Of a stretch of DNA of 34,281 nt, positions 1 through 34,281 are shown in pieces. Position 1 is the stretch's first letter, and the number at the start of each line of letters is the position of its first letter. Made by a program: the position numbers and the translations under genes. Source of the DNA: Nitrospiria bacterium. GTDB lineage: Bacteria; Nitrospirota; UBA9217. The notes beneath the pieces were generated by a model that saw nothing but the letters and a program-made list of their open reading frames with translations, was not told the DNA's origin and ran no database searches. The DNA is taken from the NCBI GenBank assembly GCA_919902495.1, contig CAKKRC010000084.1, forward strand, positions 1 through 34,281. The letters are read 5' to 3'.

Positions 1-493
1 CTATGCCGCCTTCGAGTACGCTTCAGCTGCCGCGGAGACCGATCCGTTCATCGACCTGCTCCAGACGACGAAGGACCTGAACAATGCCCTGCCGCATGGC
101 GTCAGGATACTCGAGTCGCGGATCATCCCGAAAAAGGCGGCCTCCCTCTCGGGCTGCATCAGCAGATATATATATGAAGTGGACCTGCCTTCGCGGCACG
201 CGAAGGAATGCGGGTCACGGATCAGCGAGCTCCTGGCGCAGCAGACGGTGATCGTAGAAAAGGAAGGGAAGCAGAAGGACATCAGGCCGGGGATCGAATC
301 GATCGTACCGAAGGGCGACGGATCACTTGAGATAATCCTTCAGGACACGGACAAGGCACGGCCCCGCGTTCAGGATGTCGTCGAAAAGCTCTTCGCCATA
401 CACCGTGACGAGGCCCTGCTGTTCAGGATCAAACGCACGGCGATGTTCGAAAAGGTCAATGGGGAGTGGAAAAGTCCGATGGATGTGAGCTAG
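1..493 (+). CDS. TIGR03936-type radical SAM-linked protein (DUF2344), C-terminal part
   Basis: An open frame enters from the left edge (first full codon at position 2) and stops at 491-493, giving 164 visible residues. The stretch with LNNALPHGVRIL, then a run of basic and small residues and YIYEVDLP, looks like the C-terminal half of the DUF2344 'radical SAM-linked' family. That domain is found fused to, or next to, B12-binding radical SAM proteins, and its biochemical role is unclear. The start codon lies outside the window; the GTG at 179 is internal, since the frame is open and family-like upstream of it. The next gene is convergent, and no clear terminator is visible after the stop. The family call rests on pattern memory, not a search. 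Confidence 0.7.
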   Translation, partial: YAAFEYASAAAETDPFIDLLQTTKDLNNALPHGVRILESRIIPKKAASLSGCISRYIYEVDLPSRHAKECGSRISELLAQQTVIVEKEGKQKDIRPGIESIVPKGDGSLEIILQDTDKARPRVQDVVEKLFAIHRDEALLFRIKRTAMFEKVNGEWKSPMDVS

Positions 494-662
494 CGGAGAG
501 GAATAAATGCATCAGGAATTGAGAAGCGACCCTGCTCGCTGGTAAGCGTTAGGGGAGCGGCAACATATCAGCATATCATTTCTGACCCTCAGCGATTCCA
601 GCCCCTAATATTCCCCGGTCCGGTCAAATTACATTAACACCAGTTCTGGTCAAGTGCTCAGG

Positions 663-941
663 TCAGTACTGCACTCTTAGCAGATTCCTCATATGAACAT
701 CATATCTTTGAATTCCGTTCTTCGCCTTCGTTGTTGAAACAAGTTTAATGAGCGTACCTTCTGCCCGCTGTCTCTGATCCTTACACAGTAGTATTACTCC
801 GCAACCAGGGGTAATCTGGCTAACTAACTTCTTTGAAATTGCATAACTCTCTCCAACACTCAATCGGAGTGTGGTCTCAAAGCTTCTTGCATTATCTTGC
901 TGAGCACGCCACTTAGGTGCATTGATAACGAGTTTTGCCAT
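663..941 (-). CDS. Small hypothetical protein, second gene of a nuclease-like pair
   Basis: A 92-residue protein with no family I can name. The middle (GCGVILLCKDQRQRAEGTLIKL) alternates hydrophobic residues as in a small beta barrel, loosely like PUA/EVE-type or SH3-like folds, but this is only an impression. The start is well supported: AGGTGG lies six bases upstream of the ATG, and part of this site overlaps the TAG of the preceding gene, with 8 bases between the two genes. That spacing indicates co-transcription and probable translational coupling with the 950-1450 gene. Codon use and base composition are visibly less GC-rich than the carboxylase and kinase genes further right, which suggests the pair arrived by transfer. 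Confidence 0.55.
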   Translation of the reverse strand: MAKLVINAPKWRAQQDNARSFETTLRLSVGESYAISKKLVSQITPGCGVILLCKDQRQRAEGTLIKLVSTTKAKNGIQRYDVHMRNLLRVQY

Positions 942-949
942 ATAACCAC

Positions 950-1450
950 CTAATCATGCCTTTCTTGACGTCCGAAAAGAACTGCTTCATGTTGGCACAC
1001 AAACTGGATTGTTCTGAGAAGCGGAAACTGCTCTGAGACCGCCGCTTTCTCCACACGCAACGCACGTAGAACTTTTACTATCTCAAGAAGCAGATCGGAA
1101 GCCAGCCACACATGTCCTCCGGCTAGCATCGGATTATTGGCCTTACTGCCTAGCCCAAACAGAGCGATTTGCTCAATGTGCTCCGGGATGTCGATGCCGG
1201 CAAAAAGCTTTGGGATATATTTTCGTCCTGATTCGAACTTCTTGCGGTAGCGTTCTTCACGCTTATCCCAGGAGTTTGAGTCCATCGAAGGCTCGATCTG
1301 GACCAAATGCTTCCTCGTCGGATGAAACGCGACCACGTCAAGCTCGCACTCCCAACCACCGTCAGTGCGCTTACCGACCAAAACATTTCTGCGAACGAAG
1401 TAGCCTTGGTATTCGTACCACTCTGAAACTAATTGTTCTAAGTAATTCAT
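950..1450 (-). CDS. PD-(D/E)XK-like nuclease-fold hypothetical protein
   Basis: From the ATG at 1450 (MNYLEQLVSE) this encodes 166 residues; a TTG at 1468 in the same frame is an alternative start with no better ribosome site. Residues 9-53 have the layout of a restriction-endonuclease fold core: E9 in the first helix, a strand with E36 and D38 (ECELDVVAF), and a following strand with Q51-I-E53 (HLVQIEP), matching an E...D...(E/Q)xE/K pattern. The C-terminal part is alpha/beta without recognisable motifs. It is the first gene of a two-gene unit with 663-941. Nuclease activity is an inference: the usual Lys of the ExK motif is E53 here, so it could be a variant or inactive core. Confidence 0.55.
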   Translation of the reverse strand: MNYLEQLVSEWYEYQGYFVRRNVLVGKRTDGGWECELDVVAFHPTRKHLVQIEPSMDSNSWDKREERYRKKFESGRKYIPKLFAGIDIPEHIEQIALFGLGSKANNPMLAGGHVWLASDLLLEIVKVLRALRVEKAAVSEQFPLLRTIQFVCQHEAVLFGRQERHD

Positions 1451-1568
1451 ATAACCGCCGGACGACAAGGGATATGCTTCTCATGGCTGTGGCTGCTATT
1501 TTGCTTATTTCACCTCATAAATGACAGTCACGGTGAAACGGAGAGAGCACCCTGCCCACGCCTCCCGG

Positions 1569-1577
1569 TGCTATAAT
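1569..1577 (+). promoter_or_regulatory. Extended -10 promoter candidate for the 1620 gene
   Basis: TGCTATAAT, a perfect TGn-TATAAT extended -10 element, lies about 43 bases upstream of the ATG at 1620. No convincing -35 is seen, which is tolerated for extended -10 promoters. Confidence 0.5.
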
Positions 1578-1619
1578 TTACATATAAGGAGGATGTTCAC
1601 GGGAAAGAAGGTGACCTGT

Positions 1620-1874
1620 ATGAAGAAAGCCGTAAAAAAAAGCAGAAAGAAGCCGGAGCGGGAAACGCTGACCGAGGCCTACGAGGTCCGTGCCTTTCGC
1701 GACGAATCTGAGGAGCCAAAGGTCATGGCCGAGACGGCCCCTGATGTTCAGCATGCGACGGAACCGAGGGCGTTCGAGCGGATCAAGAAGCTGACCCGGG
1801 GACATGGCGAACAGACGGTCCTGCCCGACGACTGCCAGTTCGGCGACAACGACCTGTGCTATGTTGATAAATAG
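1620..1874 (+). CDS. Small hypothetical basic/acidic protein
   Basis: An 84-residue protein starting MKKAVKKSRKKPERETL. The N-terminus is Lys/Arg-rich, the middle acidic, and the C-terminus ends with a Cys- and Asp-containing segment (DDCQFGDNDLCYVDK). No family is recognised and no signal peptide or membrane segment is present. The ATG at 1620 is preferred over upstream in-frame starts because GGTG lies six bases before it and the frame upstream of 1593 overlaps the promoter element at 1569-1577. A perfect AGGAGG at 1587-1592 sits directly against an in-frame ATG at 1593, too close to serve it normally. The gene appears monocistronic. Confidence 0.5.
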   Translation: MKKAVKKSRKKPERETLTEAYEVRAFRDESEEPKVMAETAPDVQHATEPRAFERIKKLTRGHGEQTVLPDDCQFGDNDLCYVDK

Positions 1875-2006
1875 GGCCGGCCAGGGGCGCGATCATGACA
1901 AGGTCTTTTTGCCGATGCCTATGGAGGCTGAAGGTGTGTGGTCGCGTCGAGCGATCTCCCGGATATCGCTTCCCGAGTGATTCCCATTACCTTCTCCGCT
2001 CTCCCA

Positions 2007-3578
2007 TCAGCTCTGTGAATGGCCACCGATCCGCGCGACAGGACGGGTTCCTGATGCCAGACGCGGCGCCCCGTGAGCCCTGCCGTCGAGCTTGAAGAAA
2101 TCGGTCATCTCCCGCAGATGATCGGCCTGGGAGGAGAGCTCTTCGGCCGTCGAGGTCATCTCCTCGGCCGCGCCCGCGTTCTGCTGGATCACCTGATTGA
2201 GCTGAAGGATCGCGCTGTTGATCTGGTCCGCGCCGGAGGTCTGCTCCTTGCTCGCCGCGCTTATCTCCTGCACCAGTTCCGCGGTCTTCTGGATGTCCGG
2301 CACCAGCTTCTCCAGCATGGAGCCGGCCCGTTCGGCAACTTCAACGCTGGACCCGGAAAGCTGGCCGATCTCCGCCGCCGCAGTCTGGCTCCTCTCCGCA
2401 AGCTTCCGCACCTCGGCGGCCACCACGGCAAACCCCTTGCCATGCTCGCCTGCCCGCGCCGCCTCGATCGCCGCGTTCAGCGCAAGAAGGTTCGTCTGGC
2501 GGGCGATCTCCTCGATAATCGATATCTTTCCGGCGATCTGCTTCATGGCCCGGACCGAATCCGATACCGCGTCGCCGCTCTCCCGGGCATCGGCCGCCGA
2601 TTTGCGGGCGATCTTCTCGGTCTGGCTGGCATTGTCGGCGTTTTGCCGGATCGTCGCGTTCATTTCCTCCACCGCCGACGACGCCTCCTCCGCGGACACC
2701 GCCTGCTCGGTCGCATGCCGGGACACCCCATCCGCGCCCGAGGAGAGCTGCTGGCTTCCCGAGGCGACGCCTCCCGCGGCGGTCTTTACGCCCGCGACCA
2801 CCATGCGCAGCCGTTCGACCATGGCATTGAGCGCGCCGGCAAGCCTTCCCACTTCATCATCCTGATCGACCTCAAGATCTTTGCTGAGATCGCCCTCCGC
2901 GATCATGTGGGCGAACGTGACCCCCTTGTCGAGGGGCCGCGTGATGGAGCGGGCAATGATGAACGCCAGCGCCAGACCCAGGACAACGGCGAAGATGCTG
3001 AAGACGAGCACGGACGTCCGTGTCTTGAGGGCTCTGTCCAGCATGATCTCTTCGGAAAGAATATGCTCTTTTGAGAGCGCCCCCATTTTCTTTAACTGGA
3101 CCTGCACCGCTTCCAGCTGGGGCAGGGTATCCTTTACATACGCATCGCGGGCCTCCTGCATCCTTCCTCCGAGGCGAAGTTTCAGGATACGCGCAGCAGT
3201 CTCATGCAGCCGCCGATGCGGCTCCTCGATCTCCGCCAGCGGGGTCTTCAGGTCGGCGAGCAGCTTCTCCGCGACGCTCCTGCCGTTCCCGTAATACCAT
3301 TTTCCGAAACCGCACTGGGTATGGTCCAGTTGTGCCTTGAGCTCCCTGGCCGAGTCGTCATAGACGAACCTGCCGACGGTCTGCGCCCAGGTCAGGTGGT
3401 CAACTTCCCGCTGCAGCAGCTCCCCCCTGAGCTTGTTGCCGCCCGCCACTTCAAGCCCCCCCTCCACGATCTTGCTGATCCCGTAGATCGACCATGTGCC
3501 GACCAGGGAGAGCATGATGAGTGCGCTCCCGATGCCGACCATGATCTTTTTCCCCAGCTTCAGGTTCTTCCATTGCAT
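2007..3578 (-). CDS. Methyl-accepting chemotaxis protein with periplasmic CZB-type zinc-binding sensor
   Basis: A 523-residue transmembrane chemoreceptor. Order: TM1 (about 12-34), periplasmic sensor (35-188), TM2 (189-209), HAMP, then a long cytoplasmic signalling coil with the canonical hairpin tip ([19 protein letters not shown]). The sensor contains the ligand pattern of a chemoreceptor zinc-binding domain: H61xxW64, C89GFGKWYYG and H121xxxH125. CZB domains bind zinc through one Cys and three His and respond to zinc or oxidants such as hypochlorous acid; that ligand here is inference. Start: ATG at 3578 has AAGGAG eight bases upstream, so the longer frame to 3653 is rejected. A good sigma-70 promoter lies at 3639-3667. 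There is no C-terminal CheR-tether pentapeptide. Confidence 0.93.
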
Positions 3579-3638
3579 ACGATGTTCTCCTTGATGCGAA
3601 GCGTTCCTCTCTTGCTCAAGTGCGAACAGACTGCGTGT

Positions 3639-3667
3639 AGTATAACATTGCATTTTATGCTATTCAA
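3639..3667 (-). promoter_or_regulatory. Sigma-70 promoter for the CZB chemoreceptor
   Basis: On the minus strand: -35 TTGAAT (3662-3667), 17-base spacer, -10 TATACT (3639-3644), about 60 bases upstream of the ATG at 3578. The spacer holds a GCATAAAATGC palindrome (3650-3660) that could be an operator. Confidence 0.6.
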
Positions 3668-3978
3668 CAATAACGGTGTCTTTCATTACTTATTTTCCGC
3701 TGAATTGCTCAACCATGGCGCCAATTGTTTAGAAGATTGTTAACTGTTCGCACGAGGCAAGCAGTACGCGGGCAGGGCAGGCGTAATTGCCATGGCGGGC
3801 AAGTCGTGCTGCCCCATGCCTGAATACGCAACAACAACCACCTGTTTTATTTGGAAGTATTATAGAGAGGATCGGACAATGCAGGTTTTTTCAGACGTGA
3901 CCGGAGGAATACCAGCGTGCTTTATGGATCATGAAGTCAAAACAACCTCTCAATTGAAGCTCCCTGCAGCAAGCTACG
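3668..3978 (+). other. Non-coding stretch between receptor promoter and SRPBCC gene
   Basis: Upstream of the receptor promoter I see no convincing gene. A possible plus-strand 59-codon ORF from 3879 (ATG with GAGAGG upstream) runs antisense into the SRPBCC gene and has no recognisable product. The right end leads into a short dispersed repeat. Confidence 0.4.
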
Positions 3979-4001
3979 GGGAATGCGCTCGCTCCTGGAT
4001 T
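3979..4001 (+). repeat. 23-base dispersed repeat, copy A
   Basis: These 23 bases (beginning GGGAATGCGCTCGC and ending TCCTGGATT) recur exactly at 34035-34057 on the same strand. In both places they follow an imperfect hairpin whose right arm ends in the GGG of the repeat. This copy abuts the stop codon of the SRPBCC gene. Confidence 0.65.
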
Positions 4002-4528
4002 CAGGCTTTCTTCCTCATCGCCCCCTGCGCCCACTGGTCGATGCGGATCGCCCGGTAGCGAAAGATATCCTCAAGCTGATGCCTGACCGTGACGGCATGG
4101 ACCAGGTTTCCCAGCGGTCCGAGGGGCAGTTGATAGGAGACCGTATCGTTCATGAGTGTGCCCTCTGGAGCGTCTATGAACGTGTGCAGATGGCTCCAGG
4201 AGCGGTAGGGGCCGGTGATCTGGATGTCCGTGAACTGTTCATGCGGCCGGTAACCCGTGATCCTGCTCTTCCAGGGGAGCGGAAGCCCTAACCACCGGAT
4301 GGTATAGTCGTACTCGGCGCCTTCGCACATTGCGGTCATCTCATCCCTGTCCTTCATCACGAAGTTCAGCCAGTCCGGCGTGATGTCAAAGAGGTTCCGC
4401 GGGTCCTCGAAGAACAGGAACACCCGCTCGCGCGGCAGGGCCAGCACCTGCGAGACCGCGAGCCGATGGGCAGAGCGGTCGAGCCGGTCGAAGCGGAGGG
4501 TGAAGGTCGGGGGAAGCGTGAGGGACAT
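4001..4528 (-). CDS. SRPBCC (START-like) family protein
   Basis: A 175-residue soluble protein resembling the polyketide cyclase/CoxG-like branch of the SRPBCC superfamily. Typical features: SQVLALPRERVFLFFEDPRNL near the N-terminus, WLNFVMKD, then a long antiparallel sheet with GPYRSWSHLHTF and the closing helix HQLEDIFRYRAIRIDQWA. Such proteins bind lipids or other hydrophobic ligands in a cavity, and the ligand here is unknown. The start at 4528 (MSLTLPP) is preferred over the GTG at 4546, because bases upstream of 4528 belong to a common spacer sequence (TTTACCACGGAGGCACGGAG). It is monocistronic, with a 270-base spacer before the next minus-strand gene. Confidence 0.8.
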   Translation of the reverse strand: MSLTLPPTFTLRFDRLDRSAHRLAVSQVLALPRERVFLFFEDPRNLFDITPDWLNFVMKDRDEMTAMCEGAEYDYTIRWLGLPLPWKSRITGYRPHEQFTDIQITGPYRSWSHLHTFIDAPEGTLMNDTVSYQLPLGPLGNLVHAVTVRHQLEDIFRYRAIRIDQWAQGAMRKKA

Positions 4529-4802
4529 AACGGCCTGCTTTACCACGGAGGCACGGAGAACGGATATGCTTTTACCACAGATGAGCGTGAATAAAGACCA
4601 TCATACTAGTTTGCCGCAAAAAGGCGCAAAAACCGCAAAAGAGAAAGATCCTCTTGCGGATTGTGCGCATCTTTGTGGCGTAAGAGGGATTCGTCTTTTG
4701 CTATTCCCTTTTATCTGTTTCATTTAGAAGAACCTTCTGTTGGTCATCTGTGGCCGACAGACTTGCTTATTCCATGACCCATGACCCATGCCCCCTGACC
4801 CG
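4529..4802 (+). other. Spacer with low-complexity repeats
   Basis: No gene seen. It contains two 'accac(gg/ag)a' blocks (4542-4580), a run of GCAAAAA-type repeats (4613-4640) and three near-tandem CATGACC/CATGCCC units (4773-4793). These are typical spreading intergenic repeats rather than functional sites. Confidence 0.45.
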
Positions 4803-5471
4803 CTACTTGAGCCGTTGAATATTCTCCACCGTATCATTCTTCGGAGAGTTCACGCTGGCCGATACTTCATACAGCTCCATCTCATCATCGGGATACGGCT
4901 TGAGCAACGGCAGGAGCTTTTCCTTCTCATGGACGGAAGGGTCGAGCCAGAGAGCAACCTTGTCCCGGGAGGTGATGACCGGCATACGGTCGTGAATGGG
5001 TCTGACGATCTCGTTCGCCTCGGTGGTGATGATGGCGCTGGTGCAGACCTGCTCTCCGTCCGGTGAGGTCCAGAGGTTGCACAGGCCGGCCATGCCGAAG
5101 GGTTTGCCGTCCCTGCGGTGAATATAATACGGCCGCTTCTTCCCGCCCTCGATCTTCCACTCATAGAACCCGTCGGCCACGACAAGGCACCGGTGACGGC
5201 TGAAGGCCTGGCGGAAGCTCGGCTTCTCGGCAACGGTCTCCGCCCGGGCGTTGATCATCTTGTATCCTTCCTTCAGGTCCTTTCCCCAGGAAGGCACGAA
5301 GCCCCAGCGGCAGGCGGCAAGCCTGTTCGTCCCGCCTTCGCTCACAATGATGGCGATGTCCTTGCCCGGCGCGATGTTGTAGCTCGCCGGGAGCGTGAAC
5401 CCGCCGCCTGCAAGCCCGAAGAGCTTTGCGATGATCTCGAAGGCGCTGTGAAGCTCGAACCGTCCGCACAT
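4803..5471 (-). CDS. yedK: SRAP domain protein (YedK/HMCES), abasic-site DNA crosslinker
   Basis: A 222-residue SOS response-associated peptidase (SRAP) protein. The family forms a covalent thiazolidine link between Cys2 and abasic sites in single-stranded DNA, shielding them during replication. Family signatures are all present: MCGRF at the N-terminus (Cys2 becomes the new N-terminus), YNIAPG, CRWGFVPSW, NARAET, CLVVADGFYEW and the late histidine in PIHDRMPVI. The start must be 5471, because any upstream codon would bury the catalytic Cys; GAGGG lies a few bases upstream. The length is normal for the bacterial family. It is monocistronic, and no LexA box was recognised in the short upstream stretch. 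Confidence 0.95.
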   Translation of the reverse strand: MCGRFELHSAFEIIAKLFGLAGGGFTLPASYNIAPGKDIAIIVSEGGTNRLAACRWGFVPSWGKDLKEGYKMINARAETVAEKPSFRQAFSRHRCLVVADGFYEWKIEGGKKRPYYIHRRDGKPFGMAGLCNLWTSPDGEQVCTSAIITTEANEIVRPIHDRMPVITSRDKVALWLDPSVHEKEKLLPLLKPYPDDEMELYEVSASVNSPKNDTVENIQRLK

Positions 5472-5537
5472 GGGACCCTCACCGAACAACGGACCTTACT
5501 ATTACTACAGCGGCTTTTTGTCTATTCGCTCATTTAC

Positions 5538-5635
5538 CCGTCATTCCTGCATGATGTAAGTCGGGATCCAGAAGCATTGATTTCGCGTTTGCTTGAAAAT
5601 CCTGGATTCCCGATAGAGACATTCGTGAATGACGA
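5538..5635 (+). repeat. Palindromic intergenic repeat (MITE-like), about 98 bp
   Basis: The left arm begins CGTCATTCCTGCATGATGTA and ends GGGATCCAG; the right arm begins CTGGATTCCCGAT and ends GAATGACG. The arms are imperfect reverse complements around a short AT-richer loop. This matches a class of CGTCATTCC...GGAATGACG palindromes scattered between genes in many bacteria. It lies between the SRAP and SPFH genes and carries no ORF. Confidence 0.7.
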
Positions 5636-5663
5636 ATAAAGCATCAGAGATCGTCTGCGAGCC

Positions 5664-6476
5664 CTACTTCTTGATGTCCTCGACGGAGATGAACGGAACA
5701 GCGCCGCCGGTGACGCTCGGGAGCTTGCCGTCCCACTTCTCGATGGCCTTGATCTGGGCGTCGATCTGGCGCAGCTTGATGAGGTCCGGTGAGATCACCT
5801 GCTTCTGAAGACGAAGCGCCTCGGCATCGGCCTGGGCCGTTGCGATCTTCTGCTGCGCCTCCACCTTGATCCGGTCCAGGTCCCGCTTCGCCCTGAGTGC
5901 GTGCTGCTCGGCGGTCTGCTTCGACTCGATGGCCTTGTTGAACTCCGACGAGAACTGGAAGTCCGTGATGGAAAGCTCCACCACCATGATGCCGAAGGGC
6001 GCCAGGCGGTCGCGGAGATAGTTCCGCACCTGGGTCTTGAGCGCCTCCCGCTTCGAGATCAGTTCCTCGGCGGTGTACCGCGCGGCAGCCGACTTGAAGC
6101 TCTCTTCGATGCTGGGATTGATGATCTTCTCCGAAACGTCCCGGTTCGTGCCGAGGGTCTTGTACACATCGCCCACCTTGTCCGGCTGGAGGCTGTAGTT
6201 CAGGACCATGGTGGTCTGGACGATCTGCAGGTCCTGGCTGGCCGCCTCGGTCTTGGTAGTGGTCTTCTGAACACGCACCGTCATGCGGATGATGTCCTCC
6301 ATGAAGGGGACCTTGAAATGCAGCCCTTCGGCGATCACGCGGTTCACCGCGCCGAACCTGAGGATGATCCCCCGGTCGCCTGCGTCGATCACAAAGTACG
6401 AGGACATGAACATCATGAGAACGAGAACGACCAGGACGCCGACTGCGACCATCTTCGGATATTGCTGCTGATCCAT
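5664..6476 (-). CDS. SPFH/prohibitin family membrane protein
   Basis: A 270-residue protein with one N-terminal membrane segment (about residues 9-28), then an SPFH domain (VIDAGDRGIILRFGAVNRV, GLHFKVPF, and VQKTTTKTEAASQDLQ) and a C-terminal coiled coil rich in Ala, Gln and Lys (about 190-240). This is the layout of bacterial prohibitins and HflC-like proteins, which form large membrane rings and often modulate FtsH-type proteolysis or membrane microdomains. No HflK partner is adjacent, so 'prohibitin family' is safer than hflC. The start is supported by GGAGG with eight bases to the ATG. The leader carries a strong GC hairpin, and a minus-strand terminator lies upstream, so it should be its own transcription unit. 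Confidence 0.92.
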   Translation of the reverse strand: MDQQQYPKMVAVGVLVVLVLMMFMSSYFVIDAGDRGIILRFGAVNRVIAEGLHFKVPFMEDIIRMTVRVQKTTTKTEAASQDLQIVQTTMVLNYSLQPDKVGDVYKTLGTNRDVSEKIINPSIEESFKSAAARYTAEELISKREALKTQVRNYLRDRLAPFGIMVVELSITDFQFSSEFNKAIESKQTAEQHALRAKRDLDRIKVEAQQKIATAQADAEALRLQKQVISPDLIKLRQIDAQIKAIEKWDGKLPSVTGGAVPFISVEDIKK

Positions 6477-6501
6477 TTTATTACCTCCGGTTGAGAGTGT
6501 G

Positions 6502-6519
6502 CCGCGCGAAACCGCGCGG
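6502..6519 (-). promoter_or_regulatory. GC hairpin in the leader of the SPFH gene
   Basis: A perfect 7-bp stem (CCGCGCG / CGCGCGG) with a 4-base loop, ending 12 bases before the GGAGG ribosome site of the SPFH gene. A TATAAT (6528-6533, minus strand) lies just upstream, so the hairpin would sit at the very 5' end of the mRNA. It could stabilise the message. Confidence 0.4.
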
Positions 6520-6540
6520 TCGGTGAGATTATACTATAGC

Positions 6541-6587
6541 AAAAAAAGACCTTTACCGTCACAAAATGTTCGTGCGGAAAAGGTCTT
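6541..6587 (-). terminator. Rho-independent terminator, minus strand
   Basis: Read on the minus strand: AAGACCTTT (6579-6587), a partly paired interior (CCGCAC ... GTGACGG), then AAAGGTCTT (6546-6554) running into seven T residues (6541-6547). This is a classic stem followed by a T tract. It lies between the carboxylase cluster and the SPFH gene, and would stop transcripts arriving from the right. Confidence 0.75.
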
Positions 6588-6631
6588 GACGAAAATTCTT
6601 CACGGCATTCTCAATCGTCGATAGCCAGGCA

Positions 6632-6812
6632 CCCTCTCCCTTTTTCCCTCTCCGGTGATAAAGGCCCCCTCACCTCTTATCCTCTCCGGACGATGAAGCC
6701 CCCTCTCCCTTTTTCCCTCTCCCACAATGGGGAGAGGGGCAGGGGTGAGGGTCTTGTGCAGGAAGGAGAGGGTGAGTCTTCATTAACGGGCAGGGGTGAG
6801 GGGCGGTCATGA
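6632..6812 (+). repeat. C/T-rich repeat tract with inverted G/A-rich counterpart
   Basis: A 22-base unit made of CCCTCTCC, a T run and CCCTCTCC occurs exactly at 6632-6653 and 6701-6722. It is followed by its purine-rich counterpart (GGAGAGGGGCAGGGGTGAGG and related, 6730-6806), so the region can fold back on itself (CCCTCTCC/GGAGAGGG). Similar tracts are common intergenic filler in GC-rich genomes. No gene is seen. Confidence 0.6.
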
Positions 6813-6853
6813 TCCGGAAACTCGCTCTTCGAGCTCAAACGGTCCGAAATGTT

Positions 6854-7172
6854 TAACCCCCGGACTCAATCGCCTGCTTAAAATTTTCGAATGGGACTGC
6901 ATAGTCCTAGCGTCTGGAAAGGCAGGGCTTTAAGTCATTGACATACCCCAGCGCCGGCTCGATCCGATGCTTTCTGTCGGTGGTCCTGGCGTGAAGTCTG
7001 TGCGTATGCATGCCCATCCAAGCCAGGAGCAACGACAGACATAAAAGCAGCGCGTCCGCAGGGGAAGCGCTGCCGGGAAAGGGACAATGAACAGTGGAAC
7101 GTGAAACTCATCCTGCATGCTTAGCACAGCGAGCCACCGGGCTACCCAAAAAAACAAGCCTCTTGAACATCC
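6854..7172 (+). repeat. Dispersed repeat, copy 1
   Basis: Blocks of this stretch recur in the same order and strand at 33820-34223. Shared blocks include TCGCCTGC, GGGACTGCA.AGTC, CTTTAAGTC.TTGAC.TACCC, CCGCAGGGGAAGCGCTGCCG, GGGACAATGAACAG, GCATGCTTAGCACAGCGAGC followed by CACCGGGCT, and CTTGAACATC. Open frames in the two copies are not kept in register, because short indels shift them, so this looks like a decayed or non-coding element rather than a gene. It sits between the terminator and the 3' end of the pycB-like gene. Confidence 0.65.
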
Positions 7173-7211
7173 AAGACAAATCTCTTTTTTCGGTGTCCTC
7201 TGCCTCGACCG

Positions 7212-9230
7212 TTACGTTTTCTCGATCACGAACAGCAGCTGCTTCTCCCGGACCGTTTCGTTCAGCTTCACGCAGACCTCGGCGATACGGCCGTCAAAAG
7301 GCGCAAGAACGGCGTTCTCCATCTTCATCGCCTCAAGGTTCGCCATCTCTTCGCCCTTCCGGACGACGTCATCCACTTTCAGGGCGCCGCGGCCCGGATT
7401 GCCGATCCGCCAGACGCTGCCGTTGATCGGCGCGCCGACATCGCCGGCCGCCTTGGCCATCCGCACCTCGGTCTTCTTCGCCCTCGGGGTCTCCACGGTG
7501 TACACCCGGGTCTTGTTGTTCACGCGCATCACGACATCGATGATCCCGTCGTGCTCTGCCCCGACGGAGACCAGCTCGAGAGAGTGGGGCTTGCCCCCGA
7601 GCTCGAAGTCGACCTGCTCGCCCGGTTTCCGGAGCCCTTCGCGCCATACATCCGTGGGGAGCACGAGCGGCGCCTCGCCGAACTTGTCGCGGAACTCGAA
7701 GTACTCCAGCGCGTCCTTGGGATGCATCAGCCACAGGATGAACTCCTCGTCCGTTACATCCCTCCCGAGGGTCTCGCCAAGCTCCCGGCGGAGCCGGGCG
7801 AGGTCGTCCTCGGCGACCGATTCGAGCGGCGAGAGCTCCTTCCGCTCCCGGACCTTCGCCTGCCAATCCTCGCCGAAGGCGCTCCGGTACACCCAGTCCG
7901 CGGGCCAGCCGACCGGCAGGCGGCCGTAGTTGCCGAGCAGCAGGTTCTTGAAATCGCCGGGCGCGTTCCGGAAGAGCAGCAGCAGCTCCTCCTGCTCAGG
8001 CCTGGTCATGGCGTCGAGGTCCTGGACCTTTTCCTCGACGAACTTCACCATAAGTTCGATAATGTGCTGAACTCCGACGTCGCCGCGCTCCTTGGCGTAC
8101 TTGTTCACGATCCCGCTGCAGGTCACCCAGGTGATCTGGGAGCCGGGCGTGACGTCGAAATACTTCACGATGCGGTTGTACAGGGACATGAGCTTCAGGA
8201 CCGCCGGCATGAGGTGCAGGAACTCGGCCTTCTGCGCCTGTTCGAAGGAGCTGGGGAACGCGCCGCCGGGCATCTTATGGAGCGTGACCGTGTGGTCCAA
8301 TCCTTTAAAGGGCGACTCCGCCCAGTCGTAATCGCTGATCCACTCGCGGACCTTCCGGACCGCGGCCTCCGCTTCCTGCCGGTCCATATGCACCGGGATC
8401 CCCGATTCCTCGAAGATCGCCTGCACGGCGAGGATGGGCGAATGACCGTAGAACCGGACCAGCGAGTCCTCTTCCACGTCGAAGATGGTCGCGCCGGCCT
8501 TCGCGGCGGACAGCAGGGCCGGGATCGCCAACCCGTCGGTGATGTGGCGGTGGTAGTTGATCACCAGGCCCGGGTACGCCTGCTTGATCGCGCTGATCAG
8601 GTTGCCGATGCGGGTCACATCGCCCACGCCGGCCATGTCCTTCACGCACAGCACGATCTCGTCCGTGCCGCCGCAGAGGTCCACGATGTCCCGGACCGTT
8701 TTGAGATAGTACTCGTTCGTTGCCCAGTCGGCAACGGTGAAAGATATGGTGGGCTCGAAGAGCCTCCCCCGCTTCATCACCACCTCGGCGACCGCGCGCA
8801 TGTTCCGCACGTCGTTCAGGAAGGAGAAGCAACGCCACACGTCGATGTCCACGGCGCCGACGGCCTCCTCGATCACGTTCTTCGGATAGGGCCGGTAGCC
8901 CCAGAGGTTGGTCTCGCGGATGAGGGTCTGGAGCAGCACGTTCGGCATGAGCTTCCGGAGCAGCGCGGTCTCCTCGAAGGGGCTTTCCCGACGGTTCATG
9001 ATGCCCACATGCCAACGGGCGCCGCCGTGGCACTCGGCGCTGAACAGTCCCATGCGGTCGTAGTGCGGCGCCAGGGTCTTGAGATCGTGGATGCGGTGGC
9101 GGTTTTTGAAGTCCGACTGCCCGGCGTCGCGCATTCCGACGGAAGTGAAGCAGGCCCCCTTGAGGGCGCGGAGGGCCTTGATGATCTCTTTGGGCGACAT
9201 GCCCGGCTTGACGAATACAGGGTCGTTCAT
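7212..9230 (-). CDS. pycB: Pyruvate carboxylase subunit B-like carboxyltransferase with biotin carrier domain
   Basis: A 672-residue protein. Order: HMGL-like TIM-barrel carboxyltransferase domain (about 10-290), conserved carboxylase/PYC_OADA domain (about 300-500) and a C-terminal biotinyl domain with the biotinylation motif EAMKMEN. The catalytic carbamylated-lysine region is present (CVKDMAG), as is the metal-binding HxH (NYHRHITDG). Several usual substrate-site residues differ: the common RDAHQS is RDAGQS, GGATFD is GGARWH, and HTHDTxG is YHRHITDG. The acceptor may therefore not be pyruvate; oxaloacetate decarboxylase or 2-oxoglutarate carboxylase large subunits are related alternatives. 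The start at 9230 (MNDPVFVK) has AGGA five bases upstream. It follows the carbonic anhydrase gene by 14 bases. Confidence 0.85.
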   Translation of the reverse strand: MNDPVFVKPGMSPKEIIKALRALKGACFTSVGMRDAGQSDFKNRHRIHDLKTLAPHYDRMGLFSAECHGGARWHVGIMNRRESPFEETALLRKLMPNVLLQTLIRETNLWGYRPYPKNVIEEAVGAVDIDVWRCFSFLNDVRNMRAVAEVVMKRGRLFEPTISFTVADWATNEYYLKTVRDIVDLCGGTDEIVLCVKDMAGVGDVTRIGNLISAIKQAYPGLVINYHRHITDGLAIPALLSAAKAGATIFDVEEDSLVRFYGHSPILAVQAIFEESGIPVHMDRQEAEAAVRKVREWISDYDWAESPFKGLDHTVTLHKMPGGAFPSSFEQAQKAEFLHLMPAVLKLMSLYNRIVKYFDVTPGSQITWVTCSGIVNKYAKERGDVGVQHIIELMVKFVEEKVQDLDAMTRPEQEELLLLFRNAPGDFKNLLLGNYGRLPVGWPADWVYRSAFGEDWQAKVRERKELSPLESVAEDDLARLRRELGETLGRDVTDEEFILWLMHPKDALEYFEFRDKFGEAPLVLPTDVWREGLRKPGEQVDFELGGKPHSLELVSVGAEHDGIIDVVMRVNNKTRVYTVETPRAKKTEVRMAKAAGDVGAPINGSVWRIGNPGRGALKVDDVVRKGEEMANLEAMKMENAVLAPFDGRIAEVCVKLNETVREKQLLFVIEKT

Positions 9231-9244
9231 GCTTGTCCTATCCT

Positions 9245-9847
9245 CTACCCTTTGGTTGTACGATGCTCGCGAGCGGAAACCCCCATCTGAGTGACCTTCA
9301 GGTCCTTGATGAGCCCGTCCGAGATCGAGTATATCCATCCGTGGATGTAGAGCTTGCGGCCCCGGTCCCACGCCTTCTGGACGATCGTATTGTGCGTCAG
9401 GTTCTCCACCTGCCGCTTCACGTTCAGCTCGCACATTTCATTGAGCGTGATCCGTTTGTGCTTCCTGACGGACACCCGCACGTTCTCGAGCCAGTGTTCC
9501 AGCATCCCGTACGTGGCGTTCTTCTTGACGGCCGCGATGCCGCCGCATCCGTAATGACCGCACACGATGATGTGCCTGACCTTCAGGACCTCGACGGCGT
9601 ACTGCAGCACGCACATCAGGTTCATGTCGGTATTGATGACCTGATTGGAGATGTTCCGGTGGACGAAAACATCGCCCGGCAAAAGTCCCGTGATCTGGTT
9701 CGCCGGCACGCGGCTGTCGGAACAGCCGATCCACAGGTACCTGGGCCGCTGCTGCTTCTTCAGCTTGGTGAAGAACCCGGGGTTCTCGATCTCGACCCGC
9801 CGGGCCCACTCCCTATTGTTCTCCAGCAGCCTGAGGATGTCTTTCAT
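9245..9847 (-). CDS. can: Beta-class carbonic anhydrase
   Basis: A 200-residue beta-carbonic anhydrase, interconverting CO2 and bicarbonate in the cytoplasm. The zinc site is complete: C-x-D-x-R (IGCSDSRVPA) and H-x2-C (CGHYGCGG). The start has GGGAG three bases upstream of the ATG. It lies between the two carboxylase subunit genes, 14 bases upstream of the pycB-like start, so it is almost certainly co-transcribed with it. The obvious role, inferred from position, is supplying bicarbonate to the biotin carboxylase encoded just upstream. The N-terminus matches Can-type rather than cyanobacterial carboxysomal enzymes. Confidence 0.95.
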   Translation of the reverse strand: MKDILRLLENNREWARRVEIENPGFFTKLKKQQRPRYLWIGCSDSRVPANQITGLLPGDVFVHRNISNQVINTDMNLMCVLQYAVEVLKVRHIIVCGHYGCGGIAAVKKNATYGMLEHWLENVRVSVRKHKRITLNEMCELNVKRQVENLTHNTIVQKAWDRGRKLYIHGWIYSISDGLIKDLKVTQMGVSAREHRTTKG

Positions 9848-9903
9848 GTTCTCCCGGCAACCACTGACGTCAAAATATCATTACCGCAACGGAAACGTCT
9901 ATC

Positions 9904-10060
9904 TCTCGCAAAGCCGCAAAGACGCAAAGAACGGCAACGACATAATTTTGAGAAAGGCCCCTGAAATTGCTAAGACCTGAATCAATATCCTGTTCTTCAT
10001 TCTAATTAATAGCTTATTTCTGTGAGGCTTATCCCTTTGCGTCTTTGCGTCTTTGCGAGA
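9904..10060 (+). repeat. Inverted repeat of CGCAAAG units in the carboxylase operon
   Basis: The left arm 9904-9929 (TCTCGCAAAGCCGCAAAGAC and onward) and right arm 10035-10060 are reverse complements with one mismatch in 26, separated by 105 bases of AT-richer DNA. It fills most of the gap between the pycA-like and carbonic anhydrase genes. It could act as an mRNA processing or stability element, or be a spreading intergenic repeat. Confidence 0.65.
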
Positions 10061-10087
10061 AAACAATCTTTTCTTGTGTTATCTTCT

Positions 10088-11545
10088 CTACATCCACTTC
10101 TGCGGCCCCAGGGCCGAGATCTCGGCGACATAGCGCGCGATCTTGAGCACGTCGTCCTCGCTGTTGTCGTCGCTGAACATGGAGATGAGCTCGTCCAGAT
10201 GCTCCTCGATGAACCGCGTGGAGAACTCACCCGCAATGAACGACGGGTGGCGGATGATGCTGAGCAGCAGCGGCTGCAGCGTCTTGACGCCCTCCACCCG
10301 GAGGTTCCTTCCCAGGCAGCGGTCCATGACGCGGATCGCGCCCTTCCTGTCCGCGCCGGCCGTCATGAGCAGCATGAACAGCGAGTCGTAGTAGGGGGGG
10401 ATGTCGCCGCCCTCGTAGACGCCCGAGGCCACCCGCACGTTGGGGCCCATGGGGGTCTGGAGCCGGGTGATCTTCCCGAAGGAAGGGCTGAAGGTCTTCG
10501 GGTCCTCGGCGTTCAGCCGGACCTCGAGGGCCCACCGGTTCGGCCGGATGTCGGCCTGCTTGAACGGCAGCTTCCTGCCCACGGCCGTGTCCAGCATGAT
10601 GCCGACGATGTCGAGGCCGGTGATCAGCTCGGTGATGCCGTGCTCCACCTGCAGGCGGGTGTTGACCTCGAGGAAGTAGAACTTCTTCGTGGCCGAGTCG
10701 AAGATGTATTCCACCGTCCCCGCGGTGACATAACCGATCTCGCGCATGAGCCGGGTGGCGGTAAAGCAGATCTCGTTCCGCAGATTCTCATCGAGGCTGG
10801 GCGACGGGGCCTCCTCGATGATCTTCTGGTTCCTGCGCTGCAGGGTGCACTCGCGCTCGTAGAGATGCACGACGTTCCCGTGGGCATCCGCCACGATCTG
10901 CACCTCGATGTGCCTGCCGCGCTCAATGTACTTCTCGACCAGGATGGTATCGTCGCCAAAGGACTTCTTCGCCTCGGACCGGGCCTGGGCCAGGCCCTGA
11001 ACCAGTCCTTCGTTGTTCTCGACCTTGACCATGCCCTTGCCGCCGCCGCCGGCGGAAGCCTTGATGATGATCGGGAACGCGACATGCTCTTCCGTCATCC
11101 ACTTCTTGATCTGCTCCACGTCGGTGACGTTGCTGACACCGGGGATGATGGGCACGCCGGCCTTGCGCGCCAGCTTCTTCGCCTGGATCTTGTCCCCCAT
11201 CAGGTGGATGACCTTCGGCGGCGGACCGATCCAGATCAGGCCCGCGTCGATCACCTTCTGGGCAAAGGACTCGTTCTCCGCCAGAAATCCCCAGCCGGGA
11301 TGGATCGCGTCCGACCCGCTCCGGAGCGCCGCGTCGATCATGCGGTCCATGTTGAGGTAGGACTCGACGGGCGGGGCCTCGCCGATGTGCACGGCGGAAT
11401 CCGCCATGAACACGTGATGGGCGAGCCGGTCCGGGGAGCTGTACACGGCGGTGGTGGGAATGTTCCGGTCGCGGCAGGTGTGCATGACCCGGACCGCGGG
11501 AACACCCCGGTTCGCGACCAGGACCTTGGTTATTGTTCGTTCCAT
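10088..11545 (-). CDS. pycA: Biotin carboxylase (pyruvate carboxylase subunit A-like)
   Basis: A 485-residue ATP-grasp biotin carboxylase that carboxylates the biotin of a partner carrier using ATP and bicarbonate. Visible motifs: VLVANRG at the N-terminus, HPGWGFLAEN, MGDKIQAKKLA, the glycine loop KASAGGGGKGM, EKYIERGRHIEVQ and FLEVNTRLQVEH. Two positions differ from the common consensus: NRGEIAVR is NRGVPAVR, and the QRRHQK nucleotide-contact motif is QRRNQK. The length fits a stand-alone subunit without its own biotinyl domain, which the pycB-like protein supplies. ATG 11545 (MERTITK) has GGGAG eight bases upstream; ATG 11551 is also possible. A promoter lies at 11675-11703. Confidence 0.88.
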   Translation of the reverse strand: MERTITKVLVANRGVPAVRVMHTCRDRNIPTTAVYSSPDRLAHHVFMADSAVHIGEAPPVESYLNMDRMIDAALRSGSDAIHPGWGFLAENESFAQKVIDAGLIWIGPPPKVIHLMGDKIQAKKLARKAGVPIIPGVSNVTDVEQIKKWMTEEHVAFPIIIKASAGGGGKGMVKVENNEGLVQGLAQARSEAKKSFGDDTILVEKYIERGRHIEVQIVADAHGNVVHLYERECTLQRRNQKIIEEAPSPSLDENLRNEICFTATRLMREIGYVTAGTVEYIFDSATKKFYFLEVNTRLQVEHGITELITGLDIVGIMLDTAVGRKLPFKQADIRPNRWALEVRLNAEDPKTFSPSFGKITRLQTPMGPNVRVASGVYEGGDIPPYYDSLFMLLMTAGADRKGAIRVMDRCLGRNLRVEGVKTLQPLLLSIIRHPSFIAGEFSTRFIEEHLDELISMFSDDNSEDDVLKIARYVAEISALGPQKWM

Positions 11546-11674
11546 GATCATTTCTCCCAGGTCCCCAGGGACCAGTCAATTGAGCTCGGTGAGATTCGGT
11601 TGACCTTTTCCCGGACTGGTTGACGCCGCCCGTGGTGCCGGAGCGGTCTTCCCTTCGTGAGAAAAGCGAAGTTG

Positions 11675-11703
11675 AAAATACCATTTTTTTTCTAACTTGT
11701 AAA
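11675..11703 (-). promoter_or_regulatory. Sigma-70 promoter for the carboxylase operon
   Basis: On the minus strand: TTTACA (11698-11703), 17-base spacer, TATTTT (11675-11680). It lies about 130 bases upstream of the pycA-like ATG and gives a leader of roughly 120 bases. Confidence 0.5.
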
Positions 11704-11760
11704 GACCCGGTTTTACAGCGGACCCGACCGCGATATTCCTGTTCCCATTGAAAAACTCCG

Positions 11761-11769
11761 TGGTATAAT
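11761..11769 (+). promoter_or_regulatory. Extended -10 promoter for the 11835 gene
   Basis: TGGTATAAT is a perfect TGn-TATAAT element, 65 bases upstream of the ATG at 11835. It is divergent from the carboxylase operon promoter. Confidence 0.55.
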
Positions 11770-11834
11770 GACGCGTTCATGCGGCGACCGCGCCGCAGAG
11801 TTGCCGATCTACTTAATTACAGGGAGGGTGTTGC

Positions 11835-12413
11835 ATGAATCGATCTCTTCTCATTCTCATCGTCGGCGTCATCGCCGCTCTGGCCGTCACCGGGACAGCA
11901 TGGGCCGATCTCTCCAAGGCGGAAAAGAACCTCGATCGGGAATCGAAGCGGCTGGATGCTACCGCGGCGAAACCTGATGGTGAAAAAGCGGTGCTCAAAC
12001 AGATCGAAGCGGAGTTCCTGGTCAGCGACGCGCAGGTCCAGGCGCTCCGGGACCGGAAGCTCGGTTACGGCGAGATAGCCATCGTTCTCTCATTGGCGAA
12101 AAGGATGCCCGAAGGCGTTACCGAGGATACTATCCAGAAGGTCCTGTCCATGCGCCAGGGGCCGCCCGTGGCGGGCTGGGGCCAGGTCGCCCGCCAGCTG
12201 GGAGCCAAGCTCGGGGCGACCGTGAGCCAGGTCAAGAAAATGAACAACGACGCCAACCGCGAGATCAAGAAGGACCACGCCCGGGCCGGCAAGGCCGATA
12301 AGACCGATAAGAAAGCGCAGCAGGAATTACATCAGGAAAAGAAGGACCCCGAACCGCCGAGCACCTTCAAGGGCGACGGACGACCCATGAACCGCGGCGG
12401 CGGCGCGATGTAG
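11835..12413 (+). CDS. Exported hypothetical protein
   Basis: A 192-residue protein with a clear Sec signal peptide: MNRSLLILIVGVIAALAVTG followed by TAWA|D, predicted cleavage after residue 24. The mature part is mostly helical and charged. A central part (DAQVQALRDRKLGYGEIAIV ... LGATVSQVKKMNND) resembles repeats seen in small uncharacterised exported proteins of metal-reducing and sulfate-reducing bacteria. The C-terminus is a Lys/Asp-rich tail ending NRGGGAM. GGGAGGG sits seven bases before the ATG. No function is assigned. It stands alone, divergent from the carboxylase operon. Confidence 0.8.
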   Translation: MNRSLLILIVGVIAALAVTGTAWADLSKAEKNLDRESKRLDATAAKPDGEKAVLKQIEAEFLVSDAQVQALRDRKLGYGEIAIVLSLAKRMPEGVTEDTIQKVLSMRQGPPVAGWGQVARQLGAKLGATVSQVKKMNNDANREIKKDHARAGKADKTDKKAQQELHQEKKDPEPPSTFKGDGRPMNRGGGAM

Positions 12414-12466
12414 CAGCCTGCATCAGCCACTGGTTCGTACGGCGTGATACTGACGATCCCCCCTGA

Positions 12467-13306
12467 TCACCGGGCTACACGTGCCCGGCTGATCGCCCTT
12501 TCCAGGTTCCGGCTGATGCTCTCCTTGGCGTTCACAATGAAGATGCGGTCTTGTATGTGAAAGAGCTCCCGCTCGATCCGTACGACCGCGGGCGGATCGC
12601 TGCTTCGCTTCGCCAGCGCCTGCTCGAACATCGGCACCAGCTTGTCCTTCATCCGTAGCTCCGTGTCCATCAGAAAGACGGAGAGCTCCGGGGAAAGGTC
12701 CTGGACGCGATCGAGGAACGCCGTCACTTCACTGTCCGTGACCTGCTTGGGAGGCGAGGATTTCACCTCCACATAGAGAAGCGAGCCGTCCAGCTTCGCC
12801 AGCACGTCGTAGTCCCCGCCCACATTCGGCCGTCTGAACTTCACGCCCCAGAGCGCCTCGGCGCCGAACTCCCGCCTGAGCAGCTCCGCAACGTACCATT
12901 CCAGAGTCGGCCCGAAGCTGGTGATCGGCCTGTGCGACAGTGTATAGCCGGCGGCCCCTTCTTTGATCATCCTGATATCGCGAAGATAGTTGATATAGGT
13001 CCTGATGACCCGGGCTGTGGAATAGCGCGTCACCTCTTCGAGGGTGAACCGGTCCTGGTGCTTGATCACGTCGCGGAGAAACAGCCGGAAGGAATACTTA
13101 TGCAGGCCGGTGTAGAAGCCGTCGCGGAAGGGCTCGTCGGGGACCAGCAGGTCGTCGGGAGGCTCCTTCTTGTAAACCCGGAAGCCCCGGCGTTTGAGCA
13201 GCATGTCGAGCGGGGGCGCAAGCTCGTTCAGCGTCCTGCGCAGCCGCTTCACCTCGTCGCGGAGGAACGTCAGTTCTTCCGCATCATGGTCATCGAGCAT
13301 TGCCAT
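12467..13306 (-). CDS. Winged-helix plus PD-(D/E)XK nuclease-like protein
   Basis: From ATG 13306 (MAMLDDHD) this encodes 279 residues. The N-terminus is a short coiled coil (EELTFLRDEVKRLRRTLNEL). Residues about 70-125 look like a winged-helix domain (FTLEEVTRYSTARVIRTYIN). Residues about 135-185 hold a nuclease-fold core: E137 in a helix, D167 in GGDYDVLAKL, then E180 and K182 in LLYVEVKSSP, i.e. a full D...ExK site. It resembles Mrr/DUF-type DNA-binding restriction-like proteins but I cannot name the family. The longer frame to 13384 is unlikely, because it would read through a tandem repeat and into the DUF438 gene. Ribosome site evidence is weak. It is downstream of, and probably co-transcribed with, the DUF438 gene. 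Confidence 0.65.
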   Translation of the reverse strand: MAMLDDHDAEELTFLRDEVKRLRRTLNELAPPLDMLLKRRGFRVYKKEPPDDLLVPDEPFRDGFYTGLHKYSFRLFLRDVIKHQDRFTLEEVTRYSTARVIRTYINYLRDIRMIKEGAAGYTLSHRPITSFGPTLEWYVAELLRREFGAEALWGVKFRRPNVGGDYDVLAKLDGSLLYVEVKSSPPKQVTDSEVTAFLDRVQDLSPELSVFLMDTELRMKDKLVPMFEQALAKRSSDPPAVVRIERELFHIQDRIFIVNAKESISRNLERAISRARVAR

Positions 13307-13336
13307 GGCATAATTCTGGATGCTTGACAGGGATTG

Positions 13337-13374
13337 TTCCTGTCCCCTGTCCCCTGTCCCCTGTCTCCTGCCCC
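13337..13374 (+). repeat. Tandem 7-base repeat (CCCTGTC)
   Basis: About four consecutive CCCTGTC-like units, the last ones degenerate (TCTCCTGCCCC), lie between the DUF438 stop and the nuclease-like gene. Slippage here could change the spacing of the two genes. Confidence 0.6.
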
Positions 13375-14838
13375 TTACTCCCAATCGAGCAGCCGCTTCT
13401 GGCCTTCCAGCTTCCTGATGTCCGTCACGTCCTGGCTCACCTCGAGCGTGCCCTTGTACGTTCCCTTCTCGTCACGCACGGCAAAATACTGTATCAGCAG
13501 GAACCTGCCCTTCATCTGGATCCAGAAGTCCGCCTTATGGCGACTGCCCGCGCGGAACTCGTCCAGGATCCTCTGGACCATGGCGAAGCTCTTGGGCGGA
13601 TGGCAGTTCTGGACCTTCCTGCCGATGACGCCGGGGCTGCGGGGAAAGATGCGGTCCTTCGTGGCCGAGTAATAGCGCACCTCATCGTTCTCATCGACAA
13701 AGGAGATATCCACGGGCATGTGCTTCAGCATCATATTGACCTGCTCCATCGTCATCTGGCCTGTATCGAGCCTTACCATCCCTGGCCCGGCGCTGACCGG
13801 TTCGGGTGCGGCGCCGGCCCCGCCGGTCCAGCCCGCTTCCGGCGTGATCCAGGCATAGCCGATCTCTTCCTCGCCCTGCCGCACCTTCTGCCATTCCGCG
13901 TCGGTCAGGAGGCCGATGGCCATGGGGAACAGGATATGTTCTTCCTTATAGATCATGTCGCGGATGCTCTTGGAAAGATAGCGGAGCGTGTTCACCACGT
14001 CCGGAGCAAGCGCCTTGCTGACGCCGGCCGTGGCGCTCTTGAGCGCGACGCGGATGTCGTCATGGAGCGCCCACATGACCTGCGACGGACCGGTGATGCC
14101 GTGGACCTCGAGCACCGGGAACAGCTGGTTCTCCTTCCGGAGATAATGGAGGTCGATGCCCGACAGGCGCCCGACGATCGTCGTCAGGGCCGGCTGATCC
14201 TTCGCGAAGCGGGCCTTATCCGGCGAATCGCCGATCTTCGCAAGAACATGGTCGAGCTCGTGCAGGATCCCCTCGGCCGCCCGGTTCTCGATCATGTACG
14301 TGTGGACCGGATGGCCGCGTGGTACGACCGGCGCGTCCTGCGCCGAGAGCGATTCCTTGAAGACCTCTACGTGCACATCGCACAGCCGCTTCACCTCGCT
14401 CTCGGGCATGCCCTCGTCCATCAGCCGCTGCTCCATCTTCGCGATCTCCGACGGATCGATGTCCTTGATCAGCTCATGGAACTTCCGCTTGAGGATGTTC
14501 ATTTCCACACCCCCATGGAGGTCCCGCATGATGTCCTTCAGGACCTCCTGGCGGGCGTCGGCGTCCATGATCGGAGAGCCCCCCTCCTTCGCCGCGCCCA
14601 CGGCTGCATCCGTGCCGATCCTCTTCCTGATCTCCTCCGCGATGTCGTTGAGCAGCCGGCCCGGGTCGATGCCGCCGATTGCCGCGGCCTGCGCCACGGT
14701 CGCGACCTTGCCCACGGTCTTCCGCATGACCGCGCTCTCCAGCAACTTGAACTTGGGAGACCGCTCAACGAGATACTCCATCAGGAAGGGATATTCTTGC
14801 AAGAGATCGTCGATCTTGGTGTTCGCGTTCAGGTCCAT
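13375..14838 (-). CDS. DUF438 / hemerythrin / PAS domain protein
   Basis: A 487-residue cytoplasmic protein. Order: a DUF1858-like N-terminal module (about 5-65, KIDDLLQEYPFLMEYL), a DUF438 region (about 95-160, LKDIMRDLHGGV ... LKRKFHELIKDIDPSEI), a hemerythrin HHE-type four-helix bundle with spaced His/Glu ligands (HPVHTYMIEN, LHELDHVL, HYLRKENQLFPVLE, HDDIR, EEHILFP), and a C-terminal PAS domain (about 365-480) ending in a typical VTDIRKLEGQ. The hemerythrin part suggests a non-haem di-iron site sensing O2 or NO; the PAS adds another sensor. Such proteins occur in anaerobes and have been proposed to act in NO or iron-related sensing. GAGGAGGG precedes the ATG. Confidence 0.9.
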   Translation of the reverse strand: MDLNANTKIDDLLQEYPFLMEYLVERSPKFKLLESAVMRKTVGKVATVAQAAAIGGIDPGRLLNDIAEEIRKRIGTDAAVGAAKEGGSPIMDADARQEVLKDIMRDLHGGVEMNILKRKFHELIKDIDPSEIAKMEQRLMDEGMPESEVKRLCDVHVEVFKESLSAQDAPVVPRGHPVHTYMIENRAAEGILHELDHVLAKIGDSPDKARFAKDQPALTTIVGRLSGIDLHYLRKENQLFPVLEVHGITGPSQVMWALHDDIRVALKSATAGVSKALAPDVVNTLRYLSKSIRDMIYKEEHILFPMAIGLLTDAEWQKVRQGEEEIGYAWITPEAGWTGGAGAAPEPVSAGPGMVRLDTGQMTMEQVNMMLKHMPVDISFVDENDEVRYYSATKDRIFPRSPGVIGRKVQNCHPPKSFAMVQRILDEFRAGSRHKADFWIQMKGRFLLIQYFAVRDEKGTYKGTLEVSQDVTDIRKLEGQKRLLDWE

Positions 14839-14990
14839 GGTCCCTCCTCGGATACTGATACTATAGAAATGGTAGCACAGTTTTCCGACCCGTGCGGTCT
14901 CGCAGAAGCTTAGGGAAATTGTACAGGTGAGGCGGTCAGAGAGGTATGATACGGATCATCAAGAGATATGACTTTTCAAGCTTGATAGTT

Positions 14991-15119
14991 TCGTAAAAAG
15001 TCGAGAATTCCGTTTTTGCGAGCGTAGCGAAGCAATCTCGTGGTTCGTATTTGCCTGAAAAGTCAAGATTGCCGCGTCGCTCCGCTCCTCGCAATGACAG
15101 CAGAGGGGACTTTTTACGA
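14991..15119 (+). repeat. MITE-like element with 12-bp perfect terminal inverted repeats
   Basis: TCGTAAAAAGTC (14991-15002) and its exact reverse complement (15108-15119) enclose a 129-bp unit. Inside is a second inverted pair: GCGAGCGTAGCGAAGCAATC (15018-15037) against GATTGCC...CGCTCC...TCGC (15067-15092). This matches a class of intergenic 'GCGAGCGxAGCGAAGCAATC' palindromes found in many genomes. It carries no ORF and ends three bases before the stop of the small ORF at 15122. Confidence 0.75.
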
Positions 15120-15121
15120 GA

Positions 15122-15238
15122 TCATCGATAGAGAAGGGTCTTGAGCTGGCTGGCAGCGGTTAAGGCTTGCGGGCGGTAGTACTTTACCCACTCGCTGGTG
15201 TCCCGGTTCTCCCGGTTCTTTTCATGCATCGTGTTCAT
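15122..15238 (-). CDS. 38-residue small protein coupled to the thioesterase
   Basis: A short ORF starting MNTMHEKNRENRDTSEW and ending KTLLYR. Its ATG (15236-15238) overlaps the TGA of the thioesterase gene (15235-15237) as ATGA, the standard arrangement for translational coupling. The composition (Trp, two adjacent Tyr, mixed charge, VKYYRPQALTAASQLKTLLY as a likely amphipathic helix) looks like real protein rather than a random frame. No family is recognised. It stops just inside the edge of the MITE-like repeat, so the element may have supplied or truncated its 3' end. The only evidence is position and composition. Confidence 0.45.
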   Translation of the reverse strand: MNTMHEKNRENRDTSEWVKYYRPQALTAASQLKTLLYR

Positions 15239-15738
15239 TTGCAGGAGCCCGGTTCCTTCTGACAACGGGCTTCGCTCCTCTTCTCGGCAAGACGCATTTC
15301 CCTCCGCGCCTTTGCTTCATTGTTCCGGCGGCGGTCCTCATCGGTGAGGAGGATGAGCGGCGCGACCCCCCTGGGCTTTCCCTGCTCATCCAGTGCGACA
15401 TAGGTGAGATAGGCCGACGCCACATGGCGTACCTCGCCGGACATGAGGTCTTCGGCTTCCACGCGGACGCCGATCTCCATGGAGGTCCTGCCGACGAGGT
15501 TCAGGCTGGCCTTGAAAAAGAGCAGGTCGCCCACGAAGATGGGGTTCAGGAAGTCCATCCGGTCAATGGAGGCCGTGACCACGTTCGACCGGGCATGGCG
15601 TGTCGCAACCACGCCCGCGGACTCGTCAATGATCTTCACCACCACGCCGCCGTGCACGTTGCCGGCGGGATTGGCATCCTGGGGGATCATCATCTGGGCG
15701 GTGATGACGCTGCTGTCCTGTACCCGTTTTCCTTCCAT
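15235..15738 (-). CDS. Acyl-CoA thioesterase (hotdog fold, YciA/BACH type)
   Basis: From ATG 15738 (MEGKRVQDS) this gives 167 residues. It hydrolyses acyl-CoA to free acid and CoA in the cytoplasm. Hotdog signatures: QMMIPQDANPAGNVHGGVVVKIIDESAGVVATRHA, carrying the catalytic Asn/His-Gly-Gly/Asp set, followed by DRMDFLNPIFVGDLL and a C-terminal AYLTYVALDEQGKP. The C-terminal 30 residues are charged helix. The start is chosen because GGAGG lies 12 bases upstream (slightly long) and the longer frame to 15870 overlaps the 3' end of the kinase gene and has no ribosome site. It lies 82 bases after the kinase stop, so co-transcription is likely. Confidence 0.9.
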   Translation of the reverse strand: MEGKRVQDSSVITAQMMIPQDANPAGNVHGGVVVKIIDESAGVVATRHARSNVVTASIDRMDFLNPIFVGDLLFFKASLNLVGRTSMEIGVRVEAEDLMSGEVRHVASAYLTYVALDEQGKPRGVAPLILLTDEDRRRNNEAKARREMRLAEKRSEARCQKEPGSCK

Positions 15739-15820
15739 ATATATATAAGACCTCCGGTTGCGTGAATATTCCATTGTAACAGAATCACCGGAAGAAAAGA
15801 ACCGGATAAAAGGCCCCTGC

Positions 15821-18508
15821 TCACCGGCCGGGGCTATCGAGCACCTGGCGGACCTTCGCGGCGAACTCATGGATGCCGAACGGTTTCCGGATGAAGTTGG
15901 TCCCGCTGTCCAGCACGCCCTGCGAACTGATCACATCTGCCGGATATCCCGACATGTACAGGATCTTGATGTCTTTCAGGACCTCTTGGAGCCGCTCGAA
16001 CAGTTCTTTTCCGTTCATATCAGGCATGATGACATCGGATATCACCAGGTGGATCTCTCCCTCGAAGGAGCCTGCCTTCTGCAAAGCATCCCGGCCCGAC
16101 AGCGCGGACAGGACGCGGTACCCCCTGCCGCTCAGCATCAGGGACACAAACCGCAGGACCTGCTCCTGGTCCTCCACGATCAGGACAGTTTCGGTTCCCC
16201 TTTGTAATTGCTGCTCTTTCGCCGCAGCCGCAGCCGCTCCAACAGACACTTCGTTCACGGGGAGGAAGATGATGATCTCGGTCCCAGCGCCCGGTTCGCT
16301 CCTGACCTCGATGTATCCTCCATGCTGCTTGACGATGCCGTAGACCGTGGCCAGGCCGAGACCGGTCCCCCGCCCCGTCTCCTTGGTCGTGAAGAAGGGC
16401 TCGAATATCTTCGACTTGGTCTCCGCATCCATGCCGATGCCCGTATCCTTCGATAGGAGCTGCACGTAGGTCCCCGGCACCATGCCGGGCCGACTCGCCG
16501 CATAGGCCACGCCGACGGTGATGTCCTGCGTGGCAATCGTGAACGTGCCCCCCGACGGCATCGCGTCCAGGGCGTTCACGGCGAGATTCATGATCACCTG
16601 CTCCATCTGGCTCTTGTCTGCCAGGACGGACCGGACCGACGGCGCAAGGCGCATGGTGATGGCGATGTTCTCCCGGAGCGTCATCCGCAGCATCCGGGTG
16701 AAGCCCGACACCACCTCGTTCATGTCCAGACGGACCATCTCCAGCGTCTGCTTGCGCGCAAAGGCGAGCAGTTGCCGCGTCATGTCCCGGACCCGTTTTG
16801 CCGCGTTCGTGATCTCGGCCAGGTCCTCTCTGCGGTCGTCGCCGGACGGGAGCTTATGCTCCAGCATTTCCGCGTACCCGAGGATGGGCGTGAGCATGTT
16901 GTTGATGTCATGCGCAATGCCCCCTGCCAGCCTGCCGACCGACTCGATCCTCTGGGCCTGCAGGAGCTGCTGTTCGAGCCGCGTGCGTTCCTCCTCGCCA
17001 CGCTGCCGCTCGGTTATGTCCACGATAGTCGAGAGAAGATGGGACTGCCCTCCTATGGCAATCATGGTCGTGGAGATCAGTCCGGTCCGGATCTCTCCGG
17101 ATTTCATGCGGAACCGTACCTCCATGCCATAGGCTGAACCATGCTCGTACACCTGCGCCATCACTTGTTCGCGGTCCACGTGATCAAAAAAGATCCGCAG
17201 CTCTTCTGACGTCTGACCAATCACTTCATCGCGTGTGTAACCACTTTCCTTGATGAAGATATCGTTCACCTCGACATACTTCCCATCGACAGCGGATGTT
17301 ATAACCATTGCATTGGGACTGCTTCGAAATGTCGAGACGAACTTACTTTCCGATTCCCGCAGCGCCTGTTCCACCCGCTTGCGCTCGGTCACGTCCCGGG
17401 TGATGCCGAGCAGCGACTCCACCCTTCCCTCCTCGCTCCGGAGCGGGACCGCGTGCGTCTCGAGCCATAAACGGGACCCCTTGAAACCGACCATCTCGAA
17501 CTCGAGCGAGCCGCTTTCGCCCGCGAACACCTGCTCGTTCAGGCGGATGAAGGCCTCCCGGTGCTCCGGGACCACGAGTTGGTGGACCGGCTGGCCGAGC
17601 ACCACATCGATGCTGTCGGCGTCGATCATGGCAAGGCCGGCGGGGTTCATGAATTTCACGATGCCCCCGGGCCCCAGGATCTTCACGCACTCCGGCTCGT
17701 TGTCGATGATCGATTGCGTGAACGCCAGATTACGCTGCAATGCTTCTTCCGCCTTCTCCCGCTCCTCGATGCGCCGCCGGATGAACGGGGAAACCAGAGA
17801 AATACCGACGAGCCCGAACACCCATATGCCGCCGAAGAGCATTTCCTCGGAAACGAGGCGCTCCTGCAGGACCGGGGCGAAGATATTCATAGGAACGGAG
17901 GCGCCGATGCCGCCGCGCAGGTCACCCAGCTTGTATCCCTGCGCGGCATGGCACGCCAGGCAGGGCTTCACGATGATCAGCGGGTACATCAGGCGGTAAT
18001 GCGCGGCCCCCTGGTAATCGACGACCTCGCCGAACTCCTTGGCGCCGCCCTCCAGGTTATGGAGCGCTTTCTCTTCCCAGGCATCCGGGACGTTCTCCGA
18101 CCGGATCGGCCGAAGGCTGGTGTAGTGCCCCTGGATCTTCGTGAAGTCCCTTCCAAGGGCATGGACTTCGCGCATCATCGTTGCGGGATGGACCAGCGTC
18201 AGCCGCCGGCCGGAGGGGGTGAGGACATCGCGTTCTTTCAGCGAAGAGAGACGCGGATTCGCCTGAGTTCGGTCCGTGACCGGGACGTAGACACCGCCGC
18301 GTTCGGCAGCCCAGTACCGGTAGAGCATATCCTTCTCGATGCTCTGCACAGCGGTCTCGTGGGCAAGATATTGGATGTGCTGTTTCGTGTCGTAGGCGTA
18401 ATTGGCCATCGATGCCACACAGATTCCTGTCCACAGGACTGCCGCAAGCGCCAGGATCCGGTTGAACGTACGGCGCATGTTGCCGGGATCTTTTTTCCGG
18501 GTATCCAT
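15821..18508 (-). CDS. Hybrid histidine kinase with periplasmic haem-binding (DUF3365/Tll0287-like) sensor
   Basis: An 895-residue membrane kinase, from ATG 18508 (MDTRKKD) with GAGGGG six bases upstream. Order: TM1 (about 17-35); a periplasmic DUF3365/Tll0287-like domain with a c-type haem motif CLACH (183-187); TM2 (about 224-243); two PAS domains (about 262-380 and 385-505); a HisKA segment with phosphoacceptor His in IAHDINN (about H533); an ATPase domain with intact N-box ([14 protein letters not shown]), G1 (DTGIGMD) and G2 (GRGTGLGL); and a C-terminal receiver with phosphorylatable Asp in VISDVIMPD (about 825) and conserved Lys (RKPF). It probably senses redox state, NO or O2 through haem. 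No own DNA-binding output. An extended -10 promoter lies at 18573. Confidence 0.93.
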
Positions 18509-18572
18509 TTCCATCCCCTCACCCACGTGTTACGGCTTCTCTCTCGCCGCAAGATAATCTCTACAGAGTTGC

Positions 18573-18596
18573 ATTATATCACACTTGCTTTGTCAA
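18573..18596 (-). promoter_or_regulatory. Extended -10 promoter for the haem kinase
   Basis: Minus strand TGATATAAT (18573-18581), a perfect extended -10, 65 bases upstream of the ATG. A perfect TTGACA (18591-18596) is only 12 bases from TATAAT, so it is unlikely to be the working -35. The 11-mer TGTGATATAAT is identical at the promoter of the other kinase gene (28128-28138). Confidence 0.55.
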
Positions 18597-18849
18597 AATC
18601 TGGTCTGAGAAAATGCGCACGGGGGCTTAACAGGAGGGAACGGTATGACCGGGAATTGCGGCGTGCGATCAACCGTGTCGCTCTTCGCGGCAGAGCAATG
18701 ACGTTGATAAGCGAGATCGATGTCGGTAGTGAGCATTCCGACCATTCGGTTACGTTCATGACGGCACCTGGTTGCAGGCAGCCGGTCCCCTTTTTCCCGG
18801 CGCCTCGAAGCGCCTGGCTTGTACCGCCTCGCGAACTCAGGTCCGCAGT
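18597..18849 (-). other. Gap between receiver gene and kinase promoter
   Basis: About 250 bases without a convincing gene. A minus-strand frame from 18759 has no ribosome site and runs into the kinase promoter. No terminator was recognised. Confidence 0.35.
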
Positions 18850-19257
18850 CTACAGCCGTCCGGTCTGGACCTGTTCGAGCATCCTTGTGCTCAGTCCTTC
18901 TGCGACCGCTTCGCGAACGGTCCTCAGCAGCGCGCGAAGGCCCACCGGCTTGCCTATATACCGGACGACACCGAGGTCCGTCGCGCAGAGGTAGCTTTCC
19001 AGGTCTCCGTGACCGGTCATGATCATGACCGGCACAGCCAGCCGCATCTCCTTGATCCGCCGGACCAGCGTGAGCCCGTCCATGCCTGGCATCCGGTAGT
19101 CGACGATCACGAGATCGATGTCTGCGCGCTCCTGCAGTACCATCAGCGCCGACTGGCCGTCTTCTGCCATGATCACACCGTAGTCCGAGCGCGACAGCAT
19201 GTCCCCTACGGTCCCGCGGACCGCAGGATCATCATCCACCACAAGGATCGTGTCCAT
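18850..19257 (-). CDS. Single-domain response regulator (CheY-like receiver)
   Basis: A 135-residue stand-alone receiver. Acidic cluster VDDD near the N-terminus, phosphoacceptor Asp in LVIVDYRMPGMDG, conserved Thr in MIMTGHG and Lys in YIGKPVG. There is a short C-terminal tail (EGLSTRMLEQVQTGRL) but no output domain. It could serve as a CheY for the adjacent chemoreceptor, or take phosphate from the hybrid kinase encoded downstream; sequence alone does not decide. GAGGGG lies six bases before the ATG. It follows the small 19305-19616 gene by 47 bases, consistent with one transcript. Confidence 0.93.
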   Translation of the reverse strand: MDTILVVDDDPAVRGTVGDMLSRSDYGVIMAEDGQSALMVLQERADIDLVIVDYRMPGMDGLTLVRRIKEMRLAVPVMIMTGHGDLESYLCATDLGVVRYIGKPVGLRALLRTVREAVAEGLSTRMLEQVQTGRL

Positions 19258-19304
19258 TCATACCCCTCATTCCGGCCTTTGGCGTGTGATCGTTCGAAAG
19301 CCGG

Positions 19305-19616
19305 TTATCTGCGGCACCGCAGTTCCTGGTAGAGCCCATCCCGGATCGCCCTGATGCTGCTCTCCAGGGCGAAAAACCGTTCAGCCATGTTGCTGTTGAC
19401 ACCGTGTTCTCTCAGTTCGACGCGTTCTAGTTCGTTCAGAACAAGCTGCGCCCGCGTCAGTGAGTTCGCCGCCTGCTGCACATCCTGGAAGCTCAGCGGT
19501 CCTGATTCGCGCAGTATAATTATCTCTTTTGACAGGCGCTCGATGCACAGGGCAAGATCATCGGCCTTCTCTACATTGTGGGACAGTATCATGGCATACT
19601 GTTCAGGTATTAACAT
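19305..19616 (-). CDS. Small helical hypothetical protein in the chemotaxis cluster
   Basis: A 103-residue all-helical protein (MLIPEQYAMILSHNVEKADD...). No membrane segment, no cysteine motif and no recognised family. The heptad-like spacing (LALCIERLSKEIIIL, ALESSIRAIRDGLYQEL) suggests a helical hairpin. The Shine-Dalgarno is weak. Its position between CheW and the receiver gene, in the same direction with 47 bases to the receiver start, suggests a small accessory to that receiver. Phosphatase, tether or HPt-like roles are possible, though no HPt motif (HxxKG) is present. Confidence 0.65.
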   Translation of the reverse strand: MLIPEQYAMILSHNVEKADDLALCIERLSKEIIILRESGPLSFQDVQQAANSLTRAQLVLNELERVELREHGVNSNMAERFFALESSIRAIRDGLYQELRCRR

Positions 19617-19779
19617 AGGATTTCTGATGCAAGCGGGCTTCCTGTCGCATCGCTGCTGCGGCTTCGCGCGCCCCTCGTAGAATTTTCTCTTCGGCTTCAG
19701 GTCTTTTCAATGACATGAAGCTTTCCCCTGGTCGAGGCAAACGCTCACATGCCTGATAATCGTCCTTACACCGGTATCG

Positions 19780-20286
19780 TTACGCGCCGACGGTTGGCTG
19801 ATCCGCCTGGAGGGTCGCCAATTCATCGGTGGAGAACACCTTGTCGATGTCCAGGATGATGATGAAGCGGTCGTCCCGTTTGCCCATGCCTTTGATGAAC
19901 TCCGTCTTGAGCTTGGTCCCGATCTTGGGCGCCGGAGCGATATTCCCGGGCTCCAGGTCCAGAACTTCCTGCACCGAATCGGACAAGGCCCCCAGGATTG
20001 TCGTGTCGTTGTCCACGGTCACCTCGGTGATAATGATGCAGGTGTTCACGCCGTTCTCGGTCTTCGACATCCCGAACTTGAGGCGCAGGTCCACCACCGG
20101 CACCACGCTTCCCCGCAGGTTGATCACGCCCCGCATGAACTCCGGCGTCCGAGGCACCTTGGTCACGGTGGTGAAATCAAGGACCTCCCGCACTTTGGTG
20201 ATGTCGAGCGCGAACACCTCGTCGCCAAGCTTGAAGGTTAGGTACTGGGTCGTCTGGGTCATCTCTGCTACGCTCATGGAAGCCAT
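19780..20286 (-). CDS. cheW: Chemotaxis coupling protein CheW
   Basis: A 168-residue CheW, linking chemoreceptors to CheA in the cytoplasmic array. The two SH3-like subdomains are recognisable: TTQYLTFKLGDEVFALDITK VREVL at the start, VPRTPEFMRGVINLRGSVVPVVDLR in the centre (the NLRG loop that contacts receptors), and RFIIILDIDKVFSTDEL near the end. AGGAGG lies five bases before the ATG. It lies 111 bases downstream of the chemoreceptor gene 20398-22146 and was probably made with it. No cheA is present in the window. Confidence 0.96.
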   Translation of the reverse strand: MASMSVAEMTQTTQYLTFKLGDEVFALDITKVREVLDFTTVTKVPRTPEFMRGVINLRGSVVPVVDLRLKFGMSKTENGVNTCIIITEVTVDNDTTILGALSDSVQEVLDLEPGNIAPAPKIGTKLKTEFIKGMGKRDDRFIIILDIDKVFSTDELATLQADQPTVGA

Positions 20287-20397
20287 GGTTACCTCCTGAA
20301 CATGCAGGGTTCAGGGTGGAGGGTATCGGGTCCCGGTAAACAAACTATTTCCCGTCCTCATTGAACCCAGTACCCTGATTCCTGGCCCTGCTATTCG

Positions 20398-22146
20398 TTA
20401 GAATTTCACGAACTCCTCATCCATTCTGTCGCCTTTCCCGTGGCCTTTCCCGCCAAGGTCGAGATGCACACCTTGTAACGTCGTTTTTTTATTTCGATGA
20501 GGGACCAGGGCGGGCCGGGCATGCTGCGCAAGCCATGGAGCCTTGTCTGATTTTTCAGGCAAAGCCTCGTGCTCCGCAGACTCCACCTTGAAGAAGGAAA
20601 CCATATCTTCAAGGTTCTCCGCCTGGCCAGCAAGTTCCACGGCCGTGGACGCCATCTCCTCGGCAGCGCCCGCGTTCTGCTGCACCACCTTGTTCAGTTG
20701 CTGCAAAGCATTATTGATCTGGTCCGCGCCGCCCGCTTGCTCTTTGCTTGATGCGCTGATCTCCTGCACCAGCTCCGCCGTTTTCCGAATGTCCGGCACC
20801 AGCTTCGAAAGCAGTACGCCCGCCTGCTCCGCAATCTCGACGCTCGACCTTGATAATCCGCTGATCTCCGCGGCCGACGTCTGGCTCCGTTCCGCCAACT
20901 TTCGCACTTCAGCCGCCACGACCGCGAAACCTCTCCCATGGTCTCCGGCGCGCGCGGCCTCGATGGCCGCGTTCAACGCCAGCAAATTCGTCTGGCGCGA
21001 AATCTCTTCGATGACGGATATCTTTCCCGCGATCTCCTTCATGGCCGACACCGTGAGCGAGACCGCCTTGCCGCTCTCCTGCGCATCGCTCGCGGACTTG
21101 AGAGCGATCTTTTCGGTCTGCATGGCATTGTCGGCATTCTGGCGGATCGTGGCATTCATTTCCTCGATCGACGACGATGCTTCTTCCGTAGACGCCGCTT
21201 GCTCGGCGCTCCCCTGGGAGAGCTGTTCGGTTCCCTCAGCGATCATCCGCGCGTTCTGTGAGGTCTTCTGCGCGCTCATGCGGATCTGGGATATGAGGCC
21301 TCGAAGATCAGAAACCATTTTCGCCGCCGCCTGGGCAAGACCACCGATCTCATCCCGGGACTGCATACTTCGGTCCGTGAGGACCACCACCCGCAGGTCG
21401 CCCTCCGATATCCGCTTGTTCATATCGGCAAGCCGGCTAACGGGTGTTATTATCGATTTCCCGATTAACAGCACCACCCCCACGACAATGATGAAGACCG
21501 CGCCATTGACGGCGAGCAGCAGCGCCAGCATTTTCCCGGCGAGAGACTGCGCATTCGCCTCCAGTTCATCGTTCTCCAGGCCAGTCATCATGACGAGACT
21601 GTCTATCTGTTCGATGAATCTCCCGTAACGCTGCTCCTGGATGCCCGTGGCCAGGTTCCGCGCGGCTGCCCGGTTACCTGCCGCTACAGCGGGAAATAGT
21701 TCGTTCTCGGTTGTCTCAATGAATGCAGACCAGGTCGTCTTGGTGTCCAGCACCGTCACCTTCTTTTCCTCGTTCTGCATAGCCGACAACAGCCCTGCAA
21801 AACCGGACTCGATGTCACCTTTCAGGTCGGTCATGCTGGCCCGGACCTGGGCGGCCTTGTCCTTTTCGGACTCATCGATAATAATGGACAGCTGGGCTCG
21901 ATAGTGGTTCAGTTTCGAGCCCAGCTTGGCGATGTTCTCAAGAATGTCCTTGTTCACCTTGATCTTCTGGTACAGGTCGCTCCCGATCCTAACCTTGGAA
22001 AGCAGGAAGACACCGGAAAAGGTCGATGCCGCCAGCCCGGCCAGCACGATCAAGCTCAACAGCCAGAGTTTGTTCCGCAGCTTGATATTCTTGAGTGGGG
22101 CCGTGACGGCCTGCACTATGCTGGTTATGACTGAGGAAAGTTTCAT
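20398..22146 (-). CDS. Methyl-accepting chemotaxis protein with C-terminal CheR/CheB-tether-like tail
   Basis: A 582-residue receptor. Order: TM1 (about 27-50), a helical periplasmic 4HB-type sensor (about 51-205), TM2 (about 207-230), HAMP, and a cytoplasmic signalling coil with an almost canonical tip ([19 protein letters not shown]; the usual Glu is Asp at the last position). The last 35 residues form a Gly/Lys-rich linker ending EEFVKF. EFVKF matches the x-[HFYW]-x2-[HFYW] pattern of the pentapeptide that tethers CheR or CheB. GGGAGGG precedes the ATG. It follows the PstS-like gene by 59 bases, so this receptor may read the state of that binding protein (inference from context). Confidence 0.94.
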
Positions 22147-22205
22147 GATCGGCCCTCCCTGTATCCGCCCCAGGGTTACCGGGGGCGGAGCTTTCCTTTC
22201 TGTTG

Positions 22206-23033
22206 CTATTTTTTTACAGGAACAAAATTAATGCCCACGATCTTCTGTCCTTCCGGCGACAGCATGAAATCGATAAAGCTCTTCACATCACCTTTTGGCA
22301 GACCCAGCGTCACGAGCAACAGCGGCCGTGAGATCAAATAGGCCCCGGACTGGATGTTGGCGGCCGATGGTGCGATACCGTTCACGGTTACCGTCTTGAC
22401 ATTCCCGCGCAGATCGCCGCTCACCGCGGCCAGCAGCCCGAAGCTCACGCTGCAGATCGAGTTCTCGTTTTTGGCGACATCAACGATCTGATCGCGGGGA
22501 AAGTCTATTTCCTTGAAACCCGAGCCGTAGGAAGCGTTATCCATGGCCATTTCCTGGAATGCCATCATCGTCGCCCGCTTCTCACCCGCGATCTCGGTGT
22601 TCGGCTGTATCGGTGCGTCCTTGCCGCCAACTTCCTTCCAATTCTTGATCTTCCCGGTGAATATACCCTTGATCTGTTCTTTCGTGAGATTGTTGACAGG
22701 ATTGTTCTTGTGAACGAATACCGCGATGGCATCATAGCCAATGGCCGTCCCCAGCAATTTCTTCGCTTTTTCCTCCGACTTCAGCGTGCGAGACGCGCCC
22801 GCGAGAGTTACTTTCCCATCGAGCAATGCCTGAATGCCCTTGCCTGATCCCGGCTGTTCGACGGATTTGAACTTGATCCCCGTCTTCTGTTCAAAGGCCT
22901 TTACCGCGCCCGCGTCCAGGACCGACATGCCAATCGTCGATGAACCGCTGTAGGAAAGTTCATCAGTCGCGAATGACGCGCCCGCCAGCGTCACCATGAA
23001 AATCACCACTGCCAACCAGATCTTGTTCAGCAT
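22206..23033 (-). CDS. PstS-like periplasmic substrate-binding protein
   Basis: 275 residues from ATG 23033, with AAGGAGG six bases upstream. A Sec signal peptide ([20 protein letters not shown], cleavage about residue 22) precedes a type II periplasmic binding fold of the PBP-like/PstS family: [57 protein letters not shown] and LSPEGQKIV. The usual phosphate loop of PstS (R-x3-SGT) is replaced by [10 protein letters not shown], so the ligand need not be phosphate. No ABC permease or ATPase genes follow; instead a chemoreceptor and CheW do. That points to a sensing role rather than, or in addition to, uptake. The gene sits downstream of a sigma-54 promoter candidate. Confidence 0.88.
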
Positions 23034-23173
23034 AACAGCCTCCTTTTGAATGACCTCGAATTTGAAGCCCGATAAACAGCTTTTAAAAGCCCGCAAGATA
23101 TCAATTACGTGCAAGTTCAGGTATGGGCAATAAACTGTACGAAGCCCTTGGTTATATGGCCAGTACTGCCTGT

Positions 23174-23189
23174 TGCATCATCCATGCCG
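23174..23189 (-). promoter_or_regulatory. Sigma-54 (-24/-12) promoter candidate
   Basis: On the minus strand CGGCATGGATGATGCA: GG and GC separated by exactly ten bases, matching TGGCAYRNNNNTTGCW except at the first T and one T of TTGC. It lies about 140 bases upstream of the PstS-like ATG, and two palindromes lie 55-90 bases further upstream. The gene just upstream encodes a sigma-54 activator. Confidence 0.55.
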
Positions 23190-23243
23190 AAACGCATTTG
23201 CTTGTAATTGCTAAATAAATGCGCGCCTCACCTGAATGGACTC

Positions 23244-23278
23244 TGATAATTATCAAGAAGGGTGATAAGGAATTATCA
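23244..23278 (-). promoter_or_regulatory. Paired TGATAA/TTATCA palindromes, putative enhancer (UAS)
   Basis: Two inverted repeats with identical arms: TGATAATTATCA (23244-23255, no spacer) and TGATAAGGAATTATCA (23263-23278, four-base spacer), with centres about 21 bases (two helical turns) apart. The position upstream of the sigma-54 promoter candidate is typical of activator binding sites. Confidence 0.6.
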
Positions 23279-23323
23279 AATTGAGATAGGAGGGGGAGAT
23301 AAAACAGCGAAAGGTTGATGTTC

Positions 23324-24646
23324 CTATACGTCTGCAGACCCCATGCTCTTGAGCCGGCGGTAGAGCGTTGCCTGGGACATGCCGAGGAGCTTTGCCGCCT
23401 TGACAACGTTGCCGCCGCACTGCTTCAATGCGTTCTGTATGGCATCGCTCTCCATGACGTCAATGGTGCCCTGACTTGCCGCCTGATCCGCTTGCGCCGT
23501 GTCCCAGAGTCCGGTGAAATGCTGCGCCGTCAGCTCTTTGCCGCGCGCCAAGAGCACCGCCCGCTCGATCAGATATCTGAGCTCCCGGATATTGCCGGGC
23601 CAGGAGTAGGACGAGAGGAATTCCATGATCCCGTGCGCTATGTCGCGGTACTGGTAATCGCATGCGGCAAGGAAATGATGGACCAGCGGTGGTATGTCGT
23701 CCCGGCGCTCCCGGAGGGGAGGAATGTGGATCGGCAGCACCTGCAGCCGGAAGAGCAGGTCCTTCCGGAATCGGCCCGCCTCGACCTCGGCCTGCAGGTC
23801 CCGGTTAGTGGCGCAGATCAGCCGGAAATCGCTCTTGCGCACGCGCGTATCGCCCAGCCTGCGGTAGGTCCTGTCCTCGATCACCTTCAGGAACTGGGCC
23901 TGTATGGACAGGTCCATGTCGCCGATCTCGTCGAGGAACAATGTACCCCCGTCGGCGGCCTCCAGGAGTCCTGGCTGGTCCTGCACGGCCGACGTGAAAG
24001 AGCCTTTCGCGTGGCCATACAGTTCGCTCCGCAGGAGCTCGCCGCGGAAGCTCGGGCAGCTCACCTCCACGAACGCACCTTTCCTCCGGTTCGAGCTTTC
24101 GTGGATCCATCGGGCCAACACGCCCTTTCCGACGCCGGTCTCTCCCGTGATCAGCACCGGCCCGTCATTCTCGACGGCGACCTGTGCTATCTCCAGCGCT
24201 TTGCCCATGGCCGCGCTCGTGCCGAAGAAGAACGGACCCTTTTTCTTCAGCAGGTCGCTGGTCTGTGCCAATCGGCGGAGTGAGACCACTTCAAGGCTTT
24301 TCTCCAGGAAAACGGCGAGTTCCTTGAGCTGGACCGGCTTGGTCAGGAAGTTATCGGCCCCCTTCTGCATTGCCTCAACCGCGAGCGGGATGTCCGCCTG
24401 GCCGGTGATCATCACGATGGCCGCCGTAGGGTTGGCGGAGCGCACGTCATTGATGAGCTCGACGCCCTTGCCGTCGGGAAGGTACTGGTCGATGATGACC
24501 GCTTGAAAATCCGTGCGCGCAAGCCTCTCCCGCGCCGCTGCGAGCGACGGGGCCGTTGTTACCGCGTAGTTCAACCCGGTAAGGAACTTTGTGAACAGGG
24601 ACAGAACCGACTGTTCATCATCGATAATGAGGATATCGTGCTTCAT
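23324..24646 (-). CDS. Sigma-54-dependent response regulator, NtrC family
   Basis: 440 residues. Receiver domain (1-118; phosphoacceptor D53 in IIDQYLPDG, T81, K103), AAA+ domain (about 140-370; Walker A GETGVGKG 168-175, Walker B GGTLFLDEIGD with D239/E240, sensor ATNRDL), and a C-terminal Fis-type helix-turn-helix (about 395-435, NVVKAAKLLGMSQATLYRRL). The sigma-54-contacting loop, GAFTGA in most relatives, is GSFTSA (215-220); the key Phe-Thr pair is kept. The start at 24646 is chosen because the receiver fold begins at once; its ribosome site is weak. The palindromes and sigma-54 promoter directly downstream suggest it controls the PstS-like/MCP/CheW unit. No cognate kinase is fused or overlapping. 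Confidence 0.93.
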   Translation of the reverse strand: MKHDILIIDDEQSVLSLFTKFLTGLNYAVTTAPSLAAARERLARTDFQAVIIDQYLPDGKGVELINDVRSANPTAAIVMITGQADIPLAVEAMQKGADNFLTKPVQLKELAVFLEKSLEVVSLRRLAQTSDLLKKKGPFFFGTSAAMGKALEIAQVAVENDGPVLITGETGVGKGVLARWIHESSNRRKGAFVEVSCPSFRGELLRSELYGHAKGSFTSAVQDQPGLLEAADGGTLFLDEIGDMDLSIQAQFLKVIEDRTYRRLGDTRVRKSDFRLICATNRDLQAEVEAGRFRKDLLFRLQVLPIHIPPLRERRDDIPPLVHHFLAACDYQYRDIAHGIMEFLSSYSWPGNIRELRYLIERAVLLARGKELTAQHFTGLWDTAQADQAASQGTIDVMESDAIQNALKQCGGNVVKAAKLLGMSQATLYRRLKSMGSADV

Positions 24647-24698
24647 AACGCTCGTGTACATATGGCTCGAACTGAGGAGCAAAGGATATCATGTATAT

Positions 24699-24728
24699 AT
24701 TGTAACATATTGTTGCATTAATTATCAA
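24699..24728 (-). promoter_or_regulatory. Sigma-70 promoter for the NtrC-type regulator
   Basis: Minus strand TTGATA (24723-24728), 18-base spacer, TACAAT (24699-24704), about 50 bases upstream of the ATG at 24646. An AACATATTGTT inverted repeat lies in the spacer. One TTATCA half-site like those of the downstream enhancer overlaps the -35, so autoregulation is possible. Confidence 0.5.
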
Positions 24729-24770
24729 GGCTCCGCGGATTTTCTGTCGGGAAGAACGGCAAGAAGATCG

Positions 24771-25394
24771 TCAGCTACGCCGCGGCAGCGTCATGCACCG
24801 TGCCCCCGTGCGGGCCTCTTGCTCCAGCCGGGCCCCCGCTCCCTCACCAAAGACGAGCTCGACCGCTTCCACGAAGGCTGGGGAAAGATGGTTCGATCCT
24901 TTCCGCGCGGGGGCAGTGCAGCCATAGGTCAGCGCGTCGCCGGCAAGCGACAGGACCTCATCGCCTTCGGACAGGCTCATCGGCCAGAGCAGGCAGGCTT
25001 TCGGTTTGACCTTCTCCAGGGGAAGTCCGAGGTTCATCCCGGCCGTATGCAGGGAGCACCTTATTGTATGACCCTCCACGTAGGCGAGCAGGCAGAGTCC
25101 GTCCTCGGTCGTATCAAGGGCGTGCAGGCCGGGCTCCACGTACTCGAACACGTTGTCGTAACCGCGATCCGTCTTGAGATGCGGGCAGAGCCTGGCGGCC
25201 TCCGGCAGGACCTGGATGATCCGCTTCATTTCCGCGTTGGTAACACAGACCTCGTAGGACGAACAGCAGCAGGGCTCGTCCTCTGAGCAACCTCTGCACC
25301 GGTGCTCGACCGAACGGAGCGACGCAAGATCGACCGACACCGTTCCCTTTCGCCTGGCCGGCCGCGGTTTTCGTTGATGGTGGTTCGAACTCAT
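24771..25394 (-). CDS. Cysteine-cluster protein (YkgJ/DUF3109-like)
   Basis: 207 residues from ATG 25394 (MSSNHHQRK), with AAGGG eight bases upstream. The N-terminal part is basic. A cluster of cysteines follows (HRCRGCSEDEPCCCSSYEV), then single ones in RLCPHL, GLCLLAY, IRCSLH and ACLLWPM, and a late TYGCTAP. This pattern resembles the YkgJ/DUF3109 families, thought to bind zinc or an iron-sulfur cluster; function unknown. It lies between the degenerate kinase gene (149 bases upstream) and the NtrC-type regulator, all in one direction. That could make it a metal- or redox-dependent partner, though context is the only support. Confidence 0.75.
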   Translation of the reverse strand: MSSNHHQRKPRPARRKGTVSVDLASLRSVEHRCRGCSEDEPCCCSSYEVCVTNAEMKRIIQVLPEAARLCPHLKTDRGYDNVFEYVEPGLHALDTTEDGLCLLAYVEGHTIRCSLHTAGMNLGLPLEKVKPKACLLWPMSLSEGDEVLSLAGDALTYGCTAPARKGSNHLSPAFVEAVELVFGEGAGARLEQEARTGARCMTLPRRS

Positions 25395-25487
25395 GAATAA
25401 TCCCTTCCAAGCAAGTTCAAATTGTATTTTTTGCCCGCCGATAACAGTTACGCTCGGACATGCCAACATGCCACGTTCAAGACTTGG

Positions 25488-25510
25488 CTTTTGACGTACC
25501 CAGCGCCGAG
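25488..25510 (+). repeat. Isolated block resembling the dispersed repeat
   Basis: TTGACGTACCCAGCGC within this stretch closely matches the central block of the dispersed repeat at 6928-6957 and 33890-33919. Only this block is found here, so it may be a remnant or chance similarity. Confidence 0.35.
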
Positions 25511-25543
25511 CACTTCACGGAAATCGCGGTCCCGGCCGGTACG

Positions 25544-28045
25544 TCAGGGTACGAGCGGCAGATATACGGTGAAGGTGCTGCCCTGGCCTGGCCGGCTCGC
25601 TACCGTGATATACCCCTCATGTTCCTTGACGATGTCGTAGACCATGGACAAGCCGATCCCGCTTCCCTTCCAGTCCCCCCGCGTCGTGAAGAATGGTTCG
25701 AAGATCCTCTCCTGCTCCGCCGCATCCATGCACTCTCCGACATCGCTCACGGATACCGTGGCGTATGCTCCGATCCTTCCATACCCGGTCCGCCGGATGA
25801 AGGCGGCGTCGATCGCCGCCCGGGCTGTGGACACGGTGACGTCGCCTCCCCGCGGCATCCGGTCACGCGCGTGGGCCGCGAGGTTCATGAGCGCGCGCTC
25901 CATCTTGACGGGATCGGCCATGACCGTCAGCGGTCCGGAGGAGGACCGCATCACGAGCGTATACTTCCCGGTCAGCAGCGAAGCCAGTATCTGCTGTCTT
26001 TTTTCGACGAGATCGTTCACGTCGTGAAGGGCCCGCTTCGTCTCCGTGCTCGCGCCGAACTCCTTCAGGGTCCGGATAAGGACCTCCGCCTGCTCCATCG
26101 TGGACTGGACCTTCCGCGCCAGTTCAGCGTGACGCTGGCCGTCTTCGCCATGCTCCCGGAGCTTCGTATCCAGGCGCAGGTCCTTGAACATCCCCTCGAG
26201 ATCGCCGGAAAGATGGGCCGCCATCCTGCCGACCGCGTCCCGTATCTTTTCATAGCGAAGTTTGCCTTCGGTCCGCTTGTGCTCCGTCAGGTCGAACAGG
26301 ATCCACATGGCTGCCGCCCGCTCGCCGAACTCTATGACCGACGACGTCATGACGGCCCGACGGTCCAGTCCGTTCCGCCGGAGCACCCGCATTTCCTTCT
26401 GGGCATGGCCCGGCTGCGGCTTGACGTGTGCGAGGCTGTTGGGCTGAACCGCGCCCTGGTCATCGGGATGGATGATCTCGCGTATCGGCATCGCCATCAG
26501 CTGCGCCCGCGAATAGCCCGTCATATCCTCCGCCGCGGTATTGGCGTAGACGACCGACTCTCCCCGATGGATAAAGACCGCGGCAGGCATTTTCTGGGCC
26601 AGCGTCATAAAGCGCTCTTCGCTCTCCTGCAGCGAGGACCGTATCTTGCGGGCGATATCGGCAAGCCTCGCATTTTCCAGCGCGCTTGCCGCGTGCGCGG
26701 CCAGCGTTTCGAGGAACCCGACGTCGCTCTGGCCGAACGCCTCGCCGCTCACCTTGGCGCCGAGGACCAGCGCCCCCTGGAGCCTTCCCTGGAACAGGAG
26801 CGGCACGAGCGCCTCGGCCCCGATCCCCCGCATATAGGTCTTGAGGCGAAAGATCTCCGGGTCCTCTTCCGACCCGGGCATCACCGCCAGGACGAGCGAC
26901 CGGTCCGTCTCCAGCAGCTTCTTCACCGCCGCGTCGGCAAGGGAGCCCCGGCCCTGCATGTCCAGGAAGAGACCGCGCCCCTGCCGCAGGATGAAACCGT
27001 CCTCAACGTGATGGAGGAAGACCCCCGCGTCCCTGATGCCCGGCCCGGCGCACGTCGTCTCGATCAGATACGCGATCAGCTCGTGCTCCTCCTTTTTCGC
27101 GTTCAGGGCCACGATCGCCTCGCGCGTCAGCGTCTCGTAATTGTAGCGGTTGCCGATGATGAGGCTGTTGACGAGGGATTGCACCTTCCCGGTGACCGGC
27201 GTTCCGAACAGAAAGAAACCGAGGACCGCGAGGGAAATGAAGCTTGACATCCCTGTTCCGAAAGCGGGATCGATCGCCGTCAGCAGGGCCGCCTGGATCC
27301 CCGAGAACACAACGATCAAAATGAGGATGCTGAGCGTCCGCGAGACGATGATGCGCATCTCGAAGAGACTGTGCCGGACAATGGCGTAAAAGGTGAGGAC
27401 CACCCACGGCAGGCCGAAATAGGACCCCAATCCCGGCTCCACCCCTGAACCCCAGACCGCCGGCATGATGCCCGCGATCGTCACACTGCCGAGCGCGAAG
27501 ATCAACGCGCCGTATAAAAAATAATCGAGCTGGAACTTCTTGATCCCGGTCAAATGACGTCTGGTGCGAACGATCTCGACGACAAACCAGAGGATCATGA
27601 GCGCGCCGATGACGCGCGCGGGCACCTCAAGGGGGCCGGGATGGTTCCTGTAGGGGATCAGCGAATACCCGGGGGTGACGATCAGATCGGTGAACAGGCA
27701 GAGGGCCAGGATGGCCGTCCAGTAGGGATACAGAAGATGACCCACCCTGCGGGCGGCCCGGCTCGTTTCGGACCGGAGATAATAGAGGAATTGCAGGCCC
27801 GCAGGAATGGCGAACCACCCGATCCAGTTCAGCCGGGCGAAGAAGATAAAATCGTACCCGCGTGACGACGAGAGATACATGACCGCGGTATTCAGGGCGT
27901 AGGCGGAGGAAAAGAACGCGATGGCCGCGACCGAGCGGTGCACGGGATTGCTTCGCCTGCTCTGGCCCAGCAGCAGGAATCCCAGAAGAAGCTCCATCGC
28001 GGCGATCGGCAGGAGCGGGTACGCGATGATCTCAAAACTGTTCAT
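25544..28045 (-). CDS. Multi-TM/GAF/PAS histidine kinase-like protein with degenerate catalytic core
   Basis: 833 residues from ATG 28045 (MNSFEII); GAGGAG lies ten bases upstream. An N-terminal 7-8-helix membrane region (about 5-285) of the HisKA_7TM kind is followed by a GAF domain (about 305-460), a PAS domain (about 473-592), a dimerisation-like segment (600-665) and an ATPase-like domain (about 705-830). Aligned with the intact kinase of this window, the phosphoacceptor His is Gly (RMAAHLSGDLEG against [13 protein letters not shown]614), the second N-box Asn is His (NLAAHARD; H725), and G1 reads DVGECM instead of DTGxGM. G2 (KGSGIGLS) and the FEPFFTT loop are kept. It is probably a pseudokinase that senses and signals through protein contacts. 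Confidence 0.9.
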   Translation of the reverse strand: MNSFEIIAYPLLPIAAMELLLGFLLLGQSRRSNPVHRSVAAIAFFSSAYALNTAVMYLSSSRGYDFIFFARLNWIGWFAIPAGLQFLYYLRSETSRAARRVGHLLYPYWTAILALCLFTDLIVTPGYSLIPYRNHPGPLEVPARVIGALMILWFVVEIVRTRRHLTGIKKFQLDYFLYGALIFALGSVTIAGIMPAVWGSGVEPGLGSYFGLPWVVLTFYAIVRHSLFEMRIIVSRTLSILILIVVFSGIQAALLTAIDPAFGTGMSSFISLAVLGFFLFGTPVTGKVQSLVNSLIIGNRYNYETLTREAIVALNAKKEEHELIAYLIETTCAGPGIRDAGVFLHHVEDGFILRQGRGLFLDMQGRGSLADAAVKKLLETDRSLVLAVMPGSEEDPEIFRLKTYMRGIGAEALVPLLFQGRLQGALVLGAKVSGEAFGQSDVGFLETLAAHAASALENARLADIARKIRSSLQESEERFMTLAQKMPAAVFIHRGESVVYANTAAEDMTGYSRAQLMAMPIREIIHPDDQGAVQPNSLAHVKPQPGHAQKEMRVLRRNGLDRRAVMTSSVIEFGERAAAMWILFDLTEHKRTEGKLRYEKIRDAVGRMAAHLSGDLEGMFKDLRLDTKLREHGEDGQRHAELARKVQSTMEQAEVLIRTLKEFGASTETKRALHDVNDLVEKRQQILASLLTGKYTLVMRSSSGPLTVMADPVKMERALMNLAAHARDRMPRGGDVTVSTARAAIDAAFIRRTGYGRIGAYATVSVSDVGECMDAAEQERIFEPFFTTRGDWKGSGIGLSMVYDIVKEHEGYITVASRPGQGSTFTVYLPLVP

Positions 28046-28127
28046 CCGATAAAGGCTCCTCGCCCGGGATCCGTGCGGGGTCGCATGGTGCACGGACAGG
28101 CTCGACACGCAGGTTCATGCGACATGG

Positions 28128-28138
28128 ATTATATCACA
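28128..28138 (-). promoter_or_regulatory. Extended -10 promoter for the degenerate kinase
   Basis: Minus strand TGTGATATAAT, containing the extended -10 TGATATAAT, 83 bases upstream of the ATG at 28045 and just past the stop of the truC-like gene. It is identical over 11 bases to the promoter of the haem kinase. Confidence 0.5.
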
Positions 28139-28161
28139 TTTCAGACCGTATGGACCACCGG

Positions 28162-28938
28162 TCAGAGCCCCAAGGGTCCCCTGAGCTGCGTTCCCCCCTG
28201 CTCCGCCCACGCCCGTGCGACCGTGTCCCACTGCAGCGCCTGAAGCAACGCGTCGAAGGTGTGGTCCAGGGGGGCGTGGATCGAAAGGCGGCGGCCGGTC
28301 CCGGGATGGATGAACTCGATCGCGGAGGCGTGCAGCAGCAGCCGGCGGCAATTGAACTTCCTGCGGAAGAACTCGTTCTGCTTTCCGTCGCCGTAGGTCG
28401 TGTCGCCGACAACGGGGTGAAAGATGTGCTTCATGTGGCGCCTGATCTGGTGCGTGCGGCCCGTCAGGGGAGCGGCTGCTACGAGGGAATACCGTGCCGT
28501 GGCATACCGCCCCACCGGCTCCCGCAGTTCAACGGTCGCGAGCCGCCGATATTCGGTGACAGAAGGTCTTCCGGGGGCATCCCCGCTCTTCTCCTGACCG
28601 GTCATCTTCCCGCGGTCCTGCAAGGGATGATCGATGCGGTCCCCCTCGCCCGTGAATCCCCGCACGACGGCAAGATACCTTTTGAAGACCATTGCGTCCG
28701 CAAAGGAGCGTGTCATGGCCCGGGCGGTCTCCCGGTCCAGGGCGAACACCAGGGCGCCTGACGTCGATTTGTCCAGACGGTGCAGGGGATAGACCCATCG
28801 CCCCAGCTGGTCCCGCACGATCTGCATGGCGATCTCGGTCTCATAACGGTCGATGGCGCTCCGATGGACCAGAAGTCCCGACGGTTTGTTGACCGCCACC
28901 AGCTGTTCGTCCTGATACAGCACGGGAAGCGATCTCAT
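28162..28938 (-). CDS. truC: TruC-type pseudouridine synthase
   Basis: A 258-residue RluA-family pseudouridine synthase; TruC modifies U65 of certain tRNAs. The catalytic Asp is D56 in the motif HRLDKSTSG. Other family marks: LYQDEQLVAVNKPSGLLVHR, FKRYLAVVRG, TGRTHQIRRHMKHI and RRLLLHA. The RluA S4 domain is absent, as expected for TruC. The start at 28938 overlaps the stop of the methyltransferase gene (ATGA), so translation is coupled. The longer frame to 29187 lies inside that gene. The TruC assignment rather than another RluA subgroup rests on the N-terminal pattern and length. Confidence 0.88.
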   Translation of the reverse strand: MRSLPVLYQDEQLVAVNKPSGLLVHRSAIDRYETEIAMQIVRDQLGRWVYPLHRLDKSTSGALVFALDRETARAMTRSFADAMVFKRYLAVVRGFTGEGDRIDHPLQDRGKMTGQEKSGDAPGRPSVTEYRRLATVELREPVGRYATARYSLVAAAPLTGRTHQIRRHMKHIFHPVVGDTTYGDGKQNEFFRRKFNCRRLLLHASAIEFIHPGTGRRLSIHAPLDHTFDALLQALQWDTVARAWAEQGGTQLRGPLGL

Positions 28939-29672
28939 GGCGCGCCCCCGCGCACGGCACGACCGCGCGGTCCCTGCAGGCCCGATCGCTTGCGAAAGAG
29001 GACGACATCGCCTTCCGCGAAGGTCACCTCCGCGTTCCACTGGAGGGCCAGCCAGCTGAAGGTCGGGGGAGAAAAAAAACAGACATGGGTGGGATCGTTC
29101 TTGTAATGCCACCCCGGAAAGGCCTCCCGCGGAACGGCATGGGCCGTCATGACGCCCAGCCAGCCGCCCTCGTTCAGACAGGCCCACAGCCGCTCCAGCT
29201 CCCTCCGCGGACCATGGAGATGCTCCACCACCTCGGTGGCCGTTATGAAGTCATAGCGCCGCTCAAGCGCCGCGGGAACGTGTTCGTAGAAATGGTCGAA
29301 GATCGTCATGGTGTGGCCCGCTTCTTCGAACATCCGGGAGAGCGTCGGGGCGGGGCCGGAGCCGAAATCGAGGCCGCTGCTTCCGCGCGCCAGCCGCTGC
29401 TGCAGCGGAATGAACAGGCGGCTCAGGAAGCGGCGGTAGTCCGGATCATCGGGCGAGTTCCGGTGCAGGTCATATCTCTTCTTTTCCTCTTCGGCCGACA
29501 GGAACTGCAGGGGAGGAACGAACACCAGGCCGCAGGCGCCGCAGCGGTGATAGTCCCGCCGTCCATCATGGTAATACCAGCGCGCGTCATCGTTCGCGCA
29601 CAAGGGGCAGGTCATGGGTTCGAGGGCTGGTCTCCCGGGAGACACCTCCGGGCCCGGGCGGTTGCGGCTCAT
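28935..29672 (-). CDS. Zinc-ribbon class I SAM-dependent methyltransferase
   Basis: A 245-residue methyltransferase. An N-terminal zinc ribbon (C22PLC25 ... C44GAC47) is followed by a Rossmann domain with motif I LDFGSGPAPT (101-110), an acidic motif II region and ITATEVVEHLHGPRRELERL, as in the Methyltransf_23 group. The substrate is unknown; zinc ribbon plus class I methyltransferase is seen in small-molecule and protein modification enzymes. The ATG (29672) overlaps the TGA of the transporter gene as ATGA, and its own TGA overlaps the truC start, so the three are tightly coupled. Confidence 0.88.
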   Translation of the reverse strand: MSRNRPGPEVSPGRPALEPMTCPLCANDDARWYYHDGRRDYHRCGACGLVFVPPLQFLSAEEEKKRYDLHRNSPDDPDYRRFLSRLFIPLQQRLARGSSGLDFGSGPAPTLSRMFEEAGHTMTIFDHFYEHVPAALERRYDFITATEVVEHLHGPRRELERLWACLNEGGWLGVMTAHAVPREAFPGWHYKNDPTHVCFFSPPTFSWLALQWNAEVTFAEGDVVLFRKRSGLQGPRGRAVRGGAP

Positions 29673-31123
29673 TGCGTACCCTGACCGGCGAAGCGCGCCT
29701 TATGCCGCAGTTCGACCGTGCGCGTTACGAAGGTGAGGCCGGCGGCGAGCACGAGCACGCACGTAGCCGTGAGATAGGCGTCGTTGTAGCTCCCCGTCCC
29801 GGTCGCCTGCTTTGCCGCCTCGAACAGCTTCCCGGCGAAGAGCGGAAAGACGAAGCCTCCGGCGCCCCAGGCGGTGAACACCAGCCCATAGTTGATGCCG
29901 AAGTTCTTCAGGCCGAAGTTGTCCTTCACGGCCGAGGGGAACACCGAGAGGCAGGCCCCGTAATTGAAACCCAGGAGCATCGAGACGATGATGAAGGCGG
30001 TCATGTCGGTGAGGCCCGTCCGGAGCACCATCATCAGGCCCGCCTGGAACAGAAAGATGATGCACATCGTCCAGAGCCGCCCGATGCGGTCGGAGAGCAT
30101 CCCGGCGATGATGCGGCCGGCCGCGTTCCCGACAGCGAGCAGGGCGACGAGGATGAACCCCGCCTCGATCTTCCCGAGCTTCGCGATGGTGGTGATGTTC
30201 CCGATGATCATGAGGCCCGCGCCGGCAGCGAAGGCATACATGGCCCACAGAAGATAGAAGAGCGGTGATCGAAATAGTTCCGCGGGTCCCAGGTTCAGCG
30301 CGGCCGCGTCAGCCGCACGCTTGCCGCCGGGATGAACGTCCGGCGGCAGGTACCCCGGGGGCGGGGCGACCAGGAACTGGGAGAGCGCCGTGACGACGAC
30401 CAGGAAGCCGATCCCGAAGAACAGCAGCGTCCGGTGGATGTTGCGTTCCTTGAGGCTGAGCAGCTGGGCTGCGGCGTCCTTCCGTGCCGTGTCCTTTGCT
30501 TCAAGGTCCACCGCGACGTGCGTGACGTCGGCGCCGCCGAACTCGGCCTGGGTGGTCGAGAGCACCTGCCGGGCCTGCTCGAACTCCGCGTCGGCCAGCT
30601 CCTTTGCCCGGGCGAGCTCCACCACCGCGGGGACCGGCTGTCCGGTGAGGCTGAAGCCGGTGAGGTGGTTCGCGATCGGCGAGATGTACACCGAGGCAAG
30701 GCCGAAACCCGCGACAACAAGGCCCGCGATGAGGCCGGTCTTCCGGCTGGAGAACCACTTCACCGCCGGAGGCGTTGCCGAAGCGTACCCCAGGCCGATG
30801 CCGGCGCCGGCGAAGATCCCGAACCCGATGACGAACGCGGACACCGTGACGGCGTAGGACGCGATGATGCAGCCGATCCCGGTGAGGATGCCTCCTGCGG
30901 TGGCGACCCACCGCGGCCCGATCCTGTCCTGAAGCCGGCCGGCGGGGACCATCACGAACGCGAAGACGATGCACGCGATGGAGTACGGGAGCGCCTTGTC
31001 CGAGTCGGACCATCCCCACTCGACGGGGATCGCCTTCTTGATGACGCTCCAGGCGTAGAGCACGCCGAGCGCGAGGTTGATGCCTATGCCCGCGAACGTC
31101 ACGGTCCAGCCCTTATTCTGCAT
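29669..31123 (-). CDS. OFA-type MFS transporter with large TM5-TM6 loop
   Basis: A 484-residue twelve-helix major facilitator of the oxalate/formate antiporter (OFA) type: GINLALGVLYAWSVIKKAIP in TM1, PAGRLQDRIGPRWVATAGG in loop 2-3, and GIGLGYASATPPAVKWFSSR. OFA members exchange small carboxylates; the substrate here is unknown. A helical, charged insert of about 70 residues (157-228, PAVVELARAKELADAEFEQA and onward) lies between TM5 and TM6, which should face the periplasm. Related OFA proteins usually have a short loop there. The gene lies 70 bases downstream of the Sm-like gene and overlaps the methyltransferase gene by four bases. Confidence 0.9.
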   Translation of the reverse strand: MQNKGWTVTFAGIGINLALGVLYAWSVIKKAIPVEWGWSDSDKALPYSIACIVFAFVMVPAGRLQDRIGPRWVATAGGILTGIGCIIASYAVTVSAFVIGFGIFAGAGIGLGYASATPPAVKWFSSRKTGLIAGLVVAGFGLASVYISPIANHLTGFSLTGQPVPAVVELARAKELADAEFEQARQVLSTTQAEFGGADVTHVAVDLEAKDTARKDAAAQLLSLKERNIHRTLLFFGIGFLVVVTALSQFLVAPPPGYLPPDVHPGGKRAADAAALNLGPAELFRSPLFYLLWAMYAFAAGAGLMIIGNITTIAKLGKIEAGFILVALLAVGNAAGRIIAGMLSDRIGRLWTMCIIFLFQAGLMMVLRTGLTDMTAFIIVSMLLGFNYGACLSVFPSAVKDNFGLKNFGINYGLVFTAWGAGGFVFPLFAGKLFEAAKQATGTGSYNDAYLTATCVLVLAAGLTFVTRTVELRHKARFAGQGTQ

Positions 31124-31193
31124 GGCGGTGTATTTCTCCGATCGCGACGAGAGGGATACGGCGGAACAGGATAAAAGGTCAGGACACGCTGCG

Positions 31194-31502
31194 TCAGTTG
31201 CCGCGCACTTTGAACATCACGGCGCTGATCTTGTCGATGCGGACCGTGGCATCATAGAAGTCCCTTCCGGAGAGCTTCGCAATATGCACGAGGCTGTCCC
31301 CGACCTTGCTCACCGTGCCTTCCAGGTTGTCGCCCGTGTCCATCCGCACGATCACCCGCTTGCCGATATTCTCCGACAGGATGTCCTTGACCGTTGCTGC
31401 CGCTGATCTCAGTTCATAACCCTTTTCCTGCGCCGAAGCTCCCGGGGCATGGACCATCAGACAGAACAACGCGATCAGCAGGACACGCATCATTGTTTTC
31501 AT
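31194..31502 (-). CDS. Exported small protein with Sm/SH3-like barrel
   Basis: A 102-residue protein with a signal peptide (MKTMMRVLLIALFCLMVHAP ... ASA|Q, cleavage after about residue 24). The mature part (GKRVIVRMDTGDNLEGTVSK, VGDSLVHIAKLSGRDFYDAT, VRIDKISAVMFKVR) has the alternating strand pattern of an Sm/LSm-type five-strand barrel. Exported Sm-like folds are rarely described, and RNA binding in the periplasm is not expected, so it may be a protein- or ligand-binding barrel. The start is supported by GGGAGG nine bases upstream. It is the first gene of the MFS/methyltransferase/truC unit. Confidence 0.75.
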   Translation of the reverse strand: MKTMMRVLLIALFCLMVHAPGASAQEKGYELRSAAATVKDILSENIGKRVIVRMDTGDNLEGTVSKVGDSLVHIAKLSGRDFYDATVRIDKISAVMFKVRGN

Positions 31503-31635
31503 CTACATGAACCTCCCGGAATGAATTTGAGATCGATCCCTGCGCGTGCGCCCAACAAAGAAAAGGTACTATAAATCATGACGAATGGCAAGGGCGTTGT
31601 AGAAATGCACCGCTTGTCACCGGGAAGAATAACAC

Positions 31636-31664
31636 TTTACCATTCCGTCGCATACTGATAGACT
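31636..31664 (+). promoter_or_regulatory. Weak sigma-70 promoter candidate for the divergent chemoreceptor
   Basis: TTTACC (31636-31641), 17-base spacer, TAGACT (31659-31664), about 80 bases upstream of the ATG at 31741. Each hexamer matches consensus at four of six positions. Confidence 0.35.
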
Positions 31665-31693
31665 ATGCCGACTGATGATGAAAAGAATAGCCG

Positions 31694-31724
31694 CGTCAGC
31701 GGCTTCGGTGCCATGCCGCTGACG
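31694..31724 (+). promoter_or_regulatory. Leader hairpin just upstream of the chemoreceptor ribosome site
   Basis: CGTCAGCGGC (31694-31703) pairs perfectly with GCCGCTGACG (31715-31724) across an 11-base loop. The GAGGG ribosome site starts five bases later (31729). No T tract follows, so this is a leader structure rather than a terminator. It does not match any riboswitch I know. Confidence 0.5.
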
Positions 31725-31740
31725 GCCTGAGGGAACCCTG

Positions 31741-33813
31741 ATGATGCCCGGCAAGCTCAGAAATACCCTGGTGTCGCAGTTCACCGTCATGATCCTGTTG
31801 ATCCTCGTCGTGGGACAGGGCATCCTCTACACCTGGCTGCTGCTCTATCAGAAGGCCTATCTTGAGCAGAGCCTCCACCGCGAGATGAAGACGGTCGCCC
31901 GGCAGATCGCCGATACCGCCCTGACGCCGGGCGTCGATCAGCGGTCCCTCGACCGGTTCCTGGACCTGGTCGTCAGGACCGGGAGCGTTCTCTCGGTCAG
32001 CGTCGTCGACGGGAGCGGGAGGCCGCTCGCCTCCCGGACCGCTCCTGCGGCGCAGTCGCGTAGCGCGGGGACGGTCGGGACCCCCTCGCGCTGGCTGTTC
32101 TCCATCCCCGACGTGAACACCGTTCGTGTCCCGCTCCGGACAGGCGGCGCGGGCGCCGTCGAGGTTGCCTACAGCGGACGGACGGTGAACGAGGTGATGG
32201 GCCGGTTCCTGGTCATCCCTCCGGTGATGCAGATCATAACCTTCCTGGTGGTGATCTACGCCATCGTCCGGTTCTTCCGCAGGCAGGTCTCTTCTCCTGT
32301 GGCGAGCATCAACGCGGCGCTCCGCAGGATCACGGAAGGCGACCTGGTCGCCGAGGTCCCGGACGTCGGCGGCGCCGAGATCGGCAGCATCGCCACGGGC
32401 GCGAAGTTCCTCGCCGAAAAGCTCTCCACGACCATCAACCGGGTCAATTCCCTTTCGAACGATGTCGCCGCGGCCCTGGAAGGGCTGACCGCGGCCCTTA
32501 CGGGCGTTCGCGACTCCACGCGCAGCCAGGCGGCCGCCATTGACGGCGTCATGTCCGTCATCAGGAAGGCGAACGAGCAGCAGCGGTCGTCGACGGAAGG
32601 CACGGACCGGCTTTCCCGCGTCTCCTACGACAATGTGTCGTCCCTGCTCGAGATGCGGTCCGCGGCCAGCGAGATCGCCGAGAGCACCGAGCGCCTGTTC
32701 CGGTCCGCGGCGGACGCCCATACGATGATCTCCGCGATGTCGCAGATGACCACCACCATCGCCGATAGCAGCGGAGAGGTGTTCCGCGCCATGGAAACCA
32801 CCTCCGCGTCGGTCGAGGAGATCAGCGCGTCCCTCGCCGCCGTTCGGGAGAATGCCCGGCGTTCATCGGAGTTCTCCGCGCGCGTGCGCCTGCTTCTGAC
32901 CGACCGGGGCACGCTGGCCGTGGCAGATGCCATCGAAGCCATGGAGAAGATCGCCGAGGAGGTCGACCACTTTGAGCAGATCGTCACGCGACTGGACGAG
33001 CAGTCAAAGGACATCGAGAAGGTCCTGTCGGTGATCCGGGAGGTGACCGACCGGACGAACCTCCTGGGCCTCAACGCGTCCATCCTTGCCGCGCGGGCCG
33101 GAGAGCACGGGCTGGGCTTCGCAGTCGTCGCGGGTGAGATCCGGTCGCTCTCCGAGGGGACCGAGTCGTCGGCCAGGGACATTTCGGCGATCGTAAGGAC
33201 CATCCGGTCCCATATCCGGGAGGCCGTGAACGCGATCCACGCCGGGGTCAAGAAGGTCGAAGAGGGGAAAGGCCTCATTTTCAAGTCAGGCGAGGCGATG
33301 GGAGAGACCCTCGAGGCCGCGCAGAAGACGGCCCAGATGACCGCCGTGGTCGAGAAGGCCACGGTGGAGCAGGCGGAGGGCCTGCAGCAAATACGGATCG
33401 CCGTGGAGAACTCCCGTCTCATGCTCGAGCAGGTCGCGAAAAGCACCGAGGCGGAGCGTCAGAGCGCCGGCAGCATCCTCGACAGCATCAGCGAGGTGAA
33501 AGAGGTGGCTGAACTGGTCAGGAAAGGCACGGGCGAGCACGCCGCCGGCACGCAGGTCATCTCCCGGAACCTGGAAGAGAGCCGGGACATGGTGACGCAG
33601 ATCCACCATGCGGCGCAGGACCAGCTCAAGGCAAACGAAGCGATCGTCAGCGCGATGGAGCAGGTCAAGCACTCGGGACTGGCCGCAATGAAGGACCTCG
33701 AAGAGATGGCCCGGTCGTTCGGCGCGCTCAAGGACGAGGTCGAGATACTGAAGAACGAGATGGCGGTCTTCCGGACGAAGAGCGCCCCCGCGAAGCCGGG
33801 CTCGCCCCGCTGA
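31741..33813 (+). CDS. Divergent methyl-accepting chemotaxis-like receptor
   Basis: A 690-residue receptor, GAGGG seven bases before the ATG. TM1 (about 12-38), a small periplasmic domain (about 39-150, [20 protein letters not shown] and a PAS-like [11 protein letters not shown]), TM2 (about 160-180), HAMP, then a very long helical signalling region. The tip is recognisable ([20 protein letters not shown]) but differs at key places: the Glu of NAAxEAARAGE (E385 of E. coli Tsr) is Leu, and the Arg of GRGF is Leu. These residues matter for trimer contact and kinase control. No C-terminal tether is present. The receptor may signal to a non-standard partner. It is alone on the plus strand. Confidence 0.9.
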
Positions 33814-33819
33814 AGGTCT

Positions 33820-34223
33820 AACCCTCGTCCTCGGTCGCCTGCCTGGATTTTCGCACGGGACTGCAGAGTCGCCAGAGTCAGGAGCAAAGCTTTAAGTCTT
33901 TGACGTACCCAAGCGCAGGGTGGCCTGGTGCGAAGACTGTGCGTTTAAGCTCCCAAGTGCAAAGGCAATGGAGCTTCGATCCTCAGGGTAGTGAATATTT
34001 ATCCTAATCGCTCGCTATCCCAGCATACAGCGCTGGGAATGCGCTCGCTCCTGGATTTGCATGCCGTGATCGGCCTTGAAACAACCACCGACTCGAAAGC
34101 AGCGCGGCCGCAGGGGAAGCGCTGCCGGACAAGGGACAATGAACAGGAGAACGTGACATCTCTTCCTGCATGCTTAGCACAGCGAGCCACCGGGCTGCCC
34201 AAATAATAAATACCTTGAACATC
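33820..34223 (+). repeat. Dispersed repeat, copy 2
   Basis: This is colinear with copy 1 (6854-7172) in the blocks listed there. It has an additional middle section that includes the exact 23-base match (34035-34057) to the repeat at 3979-4001. It begins just after the receptor stop and ends with CTTGAACATC (34214-34223), five bases before the group II intron boundary. Length differs from copy 1 by roughly 85 bases. Confidence 0.6.
34035..34057 (+). repeat. 23-base dispersed repeat, copy B
   Basis: Identical to 3979-4001. It is preceded by CCCAGCATACAGCGCTGGG, whose arms (CCCAGC / GCTGGG) form a hairpin ending within the repeat. Confidence 0.65.
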
Positions 34224-34228
34224 TGTGG

Positions 34229-34281
34229 ATCGGGTAGGAGGCGGGGTCGCCCCCGCCGTCCTCCCACACCACCGTACGTGC
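34229..34281 (-). mobile_element. Group II intron, 3' end (domains V-VI), cut by the window edge
   Basis: Read on the minus strand from the edge: GCACGTACGG (3' half of domain V; domain V commonly ends GCACGTACGGTTC), a TGGTGTGGGAGGACGG linker, a GC hairpin (GGCGGGG / CCCCGCC) and CCTACCCGAT, the expected domain VI with bulged A and AY end. The 3' splice junction would be at 34229. The reverse transcriptase ORF, if present, lies to the right of the window. Confidence 0.7.

Follow-up and report, generated by a model that had tools for sequence, protein, structure and literature searches.

A gene for a full-length histidine kinase-like protein with Gly in place of the phosphoacceptor His raises the question of whether its kinase region is decaying, is still active through another residue, or is maintained for a role that does not need catalysis. 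The gene studied here lies in a stretch of 34,281 nucleotides, below called the window, from a 3.67-Mb assembly of 110 contigs and 97% completeness. An earlier reading of the window, below called the original prediction, proposed a retained pseudokinase and drew attention to a nearby NtrC-type regulator gene. We compared the gene and its product with those of other genomes of the order, asking what has been lost, since when and under which constraint.

Gene Structure and Domain Layout

The minus-strand ORF (25544–28108) is unbroken over 854 codons from a GTG at 28108, in agreement with the original prediction of an intact frame. Close similarity to the orthologue described below sets in at the ATG at 28045 (MNSFEIIAYPLL in the window, MNPFEIIAYPLL in the orthologue), which makes this ATG the likelier start and lends the originally assumed start better support than the GTG. 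Residues are numbered along the 854-aa product from the GTG, so that a His originally counted from the ATG as H611 is H632 here.

Table 1. Features of the pseudokinase locus in the window
Feature	Coordinates	Strand	Remarks
NtrC-type sigma-54 response regulator	23324..24682	(-)	Two genes downstream of the pseudokinase; partnership not supported
Pseudo-histidine-kinase gene	25544..28045	(-)	833 aa from ATG at 28045; ORF open up to GTG at 28108
Multi-TM sensor region	27194..28030	(-)	Residues 27–305 (854-aa ORF); nine hydrophobic segments, hydropathy scan
GAF domain	26669..27106	(-)	About residues 335–480; Pfam GAF/GAF_2
PAS domain	26273..26641	(-)	About residues 490–612; Pfam PAS, NCBIfam sensory_box
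Degenerate DHp domain	26009..26272	(-)	About residues 613–700; acceptor His is Gly635; alignment and residue table
H-box GDLEG in place of HDFNN	26192..26206	(-)	Residues 635–639; alignment and residue table
CA (HATPase_c) domain	25550..25996	(-)	About residues 705–853; N2 is His746, second G1 Gly is Cys793

Pfam models for GAF, PAS and HATPase_c matched the pseudokinase, the last of these also being found in the three other proteins tested, namely the orthologue and two intact hybrid paralogues (L010 and L002). The Pfam HisKA model was detected in neither the pseudokinase nor its orthologue, whereas both intact paralogues carried it. The sensor had originally been described as 7TM; the membrane part of this description stands but the count does not, as no Pfam 7TM model matched the pseudokinase and a simple hydropathy scan gave more segments (Table 1), and we refer to it as multi-TM. 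The two complete copies, in the window and in G011, both end after the CA domain, with no remnant of a receiver downstream in either. Intact full-length paralogues whose sequence does not run into a contig end carry a C-terminal receiver, a feature that the original prediction had overlooked.

Sensors of the same family were also found in other combinations. Six of the family's genomes encode stand-alone TM-GAF proteins of about 500–540 aa that are related to the pseudokinase sensor and lack any output domain, be it a kinase or another (L042, at 7363–8862 of G000 contig 14, and L023, L024, L027, L028 and L029). In the window genome's gene of this kind, similarity to the PAS region runs about 37 residues past the stop codon, as if an output had been truncated. 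In L003 (G000 contig 50) and its relatives L016, L017, L021, L022 and L025, this TM-GAF-PAS sensor comes with another type of kinase (HisKA_3, tested in L003), and the sensor family thus has more than one kind of output.

Orthologues and Their Distribution

The best match elsewhere lies on contig 215 of G011 (the same contig as MHEA01000215.1, Nitrospirae bacterium GWC2_57_9), from another genus of the same family, and is 67% identical to the window copy over the whole length. A further orthologue in G006 is 73% identical over 413 residues; its contig ends in the GAF domain, before the kinase region, and its C-terminal half was found on no other G006 contig. It contributes nothing on the acceptor His, leaving one complete orthologue besides the window copy. 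A scan of genome contigs recovered one true orthologue, on the same contig as in G011, and otherwise weak HATPase matches.

The gene is present in 3 of the 14 genomes of the order. In the window it sits between the genes for an RluA-type pseudouridine synthase and a Cys-rich protein, after which comes the NtrC-type regulator gene. As G006 keeps pseudouridine synthase, methyltransferase and MFS genes upstream of the pseudokinase in the same order, the window locus is probably its ancestral position. In G001, which belongs to the same genus as the window genome, there is no pseudokinase gene and the Cys-rich gene comes directly after that for the pseudouridine synthase; this absence at the same locus in a sister species, together with the presence in few genomes, shows that the protein is dispensable. 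The G011 copy lies in a different neighbourhood, adjoining two genes, one for a beta-propeller protein and one with CxxCH haem motifs. No Pfam or NCBIfam model matched the neighbouring Cys-rich protein of 232 aa (24771–25469); of the other 13 genomes of the order, 10 encode a homologue at 52–80% identity.

Lost and Retained Catalytic Residues

Intact hybrid kinases of the family (981 aa, G000 contig 4; 1036 aa, G005 contig 121) share the domain order of the pseudokinase and are 42–46% identical to it over nearly the whole length, but they retain HDFNN, all N-box and G1 residues and the C-terminal receiver. Aligned with such relatives, the window copy has Gly635 at the phosphoacceptor position, Glu638 for the Asn at H+3 and Gly639 for the Asn at H+4, the phosphatase position. 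The last is Arg in the orthologue, and neither copy has the Asn or Thr of HisKA transmitter phosphatases there. The second N-box Asn is replaced by His746 and the second G1 Gly by Cys793. Unchanged are the acid after the acceptor position (D636), the first N-box Asn (N742), the Asp and first Gly of the G1 box (D789 and G791), the F-box FEPFFTT and all three G2 Gly (815, 817 and 819). The substitutions and intact boxes named in the original prediction are thus borne out. The H-box aligns with intact relatives without gaps, so the loss of the His is not an alignment error, and its recurrence in an independently assembled orthologue shows that it is not an assembly error either.

The G011 orthologue has Ala at the acceptor position, Gly at H+3, Arg at H+4 and Glu at the second G1 Gly, and it retains the second N-box Asn. 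Of the changes for which conservation was in question, the losses of the acceptor His, of both H-box Asn and of the second G1 Gly are therefore common to both copies but the N-box change is not. The N-box Asn of histidine kinases helps hold Mg-ATP. The loss of ATP-site residues originally proposed is accordingly partial: the second G1 Gly is gone from both copies and the second N-box Asn from the window copy only, while the remaining N, G1, F and G2 residues are kept within a HATPase_c domain that is present. The CA domain probably retains its fold, and some weak binding of nucleotide is possible; ATP binding is uncertain because the window copy has lost the N-box Asn, though the orthologue keeps it. 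A structure prediction of the DHp-CA region from three sequences (mean pLDDT 49.5) was too poor for judging the ATP pocket or the dimer interface.

The retained acid after the acceptor position, most of the G1 box, the F-box and G2 would suit a kinase that is still active through another acceptor residue, for which H632 had been proposed. At this position, however, the orthologue has Tyr and all other sequences have Gly, so H632 is not a conserved acceptor; no His common to both copies was found in the first DHp helix, and the Asn residues at H+3 and H+4 are lost as well. We regard continued kinase activity by this route as highly improbable.

Rewriting of the DHp Domain and Selection on the Kinase Region

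In a tree of the TM-GAF region, the three orthologues group together with 100/100 support among the intact hybrid kinases, the exact sister group of their clade being unsure (80/58). With the topology fixed, the stem branch of the two complete copies accounts for 38% of the DHp tree, compared with 10% for TM, 13% for GAF and 11% for CA; when columns were resampled, this share was 26–48% for the DHp and did not exceed 19% for any other domain. The rewriting is specific to the DHp, the domain carrying the phosphoryl group, and the CA of the clade evolves at a normal pace. After the split, the DHp has evolved faster than in intact kinases and its tips are fairly long (0.50 and 0.20), indicating that its constraint has not returned to the level of an intact kinase.

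Pairwise codon likelihood for the two complete copies, a single pair of sequences on which all our omega figures for the pseudokinase rest, gave omega of 0.22 for the DHp, 0.18 for the CA and 0.19 for the two together, the last far from neutrality (LRT 74 vs. omega 1). Separate fits (0.19 vs. 0.10) hinted that, since the split, constraint had been relaxed more in the kinase region than in the sensor, but we rejected this: in a joint fit with shared divergence, omega was 0.12 for the sensor and 0.14 for DHp+CA (P = 0.22), and an intact kinase pair from two species of the window's genus shows the same pattern (0.08 and 0.11). Measured against that on the sensor, constraint on the kinase region is therefore about as strong as in an intact kinase.

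These figures bear on whether the DHp and CA domains are a relic that decays slowly without function, the protein persisting for its sensor part or by inertia. The patchy presence in the order, the clean absence from the sister species, the long DHp tips and the different residues at the lost sites of the two copies (G/A, C/E and H/N in the window and G011, respectively) would all fit such decay. A relic is less readily reconciled with a gene that is full length and unbroken in two genera, with an omega of the kinase region that is far from 1 and does not differ significantly from that of the sensor, and with the normal pace of the CA, and we consider it unlikely. The data support a maintained pseudokinase and not an isolated mutant, as the original prediction held: the orthologue in another genus also lacks the His, the clade is fully supported and the kinase region is under purifying selection.

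The NtrC-Type Regulator and the Search for a Partner

The original prediction connected the pseudokinase with the NtrC-type regulator encoded two genes downstream on the same strand, which has no adjacent kinase in the window. The two genes nevertheless occur apart in every other genome having either. The closest homologues of the regulator, at 71–72% identity, are in G010 and G004, both without a pseudokinase orthologue, while G011 has no homologue of it above 38%. Just before the regulator gene in the window there is moreover a promoter-like site, which is a consensus match only. With gene linkage across genomes against it, we rejected the regulator as a partner and hold joint action of the two proteins to be quite improbable.

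In G010 (contig 197), a MASE3-type histidine kinase (L082, 6397–7896) is encoded directly upstream of the 72% regulator orthologue; as a lead to a partner it was discarded, the window genome having no orthologue of it. The recurring neighbours of the regulator homologues are chemoreceptor genes, in G010 also CheW, as in the window, which suggests that regulator and chemoreceptor genes form a recurring unit. In the window, chemoreceptors, CheW, a single receiver, a solute-binding protein and the NtrC-type regulator are encoded near each other (18850–24682 and 2007–3653). Among the genomes compared, neither linkage nor co-occurrence allowed a partner for the pseudokinase to be named.

Comparison with Known Systems

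Histidine kinases without the His are not new. About 1% of sequenced histidine kinases are substituted at this residue (PMC5361649), and DivL of Caulobacter, with Tyr for His, is without kinase or phosphatase activity, has a weak affinity for ATP and acts as a sensor of DivK~P (PMC4211667, PMC5361649). With 54 places in the window genome matching the pseudokinase query at E up to 1e-5, mostly other kinase-like genes, one such protein is unsurprising at that rate. The pseudokinase resembles DivL in being a multi-domain PAS/DHp/CA protein with a replaced phosphoacceptor His and a retained CA (PMC4211667, PMC5361649); it differs in having Gly or Ala instead of Tyr at the acceptor site, and DivL has defined partners in DivK and CckA. 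We saw no sign of orthology to DivL, the core being nearer to CckA by sequence: the closest solved DHp/CA chains are those of CckA (5idj, 104 bits; 5idm), the DivL chain 4q20 being further away at 44 bits. CckA models are also the best NCBIfam match for both the pseudokinase and its intact paralogues, but the pseudokinase lacks the catalytic His, the H-box Asn residues and the receiver, and its 139.9 bits compare with a curated CckA cut-off of 1000. The match to PrsK, the XrtA/PEP-CTERM histidine kinase (TIGR02916), is likewise below its cut-off (105.6 vs. 300 bits).

Two further systems offer models of how such a protein could signal. A frameshift variant of ChrS from Corynebacterium glutamicum is catalytically dead and signals through a paralogous kinase; it is laboratory-evolved, with the CA destroyed and the His kept (PMC9491836), whereas here the His is lost and the CA retained. 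RetS of Pseudomonas is a model for one sensor kinase regulating another, GacS, but it takes phosphoryl groups and acts as a phosphatase (PMC5992135), neither of which is expected of the pseudokinase since its H-box is lost. By analogy, the pseudokinase may work like DivL, the ChrS variant or RetS.

Discussion

The reading that we favour, at a probability of roughly 0.62, is that the gene encodes a regulatory pseudo-histidine-kinase that arose once within the multi-TM/GAF/PAS hybrid kinases of one Nitrospirota family and acts non-catalytically by contact. Comparison with these kinases shows what went missing when it arose: the phosphoacceptor His, the phosphatase Asn and the C-terminal receiver. 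As the kinase region is full length and under selection, we infer a non-catalytic mechanism, with neither kinase nor phosphatase activity. The TM/GAF/PAS part would sense a signal and cause a shape change in the presumably dimeric DHp/CA core, which would in turn either pair with an intact paralogous hybrid kinase, such as the 981-aa kinase, or bind a response regulator in the manner of DivL. Each genome bearing the pseudokinase has at least one intact paralogous hybrid kinase, and heterodimerisation with a true kinase would be plausible. The most likely targets would be these paralogues or a response regulator, the nearby NtrC-type regulator not being favoured.

A special form of action by contact is that the DHp/CA core has become an input domain, sensing a phosphorylated response regulator by binding its receiver without phosphate transfer. 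DivL, with a CckA-related core, sets the precedent; the rewritten part is the DHp, the domain at which receivers dock; and single-domain receivers exist in the window genome, one of them at 18850–19257. No candidate receiver is linked to the gene across genomes, however, and the pseudokinase and the NtrC-type regulator do not co-occur, so we put this forward tentatively, as possible but rather doubtful. It is a sub-case of the contact-acting pseudokinase, and our data cannot separate the two. In an improbable variant, the CA would be a working ATP-dependent half-kinase or nucleotide sensor that takes its input from the multi-TM/GAF/PAS part and drives a paralogous hybrid kinase in trans, the rewritten DHp serving as a docking surface only.

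Pseudo-histidine-kinases are an already known, uncommon kind of protein, exemplified by DivL, of which the Nitrospirota protein is a further member. As the host is uncultured, tests would have to be heterologous. Only a small number of bacterial pseudo-histidine-kinases have been investigated, and the protein would add a maintained example from Nitrospirota. Since its genome also encodes a full-length intact paralogue, and since change is concentrated in the DHp while the CA is kept, it would allow a clean comparison of what a histidine-kinase fold does without phosphotransfer.
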